A stretch of DNA of 64,000 nucleotides, taken from Paenibacillus sp. RUD330 (GTDB lineage: Bacteria > Bacillota > Bacilli > Paenibacillales > Paenibacillaceae). Shown here in pieces: positions 1 through 64,000 of this stretch; within the stretch, counting starts at the first letter, position 1; each line of letters starts with the position of its first letter. The position numbers and the translations under genes were made by a program. Location: the NCBI RefSeq assembly GCF_002243345.2, contig NZ_CP022655.2, positions 2,172,501-2,236,500 of the forward strand, read 5' to 3'. The notes under the pieces were generated by a model. It made no database searches. It had not been told where the DNA came from and was given only the letters and a program-made list of their open reading frames with translations.

Positions 1-701
1 CTGTCATGGAGAGAGAGGAAGCGGCGCAGGTTGTCCGCACCGGTGATGATGCGCGGGAGGCCGAAGATCGGCCATGGCGGATCGTCCGGGTGGATGGCCA
101 TCCGGATGCCGAGCGTTTCCGCCGCCGGGATGACCTTGTCGAGAAAATGCTTCAGGTGATCCCAGAGATGCTCCTCGGTCACTCCGCGGTACGCCTCGAA
201 CAAGGAAGCGAGATGGGAGAGGCGCTCGGGCTCCCAGCCCGGCATCGTGAGCGTGGAGTTCGCGTTTATTTGCCGGACGAGCTCGAACGGATCGACGTTT
301 TCGATCCGGCTCTTCTCATAGAACAGAGCGGTCGAGCCGTCTCCGCTCGGATGGCGGAGATCGGTGCGCAGCCAGTCGAAGACGGGCATGAAGTTGTAGC
401 AGATGACCTTCACACCGACCTGGGCCAGCTTTTCCATCGTTTTTATGTAGTTCTCAATGTAGACATCGCGGCTCGGCAGTCCGAGCTTGATGTCCTCATG
501 GATATTGACGCTCTCGACGACGTTGATGCCGAGGCCATGCGCCGCGGCCTGATCGCGGATGTCCACGATCCGGTCCAGGGGCCATTCCTCCCCGGCCGGA
601 ATGTCATGCAGCGACCAGACGATCTCGGTGACGCCTGGAATTTGCCTGATTTGGCTCAAGGTGACGGTATCGTTGCCTTCACCGAACCAGCGGAAGCTCA
701 T
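1..701 (-). CDS. uxuA: mannonate dehydratase, 3' end cut by window edge
   Basis: UxuA dehydrates D-mannonate to 2-keto-3-deoxygluconate in glucuronate catabolism (cytoplasmic, metal dependent). Reading the minus strand from an ATG at 699-701 gives an uninterrupted frame to the window edge (about 233 residues, N-terminal two thirds). It begins MSFRWFGEGNDTV and contains the UxuA hallmarks IPGVTEIVWSLHDIPAGE, YNFMPVFDWLRTDL and MAIHPDDPPWPIFG (TIM barrel, metal-binding His in HPDDPP). The ATG lies two bases behind the stop of the upstream GntR gene, with AAAGGGAG inside that gene as ribosome binding site, so the two are co-transcribed and probably translationally coupled. Context fits removal of glucuronate released by the nearby alpha-glucuronidase. 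The C-terminus is outside the window, so intactness cannot be judged. Confidence 0.92.
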   Translation of the reverse strand, partial: MSFRWFGEGNDTVTLSQIRQIPGVTEIVWSLHDIPAGEEWPLDRIVDIRDQAAAHGLGINVVESVNIHEDIKLGLPSRDVYIENYIKTMEKLAQVGVKVICYNFMPVFDWLRTDLRHPSGDGSTALFYEKSRIENVDPFELVRQINANSTLTMPGWEPERLSHLASLFEAYRGVTEEHLWDHLKHFLDKVIPAAETLGIRMAIHPDDPPWPIFGLPRIITGADNLRRFLSLHD

Positions 702-703
702 GT

Positions 704-1402
704 TCACTTGGCATTCTCCCTTTCCGGCTTGAAATAATGCGGATACTCCTTCTTGAGCAGCGCCTGGTCGGCGATGCCGAGCCGCAAATGCTGCTTCATG
801 AGCTCGTCGGCCGCTTCCCCGCGTCCATCGGCGATCGCCTCCGCCATGGCGGCATGCTGCTCGTACAGATGGCTCCAATGGGGATCGCTCGCCAGACGCA
901 GCAAGCGGACGCGGTTCAGATGGAGATTCATCTGCTGGATGACCGACCAGGTGTTCAGCTTGCCGCAGCCCTGGAACAGGGCGCGGTGGAACGCCTCGTC
1001 GAGCTCGAACAACCTCCGGTCGTCGAGCCGCGCCATCGCATCCTGCTGGGCGGCGAGATTGTCCCGCAGCGTGGAGAGCGAGAGCGGAGGGAAGCCGGCG
1101 CAGGCGAGCCTGACGACGGCTCGCTCCAGCTGTTCCCTCATGAAGCGGGCTTCCTCTACAAGCTCCGGATCGATCAGCGAGACGAAGGTGCCGCGCTGCG
1201 GGAGCACTTGAACGAGCTGTTCCTGAGCGAGCCGCAGGAAAGCTTCCCGTACGGGAGTGCGGCTGACGCCGAAGGCGGCGGCGGAGTCCTTTTCGGACAG
1301 AGCCGTTCCCGGAGGCAGCTCCAGGCTGAGGATCTGTTCTCTCAAGCTGTCGTACACGATGTCGCGGGCGGATGAACCGCGGTTGCCGAGCGGTTGATTC
1401 AT
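704..1402 (-). CDS. GntR/FadR-family (FCD domain) transcriptional regulator
   Basis: A 232-residue DNA-binding repressor-type protein. The N-terminal winged helix covers about residues 12-75 (DIVYDSLREQILSLELPPG, then EKDSAAAFGVSRTPVREAF, the typical GntR recognition helix). An all-helical FCD ligand domain follows (about 85-215) with the metal-site pattern ELDEAFHRALF and a later EQHAAMAEAI. In this family FCD domains bind organic acids or sugar acids. It is immediately followed by uxuA, so it is probably the glucuronate or mannonate responsive regulator of that operon (UxuR/ExuR-like role, inferred from position). The ATG is preceded by an AAAGGAGGAGG site. A repeated ATGGTA element about 30 bp upstream may be its own operator. 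The exact effector is unknown. Confidence 0.9.
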   Translation of the reverse strand: MNQPLGNRGSSARDIVYDSLREQILSLELPPGTALSEKDSAAAFGVSRTPVREAFLRLAQEQLVQVLPQRGTFVSLIDPELVEEARFMREQLERAVVRLACAGFPPLSLSTLRDNLAAQQDAMARLDDRRLFELDEAFHRALFQGCGKLNTWSVIQQMNLHLNRVRLLRLASDPHWSHLYEQHAAMAEAIADGRGEAADELMKQHLRLGIADQALLKKEYPHYFKPERENAK

Positions 1403-1430
1403 GGCGGTATCGCCTCCTCCTTTTTGATCC

Positions 1431-1450
1431 TACCATACTACCATACCAGT
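1431..1450 (-). promoter_or_regulatory. candidate GntR autoregulatory operator (repeated ATGGTA)
   Basis: On the minus strand the sequence ACTGGTATGGTAGTATGGTA lies just upstream of the GntR ribosome binding site. It contains two ATGGTA copies 8 bp apart, and the left part resembles the ACTGGTATACCAGT-like half sites of FCD-type GntR regulators. This is a sequence observation plus family analogy; no binding is shown. Confidence 0.35.
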
Positions 1451-1518
1451 TTGACAGCGTTTTCTTTATATCGCGAACGGAAAGGCGCGGATGCGGCGTC
1501 GTAGGCAGCCCGAGCAGG

Positions 1519-1554
1519 TGTCCAAGCCGCCGTCCAAGCTACCGTCCAAGCCGC
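1519..1554. repeat. three tandem 12-bp repeats
   Basis: Three consecutive 12-mers (TGTCCAAGCCGC, CGTCCAAGCTAC, CGTCCAAGCCGC) sit in the gap between the AraC and GntR genes, just downstream of the AraC stop. No gene or known regulatory function is visible for them. Confidence 0.6.
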
Positions 1555-1583
1555 CACTCTGGAATCGTCTGTTGCAGCATGGG

Positions 1584-2489
1584 TCAGACATGCAGCTGCT
1601 TCCTGTATTCGGAAGGAGAGAAGCCGGTCCAGCGCTTGAACTGGCGGCTGAAGTGGGCGATGTCGCGATAGCCGAGCATGCCGGCGACCATCTGGATCGA
1701 ATACTTCGAGTCGGACAGCAGATGCCTGGATTCATGCAGGACGAGCGAGGACCAGTATGCGCGGGGGGACTGGCCGTACACCTCGCGGAACACCCGGCCG
1801 CAATGGGAGACGCTGATGCCGAGCTCCGAGGCGATCTCCCGGATGCCCTGCCCCTCGTCCCGTCCCTGGCCCGGCTCGAACCGCAGGACGGAGATGCTCT
1901 GCAGGCGCCCGGCGATCTCATGGGCCAGCTCCTCCTTGCCGTAGGTGCGCGGCGGCAGCTGGCTGACTTCCTGCGAGACGGCGTCCCAGAGCAGGGCGAA
2001 CAGCTCGAAGACGGCGGATTGCAGCCGCATGCGGGCGGATACCGAGCGCGAGTCCGGATCGAGCTCGGGCTCCAGCATTTTGCGGAGAATCGGGCTCACC
2101 TTGCGCGCCAGCGCGCTGTCTTCCTTGAACAGCACCTGCTCAAGCCGCCCGAGCATAGGCAGGAACAGCCGGTCGTCCAGATCGAAATGGAGGCAGAAAT
2201 AAGTGAAAGGCCTGCCGTCTCCGCTCCGGCTGTTGTGAAGCTCGCCCGGCCGGATCAGAAGCAGGTCGCCGGGACCCTGAGCGTACTCGATGCCGCCGAC
2301 CGACATGACCTGGCGGCCGTCCAGCAGGTAGTTGATCTCATACTGGGGGTGATGGTGCAGGGGATACTGCCAGTTCCCTCGAACCTGCCTCTTATGGATG
2401 CCGAACAGGTTCAGCGTCGTCTTGACATCGGGGAACATCGTTTCGGAAATGCTGCCGCCGGCTTCGGGCGGCTTGGCGGAATCGGCCAT
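1584..2489 (-). CDS. AraC-family transcriptional regulator with cupin sensor domain
   Basis: A 301-residue one-component regulator. The N-terminal half (about 30-150) is a cupin-type sugar-sensing domain: HHHPQYEINYLLDGRQVMSVGG and GDLLLIRPGELHN. The C-terminal 100 residues hold two helix-turn-helix motifs: ASELGISVSHCGRVFREVYG, then SIQMVAGMLGYRDIAHFSRQF and KRWTGFSPSEYRKQ, the AraC signature. The start is chosen at an ATG with GGGAGGG seven bases upstream. It is divergent from the GH52 xylosidase gene (153 bp gap), so it is a natural candidate regulator of the xylan genes beside it; the inducer (for example xylobiose or aldouronate) is inferred, not shown. Confidence 0.9.
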   Translation of the reverse strand: MADSAKPPEAGGSISETMFPDVKTTLNLFGIHKRQVRGNWQYPLHHHPQYEINYLLDGRQVMSVGGIEYAQGPGDLLLIRPGELHNSRSGDGRPFTYFCLHFDLDDRLFLPMLGRLEQVLFKEDSALARKVSPILRKMLEPELDPDSRSVSARMRLQSAVFELFALLWDAVSQEVSQLPPRTYGKEELAHEIAGRLQSISVLRFEPGQGRDEGQGIREIASELGISVSHCGRVFREVYGQSPRAYWSSLVLHESRHLLSDSKYSIQMVAGMLGYRDIAHFSRQFKRWTGFSPSEYRKQLHV

Positions 2490-2600
2490 CTATCGTTTCC
2501 CTCCCGTACTTGCTCGGACTCGTCGGCTCCATTATAATCGCTGGCGCGATTTGGGTAAATATCCGGCGGATTTGACCATGTCCCCGAGCGGAACCGACAT

Positions 2601-2625
2601 GCTACGATGGAAGTAATCGCTTTCA
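2601..2625 (+). promoter_or_regulatory. extended -10 promoter overlapping a cre (CcpA) site
   Basis: Upstream of the xylosidase is TGCTACGAT (2601-2608 region, an extended -10 with TG one base before TACGAT). Directly after it, the minus strand reads TGAAAGCGATTACT (2625-2612), which fits the Bacillus cre consensus TGNAANCGNWNNCW at every fixed position. A cre over the start of transcription is typical for carbon catabolite repression. The element lies between two possible ATGs and argues for the downstream start (2643) of the xylosidase. Confidence 0.5.
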
Positions 2626-2642
2626 GAGAGGGGCTGCCATTC

Positions 2643-4805
2643 ATGGCTGACAATAGGTTCTACAACGCTCATCATTCTCCGATCGGAGCATTCGCCAGCT
2701 TCACGCTCGGTTTTCCCGGCGCCAAGGGAGGGCTTGGACTGGAGCTTGGGCGTCCGGCCGACCAGAACGTCTATATTGGCCTTCAATCCCGGGATGGAGC
2801 CTATTATGAGGCTCTGCCCTTCTTCGGAGAGCTCGGCGACGAGGCCGCCCGTTACGATGTGGAGAAAAAGGATAAAAAAGACCGGGCGCTGCTGCAGACG
2901 TTCGATCGGACCGGAATCAAGCGCAAGCTGTCTGCGGGAGAGGATGCCTGGGAAGCAGGGGACCTGACGTTCCGCATCCTGTCGCCCGTGCGTCCCGTAC
3001 CGGATCCGTCCTCCGGGTCGGACGAAGAGCTGAAGGCCGCCCTCGTGCCGGCGGTATTCGCCGAGCTGACCGTCGACAACCGCAGCGGCGATGCCGCGCG
3101 CCGGGCATTCTTCGGTTACGAAGGCAACGACCCTTACAGCGCCATGCGGCGGATCGGCGATGACGGCGATTTCTTCGCGGGCGTCGGCCAAGGCCTGTGC
3201 ACCGCGATCGTCGCGGCTGCGGATGCCGGGATCGGGACCGGCTTCGGCTTCTCGATGGAAAGCATCCTGACGGCGAAGCATCCCCAGCATCTGGCGTTCG
3301 GGCTCGGCGGTACGGGCGCGCTGCTCATGGAGGTTCCTGCCGGGGAGCGGCGCACGTTCTCCTTCGCGGTCTGCTTCTTCCGCGGCGGCGTCGTGACAAC
3401 GGGCATGGAGACGTCGTATTTCTATACCCGCTTCTTCACCAGGATCGAAGACGTAGCGGCCTATTCTCTCCAGCATTTCGAAGAGCTGGCCGACTCGTGC
3501 CGCGCCGCGGACACATGGAGCGGCAGCGGCAAGCTGTCGGACGATCAGGCGTTCATGCTCAGCCACGCCATCCACAGCTACTACGGCAGCACGCAGCTGC
3601 TGGATGCGGACGGCGAGCCGATCTGGGTCGTCAACGAAGGCGAGTACCGCATGATGAATACGCTTGATCTGACGGCCGACCAGCTGTTCTACGAGCTGGA
3701 GATGAATCCGTGGACGGTGCGCAGCGAGCTGGAGTGGTTCGTCAAAAGGTACAGCTATAGAGATACCGTCCGCTTCCCCGGCGAGGAGCGGGAGCATCCG
3801 GGCGGGCTCGCCTTCACGCATGACATGGGCGTGGCCAACGCCTTCTCCCGGCCGCAGCATTCCGCTTACGAGCTTGCCGGCATCGAGGGCTGCTTCTCCT
3901 ATATGAGCCATGAGGAGCTAGTGAACTGGCTGTGCTGCGCGGCGGTCTACATCGAGCAGACCGGCGACAGGGATTTCCTGGAGCGGATGCTGCCGGTGCT
4001 GCAGGACGGCTTCGAGAGCATGCTGAACCGCGACCATCCGGTTCCGGGCAAGCGCAACGGCCTGATGGGGCTCGACAGCAGCCGCACGGACGGCGGCGCG
4101 GAGATTACGACCTACGACAGCCTCGACGTCTCGCTCGGGCAGTCCCGCAACAACATCTACATGGCGGGCAAATGCTGGGCCGTCTACGTGGCGCTGGAGA
4201 AGCTGTTCGAGGCCGAAGGGCTCTCCGGGCTCTCGGCCGAAGCCGGAGCTCAGGCGGACCGCGCGGCGGCTTCGATCGCCGCCCAGCTGAACGACCGCGG
4301 CTATATTCCGGCTGTCATCGGCGAGAACAACGACTCCCGCATCATACCGGCCATCGAGGGGCTCATCTTCCCCTACTTCACCGGCAACCGGGAAGCTCTC
4401 GATCCGAACGGACGCTTCTCCGCCTACCTCGCTGCGCTGCGGACGCATCTGGATACGGTGCTCGCAACGGGAACGTGCCTGTTCGAAGACGGCGGGTGGA
4501 AGCTTTCCTCGACAAGCTCCAATTCCTGGCTGAGCAAGATCTACCTCTGCCAATTCATCGCCAGGGAGATCCTCGGCCTGCCACGGGACGATCGGGGAGC
4601 CGCTGCGGACGCCGCACACGCCGCTTGGCTGAAGCATCCGGAGCTGTCCTACTGGGCGTGGAGCGACCAGATCCTGAGCGGCGAGATCATCGGCAGCAAG
4701 TATTATCCGCGCGGAGTGACGGCCATTCTATGGCTGCGTGAATCGGCGTCCGCGGCAGCCGCGGCGGAAGGGGGAATCCGGAATGCAGCGCTCAGCGGAA
4801 GCTAA
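2643..4805 (+). CDS. GH52 beta-xylosidase
   Basis: Cytoplasmic exo-glycosidase releasing xylose from the non-reducing end of xylo-oligosaccharides. The protein (720 residues from ATG 2643) is collinear with Geobacillus XynB2: [19 protein letters not shown] at the start, YGNxQLL-like block, then [12 protein letters not shown] and [17 protein letters not shown]332 and D492 match the known nucleophile (E335) and acid/base (D495) of that enzyme with a constant offset of three. No signal peptide is present, so substrates must be imported, consistent with the ABC transporter genes downstream. A start at 2607 is possible but would place the cre site inside the gene; AGAGGGG before 2643 supports the shorter form. 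It overlaps the next gene by 23 bp. Confidence 0.95.
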
Positions 4806-6849
4806 GCCGGGCACCGGCTGCGAGGCGTGGCTGGGCAGTCCTCCGGCGGCTCCAGCCGTTCGGGAGCAGGCGGCAACGTGGGCTGCCTGTCTCCACGCTT
4901 CCGAGACGGATGCTCCTGTAATATCATCCGCGCTGGAGGAGCTGAGGCGGGCGGTCGAAGGCTTGAGCGGCCAGGCTCCGAAGGACGGAATGCCGTCCGA
5001 AGGTGTCCGGGGCATCGTCCTCGGAACCTTCCGCGGCTGTCCGCAGGCCGCGGCGGCGTTCAGCAAGGAGGAGCAGGCGGCTGCCGGAGAGGGCTACCGG
5101 ATCCGGACGGCCGGCAGCAGCATCGTAGTCGGCGGCTCCCGCGCGGCTGGCGTGCTCTACGGCACGTTCCGCCTGATCCGGCTGCTCCGAGCGGGAGTCC
5201 CGCTGTCCGGGCTCGACATCGCCGAAGCTCCCGCCAATGCGCTGCGCATGATCAACCAGTGGGACAATGGAGACGGCAGCGTCGAGCGCGGCTACGCGGG
5301 GCGCTCCATCTTTTACCGGGACGGAGAGATCGCCGAGGATACAAGCCGCATCCGGGACTACGCGCGCCTGCTGTCGTCCGTCGGCATCAACGCCATCTCG
5401 ATCAACAACGTCAACGTGCATGAACGCGAGACCCGCTTCATGGGAGAAGAGGATCTGCCGAAGGTAGCGGGGATCGCCGCCGTCTTCCGGGAATGGGGCA
5501 TCTCCGTCTATCTGAGCGCGAACTTCGCGGCTCCGTTCGAGACCGGCGAGCTGGAGACGGCCGATCCTCTCGATCCCTCGGTCCGGCTGTGGTGGAGCCG
5601 GACAGCGGCCCGCATCTATAGGCATATTCCGGATTTCGGCGGCTTCCTCGTGAAAGCGGATTCGGAATTCAGGCCGGGACCGTACACGTACGGCCGGAAT
5701 CATGCCGATGGCGCCAATATGCTGGCCGATGCGCTGGCGCCGTTCGGCGGCCGCGTCATCTGGCGCTGCTTCGTCTATGACTGCAGGCAGGACTGGCGGG
5801 ACCGCAAGACGGACCGGGCCAGAGCCGCATACGACCACTTCAAGCCGCTTGACGGCAGATTCAGCGACAATGTCTTCCTGCAGGTGAAGAACGGGCCGAT
5901 GGACTTCCAGGTCAGGGAGCCCGCATCGCCGCTCTTCGGAGCGATGCCGGAGACGAACATGCTGGCGGAATTCCAGATCGCCCAGGAATACACCGGCCAG
6001 CAGAAGCATCTCTGCTATCTCGTTCCGCAATGGAAGGAGTCGCTCGACTTCGATACGCATGCGCGCGGCGAAGGGTCCTTCATCAAGGCGATCGCCAGCG
6101 GCAGGCTGCACGGCCGCGAAGCCGGAGGCATGGCGGCCGTGTCCAATATCGGGGACGACGACAACTGGACCGGCCATCTGCTCGCGCAGGCGAATCTGTA
6201 CGGCTTCGGCAGGCTGGCTTGGAATCCGGAGCTGACGGCTCTGGAGATCGCGGAGGAATGGTCCGCGCTCGCCTTCGGGACCGAGGGAAAGGCGGCCGCG
6301 ACGGTCGTTTCCATGCTGATGGAATCCTGGAGCATCTATGAAGCCTATACGGCGCCTCTGGGCGTGGGCTGGATGGTGAAGCCGAACCATCATTACGGAC
6401 CCGACGTGGACGGCTATGAATATTCCATGTGGGGCACGTACCACTTTGCCGACCGGGACGGCATCGGAGTGGACCGCACGAGCGGAACGGGAACCGGATA
6501 CGCATCCCAGTATTTCGCACCGAACCGGGAGCGCTACGAGCGGACGCAGACGACTCCGGATGAGCTGCTGCTGTTTTTCCACCACGTCCCTTACCTCCAT
6601 GTGCTGCATTCCGGCAAGACGGTCATCCAGCATATCTACGACTCTCATTTCCATGGAGCGGAAAGAGCGGAAGAGCTGGCTGCGAAGTGGGAATCGCTCG
6701 AGGGCGAGATTCCGGAGCCTGCTTTCGGAGATACGCTCCTCCGCTTCCGGCATCAGGCCGAGCATGCCCGCGAGTGGCGGGATGTCATCAACACCTATTT
6801 CTACCGCAAAAGCGGCATTCCGGACGAGCAGGGACGGACGATCTTCTGA
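4783..6849 (+). CDS. aguA: GH67 alpha-glucuronidase
   Basis: Removes (4-O-methyl)glucuronic acid from the non-reducing end xylose of aldouronates; cytoplasmic, no signal peptide. The product is about 688 residues, normal for GH67. An N-terminal beta domain (1-140) is followed by the TIM barrel with [18 protein letters not shown] (general acid Glu near residue 295), [35 protein letters not shown] (catalytic Asp/Glu region with [18 protein letters not shown]) and a helical C-terminal part with [20 protein letters not shown]. The ATG at 4783 has GGAAGGGGG eleven bases upstream; an upstream in-frame ATG at 4738 lies deeper within the xylosidase and lacks a good site. Co-transcribed with the xylosidase, it supplies glucuronate to the uxuA pathway at the left edge. 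Confidence 0.95.
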
Positions 6850-6934
6850 CGGCCGGGACGTGACGGCGGACGGGGCGAATCAGTCTTCCTTGCTTGTCGA
6901 GGCTGCCGGCTGCGATTCGAGGGGGGAGAGGACG

Positions 6935-7726
6935 ATGAGAACGGTCCGCCATGTGATGGATTGGCTTCAGGGAGCGGAGCAGCCTGCATCATCCGTCGAC
7001 GGCTTGCTCGCCGGCAGCGCGGACGAACGTCTGAAGGGTGTGGCGGTCGCATTCAACGCCTCCCTGGCCGTGCTGGAGAAGGCGGCGGCGGCGGGCGCCA
7101 ACCTGCTCGTCGTCCATGAAGGAATCTGCTACAGCCACGACGGCCGGGCGGAGTGGTCCGCCGGCAGCCGGGAAGCCGGCTTGAAGCGGCAATGGATCCG
7201 GCAGGCGGGGATGGCCGTCTATCGATCCCACGACGGTCCGCATCGGCGCGATCCGGATTGGATCACGGAAGGATTGGTATCGAGCCTCGGCTGGGGGGAA
7301 GCGGTAGAGACGTTGCTGCCGGCGGCGGCGGTCGTGCGCCTGCCGGAGCCGTCGACGGCCCGCTCCGTTGCGGAGCACGTCAAACGGAAGCTGAACATCC
7401 CCTGGCTGAGAGGGATCGGAGGCTTGGATACCCGATGCTGCCGGATCGGCGTCGCGGTCGGATACCGGGGAGGCGGATCCGTCGCCGTTCCTCTCTATGA
7501 GGAGCACGGCGTCGACCTGGTCGTCGCCGGAGAAGGTCCGGAGTGGGAAACGCCGGAATACGTCCGGGATTCCGTGCATCGCGGAGGTCGGAGGTCGCTG
7601 CTGCTGCTGGGGCATGCGGCCAGCGAGGAGCCGGGCATGCGGCTGCTCGCACAACGGCTGCGGGCGGCCGTTCCCGAAGTTCCGGTTCATTTTATCGAAG
7701 ATGCCTATTCATTCGCCGTATTGTAG
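6935..7726 (+). CDS. NIF3/DUF34-family protein in the xylan operon
   Basis: A 263-residue member of the NIF3-like (DUF34, formerly GTP cyclohydrolase 1 type 2-like) family, which binds two metal ions; biochemical role is unsettled. Visible family features are GVAVAFNASLAVLEKAAA, the metal-binding region NLLVVHEGICY, VYRSHDGPHR, the CRIGVAVGYRGGG segment and the C-terminal FIEDAYSFAVL. In most family members the first motif is HHP or DHP; here it is VHEG, and the second His lies in SHDG. The start is set by GGGGGGAGAGG just before ATG 6935. It sits between the glucuronidase and the GH8 enzyme, in the same orientation with short gaps, so it is probably part of the xylan operon. A glycan-linked role is inferred from position only. 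Confidence 0.8.
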   Translation: MRTVRHVMDWLQGAEQPASSVDGLLAGSADERLKGVAVAFNASLAVLEKAAAAGANLLVVHEGICYSHDGRAEWSAGSREAGLKRQWIRQAGMAVYRSHDGPHRRDPDWITEGLVSSLGWGEAVETLLPAAAVVRLPEPSTARSVAEHVKRKLNIPWLRGIGGLDTRCCRIGVAVGYRGGGSVAVPLYEEHGVDLVVAGEGPEWETPEYVRDSVHRGGRRSLLLLGHAASEEPGMRLLAQRLRAAVPEVPVHFIEDAYSFAVL

Positions 7727-7777
7727 AGCCGGAAGGCATGCAAGGGCTGAAAGCGTTCAAAGGGGAGGCAGGAGAGC

Positions 7778-8944
7778 ATGGGTCAAGCAGGCAACGGAGC
7801 GTTCCATACCGGGACGTATCGCAATCTGTTCATGGAAGCGGGCTATCCGTCCGATGAAATCAAATCGCGGGTGGAGGAGACGTGGAGCAAGCTGTTCGAA
7901 GGCGGCGAAGAGACGCGGATCTATTACGAAGCCGGGAGCGACAAGGGCTATCTGCTCGATACGGGCAACCTGGATGTCCGGACGGAAGGAATGTCCTACG
8001 GCATGATGATGGCCGTGCAATTGGACCGCAAGGACGTGTTCGACCGGATCTGGCGCTGGTCCTATGAATATATGCATATGAAGGAAGGCTGGGGCGAAGG
8101 GTATTTCGCCTGGTCCTGCAACAGAGACGGCACGCGGCGCTCGGACGGCCCGGCTCCGGATGGAGAGGAATACTTCGCGCTGGCGCTCTTCTTCGCCGCC
8201 AACCGCTGGGGAGAAGGCGAGCATCCTCTGGATTACAGCGCCAAGGCGAGGGACATCCTGCGCGCCTGCCTGCACAAGGGAGAGGAGGGAAGGCCCGGCG
8301 ACCCGATGTGGAACCGGGACAACAAGCTGATCAAGTTCATTCCGAATTGCGAGTATTCGGATCCTTCCTACCATCTGCCGCATTTCTACGAATTGTTCGC
8401 GCTCTGGTCCGATCCGGAGGACCGCTCCTTCTGGAAGGAGGCGGCCGAGGCCAGCAGGGCGTACATCCAGCTCTCCAGCCATCCCGACACCGGACTTGCG
8501 CCGGAGTACGCCCATTATGACGGAACGCCCAACGACGAGCGCGGCTACGGCAAGTTTTTCAGCGATTCGTACCGGGTCGCGGCGAACATCGGCCTGGATT
8601 CCGAGTGGTTCCGCGCCGACCCGGGCCAAGCGTACATCGCGGACCGCATCCTGACGTTCTTCGCGGACAAATCCCCCGGGGACTACCGCCGCTACGAGAT
8701 CGACGGCACTCCGCTGGACGAGAAATCGCTCCACCCCGTCGGGCTGGTCGCGACCAACGCCATGGCCGCTCTGGCGACCGGCGGGGAGCATGCGCTGAAT
8801 GCGGTGCGCCGGTTCTGGGATACGCCCGTTCGCACCGGAGACCGCCGTTATTATGACAATTGCCTGTATATGTTCGCAATGCTGGCTCTGAGCGGCAGCT
8901 ACCGCATCTGGATGCCCGAGGGAGATGCGGCCGCGCAGGACTGA
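7778..8944 (+). CDS. GH8 reducing-end xylose-releasing exo-oligoxylanase (Rex)
   Basis: Cleaves xylose from the reducing end of xylo-oligosaccharides (EC 3.2.1.156), with inversion. The 388-residue protein matches the Bacillus halodurans Rex so closely that key residues keep their published numbers: general acid E70 (in DVRTEGMSYGMMM), base D263 (in FSDSYRVAANIG) and H319 (in KSLHPVG), which contributes to reducing-end recognition. The (alpha/alpha)6 barrel spans nearly the whole length. No signal peptide is visible, so it acts in the cytoplasm. The start has GGGGAGGCAGGAG upstream. Together with the GH52 enzyme it degrades imported oligosaccharides from both ends. Confidence 0.93.
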   Translation: MGQAGNGAFHTGTYRNLFMEAGYPSDEIKSRVEETWSKLFEGGEETRIYYEAGSDKGYLLDTGNLDVRTEGMSYGMMMAVQLDRKDVFDRIWRWSYEYMHMKEGWGEGYFAWSCNRDGTRRSDGPAPDGEEYFALALFFAANRWGEGEHPLDYSAKARDILRACLHKGEEGRPGDPMWNRDNKLIKFIPNCEYSDPSYHLPHFYELFALWSDPEDRSFWKEAAEASRAYIQLSSHPDTGLAPEYAHYDGTPNDERGYGKFFSDSYRVAANIGLDSEWFRADPGQAYIADRILTFFADKSPGDYRRYEIDGTPLDEKSLHPVGLVATNAMAALATGGEHALNAVRRFWDTPVRTGDRRYYDNCLYMFAMLALSGSYRIWMPEGDAAAQD

Positions 8945-8965
8945 TCAACCCCGAGGAGGGATACG

Positions 8966-10543
8966 ATGCACAAGGTCATGCTGGTCGACGACGAAGGATT
9001 TGCCCGGCAGGGATTGCGGAGCATGATCGATTGGGAAGCTTGCGGCTACGAGGTATGCGCGGAGGCCGAGGACGGGGAGGAAGCGCTCCGGATGATCGGG
9101 GAGCATGCCCCCGATCTTGTCATCACCGACATTCGGATGCCCGTCCTGAGCGGTCTGGAATTGATCCGTGCGGTCCGGGGAACAGGCAACCGCTCCGTCA
9201 AGTTCATCATTGTCAGCGGGTATGGTGACTTCAGCTACGCGCAGCAGGCGATCAAGTTCGGCGTCCGGGACTTCATCCTGAAGCCGGTGGACGATGCCGA
9301 AATGATGGAGGCGCTGCAGGGGCTGGCCGCCCAGATCGAGAAGGACGAGCAAGCCGGAGAGCGGTCCTCCCGGCAATCGCGGACGGCGCTCGAAAGCCTG
9401 CTGCGGGGGCATGCCTCCGGCGAAGAGCTGCGGAGGCATGGGGAGCTGCTGGGCCTCGATCCGGAGGTCCCATGCTGCTACCTCATCCTGGAAGCCAACG
9501 GCATCCTGTCGTTCGTGGGAGCGGATCAGCCCGAGCAGCGGGCGGGCGAGCTGCGCCTGGAAATCGCCGGCTGCGCCGAGCAGCTCGGACTGACTCCTCG
9601 TCCATGCGTTTTGCTGGAGCATAAGCCGGGCGTCTACGGCCTGCCGGTCGTTCTCCCTGCTACATCCGGGCTGTCCGCCGAGGAAGCCGCCGACCGTCTT
9701 GCCGAGCGGCTGAGGCGCCGTACGGGATTGCTGTTCACCGCTTATCTGGGCGAGCAGGGGGAAGGCTTCAAGGAGCTGCGGGATGGGTACCGCACCGCCC
9801 TCAATGCGATGCAGTTCAAGTTCGCGTATCCGGAGAAGAGGACCTTCGGCTACGCGAGGCTGAAGGGAGAGGAGCTGCGCCGGCTTGAATTCGAGCCGGC
9901 CGAGTACGCCCGGCTGCAGGAGCAGATCGAGGACTGCGATCCCGACAAGCGCAATGCCGGCATCGAGTGGATCTTCGACCAGTTCCGCAGCAAGAGGTAT
10001 ACGCCGGACGCGGTCCATAATGCCGTCAACCGCTTCGTGTTCGGCGCCATCGGCACGATCCGCTCCTTGCAGGGCGACGAGAAGGAGCTGCTCTCCTTGG
10101 ATCCGATGCTGTCCTGGAGGGATTACCCGGTTTCTCCATGCGGGCTTAGAGAGCTGTTCCGCACCTTCGCCGAGGAAAGCTCGGAGATGGCAAGCCGGCT
10201 GCGCAAGAGCAATGCCAAAGGCGATATCGTCAAGATCAAGCAATACATCGACAGCCGCTACAAGGAAGACATCAGCCTCAAGAGCATCGCCGCCCGGTTC
10301 TATATGAATCCCGTCTATCTCGGGCAGCTGTTCAAGAAGAATTACGGCGTCTACTTCAACGACTATCTGCTGCAGCTTCGGGTCCACAACGCCAAAAAGC
10401 TGCTTCGCCAGACGGAAATGAGAGTGTACGAAGTCGCCCGCAGCGTCGGCTTCGACAACCCGGACTATTTCATCTGCAAATTCGAGAAGGTGGAGGGCAA
10501 ATCGCCTACCGCCTACCGCAACGAGCTGTTGGCCAAAACATGA
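8966..10543 (+). CDS. YesN-type response regulator with AraC output domain
   Basis: A 525-residue two-component response regulator. The receiver domain (1-120) has the acidic pair DDE at 9-11, phospho-acceptor D55 in DLVITDIRMP, the signalling Ser in FIIVSGYGDF and the Lys in FILKPVDD. A middle region (about 130-410) of the YesN type has no clear enzymatic motif. The C-terminal AraC HTH pair (about 420-520) includes ISLKSIAARFYMNPVYLGQL and YEVARSVGFDNPDYFICKFEK. GGAGGG precedes the ATG. It is followed 16 bp later by its sensor kinase and then the ABC transporter genes; YesN/YesM pairs beside such transporters normally control the transporter's sugar substrate genes. Confidence 0.93.
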   Translation: MHKVMLVDDEGFARQGLRSMIDWEACGYEVCAEAEDGEEALRMIGEHAPDLVITDIRMPVLSGLELIRAVRGTGNRSVKFIIVSGYGDFSYAQQAIKFGVRDFILKPVDDAEMMEALQGLAAQIEKDEQAGERSSRQSRTALESLLRGHASGEELRRHGELLGLDPEVPCCYLILEANGILSFVGADQPEQRAGELRLEIAGCAEQLGLTPRPCVLLEHKPGVYGLPVVLPATSGLSAEEAADRLAERLRRRTGLLFTAYLGEQGEGFKELRDGYRTALNAMQFKFAYPEKRTFGYARLKGEELRRLEFEPAEYARLQEQIEDCDPDKRNAGIEWIFDQFRSKRYTPDAVHNAVNRFVFGAIGTIRSLQGDEKELLSLDPMLSWRDYPVSPCGLRELFRTFAEESSEMASRLRKSNAKGDIVKIKQYIDSRYKEDISLKSIAARFYMNPVYLGQLFKKNYGVYFNDYLLQLRVHNAKKLLRQTEMRVYEVARSVGFDNPDYFICKFEKVEGKSPTAYRNELLAKT

Positions 10544-10559
10544 CGGAGAGGGCAGTCCT

Positions 10560-12326
10560 ATGCGATTCAGCTTAAACCATGTGCGGCTCCGGGACAAAAT
10601 GCTGATCGTGTATCTGGTCTGCGTGCTGATCCCGATCGTGCTGACCGATTTTGTGTTCTATCAGGTGACGACGCATCACGTCAAACAGCAAAAGCTGAAC
10701 GACATCTCCATGGCCATGGAGCAGATCCGGCGCGACTTCCTCGAACAGATGGATGTCGCGGCCGGAATTTCTTCTATTCTCTATACCGACGGCAAGCTGA
10801 ACGAGACGATCGAAAAGCCGTATGACGGCGCATCCGAATACGTCGATTCCTACTATTCGGACATCAGTCCGACCTTGTTCCGGTATTCGCCGATCTACAA
10901 ATCCGTCAGCAATATTACGATCTACACCGACAACCCGACGATCATCGGGGGCGGAGGTGTGCTTCCGATCTCGGAGGAGGTCGAGGCGACGCCTTGGTAC
11001 CGCGCCCTGGAGATGCCGGGCAGGAGGGCGCCGGTCGTCGTCCGCAACGATGTGGAGACCTCGCGCGGCTTGGAGACGGTATACAGCTTTGTCCGCAAGC
11101 TGGACTACTTCCAGTCCCAGTACGCCCGCCATTCCGTCGTCAAGATCGACATCAGCTACGATGCGGTCGCGAGCCTGTTCCGGAACTCGACGCTGCAGGG
11201 CGACCTGTATCTGGTCAACGACCTGGAGCTGATCGATTACGCGTCCGGCTCCGCCCTGGACTGGCAGCATCGCTCGCTCGCCTATGCGAGCCATGCGTCG
11301 CCGAGCGACGGCATCGCGGTTACCAAGAGCATCGAGAACGTCGACTATTTGAAGGGCTGGCGGATCGAAGGCGTTTTTCCGGAGCATCGCGTTCTTCAGG
11401 ATGTGTATAAATCCCGCAATTTCGTCGTTTATCTCGCCCTGCCGAATCTGCTGATTCCGACGCTGATCATCATCTGGTTCACCCGGTCGCTGGGCGTGCG
11501 GATCGTCCGCATCCTCAAGCATATGAAGAGGGTGAGGAACCATCACTTCGATACGATCAAGCATCCCGACCATCGCGACGAGATCGGCCAGCTGACGAAC
11601 GAGTTCAACCGGATGACCATACAGATCAAAAATCTCATCGACGACGTGTATGTGGCCGACATTCAGCGCAAGGATCTCGAGATTAAGCGCAATCAAGCGC
11701 AGCTCCACGCTCTGCAGAGCCAGATCAATCCGCATTTCCTGTTCAACGCCCTGGAGACGATCCGCATGCGCAGCATCATCAAGAAGGAAGAGGAGACGGC
11801 CAAGATCATCCACAATATGGCCAAGATTTTCCGGCGCTCGCTGTCCTGGGACAAGGACTGGATGACCGTGCGGGAAGAGCTCGAGCTTGTCCATTGCTTC
11901 CTGGAAATTCAGAAGTACCGGTTCGGAGACAAGCTGATGTACGAGATCGACGTCGAGGACGAGGCGATGGAATGGCTGATTCCGAAAATGTCGATTCTGC
12001 CATTCGTGGAAAATGCCAGCATCCACGGCATCGAGCCGAGCAAGAACGGCGGCCTGATCCGGCTCGCCATCCGGGCGGAGGGCCGGCAGCTGATCGCCGA
12101 GATCGAGGACAACGGCGCCGGAATACCGGAGGAAGAGGTGGGAGCGATCGAACGGATGCTGGAGAGGGAGGAGCCGTTCGGAGAGCATGTGGGCATCCAG
12201 AATGTCTATCGCCGGCTTCAGCTGTATTATCGCGACCGCTTTACGTTCAAGCTGGACAGCGAATGGCAGCGCGGGACGGCCATCCGCATCGCTTTCCCGC
12301 GCGAGCCGGAGGAGCGTTCCGCATAA
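10560..12326 (+). CDS. YesM-type sensor histidine kinase
   Basis: A 588-residue membrane kinase. One membrane segment at 14-34 (MLIVYLVCVLIPIVLTDFVF), an extracellular sensor domain of about 260 residues, a second membrane segment near 293-310 (VVYLALPNLLIPTLIIIWF), a HAMP linker (SLGVRIVRILKHMKRV), then a His_kinase domain with phosphorylated H392 in SQINPHFLFNALETI and a HATPase_c domain with PFVENASIHGIEPS (N box) and IEDNGAGIPEEE (G1 box). Paired with the upstream response regulator. The extracellular domain presumably senses xylan-derived sugars directly or with the binding protein encoded next; that substrate is inferred. Confidence 0.93.
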   Translation: MRFSLNHVRLRDKMLIVYLVCVLIPIVLTDFVFYQVTTHHVKQQKLNDISMAMEQIRRDFLEQMDVAAGISSILYTDGKLNETIEKPYDGASEYVDSYYSDISPTLFRYSPIYKSVSNITIYTDNPTIIGGGGVLPISEEVEATPWYRALEMPGRRAPVVVRNDVETSRGLETVYSFVRKLDYFQSQYARHSVVKIDISYDAVASLFRNSTLQGDLYLVNDLELIDYASGSALDWQHRSLAYASHASPSDGIAVTKSIENVDYLKGWRIEGVFPEHRVLQDVYKSRNFVVYLALPNLLIPTLIIIWFTRSLGVRIVRILKHMKRVRNHHFDTIKHPDHRDEIGQLTNEFNRMTIQIKNLIDDVYVADIQRKDLEIKRNQAQLHALQSQINPHFLFNALETIRMRSIIKKEEETAKIIHNMAKIFRRSLSWDKDWMTVREELELVHCFLEIQKYRFGDKLMYEIDVEDEAMEWLIPKMSILPFVENASIHGIEPSKNGGLIRLAIRAEGRQLIAEIEDNGAGIPEEEVGAIERMLEREEPFGEHVGIQNVYRRLQLYYRDRFTFKLDSEWQRGTAIRIAFPREPEERSA

Positions 12327-12393
12327 CTCCTAAGTTTTTTGGGGTAACAGCTAAAGTTTGTCGGGTGTCGCGGCTCTCAGCCCTGACTTACAA

Positions 12394-12407
12394 TGAAAGT
12401 GCTTACA
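12394..12407 (+). promoter_or_regulatory. near-consensus cre site before the sugar-binding protein gene
   Basis: TGAAAGTGCTTACA differs from the CcpA cre consensus TGAAAGCGCTTWCA type by one base in the central CG (TG here). It overlaps the end of a TACAAT hexamer (12389-12394) and lies 52 bp before the gene start, suggesting catabolite repression of the transporter. Confidence 0.4.
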
Positions 12408-12458
12408 GAAAAGGGTTACAATTCTAGACTTTCATTGGTGGAAGGGGACATGACCAGC

Positions 12459-14174
12459 ATGGTCAAACAGAAAATGGGCCTTCTCGCCCTTGCCGTCGCC
12501 ATGGCGGCGGTTGCGGGCTGCAGCGGCAACAGCGGCAACAATGCCGGAAACCCGGCTCCCGCGTCATCGCCGGAAGCATCGGCTCCAGCCAATACGGATG
12601 CGGGCGGCGAAGCGAAGGAAGAGTTGAAACCGGTTACGTTCACGTACTTCAATGCCAATTCCCAGGTGCCGAACATCGACTCCAACAAAACGGAGATCGG
12701 CAAAAAGCTGGAGGAGCAGACCGGGGTCAACTTCAATCTCCAATACCCGGTCGGCGACGTCAATACGAAAATCGGCACGATGATCGCGAGCGGCAATTAC
12801 CCGGACGTGCTGGCTCCGGATACCGCGATCGACAAAGTGCTCGACGCCAAGGCGTTCATTCCGCTGAATGATCTCATCGAGAAGTTCGGACCGAACATCA
12901 AGCGCGTATACGGCCCTTATTACAACCTCATGAAAGCGGAGGACGGCAACATCTACTTCCTGCCGTTCAGCCCGGTGGTCGGGGAGTACATTCCGAGCCC
13001 GACGATCGATCAAGGCGCCTTCTTCATCCAGCGCCGCGTGCTGAAGGAAGCCGGCTATCCGAAAATCAAGACGATCGACGAGTATTTCGACCTGATCAAG
13101 AAGTACAACGACGCGCATAAGGCCGACAAGCTGACCGGCTTCAGCTCGCTGATCTACGACTGGCGGACGATGGGCATCTTCAACCCGCCGATGCATCTGG
13201 CCGGCTACCCGAACGACGGCGATGTCATCGTCGACATGAGCAGCCATGACGCCAAGGTATACGCCAACAGCGACTACACGAAAACCTGGCTGAAAAAGCT
13301 GAACGAGGTCAACTCCGAGGGACTGTACGACCAAGCCTCGTTCGTCAGCAACTATGACCAGTATCTGGCCAAGATTTCCTCGGGCAAGGTGCTCGGATTC
13401 TTCGACTACGGCTGGCAGGCGAACCAGGCTCTCCAGAACATTAAGAAAACCGGCAACGACGATCTCGACTACATGCCGCTGCCGATCGTATTCGACAACA
13501 ATACGACCGACCAGTATCTCGATCCGCCTTCCTTCATCAACAACCGCGGCGTCGGCATCACGACGGCGGCCAAGGATCCGGAGCGCATCATCAAGTTCTT
13601 CGACACGATGCTCAAGGAAGAGAACCAGGTGCTGATCCAATGGGGCATCAAGGGCGAAACGTACGATGTGGACGACAAAGGGCGCTTCTACCGCACGCCG
13701 GAGCAGATCGAAATGCTGAAGGACAACGCCAAGCAGGAGAGCATCGGCTTCTCCTACTTCAACTACAGCTGGCCGATGTACGGCCAAGGCTCGACGCTTG
13801 CGGACGGCAACTCGTTCAATGCGGGACGCCAGCCTGAGGTCGCTCAAGCCTCCTTCACGGACGGCGACAAGCTGATCCTCGACAAATATGGAGTGAAGAC
13901 GTTCTCGGAGCTGTTCGCCAAGCCTGAAGACCGTCCGTGGTACCCGGCCTGGAGCATCTCGCTCGAGCAGGGCTCGCCGGCGCAGATCTTCACGCAGAAA
14001 TCCAAGGACGTCAAGCTGAAATACTTCTCGAAGCTCGTGCTGGCCAAGCCGGATCAGTTCGACGGCATCTGGGACCAGTATCTCAAGGACTTCAACAAGC
14101 TCGACGTGAAAGCGTACGAAGACACCCTCACCAAAGAAGTCGCCGCCAAAATCGCCAAAACGCAAGGCAATTAA
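12459..14174 (+). CDS. extracellular solute-binding lipoprotein (LplA/LipO type) for oligosaccharides
   Basis: Surface lipoprotein that captures oligosaccharides for the ABC importer encoded next. From the ATG at 12459 (GGAAGGGG twelve bases upstream) it is 571 residues. It has a short basic start (MVKQKMG), a hydrophobic stretch and lipobox VAGC, with the Cys followed by a Ser/Gly/Asn/Ala/Pro-rich linker. The mature part is a large two-lobed binding protein of the family-1 LplA type (VTFTYFNANSQVP, NYPDVLAPDTAIDKVL, YNLMKAEDGNIYFLPF). ATGs at 12393 and 12450 are in frame but have no proper spacing. Position after the YesN/YesM pair and behind xylan hydrolases suggests aldouronate or xylo-oligosaccharide uptake, as in the Paenibacillus sp. 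JDR-2 aldouronate system. Confidence 0.93.
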   Translation: MVKQKMGLLALAVAMAAVAGCSGNSGNNAGNPAPASSPEASAPANTDAGGEAKEELKPVTFTYFNANSQVPNIDSNKTEIGKKLEEQTGVNFNLQYPVGDVNTKIGTMIASGNYPDVLAPDTAIDKVLDAKAFIPLNDLIEKFGPNIKRVYGPYYNLMKAEDGNIYFLPFSPVVGEYIPSPTIDQGAFFIQRRVLKEAGYPKIKTIDEYFDLIKKYNDAHKADKLTGFSSLIYDWRTMGIFNPPMHLAGYPNDGDVIVDMSSHDAKVYANSDYTKTWLKKLNEVNSEGLYDQASFVSNYDQYLAKISSGKVLGFFDYGWQANQALQNIKKTGNDDLDYMPLPIVFDNNTTDQYLDPPSFINNRGVGITTAAKDPERIIKFFDTMLKEENQVLIQWGIKGETYDVDDKGRFYRTPEQIEMLKDNAKQESIGFSYFNYSWPMYGQGSTLADGNSFNAGRQPEVAQASFTDGDKLILDKYGVKTFSELFAKPEDRPWYPAWSISLEQGSPAQIFTQKSKDVKLKYFSKLVLAKPDQFDGIWDQYLKDFNKLDVKAYEDTLTKEVAAKIAKTQGN

Positions 14175-14189
14175 GCCAGGCTGCTTCAG

Positions 14190-14226
14190 AGGGACCGGAC
14201 CGGTCAGGCGACAGGGTCCGGTCCCT
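14190..14226 (+). other. intercistronic hairpin between binding protein and permease genes
   Basis: A perfect 12-bp stem (AGGGACCGGACC with GGTCCGGTCCCT, 13-nt loop) without a following T-run. Such stems between binding-protein and permease genes usually stabilise the upstream mRNA or attenuate read-through, giving more binding protein than permease. This role is inferred. Confidence 0.65.
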
Positions 14227-14266
14227 GCACGTTGGGTGCCTTGTTGGATAGGAGAGGAGAGATACG

Positions 14267-15232
14267 ATGCGGGATCAAACCGCCGTCCCGGCGCCGCGGG
14301 CTGCAGAGCCCAGCGCCCTGAATCGCTGGTTCAAGACGCTTCTCAAGCAGAAAACGCTCATTTTCATGTCGGTTCCTTTCGTCATCTGGATTTTCATTTT
14401 CAAATACGTGCCGCTGTGGGGCTGGCTCATCGCCTTCCAGCATTATCGCCCCAATCTGACCATGTTCCAGCAGGAATGGGTCGGGCTGGAGCAGTTCCGC
14501 TTCCTGTTCTCGGACGATACGTTCATCCGGGTGCTCCGCAACACGCTGGTCCAGGCCGTCATCAAGCTCGTGCTCGGGTTCGTCACCGCGATCGTGCTGG
14601 CCATTCTCCTGAACGAAGTCCGCGTCGCCTTCTTCAAGCGGGCCGTGCAGACGATCAGCTATCTTCCCCACTTCATCTCCTGGGTCGTGGCGGCCAACAT
14701 CATCTCGACGGCGCTGTCCATCGACGAAGGCGGCATCGTCAACGAAGTGCTGATGTGGCTTCACATCATCGACCAGCCGATCATGTGGCTCGGCGTCGGC
14801 CATTACTTCTGGGGCATTCTCGGCACCTCCGAGGTATGGAAGGACGTGGGCTGGAATACGATCGTGTACCTCGCCGCCATGACGATGATCGATCCGTCGC
14901 AGTACGAGGCGGCCGAGATCGACGGAGCGAGCAGGTTCCAGCGCATTCTCCACATCACTCTCCCTGGACTGAAGCCGGTCATCGTCATCCTGCTGATCAT
15001 GAACCTCGGCAGCATCCTGGAGACGGGCTTCGAGCCCCAATACCTGATGGGCAACGGCATGAATGCCGACTATTCCGAAAACCTGGAAATTTTCGTGCTC
15101 AAATACGGCATCTCGATGGGCAATTTCTCGCTCGCGACAGCTGCGGGCATCTTCAAAACCGTCGTCAGCTTCATCCTGCTGTTCACCGCCAACTCCATGG
15201 CCAAGCGGTTCGGCGAGCAGAGACTGTTCTAG
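14267..15232 (+). CDS. ABC sugar transporter permease, LplB type
   Basis: A 321-residue inner-membrane permease of the carbohydrate importer CUT1 family. Six membrane segments are visible, the first at about 33-52 (IFMSVPFVIWIFIFKYVPLW). The EAA loop that contacts the ATPase is EAAEIDGASRFQRILHITLP near residues 220-240. GGAGAGGAGAG precedes the ATG. It forms a heterodimer with the next gene's product and works with the upstream binding protein. No ATPase gene is present here, as usual for this family, which shares an MsmK/MsmX-type ATPase encoded elsewhere. Confidence 0.94.
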   Translation: MRDQTAVPAPRAAEPSALNRWFKTLLKQKTLIFMSVPFVIWIFIFKYVPLWGWLIAFQHYRPNLTMFQQEWVGLEQFRFLFSDDTFIRVLRNTLVQAVIKLVLGFVTAIVLAILLNEVRVAFFKRAVQTISYLPHFISWVVAANIISTALSIDEGGIVNEVLMWLHIIDQPIMWLGVGHYFWGILGTSEVWKDVGWNTIVYLAAMTMIDPSQYEAAEIDGASRFQRILHITLPGLKPVIVILLIMNLGSILETGFEPQYLMGNGMNADYSENLEIFVLKYGISMGNFSLATAAGIFKTVVSFILLFTANSMAKRFGEQRLF

Positions 15233-15247
15233 AAGGAGGGATGGATC

Positions 15248-16213
15248 ATGGCCAATATCACCCGGCCTGCCGCTGAACCGGCTCCTCAGCCGCAGCAGCC
15301 CAAAAAAATGCATAAGCGGTTCCAATCTCCGGGAGACCGCATCTTCGATACGCTCAACGTCCTGGTGCTGTCGCTGCTCGTCGTCTTCACGCTCTACCCG
15401 TTCATCAACACGCTGGCCGTGTCGCTGAACGACGCGAACGATTCCATCAAGGGCGGAATCTACTTGCTGCCGCGGGACTTAAGCCTGGACAACTACAAGT
15501 ACGTCTTCAAGGAAGCGACGATCTTCCATGCGACGCTGATCTCGATCCTGCGCACGGTGATCGGAACGATCGTCACCGTCTTCTGCTCGGCGATGGTGGC
15601 CTATACGATCAGCCGTCCGGAATTCGTCCTCCGCAAGTTCGTGACGATCATGTTCATCCTGACGATGTATTTGAACGGCGGCCTCATTCCGAACTACCTG
15701 CTGATGAGGGATCTCGACCTGATCGGCACTTTCTGGGTGTACATCGTGCCCGGCATCATCGGCGTCTTCAATATGATCGTCATCCGCTCCTTCATCGAAG
15801 GGCTTCCCGACGGCATCATCGAGTCGGCCCGGATCGACGGCGCCGGAGAGTTCCGCACCTTCATCCAGATCGTCGTTCCGCTCGCCCTCCCGGCGCTCGC
15901 GACGGTTGCGCTCTTCACGGGCGTCTACCAGTGGAACTCGTGGTTCGATGTGTTCCTCTACAACTCCGAGAAGGTGAATCTCAGCACGCTCCAGTACGAG
16001 CTGATGAAGATGCTGGCGAACTCCAACTCGAATTCCTCGATGACGTCGGCGTCGGCATTCGCCAACAGCGCGAACTCGAGCTCGAACTTCGTCACGCCGA
16101 GCTCCATCCGTGCGACGATGACGATCGTAGCCAGCCTGCCGATGATCATCGTGTATCCTTTCCTCCAGAAATACTTTGTCAAAGGCATGACCGTCGGCGG
16201 CGTGAAAGGCTGA
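15248..16213 (+). CDS. ABC sugar transporter permease, YtcP/LplC type
   Basis: Second CUT1 permease, 321 residues, six membrane segments (first about 38-58, LVLSLLVVFTLYPFINTLAV). The EAA loop is ESARIDGAGEFRTFIQIVVP near 193-212. A Ser/Asn-rich stretch at about 253-277 (ANSNSNSSMTSASAFANSAN and following) sits in the periplasmic loop before the last membrane segment; similar but shorter Ser-rich loops occur in YtcP homologues. It ends with FVKGMTVGGVKG, the standard C-terminus. It begins 15 bp after the first permease with AGAAGGAGG upstream, and is the last gene before a strong terminator. Confidence 0.94.
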   Translation: MANITRPAAEPAPQPQQPKKMHKRFQSPGDRIFDTLNVLVLSLLVVFTLYPFINTLAVSLNDANDSIKGGIYLLPRDLSLDNYKYVFKEATIFHATLISILRTVIGTIVTVFCSAMVAYTISRPEFVLRKFVTIMFILTMYLNGGLIPNYLLMRDLDLIGTFWVYIVPGIIGVFNMIVIRSFIEGLPDGIIESARIDGAGEFRTFIQIVVPLALPALATVALFTGVYQWNSWFDVFLYNSEKVNLSTLQYELMKMLANSNSNSSMTSASAFANSANSSSNFVTPSSIRATMTIVASLPMIIVYPFLQKYFVKGMTVGGVKG

Positions 16214-16240
16214 TACCGGCTTTCAGCCTGCTCGGTTCAA

Positions 16241-16290
16241 AAAAAGCAGCGGCAATCCGGATGAGTTCATGTCCGGTGCCGCTGCTTTTT
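16241..16290 (+). terminator. intrinsic terminator of the xylan/ABC operon
   Basis: Inverted repeat AAAAAGCAGCGGCA / TGCCGCTGCTTTTT with an internal CCGGA/TCCGG stem and a T-run on both strands, so it can also terminate the minus-strand kduI remnant. Confidence 0.85.
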
Positions 16291-16299
16291 ATGTGGATG

Positions 16300-16811
16300 C
16301 ATGCGGTTCATGCTGATTTGCGGAGCAAAGGGATCGATAGCGGCTTTCGTCGGCCTGAATAGGGGCGGTATTGTTCGTTGCCATGTACCCGCTGCGGATG
16401 GACCGGCTTGGGAAGATCACGCTCTGCTCGCCGCGCACGACCAGATGGCGGTTTTCCTGCGGTTCTCCCATGAAGTGGAAGACATTGCCGTCCTCCGGCA
16501 TCTCGAAGCCGAAGCATACTTCGGAGCTGCGATTGTGCGTATGGCAAGGCATCGTGTACCACATGCTACCGTTCTTGAGCAGCGTCATGCCCATGACCAG
16601 CTGGCAGCTCCGGACGCCGGCTCCATGACGTACTCGGATTCCGTCTACGGTCGCTCACCGGCATGGCGCCGCCGACGATGAATCGGTCCACATGCGTGTA
16701 GAACAGAGCCAGGCGGTCGGCCTCGAACAAGCTCTCGATCAGAAACTCCTTGCGCAGGCGGCCGGTAAAAGCTGTCGCTTCCTGCAGGTGGGATGCGTAC
16801 CGGATTTCTAT
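16300..16811 (-). pseudogene. kduI: degraded 5-keto-4-deoxyuronate isomerase (kduI)
   Basis: Minus-strand remnant of KduI, which isomerises 5-keto-4-deoxyuronate (and other hexuronates). The 5' part still has an AGGAGG six bases before the expected start, but the start codon reads ATA (16811-16809) followed by EIRYASHLQEA and later [16 protein letters not shown], matching the KduI N-terminus. The frame then jumps to [14 protein letters not shown] (near 16620), skipping about 120 central residues, and continues with TMPCHTH (zinc-binding His motif) and [16 protein letters not shown]. The C-terminus decays after about SIRSG. Loss of the start, an internal deletion with frame change, and a ruined end make a functional protein very unlikely. 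Confidence 0.85.
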
Positions 16812-16959
16812 TTGAATCCTCCTGTAATGTTCCTATTAGTCCGCTCTTTCAGAGGGGGAGCCGGCATATCGGAATGGGGTCTTTGGCCTGCATTGTGCAA
16901 CGAGAGTCAAATGGGAGCGATAATCGGTCCATCTCGGTCAAGAGCTGCAACCGCTGCCA

Positions 16960-16968
16960 TGATACAAT
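16960..16968 (+). promoter_or_regulatory. extended -10 promoter of the oxidoreductase cluster
   Basis: TGATACAAT (TG one base before TACAAT) lies 52 bp before the first oxidoreductase gene. No good -35 is seen, which is acceptable for an extended -10 element. Confidence 0.4.
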
Positions 16969-17019
16969 CACGGCATGCCCCGTCGACAGGCGGGCGCAAC
17001 CGAAGCATGGGGAGGCATT

Positions 17020-18195
17020 ATGATGACGACTGAGCTGAGAATCGGAATTGTCGGGCTCGGCAATATGGGCACGGGCCATGCCGCGTATCTGGCGGCGGGC
17101 GAAGTGCCGGGAGGCGTGCTGGCTGCTGTGTCGGATGTCCGGGAGGAGAGGCTCTCCTGGGCGAAGGCGGCCTTCGGCGACTCCGTCAAGACGTACGGAA
17201 GCGCCAGGGAGATGTTCGATTCCGGCGAAGTGGACGGCGTCCTGATCTGCACTCCGCATTATTCCCATCCCGAAGAAACGATAGCTGCCCTCCAGGCGGG
17301 ACTGCATGTGCTTGTGGAGAAGCCGGCCGGCGTATATACGAAGCAGGTCATGGAAATGAACGAGGCTGCCGCGGCCAGCGGCCGGGTCTTCGGCATCATG
17401 TTCAATCAGCGGACGAACCCTCTTTACCGCAAAATGCGCGAGCTCATCCAATCCGGAGAGCTCGGCGACGTCAGGCGCATCAATTGGATCGTCACGGATT
17501 GGTACCGTTCCCAAAGCTATTACGACAGCGGCGGCTGGAGAGCGACCTGGGAGGGCGAGGGCGGTGGCGTCCTGATGAACCAGTCGCCCCATAACCTCGA
17601 TCTGTGGCAGTGGGTCACCGGTCTCATGCCGACTCGGATCCGTGCTTTCTGCGGCTTCGGCAAGCATCGGGACATTGAAGTGGAGAACGACGTTACCGCT
17701 TACGCCGAATATTCGAACGGAGCGACCGGGGTGTTCATCACGTCGACCGTCGATGCGCCCGGCACGAACCGGCTCGAGATTACCGGCGACCGCGGTAAGC
17801 TGGTCGCGGAGGACGGCAAGCTGACGTTCTGGCGTCTGAGAACGCCGGAGAGCGAGTTCAACCGGACATACGCCGGAGGCTTCGGCAGCCCGGAGACATG
17901 GCGGATCGATGTGCCGGTGCCGGGCGGCGAGCCCAATCAGCACCGGGCCGTGACCCGCAACTGGGTCGATGCCATCGCCGGACGCGCTCCTCTGGAGTCG
18001 CCGGGAGAGGAAGGGATCAAAGGCCTGGCGCTGGCCAACGCCATGCTCCTGTCCGCCTGGACGGACGGCTGGGTGGAGCTGCCGCTGGATGACGAGCTGT
18101 ATTACCGTGAACTGCAGGCCCGCATCGCGGCTTCGACTGCCGGCAAGGATCAGGCGGCTGCAGGCCGTACGCTGGATGTGAAGGGCACTCATTAG
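17020..18195 (+). CDS. Gfo/Idh/MocA-family NAD(P)-dependent oxidoreductase
   Basis: A 391-residue sugar or inositol dehydrogenase-type protein. The N-terminal Rossmann fold begins IGIVGLGNMGTGHAAYL (GxGxxG), the EKP motif is VLVEKPAGVY near residues 98-107, and the C-terminal alpha/beta domain carries LMNQSPHNLDLWQWVTG, matching the family's substrate-binding GGxxxDxxxH-like helix. GGGGAGG precedes the ATG at 17020 (ATG 17023 is equally well spaced). It heads a four-gene cluster with a second family member, a TIM-barrel isomerase and an AraC regulator. The substrate is not identifiable from sequence. Confidence 0.9.
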   Translation: MMTTELRIGIVGLGNMGTGHAAYLAAGEVPGGVLAAVSDVREERLSWAKAAFGDSVKTYGSAREMFDSGEVDGVLICTPHYSHPEETIAALQAGLHVLVEKPAGVYTKQVMEMNEAAAASGRVFGIMFNQRTNPLYRKMRELIQSGELGDVRRINWIVTDWYRSQSYYDSGGWRATWEGEGGGVLMNQSPHNLDLWQWVTGLMPTRIRAFCGFGKHRDIEVENDVTAYAEYSNGATGVFITSTVDAPGTNRLEITGDRGKLVAEDGKLTFWRLRTPESEFNRTYAGGFGSPETWRIDVPVPGGEPNQHRAVTRNWVDAIAGRAPLESPGEEGIKGLALANAMLLSAWTDGWVELPLDDELYYRELQARIAASTAGKDQAAAGRTLDVKGTH

Positions 18196-18264
18196 AAGCT
18201 TGGGATATGCAAACTATCGTGTCGCGGCGGCAACCGACGCTGCGGATGCAAGGGGGAACCGCAA

Positions 18265-19344
18265 GTGAGCAAGGACGGCATGAATTATGCTCCGCAAGGG
18301 AAGCCGAGTCCCGTCGTCGGCAGGGGGGAGTTCGTGTTCGCCGCTGTCTGCCTCGACCACGGCCATATTTACGGCATGTGCAACGGGCTGATTGAAGCAG
18401 GCGGCACGCTGAAGTCGGTTTATGATGCCGATTTCGATCGGGCAGCCGCATTTGCCTCCCGCTACCCGGGCACGGCCATCGCCGGATCCCTGGAAGAGGT
18501 TCTTCAGGATCCGGAGCTGCATCTCGTCGCGGCAGCCGCCGTGCCGGACGAGCGCGGACCGCTCGGGGTCAAGGTCATGCGGCATGGCAAGGATTATTTT
18601 ACGGACAAAACGCCGTTCACGGAGCTCTCGCAGCTGGAGGAAGCCCGTCGCTGCGCCGCCGAGACCGGTCGCAAGTATGCCGTCTATTTCAGCGAAAGGC
18701 TGCATGTGGAGAGCGCCGTATTCGCCGGAGAGCTTATCGCCGGCGGCGCGATCGGCCGGGTCGTGCAGGTGATGGGCACCGGCCCGCATCGGCTGAATGC
18801 GCCGTCGCGGCCGGACTGGTTTTTCGACCGGCGGCGGTATGGAGGCATCCTGTGCGACATCGGCAGCCATCAGATCGAGCAGTTCCTTCATTTTGCCGGC
18901 TGCCGCGATGCCAGGGTGCTCCACAGCAAGGTAGGCAATTACCATCATCCCGGCTATCCCGAGCTGGAGGATTTCGGCGATGCCAGCCTGCTGGGAGACA
19001 ACGGAGCGAGCCATTACTTCCGAGTCGACTGGCTGACGCCGGCAGGCCTCTCCACCTGGGGGGACGGCCGCACGGTCATCCTCGGCACGGAAGGGTATAT
19101 CGAGCTGCGCAAATACGTGGATATCGCCCGTTCCCCGCAGGGTGATCATCTCTATCTCGTGAACGGCGAGGGAGAGCATCATATGGAGCTGTCCGGCAAG
19201 GTCGGGTATCCTTTTTTCGGCAGCCTGATTCTCGATGTCCTGAACCGGACGGAGAAGGCCATGACTCAGGAGCATGTCTTCAAAGCGGCGGAGCTGTGCC
19301 TGCTGGCGCAAGCGGAAGCGATAAGGATCGGCGGTTTCAATTGA
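18265..19344 (+). CDS. second Gfo/Idh/MocA-family oxidoreductase, atypical nucleotide loop
   Basis: A 359-residue paralogue starting at GTG (AGGGGG eight bases upstream). The Rossmann start is unusual: FAAVCLDHGHIYGMCNGL replaces the normal GxGxxG, a variant seen in a subgroup of the family with GHxxGM-like loops. The EKP position reads FTDKTPFTEL, and the C-terminal domain contains GGILCDIGSHQIEQFLHFAG with the expected Asp/His pair. It follows the first oxidoreductase by 69 bp. The altered cofactor loop and DKTP in place of EKP mean it may act on a different substrate or bind cofactor differently; no specific function is claimed. Confidence 0.85.
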   Translation: MSKDGMNYAPQGKPSPVVGRGEFVFAAVCLDHGHIYGMCNGLIEAGGTLKSVYDADFDRAAAFASRYPGTAIAGSLEEVLQDPELHLVAAAAVPDERGPLGVKVMRHGKDYFTDKTPFTELSQLEEARRCAAETGRKYAVYFSERLHVESAVFAGELIAGGAIGRVVQVMGTGPHRLNAPSRPDWFFDRRRYGGILCDIGSHQIEQFLHFAGCRDARVLHSKVGNYHHPGYPELEDFGDASLLGDNGASHYFRVDWLTPAGLSTWGDGRTVILGTEGYIELRKYVDIARSPQGDHLYLVNGEGEHHMELSGKVGYPFFGSLILDVLNRTEKAMTQEHVFKAAELCLLAQAEAIRIGGFN

Positions 19345-19421
19345 AGATCCGCCTTGGATGAGGCGCCTGCCTCCTGGAGGCGGGAAATAAATCAGATGAC
19401 AGATCGGAGGCCATATCGACC

Positions 19422-20300
19422 ATGACGATTCAGCTGTCCGTATTCACCGTGGCGACGCCGGAGCTCTCTCCGGAGGAGCTTGCCGCAGCCGCCCGCAAGG
19501 CAGGCCTGCACGGAATAGAATGGCGCTGCAAGGATGCTCCCGCAGAAATCAGGCAAGAGAAGCCCTCCTTCTGGGGCAACAATCTGGCGACGGTGCCGCA
19601 GAGCGCGGATGCCGGCGTGCTGGCCCGGTTCCGAAGCGCGGCGGAGAACGAAGGACTGAAGTCCATAAGCCTGACGCCTTATCTGCAGGCAGGCGATCTG
19701 GAAGGAACCGAGCAGGTGCTGGCTGCGGCGAGGGAGCTCGGGGCGGATTATATCCGTCTCGGCGTGCACGGCTACGACCGGTCGAGATCCTTCGGCGAGC
19801 TGTTCGGCCTGCAGAGGATCTACCTGCGCGAGGCTTCCGGCCTGTGCAGGCAGTATGGAGTCAAAGGCCTCATTGAGACCCATCACGGGACGATCGCCCC
19901 AAGCGCTTCAGCCGCCATCCGGCTGTGCGAAGGGCTGGACGCGGATGCCGTCGGGGTCCTCTACGATCCCGGCAACATGGTCCATGAAGGGTACGAGAAC
20001 CATCGCATGGGCATGGAGATGCTCGGGCCCTATCTGGCTCATGTGCATATGAAGAATGCCGGATGGACATCGACGGCCGATGCCGATGGAAGCGTCCGGT
20101 GGAACAGCGGCTGGACGGGCATGAAAGGCGGCGTCGTCCGCTGGAAGGAGGTTGTCTCCGACCTCATCGCCGTCGGCTACGGCGGCTTCATCGGGGTGGA
20201 GGATTTCAGCGGGCAATACAGCTCGCCGGAAATGCTGGAGCAATACTCGCGCTATATGCGCGAGCTGCTGGAGACCAGCGGTGCCGCGTCCGGAGCCTGA
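19422..20300 (+). CDS. sugar phosphate isomerase/epimerase-like TIM-barrel protein
   Basis: A 292-residue member of the AP endonuclease 2/xylose isomerase-like TIM-barrel superfamily (IolE/IolI type). Typical elements are GLHGIEWRCKD near the start, ADYIRLGVHGYD, GVKGLIETHHGTIAP (metal-ligand Glu), GVLYDPGNMVHEGY (Asp), YLAHVHMKNAGW (His) and FIGVEDFSGQY (Glu). The arrangement Glu-Asp-His-Glu is the metal site of the family. It lies in the oxidoreductase cluster, so it likely isomerises or dehydrates a keto-sugar produced by the dehydrogenases; substrate unknown. Confidence 0.88.
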   Translation: MTIQLSVFTVATPELSPEELAAAARKAGLHGIEWRCKDAPAEIRQEKPSFWGNNLATVPQSADAGVLARFRSAAENEGLKSISLTPYLQAGDLEGTEQVLAAARELGADYIRLGVHGYDRSRSFGELFGLQRIYLREASGLCRQYGVKGLIETHHGTIAPSASAAIRLCEGLDADAVGVLYDPGNMVHEGYENHRMGMEMLGPYLAHVHMKNAGWTSTADADGSVRWNSGWTGMKGGVVRWKEVVSDLIAVGYGGFIGVEDFSGQYSSPEMLEQYSRYMRELLETSGAASGA

Positions 20301-20379
20301 CCGTTCCTCTCTTATCAGAACGGATGGACGATGGTATGCTGAATCCATGGCGCATAGCCATGGAGAGGATGTGGCATGC

Positions 20380-21228
20380 ATGTCCGGAAGCGGCGGTTAT
20401 CCTGCCGGCCTGCTCGATTATACCTTTCGCGACGATGGGCAGGTCATGCAGGATTTCCATTCTCACCCTTACTATGAGATCTATTTCTTTCATGAAGGGG
20501 CTTGCACGTATCTGATCGGAAGCCGCATCTACCGGCTGGAGCCGGGCGACATGCTGCTTATGTACGGCATGACCCTGCACCGGCCCAAGGTCGATCCGAG
20601 CCATCCTTACGTGCGGAGCATCATTCATTTCTATCCCGATCCGCTCCGGGCCGCCTCGCCCTCCGGGGCGCAGCTGCCCGTCATGCGGCCGTTCGAGGAG
20701 CTCCGCAACTACCGGCTGTCTCTGCGGGAAGAGCATAGAGAGGAAGCGGAGCTGATCCTGGCCAGGATGGACCGCTTCAAGAAGCAGGGCGATGCTGCCG
20801 GCCTGTACCGCATGAAGCTGGCGTTCGAGGATCTGCTGGGGTTCATCTACGAGCGATGCCAGGAGCCGATGAATCTGGCGCCGGAACGGTCGAGAGACAA
20901 GGAGCAGATCGCGCAGGACATCATGGATTACATCGGCGGACATCTTTCCGAGGAGCTCACGCTGGAACGGCTTCAGAGCGAGCTCCATTTGAGCCGTTCA
21001 TACCTGTCCAGAACGTTCAAGGAAGTCACGGGCGTGCAGCTGTTCGAGTATATCTACAAGCAGAGAATCAACCAGGCCAGGGTGCTCTTTCTGCTGGAGC
21101 CGGACATTTCCGTTACGGAAGCGGGCTTCCGCGTCGGCTTCAAGCATCCGGCCCATTTCAGCCGTCTGTTCAAGCAGACGGTCGGCATGTCTGCCGACAA
21201 GTACCGGCGCAGCCTTGCAGGCATGTGA
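20380..21228 (+). CDS. AraC-family transcriptional regulator with cupin domain
   Basis: One-component regulator, 282 residues from ATG 20380 (GGAGAGG about 11 bases upstream; ATG 20347 is an alternative). The cupin sensor spans about 10-110 (HSHPYYEIYFFHEG, YRLEPGDMLLMYGMTLHRP). The C-terminal HTH pair (about 180-280) reads LTLERLQSELHLSRSYLSRT and VTEAGFRVGFKHPAHFSRLF, followed by KQTVGMSADKYRR. It closes the oxidoreductase/isomerase cluster and probably regulates it. It is followed by a terminator. Confidence 0.9.
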   Translation: MSGSGGYPAGLLDYTFRDDGQVMQDFHSHPYYEIYFFHEGACTYLIGSRIYRLEPGDMLLMYGMTLHRPKVDPSHPYVRSIIHFYPDPLRAASPSGAQLPVMRPFEELRNYRLSLREEHREEAELILARMDRFKKQGDAAGLYRMKLAFEDLLGFIYERCQEPMNLAPERSRDKEQIAQDIMDYIGGHLSEELTLERLQSELHLSRSYLSRTFKEVTGVQLFEYIYKQRINQARVLFLLEPDISVTEAGFRVGFKHPAHFSRLFKQTVGMSADKYRRSLAGM

Positions 21229-21275
21229 AGCCCCCCGGCAAGAAGCATCCCCGAAGCATGTGACGCTGCCCGGCA

Positions 21276-21323
21276 AGAAGCATCCCCGAAGCGATCCCCA
21301 CTCGCTCCGGAGATGCTTTTTGT
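21276..21323 (+). terminator. intrinsic terminator after the AraC gene
   Basis: AAGCATCCCCGAAGCGA pairs with TCGCTCCGGAGATGCTT, then TTTTTGTTGTTT. The left arm is part of a directly repeated segment (CCCGGCAAGAAGCATCCCC occurs at 21235 and 21269), suggesting a local duplication. Confidence 0.8.
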
Positions 21324-21601
21324 TGTTTCAAGCGGAAGGGAATGGCGAGGGGAGCAGCGCCGTTAGGGGAGAAGGACGAGAAAATCGTTACGCTGCACAA
21401 AATCCGAAAAGCGGATTACAAGATGCAGAGCTCCATATTTACACGAAAAGTTATAAAATATAACATGAAATCAAATTTGAAGGAGCTGAATGAGAGCGGA
21501 CGGCCGCATGTTGTCGGCGGAGCTCTCATCCTTTCGGCTGATTCCTTTGATCAACGGTCATGCAAGGATGCCACCGCGTCCGGAAAGGTATGAATGCTGC
21601 C
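21324..21601 (+). other. leader region before FAD oxidoreductase; no gene supported
   Basis: The stretch is A/T-richer than its surroundings (for example TTATAAAATATAACATG near 21450). It holds an imperfect long hairpin with perfect ends ATGAGAGC (21490) and GCTCTCAT (about 21522). A short frame from the ATG at 21490 has AAGGAG upstream but overlaps the next gene out of frame and looks unlike a protein. A promoter or leader role for the following gene is possible; nothing further can be supported. Confidence 0.35.
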
Positions 21602-23041
21602 ATGAGCCTAGAGGAACTGAACGCGCGCGTCCGCAAGGATCTTGCCTATATTGCTTATGGAGGAAAGGATTGGGTTCGTCCCCGCATCCATCCGGACGGC
21701 CACGTCTATGACGTTGTGATTGTCGGCGGCGGCCAAAGCGGGCTCGGCACCGCCTTCGGCCTGCTGCGGGAGAGAGTGTCCAACATTCTCGTCATCGACG
21801 AGAACCCGGAGGGCAGCGAGGGTCCATGGGATACCTATGCCCGAATGGTCACGCTACGGACGCCCAAGCATCTGACTTCCATCGATCTCGGCATTCCTTC
21901 CCTGACCTTCCGCTCCTGGTGGGAAGCACAGCACGGAGAGGAAGGCTGGGAGGCGGTGGACAAAATTCCGCGCGGCGAGTGGATGAACTATTTGCGATGG
22001 TATCGCCGCATCCTCGCGCTGCCTGTACGGAACGATGCCAGGCTGAAGCTGGTCGAGCCGCTGCAAGGCGGCATCCATCGCCTTCATGTGGAGGGACATG
22101 GACCGTCATCCCCGCATCTGCTGGCGCGCAAGGTCATACTGGCTACCGGCATTCAGGGAGGCGGAGAGTGGCATGTTCCCGGCATCGTGGCCGACAACGT
22201 ATCCCGCAGCCTATATGCCCATACTTCGGAGCCGATCGATTTCTCCAAGCTTGCCGGGAAGAGGATCGCTGTGCTGGGAGGGGGAGCATCGGCGTTCGAC
22301 AACGCCAACCATGCGCTTGCTCAAGGAGCCGCCGCTGCGCATGTATTCGTCCGGCGCAGCGAGCTGCCTCGGATCAATCCGATCCGCCAGATGGAGTATT
22401 CGGGCATGATCGAGCATTTCCACATCCTCTCCGATGAGGAGAAATACGAGGCGATGGCTCATTTCTTCCTTCATAACCAGCCTCCGACCAACGACACCTT
22501 CCGGCGGGCTTGCTCCTGGCCGGGCTTCGGCCTCCATCTGGGAGCGCCGTGGCTGGCTGTCCGGGAGGAAGGGGGGCAGGCGGTCGTAACGACGCCTCAA
22601 GGAAGCTTCGCCTACGACTTCCTGCTCATCAGCACCGGCTTGCTGACCGATCCGGCGCTGCGTCCGGAGCTGAGGCTCGTGGAGAGCCATATCGCCCGCT
22701 GGAAAGACCGGTACCATGCTCCTGAGCCCATCGCCAGCGCGGTGCTTGACGCCCATCCTTACTTGACGCCTGGTTTTGCCTTCACGAGCCGAAGCGAGGA
22801 GGGGAACAGCCTGCTGCACGGACTGTTCACGTTCAATTACTCCGCGATGGTCAGCTGCGGCTTGTCGGCTTCCGCCCTTTCGGGCATGCGCTATGCGATT
22901 CCCAAGCTTGTATCCACCGTGTCGAGCCAGCTCTTCCTCGATGACCGCAAGCCGATTCTGGCCGGCTTTTACGCTTATGACGAGCAGGAATTCGCCGGAC
23001 AATGGCCGGCTGCTTCAGAGGTTGCTGCAGATGGCGGCTGA
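21602..23041 (+). CDS. FAD/NAD(P)-binding flavoprotein monooxygenase-like oxidoreductase
   Basis: About 479 residues, flavin-containing monooxygenase fold. FAD-binding VVIVGGGQSGLGTAFGLL is near residue 38, an FMO-like stretch TPKHLTSIDLGIPSLTFRSW follows, a second dinucleotide site RIAVLGGGASAFDNANHAL near residue 220 binds NAD(P)H, and FLLISTGLLTDPALRPEL is the ATG/ISTG-type motif. Related annotated proteins are hydroxylases of the SidA/FMO type; the substrate is not predictable. The start is uncertain: GGAAAGG lies 13 bases before ATG 21602 but only 1 base before ATG 21590, and an in-frame stop excludes starts before 21551. It stands alone between terminators. Confidence 0.82.
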   Translation: MSLEELNARVRKDLAYIAYGGKDWVRPRIHPDGHVYDVVIVGGGQSGLGTAFGLLRERVSNILVIDENPEGSEGPWDTYARMVTLRTPKHLTSIDLGIPSLTFRSWWEAQHGEEGWEAVDKIPRGEWMNYLRWYRRILALPVRNDARLKLVEPLQGGIHRLHVEGHGPSSPHLLARKVILATGIQGGGEWHVPGIVADNVSRSLYAHTSEPIDFSKLAGKRIAVLGGGASAFDNANHALAQGAAAAHVFVRRSELPRINPIRQMEYSGMIEHFHILSDEEKYEAMAHFFLHNQPPTNDTFRRACSWPGFGLHLGAPWLAVREEGGQAVVTTPQGSFAYDFLLISTGLLTDPALRPELRLVESHIARWKDRYHAPEPIASAVLDAHPYLTPGFAFTSRSEEGNSLLHGLFTFNYSAMVSCGLSASALSGMRYAIPKLVSTVSSQLFLDDRKPILAGFYAYDEQEFAGQWPAASEVAADGG

Positions 23042-23109
23042 AGGAAAAATGCGCGTGGAAATGAACAGATGCTCGCTGAGATGGAAGGGCAGACAGATGG
23101 AAATCTGAA

Positions 23110-23139
23110 GAGGCCTGCTGAGTTTTTTCGGCAGGCCTC
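23110..23139. terminator. bidirectional terminator between flavoprotein and barstar genes
   Basis: GAGGCCTGC / GCAGGCCTC perfect stem with a TGAGTTTTTTCG loop; followed by CGGTTTT on the plus strand. It separates convergent genes. Confidence 0.65.
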
Positions 23140-23145
23140 CGGTTT

Positions 23146-23442
23146 TCAGGCCGAGTCGGGAGTTGTGAAGGTCAGGCAAGGGTTTTGGGCGGCGGCATCC
23201 TTGAATACGGATAGCAGGGCGGATGTCGTGCGTTCGCCAAGCAGCTTGAGGCTGTCTTCGATGGAAGTCCAATGAATGTTCAGAGGGGATCCGGAATAAT
23301 CCGTCAGGCAATCGTAAAGGGCGTCGAGATTGCGGCCATAATAATCGGGGAAGTGCAGTCCGCGGCTAAGCGCATCGTGAAAAGCTTCGATCGTCGCCAG
23401 CTTGCTGCCGTCCAAAAGCAAGATTTTGTCCAGCCTTCTCAT
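23146..23442 (-). CDS. barstar-family ribonuclease inhibitor
   Basis: A 98-residue intracellular inhibitor that plugs the active site of barnase-type RNases. It matches barstar along its length: KILLLDGSKL strand, then PDYYGRNLDALYDCLTDY, where D40 and D44 correspond to barstar D35 and D39, the residues that contact the barnase catalytic site. Barstar W38 is Tyr here. The ATG at 23442 follows AAGGAG with almost no spacing, so an alternative start a few codons in is possible. It lies 71 bp downstream of the barnase gene, same strand, with a strong stem-loop between. Its role is to protect the producer from RNase that fails to be exported. Confidence 0.88.
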   Translation of the reverse strand: MRRLDKILLLDGSKLATIEAFHDALSRGLHFPDYYGRNLDALYDCLTDYSGSPLNIHWTSIEDSLKLLGERTTSALLSVFKDAAAQNPCLTFTTPDSA

Positions 23443-23476
23443 CTCCTTGGAGGGGGTTCCTATCTATTCCAAGAAT

Positions 23477-23506
23477 AAGGGACTTGCTTGGAAAAGCAAG
23501 TCCCTT
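23477..23506 (-). terminator. strong stem-loop between barnase and barstar genes
   Basis: A perfect 13-bp stem AAGGGACTTGCTT / AAGCAAGTCCCTT with a 4-nt loop. On the minus strand it is followed by ATTCTTGG, a weak T-rich tail. It sits 7 bp after the barnase stop and 35 bp before barstar, so it may terminate or attenuate read-through into barstar. Confidence 0.65.
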
Positions 23507-23513
23507 AAGCTGT

Positions 23514-23951
23514 TCACCACTTCTGGAAGCTGGCGTAATGGTCGCTTGTCGTGTAGTAGAGGCCGTCATTGGAATAAAGGACCCGGGAAGCGTTGCGGCA
23601 TCCCGACGTGTAGTAGGCATCCGCCTCGCGCCAGGTGCGTCCCGACTTGGCCGGAAGCAGACCTTCGTAGTTGGAGAAGACATCCCCGCCGATGCTGTAG
23701 CCGGGTGCGACTGCAGCCAGATTGCATTTGCTGGACACCCAGCCTTTGCTTGTCGCCTGGCTTTTCGTCAGGAAGTTGGCCGGCAGCTTGCCGTTTGCCT
23801 TGATGTAGTTGATGATGCCGGCAAAATCGGTCGGTCCGGATACGGCTGCTTCCGCCACAGGGACAGCTTGTCCGATCAGCGGACTTACATTGCCCATCAG
23901 CAGAGCCAGCACGAGGGCGGCCGACGCTAAAAGCCTGACGATTGATTTCAT
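23514..23951 (-). CDS. secreted barnase-type ribonuclease
   Basis: Extracellular guanyl-preferring RNase (N1/T1/barnase family). The 145-residue precursor starts at ATG 23951 with AAGGAGG nine bases upstream. A signal peptide covers about residues 1-36 (MKSIVRLLAS, hydrophobic core, cleavage after AEAA or close by). The mature part aligns with barnase at a constant offset of 36: K63, E109, R119, R123 and H138 correspond to K27, E73, R83, R87 and H102, so the catalytic set is complete (TWREAD, SDHYASF). Two cysteines, C76 and C118 (barnase positions 40 and 82), are absent from classical barnase and could form a disulfide. The inhibitor gene follows directly. A good promoter precedes it. Confidence 0.95.
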   Translation of the reverse strand: MKSIVRLLASAALVLALLMGNVSPLIGQAVPVAEAAVSGPTDFAGIINYIKANGKLPANFLTKSQATSKGWVSSKCNLAAVAPGYSIGGDVFSNYEGLLPAKSGRTWREADAYYTSGCRNASRVLYSNDGLYYTTSDHYASFQKW

Positions 23952-23994
23952 TACATAATGCCTCCTTTTCGATTGGGAAGATGATTGCAATTGG

Positions 23995-24022
23995 ATTATA
24001 CAGGAAATAAATAGGCAGCGAA
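23995..24022 (-). promoter_or_regulatory. promoter of the barnase gene
   Basis: On the minus strand a perfect TATAAT (24000-23995) lies 44 bp before the barnase ATG; a weak -35 (TTCGCT) is 16 bp further upstream. Confidence 0.55.
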
Positions 24023-24197
24023 TTATCGATTTCGTAAAAAAGGCTTGATTCTGTCGGCCTCTCCGACTTCCCTCAGGCATCCTGTCCAGTGGTCGTTGCT
24101 GAAGATGCGCTCAAGCGCCTGCCGGGGATCAAGTCGATTCACCCGGCATATTATGGAGATCTATATATGCGGCGATTGGGAAAGCGCCTGTACCGCC

Positions 24198-24671
24198 TTA
24201 GGGAAGAAAAAGATGCTTTCGGGCAAAAAAGGTCGGGCGATGAGAATTCGGTTTTTTCACTCCTCCGGCTTCGCTGCGGGATGCCGATGGGAGTACCTTT
24301 GGGACGGACGTAGGCTTGATGAATAGCTTCATGCTTGATTCACCGGACCGAGGGCGGCGGCTTTTGCGTCCATGCGGGCTGGACTTGCGGCTTCCGGATT
24401 GCAGCAGGGAGGCTTTCCGTCGGGCTGAGTCCAGGATCCGGTGCAGCTCCTTCGCCGATTGGGCGATTCGGCGGCTGCCGCGAACCAGAGAATCCGCGGA
24501 ATTGTCTGGGCTGGGTGGGCCGCAAGCTTTTAGGACCGCTTTTTCCGCTCTCAGCAAGCGGCCGCTCGCTCTTTGGAGAGCGAGAGACCCTTGCAGCCAT
24601 TCGTTCAACGCTTCCTGAAGCGGCTTGGGAGGAAGGAGGGCGGACAACGGCGATTCCGGCATGGTATTCAT
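24198..24671 (-). CDS. uncharacterised basic protein at the end of the collagen operon
   Basis: A 157-residue protein of unknown function. The first 90 residues are predicted helical (LQEALNEWLQGSLALQRASG, IAQSAKELHRILDSARRK); the rest is Arg/Ser/Lys-rich and probably disordered (SRKSSPHGRKSRRPRSGES). Its ATG overlaps the stop of the upstream gene by four bases (ATGA), the pattern of translational coupling, which is the main reason to accept it. There is no signal peptide or membrane segment. Position at the end of a spore-type operon makes a small basic coat protein possible, but this is inference. Confidence 0.5.
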   Translation of the reverse strand: MNTMPESPLSALLPPKPLQEALNEWLQGSLALQRASGRLLRAEKAVLKACGPPSPDNSADSLVRGSRRIAQSAKELHRILDSARRKASLLQSGSRKSSPHGRKSRRPRSGESSMKLFIKPTSVPKVLPSASRSEAGGVKKPNSHRPTFFARKHLFLP

Positions 24672-25003
24672 TCTTCACCTTCGTTGTGGCAGCACTCGCA
24701 GGTATCTTCATGCCCTGCCAATTGGATGATCCGGTCAAGCCGGTTCAACGCCAGCCATTGCTTGATGACGATTCCTTCTATGAACTGAGCTGTGTTCTGT
24801 TGAATCTGCTGCAGGCTGCGGGTCGGCAGGCAGCCTTCTTTCCTGGCGAGGCTGGCCAACGCGAGAATGTTGTCCGCCTCCGCATTGATGAGATTGGACA
24901 GAGCCAGCTCTTCCATAGCGATCGAACTGAGCAGCAGGGACAAAGCCTCTTTTTTGGTCACGCTAATGTTAGGGGTTATATCGGGAATGTTCGGTTGAGA
25001 CAC
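24668..25003 (-). CDS. small helical protein sharing the collagen-like protein's N-terminal domain (Cys-rich tail)
   Basis: A 111-residue protein with no recognised family name. Residues about 20-97 form a helical unit: LLLSSIAMEELALSNLINAE, then after a linker QWLALNRLDRIIQLA. The same pattern occurs in the next upstream gene and at the N-terminus of the giant collagen-like protein. The C-terminus HEDTCECCHNEGEE carries three clustered Cys and acidic residues, suited to cross-linking or metal binding. The gene lies between two similar genes on one strand, 45 bp after the upstream one. It probably co-assembles with the collagen-like protein at the spore surface (inferred). Confidence 0.78.
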   Translation of the reverse strand: MSQPNIPDITPNISVTKKEALSLLLSSIAMEELALSNLINAEADNILALASLARKEGCLPTRSLQQIQQNTAQFIEGIVIKQWLALNRLDRIIQLAGHEDTCECCHNEGEE

Positions 25004-25048
25004 CGATCACCACCTCCAGTCAACACGCATATCTTCAGCCTTGCATCT

Positions 25049-25375
25049 TCAGAATGGTTCTTCTTCCGTCTGCATGAAGGCTTGAGTCACCCGATCCAGC
25101 TTGTTGAGAAGGATCAGATCCTTCTTGGTCAATTCTTTCAATGTTTCCAGCACGCTGCCGTTCACGTCGCAGATATCCTTGACCGTCCGAGCCAAAGGGC
25201 TGGTACCGTGGAGCGTTCCAAGCGCATGCTGGATTTTTTCGCCTTCCGCATTCAGTATATGCGCCATGCTCAATTCCTCCATGGCGAGGGAATAGAGGAG
25301 CAGATGAATGGTGTTTTCATATTTCGCTCGTCGTTTAACCCGATCTTCTTCGGAAGGAGGGGGGGAGGAAGCCAT
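25049..25375 (-). CDS. small helical protein, paralogue of the collagen-like protein's N-terminal domain
   Basis: A 108-residue protein of unknown function. Residues about 22-100 read LLLYSLAMEELSMAHILNAE, GEKIQHALG, and later LKELTKKDLILLNKLDRVTQ. The segment SxAMEEL-x-LNAE followed by LNKLDRVTQ is shared with the downstream 111-residue protein and, more loosely, with residues 15-88 of the collagen-like protein ([25 protein letters not shown]). No signal peptide, Cys or membrane segment. An upstream GGAGGGGGGGAGG provides the ribosome binding site, and the gene begins 31 bp after the collagen gene stop, so it belongs to the same operon. A basal-layer or anchor partner role is an inference from shared domain and position. 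Confidence 0.82.
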   Translation of the reverse strand: MASSPPPSEEDRVKRRAKYENTIHLLLYSLAMEELSMAHILNAEGEKIQHALGTLHGTSPLARTVKDICDVNGSVLETLKELTKKDLILLNKLDRVTQAFMQTEEEPF

Positions 25376-25406
25376 GTGAACCGCTCCTAGAGCTGCAAAT
25401 TTTGAA

Positions 25407-35616
<10,210 letters not shown>

Positions 35617-35714
35617 TATCGGCTGACAGGCATGGTGATGATTTTTTTCGGATGCGAATAGATTTACTCGAGGAAGCTTGGGGAATTTCCGTTCCAGGAG
35701 AGGAGAGGGATGGC

Positions 35715-36824
35715 ATGATCACGATCAGCCTGTGCATGATTGTTCGGGACGAAGAGGAGACTCTGGGGAGAGTTCTGGACGGCGTCAAGGATATCGTGGA
35801 CGAAATCATCATCGCGGATACGGGTTCTGTCGACGGAACGAAGGAGCTGGCGGCATCTTACGATCGATGCCGAGTCGTTGATTTCGAGTGGATCGACGAT
35901 TTCGCGGCCGCGCGCAATTTCTCGTTTTCGCAAGCCAGCATGGACTACATTCTATGGCTGGATGCGGATGACTGGTTCCGGGAAGAAGACAGGCAGGGGC
36001 TGCTGCGCTTGAAAAATACACTGGACCCATCCTATGAACGGGTGACCATGCCCTATAATCTTGCTTACGATTCCGCCGGCAACGCGATATCGAGCCTTCG
36101 GCGCAACCGGCTTGTGCGGAGGGACCGGGGGTTCAAGTGGATCGGCCCCGTCCACGAATATCTGGAGGCATGGGGCCAAGCATTGGACAGCGACGTCTGC
36201 GTCTCGCATGGGAAGGAAAAGGAATATTCGGACCGCAATTTGCGCATTTACCGCAACCGGCAGCAGGCCGGCGAAGATTTTTCCGTAAGGGATCTCTATT
36301 ACTTTGCGAACGAATTGAAGGACCACGCGTTCTACGACGAGGCGGCGCTCTACTATGAGCAGATGCTTCGCACGGGACAGGGGTGGATCGAGGACAACAT
36401 TCAGGCATGCCTGAAGCTGGCGGACTGTTACGGTCAGTTGGGGCATAAGGATCTGCAGCTGCAAGCCGCGCTGAGGTCGCTTTGTTACGACAAGCCCCGG
36501 CCGGAATCCAGCTGCGCGATCGGCAACGGCTTGTTTGAAAGGGAGTTGTACGAGGCCGCTCTCTATTGGTACGGGCTTGCTGCCGCCATGGAGCCCCCCG
36601 TTACGATGGGGATGACGAACCGCACCGCGTCTACCTGGTACCCCCATCTGCAAATGTGCCTTTGCCTCGATCGGCTGGGTAGATTCAGGGAGGCATTCGA
36701 GCATAATGAACAAGCGCTCGCCTTTCATCCGGATCATCCGAGCATGCTGCACAATCGGGAGTATTTCCGCTCGTCGCATGGAATGGTTCCCGATGCCGGC
36801 GTCCCGGCTGCGGTTGAAGGCTGA
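35715..36824 (+). CDS. GT2-family glycosyltransferase with TPR-like C-terminus
   Basis: A 369-residue cytoplasmic enzyme. The GT-A domain (1-210) starts ISLCMIVRDEEETLGRVLDG, has EIIIADTGSVDGTKEL and the metal-binding DADD at residues 83-86 (WLDADDWF). About 230-350 form TPR-like helical repeats (DEAALYYEQMLRTG, CLKLADCYGQLGHKDLQ, FREAFEHNEQALAFHPDHP). Such GT2-TPR proteins (SunS-like, spore-type) glycosylate peptides or proteins. ATG 35715 with AGGAGAGG upstream is preferred over 35517, which would overlap the divergent collagen gene. Sharing a 183-bp divergent promoter region with a threonine-rich collagen gene suggests that this is its dedicated glycosyltransferase (inference; BclA is glycosylated on Thr). 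Confidence 0.88.
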   Translation: MITISLCMIVRDEEETLGRVLDGVKDIVDEIIIADTGSVDGTKELAASYDRCRVVDFEWIDDFAAARNFSFSQASMDYILWLDADDWFREEDRQGLLRLKNTLDPSYERVTMPYNLAYDSAGNAISSLRRNRLVRRDRGFKWIGPVHEYLEAWGQALDSDVCVSHGKEKEYSDRNLRIYRNRQQAGEDFSVRDLYYFANELKDHAFYDEAALYYEQMLRTGQGWIEDNIQACLKLADCYGQLGHKDLQLQAALRSLCYDKPRPESSCAIGNGLFERELYEAALYWYGLAAAMEPPVTMGMTNRTASTWYPHLQMCLCLDRLGRFREAFEHNEQALAFHPDHPSMLHNREYFRSSHGMVPDAGVPAAVEG

Positions 36825-36837
36825 TTCATGCAAGCAG

Positions 36838-36866
36838 AAGCATCCGGCGGGACGGATGCTTTTTTG
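36838..36866 (+). terminator. intrinsic terminator after the glycosyltransferase gene
   Basis: AAGCATCC / GGATGCTT stem followed by TTTTTTG. Confidence 0.82.
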
Positions 36867-36945
36867 TTTGCCCACCTGCCTTGGCAAAGCTCTATTTGCT
36901 GCGGTAAATCCAGTCCCGTCGCCGATCCGGGCATGCCGGAATTTG

Positions 36946-36961
36946 ATGAGATAATTCTCAT
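36946..36961. promoter_or_regulatory. inverted repeat upstream of NlpC/P60 gene
   Basis: ATGAGATAATTCTCAT is a perfect 6-4-6 palindrome, 127 bp before the NlpC/P60 start, in an A/T-rich patch. It could be an operator (Fur/PerR-like length and composition) but does not match a consensus well. Confidence 0.3.
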
Positions 36962-37087
36962 TTATTTCTAAGAAAGGCCTTGAAAGGCATGTCCCCCTTG
37001 GATTTCCGCTCTTCGTGGAAAATCTTAGGCCGTTTAAAATCTGCTACAGTTGGGTGAGACCAACAACCCGAGGAGGTTTTCACCAAC

Positions 37088-37834
37088 ATGAGCAATAATT
37101 GGTTCAACCGCAAGCTGATCGGAACGAGTCTGTGCGCCGCCGTCGCATTCACCGCTATCGGAGCCGTATACGTCCCGCCGACCCCTGCAGCAGCGGCATC
37201 ATCTTCCTATGAGACCACCATTACATATGGCGTCAATATGCGCACTCAGCCAAGCACCTCCGCCGGCAAGATCCGCATGCTGAAAAAAGGCGAAGCGGTT
37301 CATGTCGTCGGCCAGGCCAACAGCTACTGGCTGCATGTCCTGACCGCCAAAGGAGAGAGCGGTTATATCTCCTCCGGAAGCCAGTACACCACATACACCG
37401 CCCCTGCTGCAGGAGGGGGCGGAGGAAGCGCGCAGCCGGGAGTCGGCGCGAAAGCGGATCAGGTCGTTTCGCTGGCGCAAAGCTACATCGGCAAAGTGTC
37501 GTACAGCTACGGCGTCCGCAATGAGAGCAAGCTGATCTTCGACTGCTCCGCCTTCACCCAGTTCATCTACGGCAAAGCCGGAGTCAGCTTGAAATGGGGG
37601 ACAAGCTCCCAGAAATCCCAAGGAACCGCCGTCAGCCGGGCGAATCTGAAGAAGGGCGACCTCATCTTCTTCGACACCGTCGGAACGAACAACGGCGTCA
37701 TCAACCATGTCGGCATCTACATGGGCGACGGCAATTTCATCCACAACACTCCGTCCGCCAACGGGGTGACGGTCAACAGCCTGACATCCGGCTGGTGGAA
37801 AGACCGTTTTGTATCCGCGCGCAGCGTGCTGTAG
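37088..37834 (+). CDS. secreted SH3b-NlpC/P60 peptidoglycan hydrolase
   Basis: A 248-residue exported cell-wall hydrolase, probably a D,L-endopeptidase. The signal peptide ends near AAAASS (residue 37-40) after a hydrophobic stretch (LCAAVAFTAIGAVYVPP). A bacterial SH3 domain follows (about 42-95, TYGVNMRTQPSTSAGKIRML), a Gly-rich linker (AGGGGGSAQPG), then the NlpC/P60 domain (about 120-248) with catalytic Cys in FDCSAFTQFIYGK, His in INHVGIYMGDG and a following polar residue in FIHNTPS. CGAGGAGG precedes the ATG. It is transcribed alone. Confidence 0.93.
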   Translation: MSNNWFNRKLIGTSLCAAVAFTAIGAVYVPPTPAAAASSSYETTITYGVNMRTQPSTSAGKIRMLKKGEAVHVVGQANSYWLHVLTAKGESGYISSGSQYTTYTAPAAGGGGGSAQPGVGAKADQVVSLAQSYIGKVSYSYGVRNESKLIFDCSAFTQFIYGKAGVSLKWGTSSQKSQGTAVSRANLKKGDLIFFDTVGTNNGVINHVGIYMGDGNFIHNTPSANGVTVNSLTSGWWKDRFVSARSVL

Positions 37835-38020
37835 AACCCGCTCGCAGCGTGCAGGAGGAACTCGCCTCGCCGGAATGCGCAGCAAGGTGTGGAAGCTCGC
37901 CTCGCATCATCGCGCATCATTCCCGGTGCCATGGATTTTCGCCTTGCCTGTCTGTCCGGCGACCGCCAGGGTTCCACTGCGCATCGCTTCCAGCCAGCGG
38001 CAAATGCCGCAATCGAAGAA

Positions 38021-38049
38021 AAGCTGCTCCTCCAGGAGCGGCTTTTTTG
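38021..38049 (+). terminator. intrinsic terminator upstream of kdp operon
   Basis: AAGCTGCTCC / GGAGCGGCTT (one G-U pair) and TTTTTTG. It closes the 186-bp non-coding stretch after the NlpC/P60 gene, in which I see no other feature. Confidence 0.8.
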
Positions 38050-38063
38050 CGTTTTCCTGATTA

Positions 38064-38114
38064 TTTTTACGTCTTTTTTACGCCGCGGCCGCCGATCTTT
38101 ACCCCGTTTTTACG
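38064..38114 (+). promoter_or_regulatory. candidate KdpE binding region (three TTTTTACG repeats)
   Basis: TTTTTACG occurs at 38064, 38075 and 38107, spaced 11 and 32 bp (near whole helical turns). TTTTTTACGCCGC resembles the T-tract plus ACACCCCGC part of the E. coli KdpE site. It lies 64 bp before the first small reading frame of the kdp operon, so it is a plausible KdpE operator; not proven. Confidence 0.45.
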
Positions 38115-38177
38115 GCTGCCCGAAGTACCATTTCCCTATGCGGTAGAGGAAATGAGAACCATAAGGGAGAGTTGAAA

Positions 38178-38267
38178 ATGTTCAATCAGGATTGGAGCCT
38201 GCTGCTGCTCACGGGACTCGCGTTTCTGGCGTTCCGAGGTCTGATTTCCTTCGCGGAGAGGTCATAA
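38178..38267 (+). CDS. 29-residue membrane peptide preceding kdpF
   Basis: A tiny frame encoding MFNQDWSLLLLTGLAFLAF and a short tail RGLISFAERS, one hydrophobic segment flanked by polar ends. AAGGGAG is well placed before the ATG, and GGAGGG for kdpF begins just after its stop, so it is probably translated as the first gene of the kdp operon. I do not recognise its family. By size and place it resembles a second KdpF-like stabilising peptide or a leader peptide. Confidence 0.55.
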   Translation: MFNQDWSLLLLTGLAFLAFRGLISFAERS

Positions 38268-38280
38268 GGAGGGAATAAGC

Positions 38281-38358
38281 ATGCTTGTGCTCGCTATCAT
38301 CGCTTTTGTCTGCATGGTCTACCTGGGTTTTGTTCTGGTTTATCCGGAGAAATTTTAA
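38281..38358 (+). CDS. kdpF: K+-transporting ATPase small subunit KdpF
   Basis: A 25-residue single-span membrane peptide (MLVLAIIAFVCMVYLGFVL then YPEKF) matching KdpF, which stabilises the KdpFABC complex. AGGAGGG lies seven bases before its ATG. It ends 26 bp before kdpA, the standard operon order. It is too short for most gene callers. Confidence 0.88.
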   Translation: MLVLAIIAFVCMVYLGFVLVYPEKF

Positions 38359-38384
38359 TGAACGCCGCAAGGGGGAGCTAAGAC

Positions 38385-40067
<1,683 letters not shown>

Positions 40068-40099
40068 CGTCCGCGAATACGGGAAGGGAGCTTCAAGCA

Positions 40100-42142
40100 A
40101 TGGAAGAAAGCCGCAAGAAAACATGGTCCAGACAAATGGTGGGAAGGGCGATGCTGGACGCTCTGATCAAGCTGAATCCGATCGTCATGGCGAAAAACCC
40201 GGTCATGCTCATCGTGGAGGCCGGCACCGTGATCGCCCTGCTGCTGGCCATCGATCCGGGTTTGTTCGGAACCGGAGAAGCGGGCAGAGGCTACAATATC
40301 GCCGTCTTCTTCGTCCTGTTCTTCACCGTATGGTTCGGCAACTTCGCCGAAGCGCTCGCAGAGGGGCGGGGCAAAGCCCAGGCGGATACGCTGCGCAAGA
40401 CGAAAAGCGAGACGATGGCGGCGCTGATCCAGAAAGACGGCTCGCTGAAGCAGGTCGCTTCCACCGCTCTGAGGAAAGGCGATCACGTGCGGGTAGAGGC
40501 GGGAGAAATCATTCCGTCGGACGGCGAGATCGTAGAGGGCCTCGCCTCCATCGACGAATCGGCCATCACCGGGGAATCGGCTCCCGTCATCAAGGAAGCC
40601 GGCGGCGACTTCTCCTCGGTAACGGGCGGAACGAGAGTCGCTTCCGACTGGATCGTCATCCGGATCATGGCCGATCCCGGGGAGTCCTTCCTCGACCGCA
40701 TGATAGCGCTGGTGGAAGGAGCCAAGCGGCAGAAGACGCCGAACGAGCTCGCCTTGACGACGCTGCTGGCCGTTCTCTCCATGATCTTCCTGATCGTCAT
40801 TGTCACTATGGTGCCGATGGCCGATTATCTGGGCATCAAGCTCGATCCCGCCACGCTGATCGCCCTGCTTGTGTGCCTCATCCCGACTACGATCGGGGGC
40901 TTGCTCTCGGCCATCGGCATCGCCGGCATGGACCGGGTGACTCAGTTCAACGTGCTGGCCATGTCGGGCAAGGCGGTCGAGGCCGCAGGCGACATCGACA
41001 CGCTCATCCTGGACAAAACAGGCACGATAACGTACGGCAACCGGATGGCTTCGGAATTCATTCCGGTGAAGGGCGTCTCGGAGAGCGAGATCATCCATGC
41101 CTCGCTGCAGGCTTCCGTCCGGGACGAGACGCCGGAAGGCCGGTCCATCGCGGAGCTCGCCCAGAAGCTCGGCGAGAGCTGGGACGATCGGGATTACGCC
41201 GGTGCGGAAGTGATGGACTTTACGGCCGAAACAAGGATGTCGGGCATTGCGCTGCCAGGCGGGCTGGCCATCCGCAAAGGCGCCGTCGATTCCGTGCGGA
41301 GGGCGGTCGCGGAGGCCGGCGGTCTCATTCCCGATGATCTGGAGGAGAAGGCGGCCGTCATCGCGAAGTCCGGCGGCACGCCGCTCGCCGTCTCCTCCGG
41401 CGGCCGCATCCTGGGGTTGATCCACCTGAAGGACACGGTGAAGCCCGGTCTGAAGGAAAGATTCGCGGAGCTGAGGTCGATGGGCATCCGCACCGTCATG
41501 TGCACGGGCGACAACCCTCTGACGGCGGCTACCATCGCGCTCGAAGCCGGCATCGACGACTATATCGCCGAAGCGAAGCCGGAGGACAAGATCGCCGCGA
41601 TCCGCCGCGAGCAGCAGCAAGGAAGGCTGGTCGCGATGACGGGCGACGGCACGAACGACGCCCCGGCGCTCGCTCAGGCCGACGTCGGCCTGGCGATGAA
41701 CTCCGGCACGATGGCGGCCAAGGAAGCGGCCAACATGATCGATCTCGACTCCGACCCGACCAAGCTGCTGTCGGTCGTATCGATAGGCAAGCAGCTGCTC
41801 ATCACCCGCGGCGCGCTGACGACGTTCTCGATCTCCAACGACCTGGCCAAATATTTCGCGATCCTTCCGGCCATGTTCATCACCGTGCTGCCGCAGCTGT
41901 CCTCGCTCAACCTGATGGGGCTGAGCTCGCCGTCCTCGGCCATCCTGTCGGCGCTCATCTTCAATGCCGTCATTATCCCGCTGCTTATTCCGGTGGCGAT
42001 GAAAGGCGTCAAGTATCGGGCGCTCAGCGCGGACCGGATGCTGGCCCGCAACATCCTCGTCTACGGCGTCGGCGGCGTCATCGTGCCGTTCATCGGCATC
42101 AAGCTGATCGACATGCTGCTGTCCGGCCTGCATTTGATCTGA
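40100..42142 (+). CDS. kdpB: K+-transporting P-type ATPase subunit B (KdpB)
   Basis: Catalytic subunit of KdpFABC, 680 residues from ATG 40100 (GGGAAGGGAG nine bases upstream). An ATG at 40064 overlapping the kdpA stop would add 12 residues. P-type ATPase motifs are intact: actuator [10 protein letters not shown], phosphorylated D305 in [10 protein letters not shown], the [16 protein letters not shown] membrane motif, [12 protein letters not shown] and hinge [19 protein letters not shown]. It hydrolyses ATP to drive K+ uptake through KdpA. Confidence 0.97.
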
Positions 42143-42197
42143 CCACCTGGCTGCCATTCATACCATTCATTTTCAGCAGGAGAAGGAGCTGTACCTT

Positions 42198-42758
42198 ATG
42201 AAAGCATTCATGACCGCATTCCGGCTGTCGGCGCTGCTGCTCGTCCTATGCGGGATCCTATATCCGCTCGCGACGACCGGAGCCGCGCAGCTTCTCTTCC
42301 CGAAGCAGGCCGAAGGAAGCCTGATCCATGTCGGGTCCGTACCCGCAGGCTCGGAGCTGCTCGCGCAGGAGACGGCATCGCCGGGGCGCTTCCAGCCCCG
42401 AGCATCCATGGCCAAGTATGATCCGACCGCGTCATCGGGCTCCAACCGGGCTGTCGGCACGAAGGAATATGTGGAAGAGACGCTGGCCAAGGCATCTGGT
42501 TGGCGCAAGCAGAACCCCGATCTTGCCGAGGTTCCGGCCGATCTCGTCACGGCCTCCGGATCGGGCTTCGATCCCGATCTGTCTCCGGAGGCGGCGAAAG
42601 CCCAGATTCCCCGGATCAGCCAGGCCAGCGGCATTCCGGCGGAGGACCTGACGAAGCTGGTGGACCGGCTGACGAAAGGGCGCCAGCTCGGCCTGTTCGG
42701 AGAGCCGAGGGTCAATGTGAACGCCCTCAATCTGGAGCTGTCCAAGCGGACTCCGTAG
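42198..42758 (+). CDS. kdpC: K+-transporting ATPase subunit C (KdpC)
   Basis: A 186-residue single-span subunit that increases ATP affinity of the pump. The N-terminal membrane segment (ALLLVLCGILYPLATTG) and the conserved blocks QLLFPKQAEGSLI, FQPRASMAKYDPTASSGSNR, PADLVTASGSGFDPDLSPEA and FGEPRVNVNALNLEL identify it. GGAGAAGGAG precedes the ATG. Seven bases separate it from the sensor gene that follows. Confidence 0.96.
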   Translation: MKAFMTAFRLSALLLVLCGILYPLATTGAAQLLFPKQAEGSLIHVGSVPAGSELLAQETASPGRFQPRASMAKYDPTASSGSNRAVGTKEYVEETLAKASGWRKQNPDLAEVPADLVTASGSGFDPDLSPEAAKAQIPRISQASGIPAEDLTKLVDRLTKGRQLGLFGEPRVNVNALNLELSKRTP

Positions 42759-42765
42759 GCCGGGC

Positions 42766-45090
42766 ATGGATTCTTACCGCAGGAAGTCCCCGGAGGAATT
42801 GCTGGAGTCGATCGACAGGCTGAAGCGCGGCCTGCTGACGGTCTATATCGGGCCGGTCAGCGGGGCGGGCAAGACGTATCATATGCTGCGCGAAGGCTGC
42901 GCCCGCGCAGCCAAGGGAGTCGACGTCGTCATCGGAGCGCTTGCCGCGCCGGTGTGGCCGGAGACGCTGGAGCAGGTCGGCGCGCTGGAGGAAATTTCGC
43001 CGCTCGTCTGGACGGAGAACGGCACGGGCATGCAGGATCTGGACATCGACCGCATCCTGGAGAGGATGCCGGAGCTGGTGCTGGCGGACGGACTCGCACA
43101 CCGCAACCGCCCTGGGGCTCCGCGGCCGACGAGGCTCGAGGATATCCGCCTGCTGATATCCAGGGGCATCAGTGTCATGACGACAGTCAATGTCTATGAG
43201 CTGGACGGATACAAGGAGCTCGCGCAGAGGCTGACCGGCGTCGAGGTCCGCTGCACGGTTCCCGACGATACGCTGGAGCTCGCGGATGAGGTCCGGCTGA
43301 TCGATGTGACGCCCGAGGCTCTGCTGAGCCGGATGGAGGACGCCAAGCGGAGAAGCGGCAAGGACGCTCCTCTGCTGCGCCAAGGGAATCTCGGCGTGCT
43401 GAGGGAGCTTGCCCTTCGCTTCGTGGCGGAGGAGGTGAACGAATCGCTGCGGCGCTATCGCCAGGGGATGGGGCTGTCGGGTCCTTCCGGAGCCGGCGAG
43501 CATATCCTGGTCAGCACCCAATATCATTGGAACGGCTCGCTGTATATCCGCCGCGGCGGACAGATCGCCAGGCGCCTCGGAGGGGCGCTTTCGGTCGTAA
43601 CCTTCCAGGATCCCCGCAAGCCGCTTTCCAAGGAAGGGGCTGATTTCCGCCGCAGCATGCGGAAGCTCTCCTCCAAGCTGGGCAGCTCCTTCGAGGAGCT
43701 GCCGAGTCCGGGAAGGCGCCGCCTTGCGGATGAGCTTGTCCGCTACGCCCACGCCCATGGAGTGACCCGCATCATCATGGGCCATTCCCGGCAGAGCCGC
43801 TGGGAGGAATGGCGCAAGGGCTCGGTGCTCGGCACGCTGCTCAAGAAAATGCGGAACGTCGACCTCTATCTCATCGCCGACCGGGAGTCCGGCGACGGCA
43901 GCCGCATCGTGACCGGAGCGTCGAGGGAAGGCAAGCGGCAGGAGCCGCATCGGCGGCTGACGGATGATGAAGTCAAGGAGGAGATCGGCAAGATCGGCAG
44001 GGGGCGCCTCAAAGTGTTCATCGGGGCGGCTCCCGGCGTAGGCAAGACGTATGCGATGCTTCGGGAGGGCAACGATCTGCTCGATAAAGGCATCGATGTC
44101 CGGGTCGGGCTGCTGGAGACGCATGGCAGGCCGGACACGCAAGCGCAGCTCGGCCGGCTCCCGGTCATTGCCCGCGCGGCTGCGGAGGTGAAAGGCGCAT
44201 CGCTGCAGGAGATGGACGTGGACGCTGTCATTGCCGCAAGGCCGGAGGTCGTGCTCGTGGATGAGCTGGCCCATACCAATATTCCCGGCAGCCGCAGCCG
44301 CAAGCGCTACGAGGATGTGCAGCGGATACTGGAAGCGGGCATTTCCGTGCTGACGACGGTCAATATCCAGCATCTGGAGAGCCTCAACGATGCGGTGGAG
44401 CAGATTACCGGCATCCGGGTGAGGGAAACGGTGCCGGACCGCCTGCTGCGGCTGGCGGATGAAATCCAGCTGATCGACGTCTCTCCCCGTTCGCTGCAGC
44501 AGCGGATGCGGGAAGGGAAGATCTACGCCATGGACAAAGTGGATCAGGCGCTGAACCACTTCTTCCGCACGGGCAATCTCATCGCCTTGCGCGAGCTCGC
44601 CTTGCGGGAGCTCGCCGACGATGTCGACGAGCGGCTGGAATCGCGGAGCGACAGCGGCTCGCTGCGCGGCCCGTGGCGGCGCAAGGAAGTCATCTTCGTC
44701 TGCGTCAGCGCCTCCCCGGGAGCGGAACGTCTTATTCGCCGCGGCTTCCGGACGGCTTTCCGGCTCAAGGCGGATTGGCATGTCCACTACGTGCGGGACG
44801 GCATGGACTCCCGAGGGGACGCCGCACGGAGGGTGGAGGAGCTGGAGAGGGTCACGATCCTTCTTGGAGGAGATTTCGTCGTTCACCAAGGCGGATCGCC
44901 TCGCGAGACCGCCGCTATCCTTGCGGCCGAAGCCGGGAAGGCGGAAGCGACCCAGCTCGTCATCGGGCAGCCGAGCCCGTCGTTCTCCAAGGAATGGAGG
45001 AACGGCTCGCTCGTCCGGAGCCTCCTCCGCGAGGCGAGGCATCTGGATGTGCTCATCGTTGCTGATTACGAGCCGGGACATGCGCTATAA
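42766..45090 (+). CDS. kdpD: KdpD cytoplasmic sensor half with two tandem sensor-USP modules, no kinase domain
   Basis: A 774-residue protein made of two successive copies of the KdpD N-terminal region (KdpD sensor plus universal stress protein domain). Copy 1 (about 20-375) has Walker A GPVSGAGKT at residue 29, but the DELAH motif reads DGLAH. Copy 2 (about 410-772) has GAAPGVGKT at residue 420 and the normal VDELAHTNIPGS. Each is followed by a USP-like domain (ILVSTQYHWNG; VIFVCVSASPGAE). The membrane, HisKA and HATPase parts are absent and are encoded by the next gene, 44 bp downstream. Normal KdpD is one protein of about 900 residues with one sensor module. In this group the USP domain can bind c-di-AMP, so two sites may be present (inference). 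Confidence 0.93.
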   Translation: MDSYRRKSPEELLESIDRLKRGLLTVYIGPVSGAGKTYHMLREGCARAAKGVDVVIGALAAPVWPETLEQVGALEEISPLVWTENGTGMQDLDIDRILERMPELVLADGLAHRNRPGAPRPTRLEDIRLLISRGISVMTTVNVYELDGYKELAQRLTGVEVRCTVPDDTLELADEVRLIDVTPEALLSRMEDAKRRSGKDAPLLRQGNLGVLRELALRFVAEEVNESLRRYRQGMGLSGPSGAGEHILVSTQYHWNGSLYIRRGGQIARRLGGALSVVTFQDPRKPLSKEGADFRRSMRKLSSKLGSSFEELPSPGRRRLADELVRYAHAHGVTRIIMGHSRQSRWEEWRKGSVLGTLLKKMRNVDLYLIADRESGDGSRIVTGASREGKRQEPHRRLTDDEVKEEIGKIGRGRLKVFIGAAPGVGKTYAMLREGNDLLDKGIDVRVGLLETHGRPDTQAQLGRLPVIARAAAEVKGASLQEMDVDAVIAARPEVVLVDELAHTNIPGSRSRKRYEDVQRILEAGISVLTTVNIQHLESLNDAVEQITGIRVRETVPDRLLRLADEIQLIDVSPRSLQQRMREGKIYAMDKVDQALNHFFRTGNLIALRELALRELADDVDERLESRSDSGSLRGPWRRKEVIFVCVSASPGAERLIRRGFRTAFRLKADWHVHYVRDGMDSRGDAARRVEELERVTILLGGDFVVHQGGSPRETAAILAAEAGKAEATQLVIGQPSPSFSKEWRNGSLVRSLLREARHLDVLIVADYEPGHAL

Positions 45091-45134
45091 TAGGCAGAGC
45101 TGCAGGAGCGCGCGGCGCAAAGGAGAGATGCGGA

Positions 45135-46784
45135 TTGTCAGTCAGCGGCAAGCCGGCGGATGGCGAGAACGTTCCTGAGAACGTCGGAGCGGAAGCGGGA
45201 GGGGGCGGCGCGAGCCGGAGACGGAACGCAGCCATGCCCTATGGAATCGTAGCCTTGTCGATCGGCGTGCTGTCGGTATGCCTTCATCTGCCCGGCTTGG
45301 CTTACGATACGGTGAACGCTGCCTTGCTCTTTCTGTTCCCGGTGCTGTTCGCCGCCGCATACGGAGGGAGAGGGCCGGCCGTTTTTGCGGCCGTCGCCGG
45401 CATACTGGCGTTCGACTTTTTTTTCATTCCTCCGGTATGGAGCTTTACGGTGGCGGATTTGCGCTATCTGATTTCTTTTGCTGTCTATCTGGCCGTCGCC
45501 CTCATGACGGCCGGACTGGCGGCTCGGCTCAAACGGCAGGCCGAGGCGGCTAGGCGGCAAGAGCGCGGCACGGCGGCGCTATATGTCATGAGCCGGCTGA
45601 TGTCCGACGTCAGCGATGTCCCTGCCGTGCTCCGCGCGTTCAGCGGACATATCCGCGGCGCTTGCGGATTGGCCGCCGATTTTTATGTGCCGGACAAGGA
45701 AGGGGAGCTCCGGCCGTTCGGGCTGAATCCGCCGGACGGTTCCGTGAATGGGACGGTTCGAGGGCAGGAGCTGCAAGGCCAGGACCCCGTGCTGATCGCC
45801 CGCTGGGTGTACCGGCACGGGGAGCCTGCCGGACAGGGGACCGGCAAGCTCGGCGGCTCCGCCGGATGGTTCATGCCGCTCAAGGCGGAGGACCAGACGT
45901 ACGGGGTGGCGGAGATTCATGCCCTCGGACAGGACATTTCCCCGGCCGTCGTCCTGCAGGTCGAGGCTTTGAGCGGCCTGGCCGGAAGCGCGCTCGCCCG
46001 CATCAAGCGCGGAGAGGATGCCAAGCTGGCCCAGCTGACCGCCGAATCGGAGCGGATGCGCACCGCGCTGCTGGATTCCGTCTCGCATGAGCTGAGAACC
46101 CCGCTGGCGGCCATCATCGGCTCCTCGACCGGCCTGCTGGAATCCGGCGCGCTGTTCTCCGAGGAAGACCGCTCCGAGCTGCTCGGCACGATTCGGGACG
46201 GCGCGCTGCGCATGAACCGGCTCGTGACGAATCTGCTCGGGATGGTGCAGCTGGAGAGCGGCATGATCAAGATGCGGCGGGAATGGCTGGATGCCGGCGA
46301 GCTGGCCGGAATCGTGATCCGCCAATTGAAGGAAGCGTTGGGGAGGCGCAAAGTGCGGCTTATGATCAGCGAGGATCTGCCGCCGCTTCCCGGAGATATC
46401 GTCCTGCTGGAGCAGATGCTGGCCAATATCGTGAGCAACGCCATCAAATATTCTCCCGATGGCAGCGACATCAGGCTGCAAGCCTTTGTCCGCGGCCGGA
46501 ATCTGGTTCTGCGCATCGAGGACGAGGGCCCCGGATTGAGCGAGGAGGAGGGGCGGCGCATCTTCGACAAGTTCTACCGCTCGGAAGCGACTCGCCATAT
46601 TCCGGGCACGGGACTCGGACTCTCGATCGCCAAGGGCATCGCGGACATGCACGGGGGTTCCATCAGTGCGGGGCCGGGGAGCTCCGGCAAGGGCGCGGCC
46701 GTGACCGTGCTGCTGCCGCTGGCCATGCCTTCCAACGCACAGCCGGCCGAATCATCAGATCCAGCGACAGAGAGCAGGGAATAG
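45135..46784 (+). CDS. kdpD: KdpD membrane/histidine kinase half (split KdpD)
   Basis: A 549-residue histidine kinase corresponding to the C-terminal half of KdpD. It starts at TTG with AAGGAGAG eight bases upstream. DUF4118-type membrane region (about 33-130, four spans, including AVAGILAFDFFFIPP), GAF-like domain (about 145-295), HisKA with H318 in LDSVSHELRTPLAAI, and HATPase_c with MLANIVSNAIKYSPDG (N box), IEDEGPGLSEEE and GTGLGLSIAKGI. The frame is complete and has its own start signal, so this is a stable gene split rather than a frameshift. It should phosphorylate KdpE, with the sensor protein acting in trans. Confidence 0.93.
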   Translation: MSVSGKPADGENVPENVGAEAGGGGASRRRNAAMPYGIVALSIGVLSVCLHLPGLAYDTVNAALLFLFPVLFAAAYGGRGPAVFAAVAGILAFDFFFIPPVWSFTVADLRYLISFAVYLAVALMTAGLAARLKRQAEAARRQERGTAALYVMSRLMSDVSDVPAVLRAFSGHIRGACGLAADFYVPDKEGELRPFGLNPPDGSVNGTVRGQELQGQDPVLIARWVYRHGEPAGQGTGKLGGSAGWFMPLKAEDQTYGVAEIHALGQDISPAVVLQVEALSGLAGSALARIKRGEDAKLAQLTAESERMRTALLDSVSHELRTPLAAIIGSSTGLLESGALFSEEDRSELLGTIRDGALRMNRLVTNLLGMVQLESGMIKMRREWLDAGELAGIVIRQLKEALGRRKVRLMISEDLPPLPGDIVLLEQMLANIVSNAIKYSPDGSDIRLQAFVRGRNLVLRIEDEGPGLSEEEGRRIFDKFYRSEATRHIPGTGLGLSIAKGIADMHGGSISAGPGSSGKGAAVTVLLPLAMPSNAQPAESSDPATESRE

Positions 46785-46786
46785 AG

Positions 46787-47491
46787 ATGACAACCGAACG
46801 AACAGGAGCGCGGGTGCTGATCATTGACGACGAGCCGCAAATCCGCAAGCTGCTGAAGGTGACGCTGCAGGCGCATCAATATGAAATCTATGAAGCCGCC
46901 ACGGCGGAGTCGGGAATGCTGGAGGCTTCCATGCACCATCCGGATCTCGTCATCCTGGATCTCGGCTTGCCCGACATGGCTGGCATCGAGGTGCTGAGAC
47001 GGCTCAGGGAATGGTCGTCGGTGCCGGTCATCGTGCTGACGGCCAAAGACCGCGAGGAAGATAAGATCGAAGCTCTGGATGCCGGAGCCGACGATTACGT
47101 CACGAAACCGTTCGGCATGGGCGAGCTGGTCGCGCGCATGCGTGTCGCCCTGCGCCATGCGGCCAACAAATCCGGCGGCGAGCCGGTGCTGCGCTTCGGG
47201 GAGCTCGCCATCGACCTGGCCCTCCGCAGCGTAGAGCTGTCGGGCAGCCGCCTGAAGCTGACTCCGACGGAGTACGACCTGCTGAAGGCGCTGGCCTCCA
47301 ATGCCGGCAAGGTCATGACGCAGAAGCAGCTGCTGCAGCAGGTGTGGGGCTCCAGCAATCTCTCCTCCGAAGGCCATTATTTGCGAATCTACGTCGGGCA
47401 TCTCCGCAAGAAGCTGGAGGAGGATCCTGCGGATCCGCGGTATATTGCCACCGAGCCGGGAATCGGATACCGGTTTTTGACCGGGGAATGA
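46787..47491 (+). CDS. kdpE: KdpE response regulator (OmpR family)
   Basis: A 234-residue DNA-binding regulator of kdp transcription. Receiver domain (about 8-122): DDEPQ acidic pair, D58 in LVILDLGLPDM, Thr in VIVLTAKDREED and Lys in YVTKPFGM. Winged helix of the OmpR type (about 135-232): LKLTPTEYDLLKALASNAGK and RIYVGHLRKKLE, ending IGYRFLTGE. The ATG is two bases after the kinase stop; a weak CAGGGA site suggests coupling. It is the last gene before a terminator. Confidence 0.95.
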   Translation: MTTERTGARVLIIDDEPQIRKLLKVTLQAHQYEIYEAATAESGMLEASMHHPDLVILDLGLPDMAGIEVLRRLREWSSVPVIVLTAKDREEDKIEALDAGADDYVTKPFGMGELVARMRVALRHAANKSGGEPVLRFGELAIDLALRSVELSGSRLKLTPTEYDLLKALASNAGKVMTQKQLLQQVWGSSNLSSEGHYLRIYVGHLRKKLEEDPADPRYIATEPGIGYRFLTGE

Positions 47492-47614
47492 GGGTTCGTC
47501 CCGATAGCTTCGGAGAAGCGGAAAGCGGCCTGGACTCCTGTGCGATCGAAGAACGCGCAAGGAAAGCCGCTTGAAATCCCTAGGGACAGACGGACCAGCC
47601 GCCTGCGCCAAGAG

Positions 47615-47644
47615 ACCCGGCGCCTCGGATAGCGCCGGGTTTTC
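47615..47644. terminator. terminator of kdp operon
   Basis: ACCCGGCGC / GCGCCGGGT stem followed by TTTTCTTG on the plus strand; probably shared by the convergent small gene. Confidence 0.8.
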
Positions 47645-47651
47645 TTGCGTC

Positions 47652-47816
47652 TCAAGCGACCGGATATTCCGACTCCAGGCGGGCATTGGCATAGAAGGGC
47701 GGACGGATGGCGATGAGCGGCAAAGCGAATGCATAGGGGGCGTAAGCGACCTCGACCGTTTCCTTGGAATAGGGAATGAGCAGCAATTTGATGCTCTCGT
47801 CATAATAGTACTTCAC
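47652..47816 (-). CDS. 54-residue hypothetical protein
   Basis: Starts with GTG at 47816, preceded by AGGAGGAG at ideal spacing, and encodes MKYYYDESIKLLLIPYSKE and a Pro/Tyr/Ala-rich remainder ending ESEYPVA. The overlapping ATG two bases upstream would stop at once, which supports the GTG. Not recognised. It is soluble by composition. It is bounded by a terminator and divergent from the SDR gene. Confidence 0.55.
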   Translation of the reverse strand: MKYYYDESIKLLLIPYSKETVEVAYAPYAFALPLIAIRPPFYANARLESEYPVA

Positions 47817-47922
47817 ATGGATCTCCTCCTGTAAGCCTTGTTCTGCCTGATACTATATTCCACTCGGGGCCATCCGGGCACATCGCAAAAGAGGGAGCCG
47901 GGTGGGCAGGCACGGCAGGCGC

Positions 47923-47942
47923 CCATAGCCCATAGGCTATGG
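47923..47942. promoter_or_regulatory. perfect inverted repeat before the SDR gene
   Basis: CCATAGCC CATA GGCTATGG, 8-bp arms, ends 15 bp before the AGGAGG of the SDR gene. A candidate operator or a leader hairpin; the regulator is unknown. Confidence 0.35.
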
Positions 47943-47973
47943 ATACAAGACGGTTCAGGAGGTAGGACGCGGC

Positions 47974-48948
47974 ATGAGTGAAAAGAAAGACGACGGCCTC
48001 AGCGAAATCCGGGACTTGCAGGAATGGTTCGAGAACTGCAAGCAGAGCGGTTATCCGCTGTATCCGGCCTACGGCAGGATCACCCGCTACGAGGATGTGC
48101 AGATCAGCTTCCCGGAGCAGCGCCAGCTGTTCCAGCCAGGTCTGGAGAAGCTCATGGTGCCTCGCCCGATCATCGAGAACCCCCATTACAGAGGCAGCGG
48201 CAAGCTCGAGGGCAAGGTCGCGCTCATTACGGGCGGCGACAGCGGCATGGGTGCCGCTGTCGCCATCGCCTTCGCCAAGGAAGGGGCGGATGTCGCGATC
48301 TCCTATCTCGACGAGCATGAGGATGCCGGACGCACCAAGGCTCGCGTGGAGCATTTTGGAGGCCGGTGCCTGCTGCTGCCCGGCGACCTTCGAGACAAAG
48401 CTCACTGCAAGGATATCGTCGCCAGGACGGTCGAGGCGTTCGGCTGCCTGAACATTCTCGTGAACCATGTGGGCATCCAGTTCCAGCAGAACGAGCTGAC
48501 CGATATTACGGATGAGCAGTTCGACGAGACATTCAAGGTCAACATCTATTCTCATTTCTATACGACGAGGGCGGCGCTCCCGCATCTGAAGGCGGGAGAT
48601 GCCGTCATCAACACGGCGTCGGTCGTGCCCTATGTCGGGGAGAAGCTGCTCATGGACTACACCGCATCCAAGGCCGCTATCGTCGGCTTCACGCGGGCGT
48701 TGGCCAAAAACCTGGCGAAAAAAGGCATCCGCGTCAACGCCGTCGCCCCCGGGCCGATCTGGACGCCGCTCATTCCGTCGAGCTTCTCCGCCGATCAGGT
48801 CGCCGTCTTCGGAACGGACACTCCGATGGGGAGGCCGGGCCAGCCGTTCGAGCTGGCTCCGACCTGGGTGTACCTCGCATCGGACGATTCCCGTTATGTG
48901 ACGGCGCAGGTGCTCCATGTGGACGGCGGCCTGTCGACGAATTCATGA
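47974..48948 (+). CDS. short-chain dehydrogenase/reductase (general stress protein 39-like)
   Basis: A 324-residue SDR oxidoreductase of the YdaD/YhxC-type subfamily with its typical 75-residue N-terminal extension ([19 protein letters not shown]). Cofactor loop [15 protein letters not shown], catalytic Ser in [10 protein letters not shown], and Tyr/Lys in [12 protein letters not shown] are present. The NNAG strand reads NHVGIQ, a deviation. C-terminus [16 protein letters not shown] is standard. In Bacillus homologues are sigma-B stress proteins, but I see no clear sigma-B promoter here. AGGAGG precedes the ATG. A terminator follows. Confidence 0.93.
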
Positions 48949-48993
48949 GCCGCTGCGACTGCTGCTGCTGTCAGAGCGGCTCCCGCGCACAAG

Positions 48994-49026
48994 AAACAGC
49001 CGATCCAATCTTGGGATCGGCTGTTT
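48994..49026. terminator. bidirectional terminator between convergent genes
   Basis: AAACAGCCGATCC / GGATCGGCTGTTT, 13-bp perfect stem with A-run and T-run flanks, between the SDR gene and the convergent phospholipase-like gene. Confidence 0.85.
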
Positions 49027-49047
49027 CGTCTGGGATCGTGGCGGGGG

Positions 49048-49722
49048 TCAGCCTCGCTCCATGGCGGACTTCATGTCCTGCAGCTTGCCGGCGACGTCGT
49101 GGACGAAGGCGTCGGTTTCTGGTGGAGAGAGGAAACGGAACTCGTAATCGCCGCCCCAATGCTGCTGGAAAGCATGGCCGGTGTAATAGGCGGAGATCCG
49201 GTCGATCTGCTTCTGGATCTGTCCAGCCGGGAAGAGGTCCAGATAGTCGGGGAAATCGCGGACGCTGCTGAAGCAGCGGGTGAAGATGCTGGCGGGCTCC
49301 TTCTCCAGATACAGGAAGTCGGCTCCGTACCAGTCGCTTTTCAGCCGGGAGGAGCGGTCCGGCATTCCCTCAAGAGCTTGCGTGGCAGGCTCCTTTCTTT
49401 TGCGCTTCTGAAGCTCGATCCATTCGACGTCGGTCAGCAGATGGCAGTAGCAGCCGAGCAGGAATGCGGTTCGAGGATTCATGGCATCCGCTGTCTCCGC
49501 TCCTTCCGGCAGATACGCTTCCAGGAACCGTTCCGGGCGAATCCTTTTGTCGGCGTCGAGGAAATGGGTCGCGGTCTTGGGGGGCTGGAACTGCCCTGTG
49601 TCCGGATCGGGCAAGCCGCAATCCGGACCGATGTGGCCGACGACGAACTCCGGCACGCTGGCCTTGAATCCGTTCTTCAGCATTTGATCCGCGATTCGAA
49701 AATGGGTCATCCACGTTGCCAT
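49048..49722 (-). CDS. zinc-dependent phospholipase C-like protein
   Basis: A 224-residue protein resembling the bacterial zinc-dependent phospholipase C/DUF-type hydrolase family of the MATWMTHFRIAD start. Metal-ligand-type residues are visible: W4 and H7 at the start, FVVGHIGPDCG, THFLDAD, and FLLGCYCHLLTDVEW, where His and Asp would coordinate zinc. No signal peptide is seen, so it may be cytoplasmic. ATG 49722 has GGAGG five bases upstream; a longer frame upstream lacks a site. It is 92 bp downstream of the cidR-type regulator on the same strand. Confidence 0.8.
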   Translation of the reverse strand: MATWMTHFRIADQMLKNGFKASVPEFVVGHIGPDCGLPDPDTGQFQPPKTATHFLDADKRIRPERFLEAYLPEGAETADAMNPRTAFLLGCYCHLLTDVEWIELQKRKRKEPATQALEGMPDRSSRLKSDWYGADFLYLEKEPASIFTRCFSSVRDFPDYLDLFPAGQIQKQIDRISAYYTGHAFQQHWGGDYEFRFLSPPETDAFVHDVAGKLQDMKSAMERG

Positions 49723-49814
49723 GTCTGCCTCCGAAAATCCCGATGCACGGGAGAATGATTTCATGACGAGGCTTGTCCGGAAAAGGTTCCGCGCTCTCCC
49801 AATTCTTTCTTGAT

Positions 49815-50711
49815 TCACCTAGGAGTGGAGTGGCTGAAATGCTCCTTGGCGTACCGGATCCACTCCCGCGCGGCAAAGCTGAGGTATTGCCCCCGCCTCC
49901 AGATCATGACGATATTCCATCCGATCGACGGATTCACAAGGGGAACGGCCGCGACTCGGGAGGGGTCCAGCCTGCGGCAGATCGATTCCGGCAGAAGGGC
50001 GACGCCGAGTCCCTCGGCGGCCATCTCGTAGATGAGATCCCACTGCGAGCTTTCCATCAGGACGCGGGGGCGGAAGCCGAGCGCGTCGCATTGCTCGTAG
50101 ATTTTTGCATGAAGGGCGAAGTCCTCCCGGTACATGACGAAGGCTTCCTCGCGCAGCTCCTGCAAGGACAGCTCGGTCGCTCCGGCGAGAACGTGGCCGC
50201 GCTCCATGACGACGAATAGATTCTCCTGCAGGATCGGGAAGGAGTCGAACAGATCCTCGCGGACCGGCGCCAGCACGAGGCCGGAATCCAGCAATCCCTC
50301 CGCCACATCCGATTCCACCCGGATCGCGCCATGCTCCTCCAGTCCGATGGACAGGCCGGGATGCTCCTGCAGGAACATGCGGACGACCTTGGGAAAGACT
50401 GTGGCGCCGACCATCGGGGGCAGGCCGATGCGGATCCAGCCGCTCTTGAAGCCGGCGAGGTCGGCGAGCTCCGACTTCAGGCTTCCCGCCAGCCGGACGA
50501 TATCCTGCGATTGGGACAAGATGGCCTGACCGGCATCCGTCAGCTTGATTTTACGGCCATTGCGGACAAACAGCGGCGTTCCCAGCTCCTGTTCGAGCTG
50601 GGCGATCGTCTTGCTGATCGTCGGCTGGGTCACATGAAGAGCTTCGGCAGCTCTTGTGAAGCTTTCCTGCTTGGCGATTTCGAGCATGTATTCCAGATGG
50701 CGCAGCTCCAT
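49815..50711 (-). CDS. cidR: LysR-family regulator, CidR type
   Basis: A 298-residue LysR transcriptional regulator. HTH at residues about 1-60 (MELRHLEYMLEIAKQESFTR, ALHVTQPTISKTIAQLEQEL), effector domain 90-290 with IRIGLPPMVGATVFPKVV. ATG 50711 with AAGGAGGA five bases upstream is used. It is divergent from a CidA/CidB pair, the arrangement of ywbI-ywbHG in Bacillus subtilis and cidR-cidAB in staphylococci, where the regulator responds to acetate or pyruvate-related metabolism. The effector is inferred from that analogy. Confidence 0.9.
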   Translation of the reverse strand: MELRHLEYMLEIAKQESFTRAAEALHVTQPTISKTIAQLEQELGTPLFVRNGRKIKLTDAGQAILSQSQDIVRLAGSLKSELADLAGFKSGWIRIGLPPMVGATVFPKVVRMFLQEHPGLSIGLEEHGAIRVESDVAEGLLDSGLVLAPVREDLFDSFPILQENLFVVMERGHVLAGATELSLQELREEAFVMYREDFALHAKIYEQCDALGFRPRVLMESSQWDLIYEMAAEGLGVALLPESICRRLDPSRVAAVPLVNPSIGWNIVMIWRRGQYLSFAAREWIRYAKEHFSHSTPR

Positions 50712-50766
50712 GGCTCCTCCTTTTGTCATAGACAGATGGAATGCGAGCGATTCCTATTATTCATTT

Positions 50767-50780
50767 TACGTATATTCGTA
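50767..50780. promoter_or_regulatory. candidate CidR (LysR) binding site
   Basis: TACGTATATTCGTA is an inverted repeat TACG-N6-CGTA in the 102-bp region between cidR and cidA, consistent with a LysR T-N11-A box. Confidence 0.45.
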
Positions 50781-50813
50781 TCGGGAATAAACTGGGTGCA
50801 GGAGGGATTTTAC

Positions 50814-51194
50814 ATGAATATCGCCAGCTTTCTGCGCGGAACCGCGCAGATGCTTTTTTTCGTCGCCGTATACGAAGCCATGACGCTGCTGTCTTCGCTG
50901 CTTTCACTTCCTGTCCCGGGAAGCGTCCTCGGGCTTGCCCTCGTCTTCATCCTGCTGCGCACCGGGATCATCAAGCTCGGCTGGATCGAGCTCGGAGCCG
51001 GATGGCTGCTCGCCGAGATGCTGCTCTTCTTCATCCCGCCTGCCGCCGGACTCGTTCAATTCGGCCCGCTGCTTGCCGGCAGCGGCCTTCAGATTCTGCT
51101 CGTCATCCTCATCAGCAGCGTGCTCGTCATGATCAGCGCGGGAGGGCTCGCCCAGCTCGCAGGCCGCCGCCGGGAGAGAGGGGGAGAACGATGA
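50814..51194 (+). CDS. cidA: CidA/LrgA-family holin-like membrane protein
   Basis: A 126-residue protein with four membrane segments and the family signature LSLPVPGSVLGLALVFILL, followed by ELGAGWLLAEMLLFFIPPAAGL. CidA/LrgA proteins are holin-like and control murein hydrolase activity or pyruvate and acetate transport with the CidB/LrgB partner. GGAGGG precedes the ATG. Its stop overlaps the cidB ATG by four bases. Confidence 0.93.
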   Translation: MNIASFLRGTAQMLFFVAVYEAMTLLSSLLSLPVPGSVLGLALVFILLRTGIIKLGWIELGAGWLLAEMLLFFIPPAAGLVQFGPLLAGSGLQILLVILISSVLVMISAGGLAQLAGRRRERGGER

Positions 51195-51877
51195 GCGCGC
51201 TCGCTGCGGCAGGCTTTATCTTCCTGACCGTGCTGGTGTACGGGGGGAGCAAGCTGGCGCATCGGCGCTGGAGCATCCTGATCCTGTCTCCCTTGATCGT
51301 GACGCCGGCAGCCATCATGGCTATTCTCGCTCTGTGCCGGATCCCGTATGAGACCTATAACGAGGGAGGCCGCTGGCTGAGCGCCATGGTCGGTCCGGCG
51401 ACGGTCGCGCTGGCAGTGCCGCTGCATAAGAATGCGGCTCTGCTGAAGAAGCATAGCCTTGAGATCGCGGCCGGAGTCGCCGCCGGCTGGATGACGGGAA
51501 CGGCGGCCGCGCTTGGAATCTGCCGGTTGTTCCACCTCGACCGCATGCTGGCGGATTCGCTCCTGCTCCGGGCGACGACGACGCCGATCGCGCTTGCCGT
51601 CAGCGGCATGATCGGCGGGATTTCGACCTTAACCGCCGTATTCGTGCTGATCACCGGCATTCTGGGCACGGTGCTCGGCCCGCTCGTGATCTCCTGGACG
51701 CGAATCCGCAGCGAAGTAGCCCAGGGGGTTCTGATGGGCAGCAGCGCCCATACGGCCGGAGCCCACAAAGCTTTCGAACTCGGAGCCGTGCCGGGCTCCA
51801 TCGCCAGCGTCTCCATGCTTCTGAGCGCTTTCCTTTCCTTGTTCCTCATTCCCTTGGTGGCCGGCTTCGTGGCTTGA
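51191..51877 (+). CDS. cidB: CidB/LrgB-family membrane protein
   Basis: A 228-residue membrane partner of CidA, six to eight spans. Family blocks: ILILSPLIVTPAAIMAILAL, WLSAMVGPATVALAVPLHKN, RATTTPIALAVSGMIGGIST and LMGSSAHTAGAHKAFELGA. It overlaps cidA by four bases, so the two are translationally coupled and under the divergent LysR regulator. Confidence 0.95.
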   Translation: MSALAAAGFIFLTVLVYGGSKLAHRRWSILILSPLIVTPAAIMAILALCRIPYETYNEGGRWLSAMVGPATVALAVPLHKNAALLKKHSLEIAAGVAAGWMTGTAAALGICRLFHLDRMLADSLLLRATTTPIALAVSGMIGGISTLTAVFVLITGILGTVLGPLVISWTRIRSEVAQGVLMGSSAHTAGAHKAFELGAVPGSIASVSMLLSAFLSLFLIPLVAGFVA

Positions 51878-51969
51878 CTGCAGGCGAGAGACGGCGCAGG
51901 CTGCGGGTCCGGACTCGTATCCGGAAGGCCGCCTCCATGGTACAATTTCACGAGAAGACAGGGGGCTGC

Positions 51970-52959
51970 ATGCAAGATATGACGACGACGATTTATTTTT
52001 CATCGAACAAGCTGGGCGACGTAACCTCGGAGCAGCTGCAGAAGGCGCTGGACCGGTTCGCGCTCGGCCGGCTTCGAGGCTGTCGCCGCACGGCTAGCGG
52101 GGCCGGAGGCCAGACGCTGTTCCTGGAGTCGGACGGAGGGGAGTTCGTGCTGAAGGGAAATCCTTTATATGAAGGACAGCTGAACGAGGAACGGCATTTC
52201 GCGACGGGGCTGCTGCAGCGCGGACTTCCCGTCCCGGCTCCATACCGGCTGGATGAACGGACGGATATTTTCGGCTGGCCGTATGCCGTCATGCCGCGGC
52301 TGCCGGGCATCCATCCCCGGGATCTCGCGCTCGAAGACGAGGAAAGCCTGCGCAAGCTCAGCTGCCTGCTGGCGGACACGCTCCATCGGATGCACGAATG
52401 GAAGTCGGAGAGCAGCGGGGAATGGATACCCGCCTCGGGAGAAGTCGAGCCGTTTCCAGGCTCCTACCGGGAGTGGCTGTACAGCCGGATCCGCCGCTGG
52501 CTCCGGGATGCGGAGAATTACGCGCCGGTGGCGGCGGAGGATTGGGCGTGGGCGGAGGATATCCTGGATGCCGCAACGGATTCATTCGACCGCTTCGACC
52601 GGCCCGTCTATGTCATGGGGGACTTCAAGTTCGATAATCTGCTGGTCCGCCGCAACGGAGACCGGTGGGAGCTGAGCGGCCTGTTCGATTTCACGAACGG
52701 CTATTTCGGAGACGGGGCAGCCGATCTGCCCAAGGTGGCGACCCAGTTCATCGACCGCGGCAGATCCGATCTCGCGGAGCGGTTCGTTCTGGCTTATCGG
52801 GACGGACTGGACGATGTGGAAGGGTTCGATCAGAGAATCAAGGTCCATATGCTTCATCAAAAGGTACTGGATTGGGGCTGCTTCCATGCGATCGGCGCGG
52901 TCAGCTGGAATCCGGAATGGACGTTCCGGGAATGGGCATCCCGCTACATAAGACGCTAA
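51970..52959 (+). CDS. aminoglycoside phosphotransferase (APH)-fold kinase
   Basis: A 329-residue protein of the APH/choline kinase fold. N-lobe ATP-binding region includes FVLKGNP and LNEERHFATGLL; the hinge is YAVMPRLPGIHP. The catalytic loop reads VMGDFKFDNLLV (D and N kept; the usual His before GD is Met), and the metal motif is LFDFTNGYFGD. Small-molecule kinases of this fold act on aminoglycosides, sugars or amino alcohols; the substrate here is unknown and antibiotic resistance should not be assumed. ATG 51970 follows AGGGGG; earlier in-frame ATGs lie upstream of a TACAAT-like sequence. A terminator follows. Confidence 0.85.
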   Translation: MQDMTTTIYFSSNKLGDVTSEQLQKALDRFALGRLRGCRRTASGAGGQTLFLESDGGEFVLKGNPLYEGQLNEERHFATGLLQRGLPVPAPYRLDERTDIFGWPYAVMPRLPGIHPRDLALEDEESLRKLSCLLADTLHRMHEWKSESSGEWIPASGEVEPFPGSYREWLYSRIRRWLRDAENYAPVAAEDWAWAEDILDAATDSFDRFDRPVYVMGDFKFDNLLVRRNGDRWELSGLFDFTNGYFGDGAADLPKVATQFIDRGRSDLAERFVLAYRDGLDDVEGFDQRIKVHMLHQKVLDWGCFHAIGAVSWNPEWTFREWASRYIRR

Positions 52960-52995
52960 ACGGCTTGCTGTCCCGCGCGGCTTTGACCCGGCATG

Positions 52996-53026
52996 AACCC
53001 GCTCGCATGCGAGCGGGTTTTCTTTT
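52996..53026 (+). terminator. terminator after the APH-fold kinase gene
   Basis: A perfect palindrome AACCCGCTCGCA / TGCGAGCGGGTT followed by TTCTTTTTG. Confidence 0.85.
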
Positions 53027-53084
53027 TGATTCCCGGCTTGACGAAACAACCTAACGCCGTTATGATTGGCGCGAATTCAAGCTG

Positions 53085-53108
53085 TTGTTATCCTAACAAA
53101 CCTAACAA
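53085..53108. promoter_or_regulatory. candidate operator of the beta-mannosidase gene
   Basis: TTGTTATCCTAACAA is a perfect 6-3-6 inverted repeat (53085-53099), followed at once by a further half-site CCTAACAA (53101-53108). It lies 45 bp before the gene start. The regulator is unknown. Confidence 0.4.
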
Positions 53109-53153
53109 TCAGCCATTTTTGGGAGCGCTAATGCGCATAGGGAGGACTGGCAT

Positions 53154-55712
53154 ATGACATCGATCGTCATCGGAAGCTGGACGTTCAGAGCGGTTGACCG
53201 CGGGGAAGCATGGCTGGAAGCAAGTGTTCCCGGATGCGTCCACACCGATCTGCTGCGCAACGGAAAAATCGAGGATCCTTTCTATGGAACGAATGAACAT
53301 CGGCTGCAGTGGATCGACAAGCAGGACTGGGAGTACGAGGCCCGGTTCGATGCCGCGGCGGAGCAGCTGGACGAGGACTTCGTGCAGCTCGCGTTCGAGG
53401 GACTGGACACGTACGCGGACGTAACATTGAACGGAACCCGCCTGTTCTCGGCGGACAATATGTTCCGCATCTGGAAGGCCGATGTGAAAGGCCTCCTCCT
53501 GGAAAGCGGCAACAAGCTCCATATCCGCTTCCGCTCGCCCGTCAACGAGGATCTGCCGAAGCTGGAGCGGCTCGGCTATGCGCTTCCGGCGACGAACGAC
53601 CAGTCGGAGCTGGGCGGCCTTGGAGACAAGCGGATCAGCGTTTTCGCCCGCAAAGCCCCTTATCATTACGGCTGGGATTGGGGCCCGAGATTCGTGACGA
53701 GCGGCATCTGGCGTCCGGTCCGTCTGGAGAGCTGGTCGGGCGTCCGCATCTCGGATCTGTTCATCCGGCAGGACGCCGTCTCGGCCGAAGCGGCCGAAGT
53801 GACGGCCGTTGTCGCGGTGGAAGCCGCCGCCTCGGGTCCCTCGACGATCGCCGTGCATGTGGAAGGACAAGAGCATACGCTTGAAGCGGACTTGGAGACG
53901 GGAATCCAGACGCTGGAAATCCCTGTTCGGCTCGACAACCCGCGCCTCTGGTGGAGCCGTGGCCTCGGCGAAGCCGCTATGACGGAGTTCCTGGCCAAGG
54001 TTGAACAGCGGGGCGGAGCCGCCGACTGCAGGACGGTCCGGACCGGTCTGCGTTCCGTCCGTCTGGTGCGCGAACGCGACGAAGCCGGCACCTCGTTCTT
54101 CTTCGAGCTGAACGGCGTCGCCGTGTTCGCCAAGGGAGCGAACCATATTCCGAACGACAGCTTCGTCGCGGAAGTGACGGAGGACCGTTACCGCCATGAG
54201 ATCCTGTCCGCGGCCGAGGCGAATATGAACATGCTGCGCGTATGGGGCGGCGGCATCTACGAGCAGGATATTTTCTACGACCTGTGCGACGAGCACGGCA
54301 TCATGGTCTGGCAGGATTTCATGTTCGCCTGCAGCATGTATCCCGGCGACGAGGCCTTCCTCGACAATGTGCGCGCGGAGGCCGAGGACAATCTGCGCCG
54401 GCTGCGCAACCATCCGTCCATCGTGCTCTGGTGCGGCAACAACGAGATCGATTCCGCCTGGGCCCACTACGACGAGAACGGCGGCTGGGGCTGGAAGAAG
54501 GCGTTCACCCCGGAGCAGCGGGAGCGCATCTGGGCCGACTATGAGGCGATCTTCCACAGGCTGCTTCCCGAAGCGGTGGATGCGCTGGCGCCGGGCGTCG
54601 GTTATTGGCCGTCCTCGCCGCTGATCAGCCTTTCCGAGGATGCCGGCCAGCATGCCTTCCCGGAATCGGCGGCCGGAGATGTCCACTACTGGGGCGTGTG
54701 GCATGCCGTGGAGCCTTTCGAGAACTACAAGCTCAAGATCGGCCGTTTCATCAGCGAGTACGGCTTCCAGTCCTTCCCGGAATACAGATCGGTGCGCTCC
54801 TTCGCCGAGGAAGCCGATATGGAGCTGCTGTCCACCGTCATGCTCGCCCATCAGAAGAACGGAGCCGGCAACCGGCTGATCAAGGAATATATGGACATGT
54901 ATTTGCCGGAGCCGAAGGACTTCCCGGCCTTCCTCTACGAAAGCCAGATTCTGCAGGGCGAGGCGATGAAGATGGCGATCGAAGCCCATCGGCGCCGCCG
55001 TCCTTACTGCATGGGCACGCTGTACTGGCAAATGAACGATTGCTGGCCGGTCGCCTCCTGGGCGGGCATGGATTATTTCGGCCGTTGGAAAGCGATGCAT
55101 TATTACGCCAAGCGCAGCTTCCGGGACGTTCTGCTCTCCGCAGACCGGACCGGCACGGGAATCGATTTCCATCTGGTGAACGATTTGCAGGCATCCGTGC
55201 AAGGCACCCTCAAGGTGAGCCTGCTGGATTTCTCCGGTCTCGCGCTTGCCGAGCGCGAGGTGCCGGCTGCGGCGGCAGGCGGCCAGTCGCTGCTGCTGTT
55301 CTCGCTAACACGCGCAGAGCTGCTGCCGGAAAGCGCCGACTCCGATTCCGTTCTGGTGACGGCGGAGCTGATTGCGGAAGACGGCTCGCTGCTCGCCTCA
55401 GCGTCAGCCTTCTTCGAAGGAGATCGCCAGCTTGCGCTCGCTCCGGCATCGATCGATGTGGAAGAGATCGAGGGCAGCGGCGGCAGCCGCTTCCGCGTCA
55501 GCGCCAGCCGCCTGGCAAGAGCGGTATGGCTGCAGAGCGACAGCGAAGGCATGTTCAGCGACAATTTCTTCGACCTGGTGCCGGGACGGCCCGTGACGGT
55601 GGCGTTCATGGCGCTGAAGCCGGGCGCAGCCCGGCATGAGGCTGCCGACGCCGGTCGGGTGACGGCCTCGTCCATGGCGGATGCGGTGAAAGCCCTCGCG
55701 GCGAAAGGCTGA
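53154..55712 (+). CDS. GH2 beta-mannosidase
   Basis: An 852-residue exo-beta-mannosidase, normal length. N-terminal sugar-binding domain (VPGCVHTDLLRNGKIEDPFYG), a central Ig-like domain, then the TIM barrel with KGANHIPNDSF, MLRVWGGGIYEQDIFYDLCD, the acid/base E431 in WCGNNEIDSAW and nucleophile E535 in FISEYGFQSFPE. YHYGWDWGPRFVTSGIW is characteristic of mannosidases versus other GH2 members. No signal peptide, so it acts on imported mannosides. GGGAGGACTGG upstream provides the ribosome binding site. It is monocistronic between terminators, separate from the xylan locus, with its own candidate operator. Confidence 0.95.
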   Translation: MTSIVIGSWTFRAVDRGEAWLEASVPGCVHTDLLRNGKIEDPFYGTNEHRLQWIDKQDWEYEARFDAAAEQLDEDFVQLAFEGLDTYADVTLNGTRLFSADNMFRIWKADVKGLLLESGNKLHIRFRSPVNEDLPKLERLGYALPATNDQSELGGLGDKRISVFARKAPYHYGWDWGPRFVTSGIWRPVRLESWSGVRISDLFIRQDAVSAEAAEVTAVVAVEAAASGPSTIAVHVEGQEHTLEADLETGIQTLEIPVRLDNPRLWWSRGLGEAAMTEFLAKVEQRGGAADCRTVRTGLRSVRLVRERDEAGTSFFFELNGVAVFAKGANHIPNDSFVAEVTEDRYRHEILSAAEANMNMLRVWGGGIYEQDIFYDLCDEHGIMVWQDFMFACSMYPGDEAFLDNVRAEAEDNLRRLRNHPSIVLWCGNNEIDSAWAHYDENGGWGWKKAFTPEQRERIWADYEAIFHRLLPEAVDALAPGVGYWPSSPLISLSEDAGQHAFPESAAGDVHYWGVWHAVEPFENYKLKIGRFISEYGFQSFPEYRSVRSFAEEADMELLSTVMLAHQKNGAGNRLIKEYMDMYLPEPKDFPAFLYESQILQGEAMKMAIEAHRRRRPYCMGTLYWQMNDCWPVASWAGMDYFGRWKAMHYYAKRSFRDVLLSADRTGTGIDFHLVNDLQASVQGTLKVSLLDFSGLALAEREVPAAAAGGQSLLLFSLTRAELLPESADSDSVLVTAELIAEDGSLLASASAFFEGDRQLALAPASIDVEEIEGSGGSRFRVSASRLARAVWLQSDSEGMFSDNFFDLVPGRPVTVAFMALKPGAARHEAADAGRVTASSMADAVKALAAKG

Positions 55713-55730
55713 GCAGGAGCAGCCGGACCG

Positions 55731-55770
55731 GGCCGTTCCGCTGTCTCGATGACAGCGGAACGGCCTTTTC
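55731..55770 (+). terminator. terminator of the beta-mannosidase gene
   Basis: A perfect 15-bp stem GGCCGTTCCGCTGTC / GACAGCGGAACGGCC with a 5-nt loop and TTTT. Confidence 0.88.
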
Positions 55771-56146
55771 CTTCATCGATGCCAGAGGCGCGGAATTGCC
55801 GGAAACGCCAAGGCGAAAAGCTGCCGCGGCGTTGTCTGCGCCATGTCGAACATTGACGTTCTCTGACGAGTGGCGTTAAAATCCAGTAAGATCGGCTTGT
55901 TCTTTTTTTATGGCTGGACAGGTTCCCCCCCCGCGCGCTGACGCTGGGATGGATTCAAGGACTCCGGTTAAAAAGGAACGGAAGGCCGGAGCCGAGATGC
56001 GCTCTTGAGCAGGATGCGCATGGGACTTGCCGACTGGCCGTCCTATGCCGCCGGCGGCGGCAATCTCTTTCATTCGTCAGGTTTCCCTTTTGAGATGCAG
56101 GTAGTACAATGTTTGCACATACGAAAAAGTAGAAAAGGAGATCCTT
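55771..56146. other. non-coding stretch before the hybrid kinase gene
   Basis: No convincing gene in these 376 bases. A TACAAT (56105-56110) with weak TTTCCC 17 bp upstream is the only promoter-like sequence, 37 bp before the kinase start; AAAGGAG serves as its ribosome binding site. A short minus-strand frame (56073-55876) is unconvincing. Confidence 0.5.
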
Positions 56147-58153
56147 ATGAGCGAAGAGAGCCTCTTTTCCCCGATAGAACCTGACGGCAGGCGGACAAGA
56201 CTCCAAGCGGAGAAGCCCGGACTGCAGCAGTACAGATCCGTCGTGCTTCATAATCCCCATCCGCTCGTCATGATGGATTCTTCCTGGAGAATCTCCATCG
56301 TGAATCCGGCGTTCACCGAGAAGCTCGGCTGGTCCCAGGAAGAGCTGGCGGGCATGGATGCGATTGAATTCCGAGCTCTGCTGATGCCCCAGACGGACAT
56401 CGACCTGGAGCAGTTCGGCGCGGGCGGAGCGGAGCCGGTTTCCTACGAAAACCAATGCAGAAGCCGGAGCGGCAAAATTATCAGCCTGGAGGTCGTCTTT
56501 TACCCTTTGAAGACGGACAACGGGGATATTTGCGGGTACCTGTTCTCCCTGATGGACATATCCGCCCGCAAGGAAGCCGAGCTCAAGCTGCAGGAGACGA
56601 TCGAGAGATATACCTCGCTCAAGAAGTACAACCATGATGCCGTCATATCCCTGGATCTGAAGGGATGCTTCATTCATTGCAACGCAGTCGCCGAGAGGCT
56701 GCTCGGCATGCATGCCGAGGAGCTTGTCGGCAAAGACTTTTCTCCCTATGTCAAAGTGCCGGATATCCGCTCCGTCTTGGCGGACTCGCATGAAGGGGAC
56801 TCGGTCGAGCGGCGGATCAACGAAATCGTGAATCGCGACGGGAAGGCGGCGGAGATTCTCACCTCCGTCGCTCCGATCATCATCAACAAGCGGATCATGG
56901 GCTATTATCTGATCGCCAAGGATATCACCGAGCAGAAGAAGCTGCTCATCGAGAAGGAGGCCGCGGAGTCCACGACCCGCGCCAAGAGCGACTTCCTGGC
57001 GATGATGAGCCATGAGATCCGCACGCCGATGAACGGTGTCATCGGCATGACGCAGCTGCTGCTGGATTCGTCCGATCTGAGCGACGAGCAGCGCAGCTTT
57101 GTCGAGATCATCCGGCAGAGCGGGCAATCGCTGCTGACGATCATCAACGACATTCTGGACTTTACAAGAATCGAGGCCGGCAAGACGGCCATCGCCAAGG
57201 CTCCGTTCAGCATCCGTGAGCTCGCAGCCGAGACCGTCTCCGTCCTGATGCCGGAAATTCTCGAGAAGAGGCTGTCCGTCGATTCCAAGGTCGACGGCGA
57301 TGTGCCCGACATGCTGCTCGGCGACGGGGGCAAGCTGAGGCAGGTGCTGTTGAACATCATCGGCAACGCCGTCAAATTCACGGATTCGGGCGGTGTCAGC
57401 CTCCATATCTCGCGGAAGCAGTCGACCGATTCCGGCGTCATGCTCCTCGTCAAGATCAGGGATACGGGAATCGGCATTCCCGCCGATGCGCTGCCGCTCC
57501 TGTTCAATCCGTTCAGCCGACTGGACAACTATATGACCCGTAAGGTGGAGGGGAGCGGTCTGGGCCTTGCCATCTCCAAGAAGTTCATCGAGCTGATGGG
57601 CGGAACGATCGGAGTGGAGAGGGTGGACGGGCCGGGAGCTTGCTTCGCCTTCACGGTCAGACTGGACCGCAGCTTTGAGCAGGCGGCTCAAGCCGAACGG
57701 ACCGAAGCCGGAGCGGAGGATGCCCGTTCCTTCAAGATCCTGATTGGCGAGGACAACGAAGTGAACCAGATGGTTCTGCAGAAGATGCTCGTCAAGCTCG
57801 GCCACGAGGTGACGGTCGCCGGCAACGGTACGGAAGTGGTGGAGGCCTTCCGCAAGGACGGCGGCGGATACGACATGATCTTCATGGATGTGCTCATGCC
57901 GGTCATGGACGGGATGGAAGCGACCCGGTGTCTGCGCGGCCTTTCTGAAAACGCAGACAAGCCTTATATCGTCGCGGTTACAGCCAACGCCCTCAAAGGG
58001 GACAGGGAAGCCTGCCTCGCCGGCGGCATGAACGATTACATCAGCAAGCCGATCCGCAAGGAAGCGCTCTTGCAGGCGCTGGAACGCTACCGGCTGCAGA
58101 AGCCGAGAGGAGACAGGCATGGCCAAGACATCAACCGATACCGCCAAGTTTAA
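56147..58153 (+). CDS. cytoplasmic hybrid histidine kinase (PAS-PAS-HisKA-HATPase-REC)
   Basis: A 668-residue hybrid sensor kinase without membrane segments. Two PAS domains (about 35-145, with NPAFTEKLGWSQEELAGMD; and 155-270), HisKA with H289 in MMSHEIRTPMNGVIGM, HATPase_c with NIIGNAVKFTDSGG (N box), IRDTGIGIPADA and EGSGLGLAISKKF, and a C-terminal receiver (about 530-650) with phospho-acceptor D581 in MIFMDVLMPVMDG. No HPt domain or separate output gene is adjacent. The next gene, a pentapeptide-repeat protein, starts 35 bp before its stop, so both are expressed together. Confidence 0.95.
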   Translation: MSEESLFSPIEPDGRRTRLQAEKPGLQQYRSVVLHNPHPLVMMDSSWRISIVNPAFTEKLGWSQEELAGMDAIEFRALLMPQTDIDLEQFGAGGAEPVSYENQCRSRSGKIISLEVVFYPLKTDNGDICGYLFSLMDISARKEAELKLQETIERYTSLKKYNHDAVISLDLKGCFIHCNAVAERLLGMHAEELVGKDFSPYVKVPDIRSVLADSHEGDSVERRINEIVNRDGKAAEILTSVAPIIINKRIMGYYLIAKDITEQKKLLIEKEAAESTTRAKSDFLAMMSHEIRTPMNGVIGMTQLLLDSSDLSDEQRSFVEIIRQSGQSLLTIINDILDFTRIEAGKTAIAKAPFSIRELAAETVSVLMPEILEKRLSVDSKVDGDVPDMLLGDGGKLRQVLLNIIGNAVKFTDSGGVSLHISRKQSTDSGVMLLVKIRDTGIGIPADALPLLFNPFSRLDNYMTRKVEGSGLGLAISKKFIELMGGTIGVERVDGPGACFAFTVRLDRSFEQAAQAERTEAGAEDARSFKILIGEDNEVNQMVLQKMLVKLGHEVTVAGNGTEVVEAFRKDGGGYDMIFMDVLMPVMDGMEATRCLRGLSENADKPYIVAVTANALKGDREACLAGGMNDYISKPIRKEALLQALERYRLQKPRGDRHGQDINRYRQV

Positions 58154-58784
58154 GCTGGAGAAGCCGAGACTTGCTGCGGCCGGTCTCGAGCAGCCCGCCC
58201 ATCCCTTGTTTGCGGATTCAGGCAGCTATCACGAAAATCTGCTTGTCCGCGAAGCGGCCGTGGAGGAGCGGAATACGGAGCGCTCGGTCGCGGAACGGGT
58301 TCTATGGCAGCATGTCACGTTCGCGGACTGCCGTCTCGACAGGCTGGAGCTGACGGATTGCCGGTTCGAGAATTGCGATCTGTCCAACATCCGGCTTGAC
58401 GGGGCGGTGCTTCATCGGGTAGAGTTCCACAGCTGCAAGCTGGTGGGCGCGGATCTGTCGGGGGCGGTGCTGCGCAATGTTCTTTTTGAAGACTGCCAGG
58501 CCGATTACGCCTCCTTCCGCTTCGGCAATTTCAAGGGGGTCAAGTTCAGCGGCAGCAGCTTGAACCATGCGGACCTTTACCGGTCCGAGCTGGCCAAGAC
58601 GGCATTCGAGGACGTGCAGCTGGACCGGGCCCAGCTGTCCGGAACCCGCCTGTCCGGAATCGATCTCAGCACCTGCGAGTTCCATCATCTGGGCGTCGAG
58701 ATGGAGGATCTGAAGGGCTGCATCATCGCGCCGGCCCAGGCGATCCTGTTCACGAGAATTTTCGGTCTCGTCGTCAAGGAGTAG
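58119..58784 (+). CDS. pentapeptide-repeat protein
   Basis: A 221-residue protein with pentapeptide repeats (A/C-D/N-L-x-x type) at about residues 65-195, for example CRFENCDLSNIRLDGAVL, CKLVGADLSGAVL and SSLNHADLYRSEL, folding into a right-handed quadrilateral beta helix. Family members include QnrB-like gyrase protectors and many of unknown function. It overlaps the 3' end of the hybrid kinase gene in another frame, with GAGAGGAGACAGG upstream. A functional link with the kinase is suggested by the overlap only. Confidence 0.92.
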   Translation: MAKTSTDTAKFKLEKPRLAAAGLEQPAHPLFADSGSYHENLLVREAAVEERNTERSVAERVLWQHVTFADCRLDRLELTDCRFENCDLSNIRLDGAVLHRVEFHSCKLVGADLSGAVLRNVLFEDCQADYASFRFGNFKGVKFSGSSLNHADLYRSELAKTAFEDVQLDRAQLSGTRLSGIDLSTCEFHHLGVEMEDLKGCIIAPAQAILFTRIFGLVVKE

Positions 58785-58805
58785 CCTCCACGCCGAGACA
58801 TGAAG

Positions 58806-58851
58806 AAGGACCGGGCGCGAGCAGACATGCTCGCGTCCGGTCCTTTTTTTT
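58806..58851. terminator. terminator between convergent pentapeptide and aminopeptidase genes
   Basis: AGGACCGG...GCGAGCA / TGCTCGC...CCGGTCCT followed by eight or more T on the plus strand. Confidence 0.88.
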
Positions 58852-58873
58852 GGCGGGACGATTTCGATTTCCT

Positions 58874-60106
58874 TTAGAACGCCCAGTTGCCGCCGCGGAA
58901 GATCGGCTCCAGGGTGCCGTCCTCGAGGATGCCGTCGATATCCATTTCGGCGGAGCCGATCATGAAGTCGACATGGGTCATGCTCGTGTTCAGCCCTTTT
59001 TCCTTCAGCTCGTCCTGGGACATGCCCTTGCCGCCTTCGATGTTGAAGGCATAGGCGCTGCCGAGCGCAAGATGGTTGGAGGCGTTCTCGTCGAACAGCG
59101 TATTGAAGTACAGGATGTTGGAGCGGGAGATCGGGGAGTCGTAAGGCACGAGAGCGACTTCGCCGATCCGGCGCGCGCCCTCGTCCATCTCCAGCAGTCC
59201 TTCCAGAGCGGCAAGCCCTTTCTCCGCCTCGGCCTTCACCACGCTGCCGTTCTCGAACGTCAGCTTGAAGTTGTCGATGATGGTGCCGCCGTAGCTGAGC
59301 GGTTTGGTGCTGGATACATAGCCGCTTACGCCGTCGGCCTTGGCCGCCGTGAACACTTCCTCCGTCGGAAGGTTGGCGACGAATTGTTGGCCTTGGATAT
59401 TGTGGCTGTCCGCCGCGACCCACAGATGGCCTTCCGGAAGCTCGATCGTCAGATCCGTTCCAGGGGCGGTGTAATGCAGCTTCTTGTATTTGCGCGAGTT
59501 GAGATGCTCCGACTTGGCGTTCAGGCTGGCGATATGCTCCTTCCAGGCGGCGACAGGATCGTCGAGATCGGCGCGCACGGCCTTGAGGATGGACGTCCAC
59601 AGGCTGCTGTACTGCTCCTCTTCCGTCGATCCGGGGAATACCTTCTTCGCCCATGCTTTGGACGGCGCCGCGACGACGCACCAGCTGAATTTGTCGGACT
59701 GCATCATCTGGCGGTATGTAGAGAGGGCTTTGCCGTAGGTTTTCTGGTGGTTGATGATGCGCTCCTGGGAGACGCCCTTGAGCAGATCCGGATCGGAAGA
59801 TACGACGCTGATGACAGCCGCGCCTTCCTGGACAAGCTCCAGCATTTCCCCGGCATACCATTTGGGCTCGTCGAGGAACGCTTCATCCGGCGCCAGCTCG
59901 TAGCGCAGGCGGGCAAGCGTGTCGTCGTTCCAGTTGACCTTGACGGTGCGGGCTCCTGCTCCGTACGCTTTTTTGGCGATCAGGCGAACGAGGTCCGCGG
60001 CGTCAAGAGACGCGTTGATGACCAGCTTCTGGCCGGGCTGGATTTGGACGCCGACCTGAACGATCAAATCCGCATACCGCTCGATTTGCTCTTTCAGTTT
60101 GGTCAT
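58874..60106 (-). CDS. M29-family metallo-aminopeptidase
   Basis: A 410-residue cytoplasmic aminopeptidase (AmpS/PepS/AmpT type, thermophilic M29 family) that removes N-terminal residues, using two metal ions. Conserved features: YADLIVQVGVQIQPGQKLVI at the start, DLTIELPEGHLWVA (Glu ligand), TEEVFTAAKADGVSGYV, NHLALGSAYAF (His and Tyr) and MTHVDFMIGSAEMDIDG (His and Asp ligands), ending FRGGNWAF. ATG 60106 has GGAGG seven bases upstream; an earlier in-frame ATG lacks a better site. Transcribed alone. Confidence 0.95.
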   Translation of the reverse strand: MTKLKEQIERYADLIVQVGVQIQPGQKLVINASLDAADLVRLIAKKAYGAGARTVKVNWNDDTLARLRYELAPDEAFLDEPKWYAGEMLELVQEGAAVISVVSSDPDLLKGVSQERIINHQKTYGKALSTYRQMMQSDKFSWCVVAAPSKAWAKKVFPGSTEEEQYSSLWTSILKAVRADLDDPVAAWKEHIASLNAKSEHLNSRKYKKLHYTAPGTDLTIELPEGHLWVAADSHNIQGQQFVANLPTEEVFTAAKADGVSGYVSSTKPLSYGGTIIDNFKLTFENGSVVKAEAEKGLAALEGLLEMDEGARRIGEVALVPYDSPISRSNILYFNTLFDENASNHLALGSAYAFNIEGGKGMSQDELKEKGLNTSMTHVDFMIGSAEMDIDGILEDGTLEPIFRGGNWAF

Positions 60107-60231
60107 GTTGATTCCTCCATTCATTGTGCGGGTTCCTGATTATTGTACACGATCTGTTCCGAAAAATGAAAACGCCATGCTATGATGGGAAGACCAATCC
60201 GCCTGCCGGCGCCTGAAAGGAGAGGGAAGGC

Positions 60232-60840
60232 TTGTTCTCCTGCCAACTGAGTCCCGACCTGGAGCTGAGGCTTCTGGAGTCGAGATATGCACGTCCTTTG
60301 TTCCGGACGGTCCAGCAGAACCGGGACTGTCTGGACAAATGGCTTCCATGGGTCAAGCATATCGAGAATGTCGACGATATGAAGGATTATATTGAATTCG
60401 AGCAGAAAAGAAGGGAGCTTCAGCAAGGCTTCTCCGCGATCATCCTCGAGGGCGGAAATCCTGCCGGCGTCGTCAGCTACCAGGAGCTCGACTGGCGCAA
60501 CAGCAAGGCTTCGCTCGGCTATTGGCTGAGCGCCGACTGCCAGGGAAGAGGAATCATGACGCTGGCCTGCAAGGAAATGGTCCAGTATGCCATCGTGACG
60601 CTGGAGATGAACCGGGTCGAGATCAGATCCCGTTCGGACAACGTCCGCAGCCGGAGCGTCGCCGAGAGGCTGGGCTTCACGCTCGAGGGCCTGCTCAGGC
60701 AGGAAGAGCGGAGCGGAGCCTCCTTCTACGACCATGCCGTCTACGGCATGGTCGCCTCGGAGTGGGACCGGCAGAAGAGAGCCCGCCGGGAAGCGGCAGG
60801 AGACAGCCGCGGCGCCGCTGGCGCGACGTCGGAACAATGA
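60232..60840 (+). CDS. GNAT acetyltransferase, RimJ/RimL type
   Basis: A 202-residue N-acetyltransferase, probably acetylating ribosomal protein or other N-termini or small amines. It starts at TTG with AGGAGAGG nine bases upstream. LRLLESRYARPLF, LDKWLPWVKHIENVDD, the acetyl-CoA loop SADCQGRGIMT and RSDNVRSRSVAERLGFTLEG are typical of the RimL/YdaF group. Its target is unknown. Confidence 0.9.
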   Translation: MFSCQLSPDLELRLLESRYARPLFRTVQQNRDCLDKWLPWVKHIENVDDMKDYIEFEQKRRELQQGFSAIILEGGNPAGVVSYQELDWRNSKASLGYWLSADCQGRGIMTLACKEMVQYAIVTLEMNRVEIRSRSDNVRSRSVAERLGFTLEGLLRQEERSGASFYDHAVYGMVASEWDRQKRARREAAGDSRGAAGATSEQ

Positions 60841-60919
60841 CTCCGGATGCGCGCAGCTTGATCGATGCGAGGCCGGCGAGTCAGCCGGCCGGATTCTGGC
60901 TGCTCATACTATCATCAGC

Positions 60920-60946
60920 CTGCCGCCTGAATGGGCGGCTATTTTC
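60920..60946 (+). terminator. terminator of the acetyltransferase gene
   Basis: GCCGCC / GGCGGC stem with TGAATG loop and ATTTTC; it just touches the convergent gerC-type stop codon. A stronger GC-rich hairpin (GGCCGGC / GCCGGCC) lies about 30 bp upstream without a T-run. Confidence 0.5.
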
Positions 60947-62030
60947 ATTCCAGGAATTCGAGTCCGGTATTGCGCAGGTCGATATGGAATTTCATGCTGA
61001 TTTTCGCGGAGCGGTACCGTTCCGGCCACTCCTCGTATTGATACGGCTGCAGCCTGCTGCGGAAGCGGTTCCCGAAGCCGAATATGTCCGCTCCGGCCTT
61101 CTGCGTTTTCGCGAACATGGACTTCGCCTGAAGCTCTAAATCTTCTTGAAGCTCCCGAATAACCTCCCTTTCGGTCATTTCATTCATCTGGGAGCTGTCC
61201 ACGAGCGTGACGATCAGCGAGGAATCAACGCGGATGAGCGGCCGTCCGTTTGAGAGCTCGGTGTTGACACGCGTGCGGTTATGGACGATCTTGACGTCTG
61301 AACGGCTCATCAGCTTCACCTCCGAATCGTGGAAGCGGTGGGTGATGATCTCATAGATGAGCGATTCGTCCTTCGTCAGCTCTCCAACCATGCGGTCTTT
61401 GGCGAAGATGGCGTTCCCGTCCAGCTCGAAGGAATTCTGGGTGCCCTCCCTCAAAATCGGGATCAGGTTCGCTTGGAGCGGATTGTACAGCTTGGAATAG
61501 ATTTCCCAAAGCATCGTCTTGTTCTTGCGGGGAATGCCGCCGGCATAGGGCTCGAAGAACAGCTTTGTATAGATGCCGGAAAACTCTCCGGTCGGATTGG
61601 GGCTCGTGAAGATCCGGCTCATCTTTCCCTTGACGACCGCCACGACGGCATCCAGCGGAACCGAACGCTCTCTGACCGCGAACTCCAGATAGGACTTCAA
61701 GCCGTAATGGGCCATCGATTCGTCAAGCAGCAGCGCTCTCGTGGAAGAGGCATCCAGCGATTTGGGCAGCTTGTATCGGGCTTGATTGATCGCATCGGCA
61801 ACCGTCAGGCCGGACTGGCTCATCGCATAGAAATCCTTCCCTTCCGTGCTTTGAGCCGTCTTGGGCAGCGGAAACCGCATCCACACGTTGAGCGACTGGC
61901 CGGACCCTTTTTCCAGCCCCATCGCTCCCATCATCAGCCGGTTGTCCACATCCTTGGAATCCCAGCACCCGGACAGCAAGCCGAGCAGACAGCAGGCCGC
62001 AGCCGCACGGAGCCCCTTGCTCCCGCTCAT
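60945..62030 (-). CDS. Ger(x)C-family spore germination lipoprotein
   Basis: A 361-residue C subunit of a germinant receptor, anchored on the outer face of the spore inner membrane. Signal peptide with lipobox LLSGCWD at residues 17-23, then the family start DSKDVDNRLMMGAMGLEKG, and a C-terminal domain with ESLIYEIITHRFHDSEVKLM and QAKSMFAKTQKAGADIFGFG. The stop-start overlap ATGA couples it to the B gene. It works with the A and B subunits to sense germinants such as amino acids or sugars. Confidence 0.93.
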   Translation of the reverse strand: MSGSKGLRAAAACCLLGLLSGCWDSKDVDNRLMMGAMGLEKGSGQSLNVWMRFPLPKTAQSTEGKDFYAMSQSGLTVADAINQARYKLPKSLDASSTRALLLDESMAHYGLKSYLEFAVRERSVPLDAVVAVVKGKMSRIFTSPNPTGEFSGIYTKLFFEPYAGGIPRKNKTMLWEIYSKLYNPLQANLIPILREGTQNSFELDGNAIFAKDRMVGELTKDESLIYEIITHRFHDSEVKLMSRSDVKIVHNRTRVNTELSNGRPLIRVDSSLIVTLVDSSQMNEMTEREVIRELQEDLELQAKSMFAKTQKAGADIFGFGNRFRSRLQPYQYEEWPERYRSAKISMKFHIDLRNTGLEFLE

Positions 62031-63127
62031 GAGGCCGCCTTCTTTCTCCGCCCGCGGATCGCCAGCGCGGCCATGCCGAGCAGCGGAAAGCCGAAGAGCG
62101 CGTACATTCGCAGGCCGACGGTGAAAAAGATGGTTCCTTCCACAGCTCTCCATGACGGAAGAGCCGAGGCGGCAGCATAGACTAGCAGCACGATCGTCCC
62201 ATAGATCCAAGCCGATTTGAGGCGGGGAAACAAGCATTTTAGGGATTCGCCAAGCGCATGCAGCTTCATGGCCATGATCAGCAGCACGTACAGCATCGTT
62301 ACCGACACGAACAAGGCGGTCAGGTTCTCGAAGACAATCCAATAATGGTAGACCGAGTCCATCTTGGAGATGAACGGCAAGGTCAGATGGCGGCTGAGCT
62401 CCCTGCTGAACGTCAAGACAGGCAAGTAGATGAAGCCTGCGATCATGGGGAACGAAAAGGCCAGGGCAAAGAAATAGCTTTTCCGGTACCGGCTGGAAAT
62501 GCGGGCATTGTAGCTTCCGATCAGCGCCGTGAACGCAAACCCCATCCAGATGAAGGAGCCGGAGTAGAAGTTTTTGTTCAGCAGAAAATCCCCGCTCGTG
62601 CGGAGCCATGGCCCTCCAAGAGTCCAATTGACATCGCTGAAGCCGACCAGCATCAGGAAGACGGATAGAAGGGAGCTGACCAGAAAAAGCACCCTTGCCG
62701 CTCTTGCGATGGGCATCATTCCGGCGAGGGCAAGCGCTCCGGGCGCAAGCAGCATGCCGTTGAGAAAGGTGATCGGAGTCGTCGGCAGCATCGTCATCGT
62801 AATCATTTCCGAATAGGCCCTCAGCATGACGACGAGAGCTCCGAAGATGAAGACCAGCTGCGGCAGGCTGACGATGAAGGCCGCTGGAAGGCCGATGGAG
62901 CGGCCGATGCGTTCAATCAGGCTTTCGTTTTCCAGCAGGCTGAGCAGCTTGCTGTAGAGCAGGCAGCTCAGCAGGGCCAGAGCCGCCCAGATGGCGATCG
63001 GGACCCAGTAAGCCCCTGTCGTGCTCCGGATGATCAGGCTCGGATAGATGAAGCCGGCCGAGGCTCCGAAATAGAGCACTTGAACGGCGAACATATTGTA
63101 GCCGGTCAGGGATGGGGGAGTTTTCAC
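62027..63127 (-). CDS. Ger(x)B-family germination receptor permease subunit
   Basis: A 366-residue membrane protein of the APC superfamily with about ten spans, GerAB/GerKB type, the likely ligand-binding subunit of the receptor. It starts with GTG overlapping the A-subunit stop (GTGA) and includes TGYNMFAVQVLYFGASAGFI, LPAAFIVSLPQLVFIFGALV and SALPSWRAVEGTIFFTVGLR. The overlaps at both ends show one coupled A-B-C operon, expressed in the forespore in Bacillus. Confidence 0.93.
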   Translation of the reverse strand: MKTPPSLTGYNMFAVQVLYFGASAGFIYPSLIIRSTTGAYWVPIAIWAALALLSCLLYSKLLSLLENESLIERIGRSIGLPAAFIVSLPQLVFIFGALVVMLRAYSEMITMTMLPTTPITFLNGMLLAPGALALAGMMPIARAARVLFLVSSLLSVFLMLVGFSDVNWTLGGPWLRTSGDFLLNKNFYSGSFIWMGFAFTALIGSYNARISSRYRKSYFFALAFSFPMIAGFIYLPVLTFSRELSRHLTLPFISKMDSVYHYWIVFENLTALFVSVTMLYVLLIMAMKLHALGESLKCLFPRLKSAWIYGTIVLLVYAAASALPSWRAVEGTIFFTVGLRMYALFGFPLLGMAALAIRGRRKKAAS

Positions 63128-63999
63128 GACGGTGAAGCCTCCTTCTTGCGCAGCGAGGTCAAATATGGAGCGCCGAACGACTCCAGGCAGCTGAGGTAGA
63201 AGACGAGGCAGGTGAAGCAGAAGACGATGCCGAGCAGCCCGGCGACGGTCGCTCCGACAACGATGAAATACTTCAGGATCCGCTGGACGAGTCCCATCTG
63301 ATAGTCGATGACGATGAAGTTGGTGATGGCGGTCGCGGCGACGATGATCACCAGCAGGTTGCTGACGATGTTCGCCTGGATAATCGCTTGGCCGAGCACG
63401 ACGCCGCCGACCATCGTGACCGTGGAGCTGATCGTCTTCGGCAGGCGGATGCCCGCTTCGGTGATGAAATCGATGATGATCAGCATCAGGAAGGTTTCGA
63501 TGAATACGGGATAAGGAACTCCTTCCCGGCTGGCGGACGCAGCGAGGCTGATCTCCAGCCGGTTCACGTCCACATTGACGGATGTCAGCGCCACATACAT
63601 GGCCGGCAGGAACAGATTCATGAACATGGCCAGAAACCGGAGCGTGAGCAGAAAATAGGCGACATAGGGGTTGACGTAATTGTCCTCGGGAGAATGCCAG
63701 AAGTCGGTATAGACGGCAGGGACGGTCAAGGCGAACGGGGATCCGTCGATCATGACGACCATTTTGCCCCGGAGCAGATCCGCCGTGGAGTGGTCGGGAC
63801 GCTCGCTCGATATCGCCAGCGGGAACAGGCCCATCTTCTTGCGGGAGATGAGCAGCCTCAGCAGCTGGCCGCTGTCCTGGATACCGTCGGTCCTGATATT
63901 CTGGAGCCGCTCCTTCAGCTTGGCCAGCAGATCCGGGTCGGCCGCGCCGGAGCAGTAGAAGATCGCGACCCGGGTCCGGCTCGTTTCGCCGATCCGCGT
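63124..63999 (-). CDS. Ger(x)A-family germination receptor subunit, 5' end cut by window edge
   Basis: The C-terminal 291 residues of a GerAA/GerKA-type subunit, an open frame to the window edge without a start. It begins near TRIGETSRTRVAIFYC, continues through LISRKKMGLFPLAISSERPD, GKMVVMIDGSPFALTVP (family signature) and the four to five C-terminal membrane spans (LRFLAMFMNLFLPAMYVALT, VFIETFLMLIIIDFI, VGGVVLGQAIIQANIVS). The N-terminal soluble domain and promoter lie beyond the window. Confidence 0.93.
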   Translation of the reverse strand, partial: TRIGETSRTRVAIFYCSGAADPDLLAKLKERLQNIRTDGIQDSGQLLRLLISRKKMGLFPLAISSERPDHSTADLLRGKMVVMIDGSPFALTVPAVYTDFWHSPEDNYVNPYVAYFLLTLRFLAMFMNLFLPAMYVALTSVNVDVNRLEISLAASASREGVPYPVFIETFLMLIIIDFITEAGIRLPKTISSTVTMVGGVVLGQAIIQANIVSNLLVIIVAATAITNFIVIDYQMGLVQRILKYFIVVGATVAGLLGIVFCFTCLVFYLSCLESFGAPYLTSLRKKEASPS

Positions 64000-64000
64000 T

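What the first reader, a model, noticed from the sequence alone, without database searches (positions are those of the whole stretch)
42766..46784. KdpD split into two genes, with the sensor half internally duplicated
Seen: one gene with two consecutive KdpD-sensor plus USP modules and no kinase, then a second gene with its own TTG start and ribosome binding site holding the membrane and kinase parts. Copy 1 has an intact Walker A but DGLAH instead of DELAH. Known: KdpD is usually one polypeptide with a single module. Inference: sensing was separated from catalysis, and one module may have become a regulatory pseudo-copy that binds nucleotide or c-di-AMP without turnover.
Basis: partly seen in the sequence, partly recalled or inferred. 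Interest (0 to 1): 0.68.

Follow-up and report, generated by a model that had tools for sequence, protein, structure and literature searches.

The report
Twin-module KdpD with one dead kinase
In Paenibacillus and related bacteria, the regulator that switches off the potassium pump is built from two joined copies of one module, of which the second looks like a working enzyme and the first has lost exactly one catalytic residue but is otherwise strictly conserved, which points to a 'kinase plus pseudokinase' pair.

Summary
Gene 42766-45090 encodes two KdpD/Usp modules and no histidine kinase; gene 45135-46784 encodes the KdpD transmembrane, GAF and kinase half. It is not a sequencing error: a sister species shares it, and the two-module gene is the usual form in Paenibacillaceae and several other Bacilli families. 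The reading 'one KdpD split in two' needs changing. The two-module protein occurs in at least 24 kdp operons that have a c-di-AMP riboswitch and no co-oriented kinase gene, so it is a regulator in its own right. Published work shows that the KdpD N-domain is an atypical serine kinase (ASK) that inhibits the pump subunit KdpB and needs the Walker-B Glu. Copy 2 keeps that Glu in 50/50 proteins. Copy 1 lost it in 48/50, yet keeps Walker-A Lys/Thr, Walker-B Asp and the adenine-site Arg in 50/50, under strong purifying selection. Conversely, the copy-1 Usp ligand loop (QYHWNGS) is nearly invariant, while copy 2's is variable. I infer an ASK/pseudo-ASK pair: copy 1 senses and regulates, copy 2 phosphorylates KdpB. 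Split ASK/HK chains are published; I found no report of the two-module, pseudo-ASK form. Biochemistry is untested.

The parts
42766..45090 (+). Twin-module KdpD/Usp protein (774 aa), no histidine kinase
42823..43437 (+). Copy 1 KdpD N-domain (PF02702, residues 20-224): predicted pseudo-ASK
42850..42879 (+). Copy 1 Walker A GPVSGAGKTY, intact
43075..43107 (+). Copy 1 Walker B LVLADGLAHRN; catalytic Glu replaced by Gly (GGA at 43090-43092)
43492..43881 (+). Copy 1 Usp domain
43519..43539 (+). Copy 1 Usp beta1-alpha1 loop QYHWNGS, nearly invariant in the family
43999..44625 (+). Copy 2 KdpD N-domain (PF02702, residues 412-620): predicted active ASK
44023..44052 (+). Copy 2 Walker A GAAPGVGKTY
44260..44265 (+). 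Copy 2 Walker B Asp-Glu (D499 E500), intact
44683..45069 (+). Copy 2 Usp domain; model matches S. aureus KdpD Usp with c-di-AMP (7ji4), Z 12.6
45135..46784 (+). KdpD C-terminal half as its own gene: TM (DUF4118), GAF, HisKA, HATPase_c; TTG start
46787..47491 (+). kdpE, response regulator
38281..38358 (+). kdpF (25 aa)
38385..40067 (+). kdpA
40064..42142 (+). kdpB; keeps the TGES motif that carries the Ser phosphorylated in E. coli
42198..42758 (+). kdpC

Best explanation
The 774-aa protein is a covalently linked pair of short-KdpD regulators that controls the pump after translation. Copy 2 is a working atypical serine kinase that phosphorylates Ser of the KdpB TGES motif and shuts the pump at high K+. 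Copy 1 is a pseudo-ASK: it can bind ATP and probably KdpB or its twin, but lacks the Glu that activates the serine. Its Usp domain carries the conserved ligand pocket and acts as the sensor or allosteric switch. The two Usp domains pack on each other as in tandem-type UspE proteins, so the protein is a built-in asymmetric dimer. The separate membrane histidine kinase plus KdpE controls transcription and replaces the c-di-AMP riboswitch found before the kdp operon in most relatives. Shown here: architecture, conservation pattern, phylogeny, riboswitch distribution. Published for other species: ASK activity, need for the Glu, c-di-AMP control of short KdpD. Inferred: activity of copy 2, loss of activity in copy 1, the regulatory role of copy 1, the Usp pairing.
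For: Among 50 asymmetric twin proteins, copy 1 keeps Walker-A Lys/Thr, Walker-B Asp, His, Asn and Arg190 in 50/50 but the Glu in only 2/50 (Gly 34, Asp 10); copy 2 keeps it in 50/50; modules that stand alone in their locus keep it in 67/68. E. coli KdpD E110A abolishes KdpB phosphorylation (PMC11018627). dN/dS between the window and its sister species is about 0.08 in the copy-1 N-domain and 0.11 in that of copy 2. Copy 1 and copy 2 each form one clade across nine family groups, so one old duplication. Glu losses lie on separate branches (starred branches force six changes): Bacilli copy 1, the upstream gene of an Acidobacteria pair, the P. sedimenti/L139 full-length KdpDs, L073, L157; in all but L157 another Glu-bearing module lies in the same locus. 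Copy-1 Usp loop QYHWNGS: 42-50 of 50 at every position, against 9-41 of 50 for the commonest residue in copy 2. Predicted model: both Usp domains together match tandem UspE proteins (Z about 21 over about 248 residues) and copy 2 matches the P. syringae KdpD N-domain 2r8r (Z 25.4). 24 twin-gene operons have a c-di-AMP riboswitch before kdpA and no co-oriented kinase; seven with a co-oriented kinase have none. The genome encodes two diadenylate cyclases.
Against: No biochemistry. The copy-1 Glu is still present in two lineages (L083, L092). Other twin proteins (three other Bacilli-class family groups, a cyanobacterium, a melainabacterium) keep the Glu in both copies, so asymmetry is not required for a twin KdpD. 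The Usp-Usp packing comes from a 21-sequence AlphaFold model with pTM 0.65 and no inter-domain error shown. c-di-AMP as ligand of either Usp is not established.
Confidence: 0.6

Rival explanations
1. Split KdpD: the two-module protein is the cytoplasmic sensor half that docks in trans on the membrane histidine kinase and sets its kinase/phosphatase balance, as the N-terminal domain does within E. coli KdpD.
For: The two genes lie 44 nt apart, followed by kdpE. In one-gene KdpDs the same domains are fused to the kinase. P. sedimenti carries a fused copy right after the twin gene.
Against: At least 24 twin-gene operons have no co-oriented kinase gene but a c-di-AMP riboswitch, and the twin gene is conserved there in the same form. 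This does not exclude a second role in operons that have the kinase.
Confidence: 0.2
2. The duplication only forces dimerisation or raises dose; loss of the Glu in copy 1 is neutral decay of a redundant site.
For: Independent twin forms keep both sites intact, so joining two modules has value without asymmetry. The Glu position in copy 1 varies (G, D, S, R, H, Q).
Against: Decay would not spare every neighbouring catalytic position in 50/50 proteins, nor give dN/dS of about 0.08, nor create a nearly invariant new Usp loop in copy 1.
Confidence: 0.15
3. Sequencing or assembly artefact (false duplication or frameshift splitting one gene).
For: None found.
Against: Same layout in the sister species and across dozens of genomes; the copies form separate old clades.
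Confidence: 0.01

Closest known systems
Short KdpD/Usp atypical serine kinase (Deinococcus geothermalis KdpD type; PMC11018627)
   Same: KdpD N-domain plus Usp, no histidine kinase, encoded after kdpC; Walker A and B of copy 2 intact
   Different: Two modules in one chain; the first lacks the catalytic Glu and has its own Usp loop signature
Split ASK/HK KdpD chains (PMC11018627, mainly Acidobacteriota and Chloroflexota)
   Same: ASK module and TM/GAF/DHp-CA kinase on separate polypeptides
   Different: The ASK chain is doubled and asymmetric; I found no mention of a doubled form in the main text
NCBIfam NF038185, KdpD-like non-kinase potassium sensor
   Same: Both copies match; the whole protein scores 705 bits against a cut-off of 550
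   Different: The model has 373 positions; each copy alone is below the cut-off (429 and 280 bits)
Tandem-type universal stress proteins (UspE, TTHA0350, Rv2623)
   Same: Predicted packing of the two Usp domains (Z about 21 for UspE)
   Different: Here each Usp domain carries a P-loop kinase-type domain in front
Kinase/pseudokinase pairs and ABC transporters with one degenerate site (from general knowledge, works-like only)
   Same: Two homologous nucleotide-binding halves, one without the catalytic acid
   Different: Unrelated families; analogy only

Membership tests
KdpD N-terminal (ASK) domain, PF02702 | Profile match over curated cut-off | tested here: met
   Copies 1 and 2: 202 and 317 bits, cut-off 26.1
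KdpD N-terminal (ASK) domain, PF02702 | Walker A GKT | tested here: met
   Both copies; 50/50 in each across the family
KdpD N-terminal (ASK) domain, PF02702 | Walker B Asp-Glu, both needed for KdpB phosphorylation in E. coli: copy 2 | tested here: met
   DELAH; 50/50
KdpD N-terminal (ASK) domain, PF02702 | Walker B Asp-Glu, both needed for KdpB phosphorylation in E. coli: copy 1 | tested here: not met
   DGLAH in the window; Glu in 2/50
KdpD N-terminal (ASK) domain, PF02702 | Adenine-site Trp39/Arg190 | tested here: inconclusive
   Arg kept in both copies; the Trp position is Tyr here and Tyr or Phe in nearly all KdpDs examined other than E. coli
KdpD N-terminal (ASK) domain, PF02702 | Serine kinase activity on KdpB | not testable with these tools
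   Needs purified proteins; the KdpB target motif TGES is present
Full-length KdpD sensor kinase (PRK10490) | One polypeptide with N-domain, Usp, TM, GAF, DHp-CA | tested here: not met
   Two genes, different frames
Full-length KdpD sensor kinase (PRK10490) | DUF4118, HisKA and HATPase_c in the operon with kdpE | tested here: met
   Second gene 45135-46784, kdpE at 46787
c-di-AMP-binding KdpD Usp domain (S. aureus type) | Motif (A/G/C)XSXSX2N-(Y/F) | tested here: inconclusive
   Copy 2 has 4/5, copy 1 0/5; a Deinococcus short KdpD has 1/5, so the motif does not settle binding for short KdpDs
Tandem-type Usp (UspE-like packing) | Two Usp domains packed as a pseudo-dimer | tested here: inconclusive
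   Seen in the predicted model only

The most novel reading that the evidence does not exclude
The twin KdpD is an obligate ASK/pseudo-ASK heterodimer with swapped duties: the first module's Usp pocket (QYHWNGS loop) senses a small molecule and its catalytically dead P-loop domain acts as an allosteric partner, while the second module is the kinase that shuts the K+ pump. The same loss of the Walker-B Glu in an extra module has occurred several times, so 'one active ASK plus pseudo-ASKs' would be a recurring design in bacterial K+ control.
Probability: 0.45. Interest if true: 0.7.

Novelty: new variant of a known kind. Interest (0 to 1): 0.57.

Why it matters
The serine kinase activity of KdpD was reported only in 2024, and how it is regulated is listed there as open. 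A natural, widely conserved pair of one intact and one Glu-less module in a single protein without predicted membrane segments gives a direct way to separate ATP binding, catalysis and ligand sensing. It also supports the proposed catalytic Glu from evolution alone: the residue is kept where a module is alone and was lost several times where another module is present. The operon survey shows that the twin protein is kept while the likely transcriptional control changes between a c-di-AMP riboswitch and a KdpE two-component system.

Tried and rejected
Sequencing error: rejected (sister species and family-wide conservation). Recent local duplication: rejected, the copies are old separate clades. 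One common origin for all twin KdpDs: rejected; the symmetric form in three other family groups is a separate duplication, including unfused neighbouring genes in L077, L078 and L139. Splitting of the window's own full-length KdpD: not supported for the N-modules, which are far from all full-length KdpDs. For the kinase half the tree leaves open whether it lost or never had an N-module. c-di-AMP riboswitch in front of kdpA in the window: none even at E up to 5, although the genome has five elsewhere. S. aureus motif as a test of c-di-AMP binding: judged unreliable for short KdpDs. A literature search for a doubled or pseudo-ASK KdpD found nothing, but only open-access full texts were searched and the supplementary tables of PMC11018627 were not readable.
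Full report
WHAT IS THERE. The window holds a complete kdp operon: kdpF 38281-38358, kdpA 38385-40067, kdpB 40064-42142, kdpC 42198-42758, a two-module KdpD gene 42766-45090, a kinase gene 45135-46784 and kdpE 46787-47491. The first KdpD gene has two PF02702 domains (202 and 317 bits, cut-off 26.1) and two Usp regions, and no kinase domain. The second has DUF4118, weak GAF, HisKA and HATPase_c and matches residues 413-889 of the E. coli-type KdpD model.

IS IT AN ARTEFACT OR LOCAL? No. The sister species G004 has the same genes (L046). In the genus, 7 of 8 genomes have a two-module frame. In the family, 106 of 150 sampled genomes have a PF02702 match over the cut-off, and nearly all the best matches listed lie in frames of about 770-880 aa. 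Frames in the class survey are of three kinds: about 360-470 aa (single modules), about 755-850 aa (two modules) and about 850-930 aa (full length). Sixty loci were fetched and parsed. The two-module gene follows kdpC in nearly all the loci that carry it. Named relatives include Paenibacillus, Cohnella, Saccharibacillus and Bacillus methanolicus.

ONE OLD DUPLICATION, AND A SECOND INDEPENDENT ONE. In a tree of 89 modules, copy 1 (29 rows, support 100/100) and copy 2 (29 rows, 100/99) of the asymmetric kind form two separate clades spanning the same nine family groups, with a long stem (0.8) to copy 1. A second, symmetric kind, found in family groups f17, f26 and f59, has its own pair of sister clades. 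Two loci of that kind still have unfused neighbouring genes (L077, L078). More two-module proteins occur in a cyanobacterium (L124) and a melainabacterium (L127), and paired single-module genes occur in Acidobacteria (L126, L128). All full-length KdpDs in that tree form their own clade.

THE CATALYTIC RESIDUE. PMC11018627 shows that the KdpD N-domain is an atypical serine kinase that phosphorylates KdpB Ser162, and that Walker A, Walker-B Asp109 and Glu110, and the Trp39/Arg190 pair matter; E110A abolishes the reaction. In 50 asymmetric twin proteins, copy 2 keeps all of these except that the Trp position is Tyr or Phe, as in nearly all KdpDs examined. Copy 1 keeps Lys, Thr, Asp, His, Asn and Arg in 50/50, but has Glu in only 2/50 (Gly 34, Asp 10, single Ser, Arg, Gln, His). 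Modules alone in their locus keep Glu in 67 of 68. These counts are not independent events. On a 67-row tree the E/not-E label needs six changes, all forced by starred branches. Losses fall in Bacilli copy 1, in the upstream gene of the Acidobacteria pair (again Gly), in the full-length KdpDs of P. sedimenti (L074/L120, DNLQH) and of a Bacillota MAG (L139, DGLAT), in L073, and in L157. In all but L157 another module with Glu lies in the same locus. Symmetric twins keep Glu in both copies, so loss is allowed, not obligatory.

NOT A DECAYING COPY. Between the window and L046, dN/dS is 0.080 and 0.071 for the two domains of copy 1, 0.106 and 0.156 for copy 2, and 0.21 for the kinase gene. In the Usp domains the conservation is reversed. 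The copy-1 loop QYHWNGS is found at 49, 50, 42, 46, 50, 47 and 48 of 50, whereas the commonest residue of the same columns in copy 2 reaches only 9-41 of 50. In 7ji4 (S. aureus KdpD Usp with c-di-AMP) this region carries ligand contacts. The published c-di-AMP motif fits copy 2 at 4 of 5 positions and copy 1 at none, but it fits a Deinococcus short KdpD at only 1 of 5. Which copy binds c-di-AMP, if any, is therefore open.

STRUCTURE. An AlphaFold model from 21 twin sequences (mean pLDDT 75.8, pTM 0.65) gives copy 2 the fold of the P. syringae KdpD N-domain 2r8r (Z 25.4). It gives the Usp2 domain the fold of 7ji4 (Z 12.6) and packs Usp1 and Usp2 like tandem UspE proteins (Z about 21 over about 248 residues spanning model residues 243-774). 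The pairing is a prediction; no inter-domain error was available.

THE KINASE GENE AND TRANSCRIPTION. Twenty-four twin-gene operons have one or two c-di-AMP riboswitches (RF00379) about 320-1170 bases before kdpA and no co-oriented kinase gene; five of them have a related kinase gene upstream on the opposite strand. Seven with a co-oriented kinase or full-length KdpD (window, L046, L051, L055, L058, L064, L067) have no riboswitch; P. sedimenti (L074) has a borderline 38.3-bit match. The window's genome has two diadenylate cyclases and five riboswitches elsewhere. Within the genus, the window and G004 carry a kdp operon of a different lineage from the other species (KdpA 1186 bits in G004 against about 614-635 in the others). 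The kinase half groups with stand-alone kinases of the family and the kinase part of the P. sedimenti full-length KdpD. The twin protein is thus kept whichever transcriptional control is used, which argues that its main target is the pump.

MECHANISM AND LIMITS. Best reading: copy 2 phosphorylates KdpB, copy 1 is a nucleotide-binding pseudo-ASK whose Usp domain senses a ligand, and the two are held together through their Usp domains. Steps shown here are sequence-level. Enzymology is borrowed from E. coli and D. geothermalis. Separate ASK and HK chains are published. A doubled form with a pseudo-ASK was not found in the texts searched, with the caveat that only open-access texts were searched and the paper's supplementary tables could not be read.

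Noticed in passing
38178-38267 (+): A 29-aa hydrophobic ORF directly before kdpF, no Pfam or NCBIfam match; small membrane ORFs of similar look sit at the same place in many Bacilli kdp operons (L051, L053, L069, L077, L100, L103), which suggests an undescribed small Kdp-associated membrane protein.
   Followed up: partly
L052 (G080:C1:4520500-4533000), gene 6324-8666: An orphan twin KdpD (DSLAH/DELAH) with its own c-di-AMP riboswitch 180 bases upstream and no kdpABC in the locus; several genomes of that genus have a second PF02702 frame of similar length elsewhere.
   Followed up: partly
L074/L120 (P. sedimenti) and L139: Operons with three KdpD modules: a twin gene or two single genes plus a full-length KdpD whose own Walker-B Glu is lost.
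   Followed up: partly
L046 versus L045, L047-L050: Within the genus, the window and G004 carry a kdp operon of a different lineage, with kinase and KdpE and no riboswitch, from the other species; possible horizontal replacement.
   Followed up: no
L057 6857-9172; L072 4242-6208: Apparent frameshifts: copy 1 of the twin gene in G147 and kdpB in G202 are each broken into two frames.
   Followed up: no
25407-35531 (-) and 25894-35382 (+): Two very long overlapping open frames on opposite strands (3374 and 3162 aa), probably one very large gene and its antisense frame.
   Followed up: no
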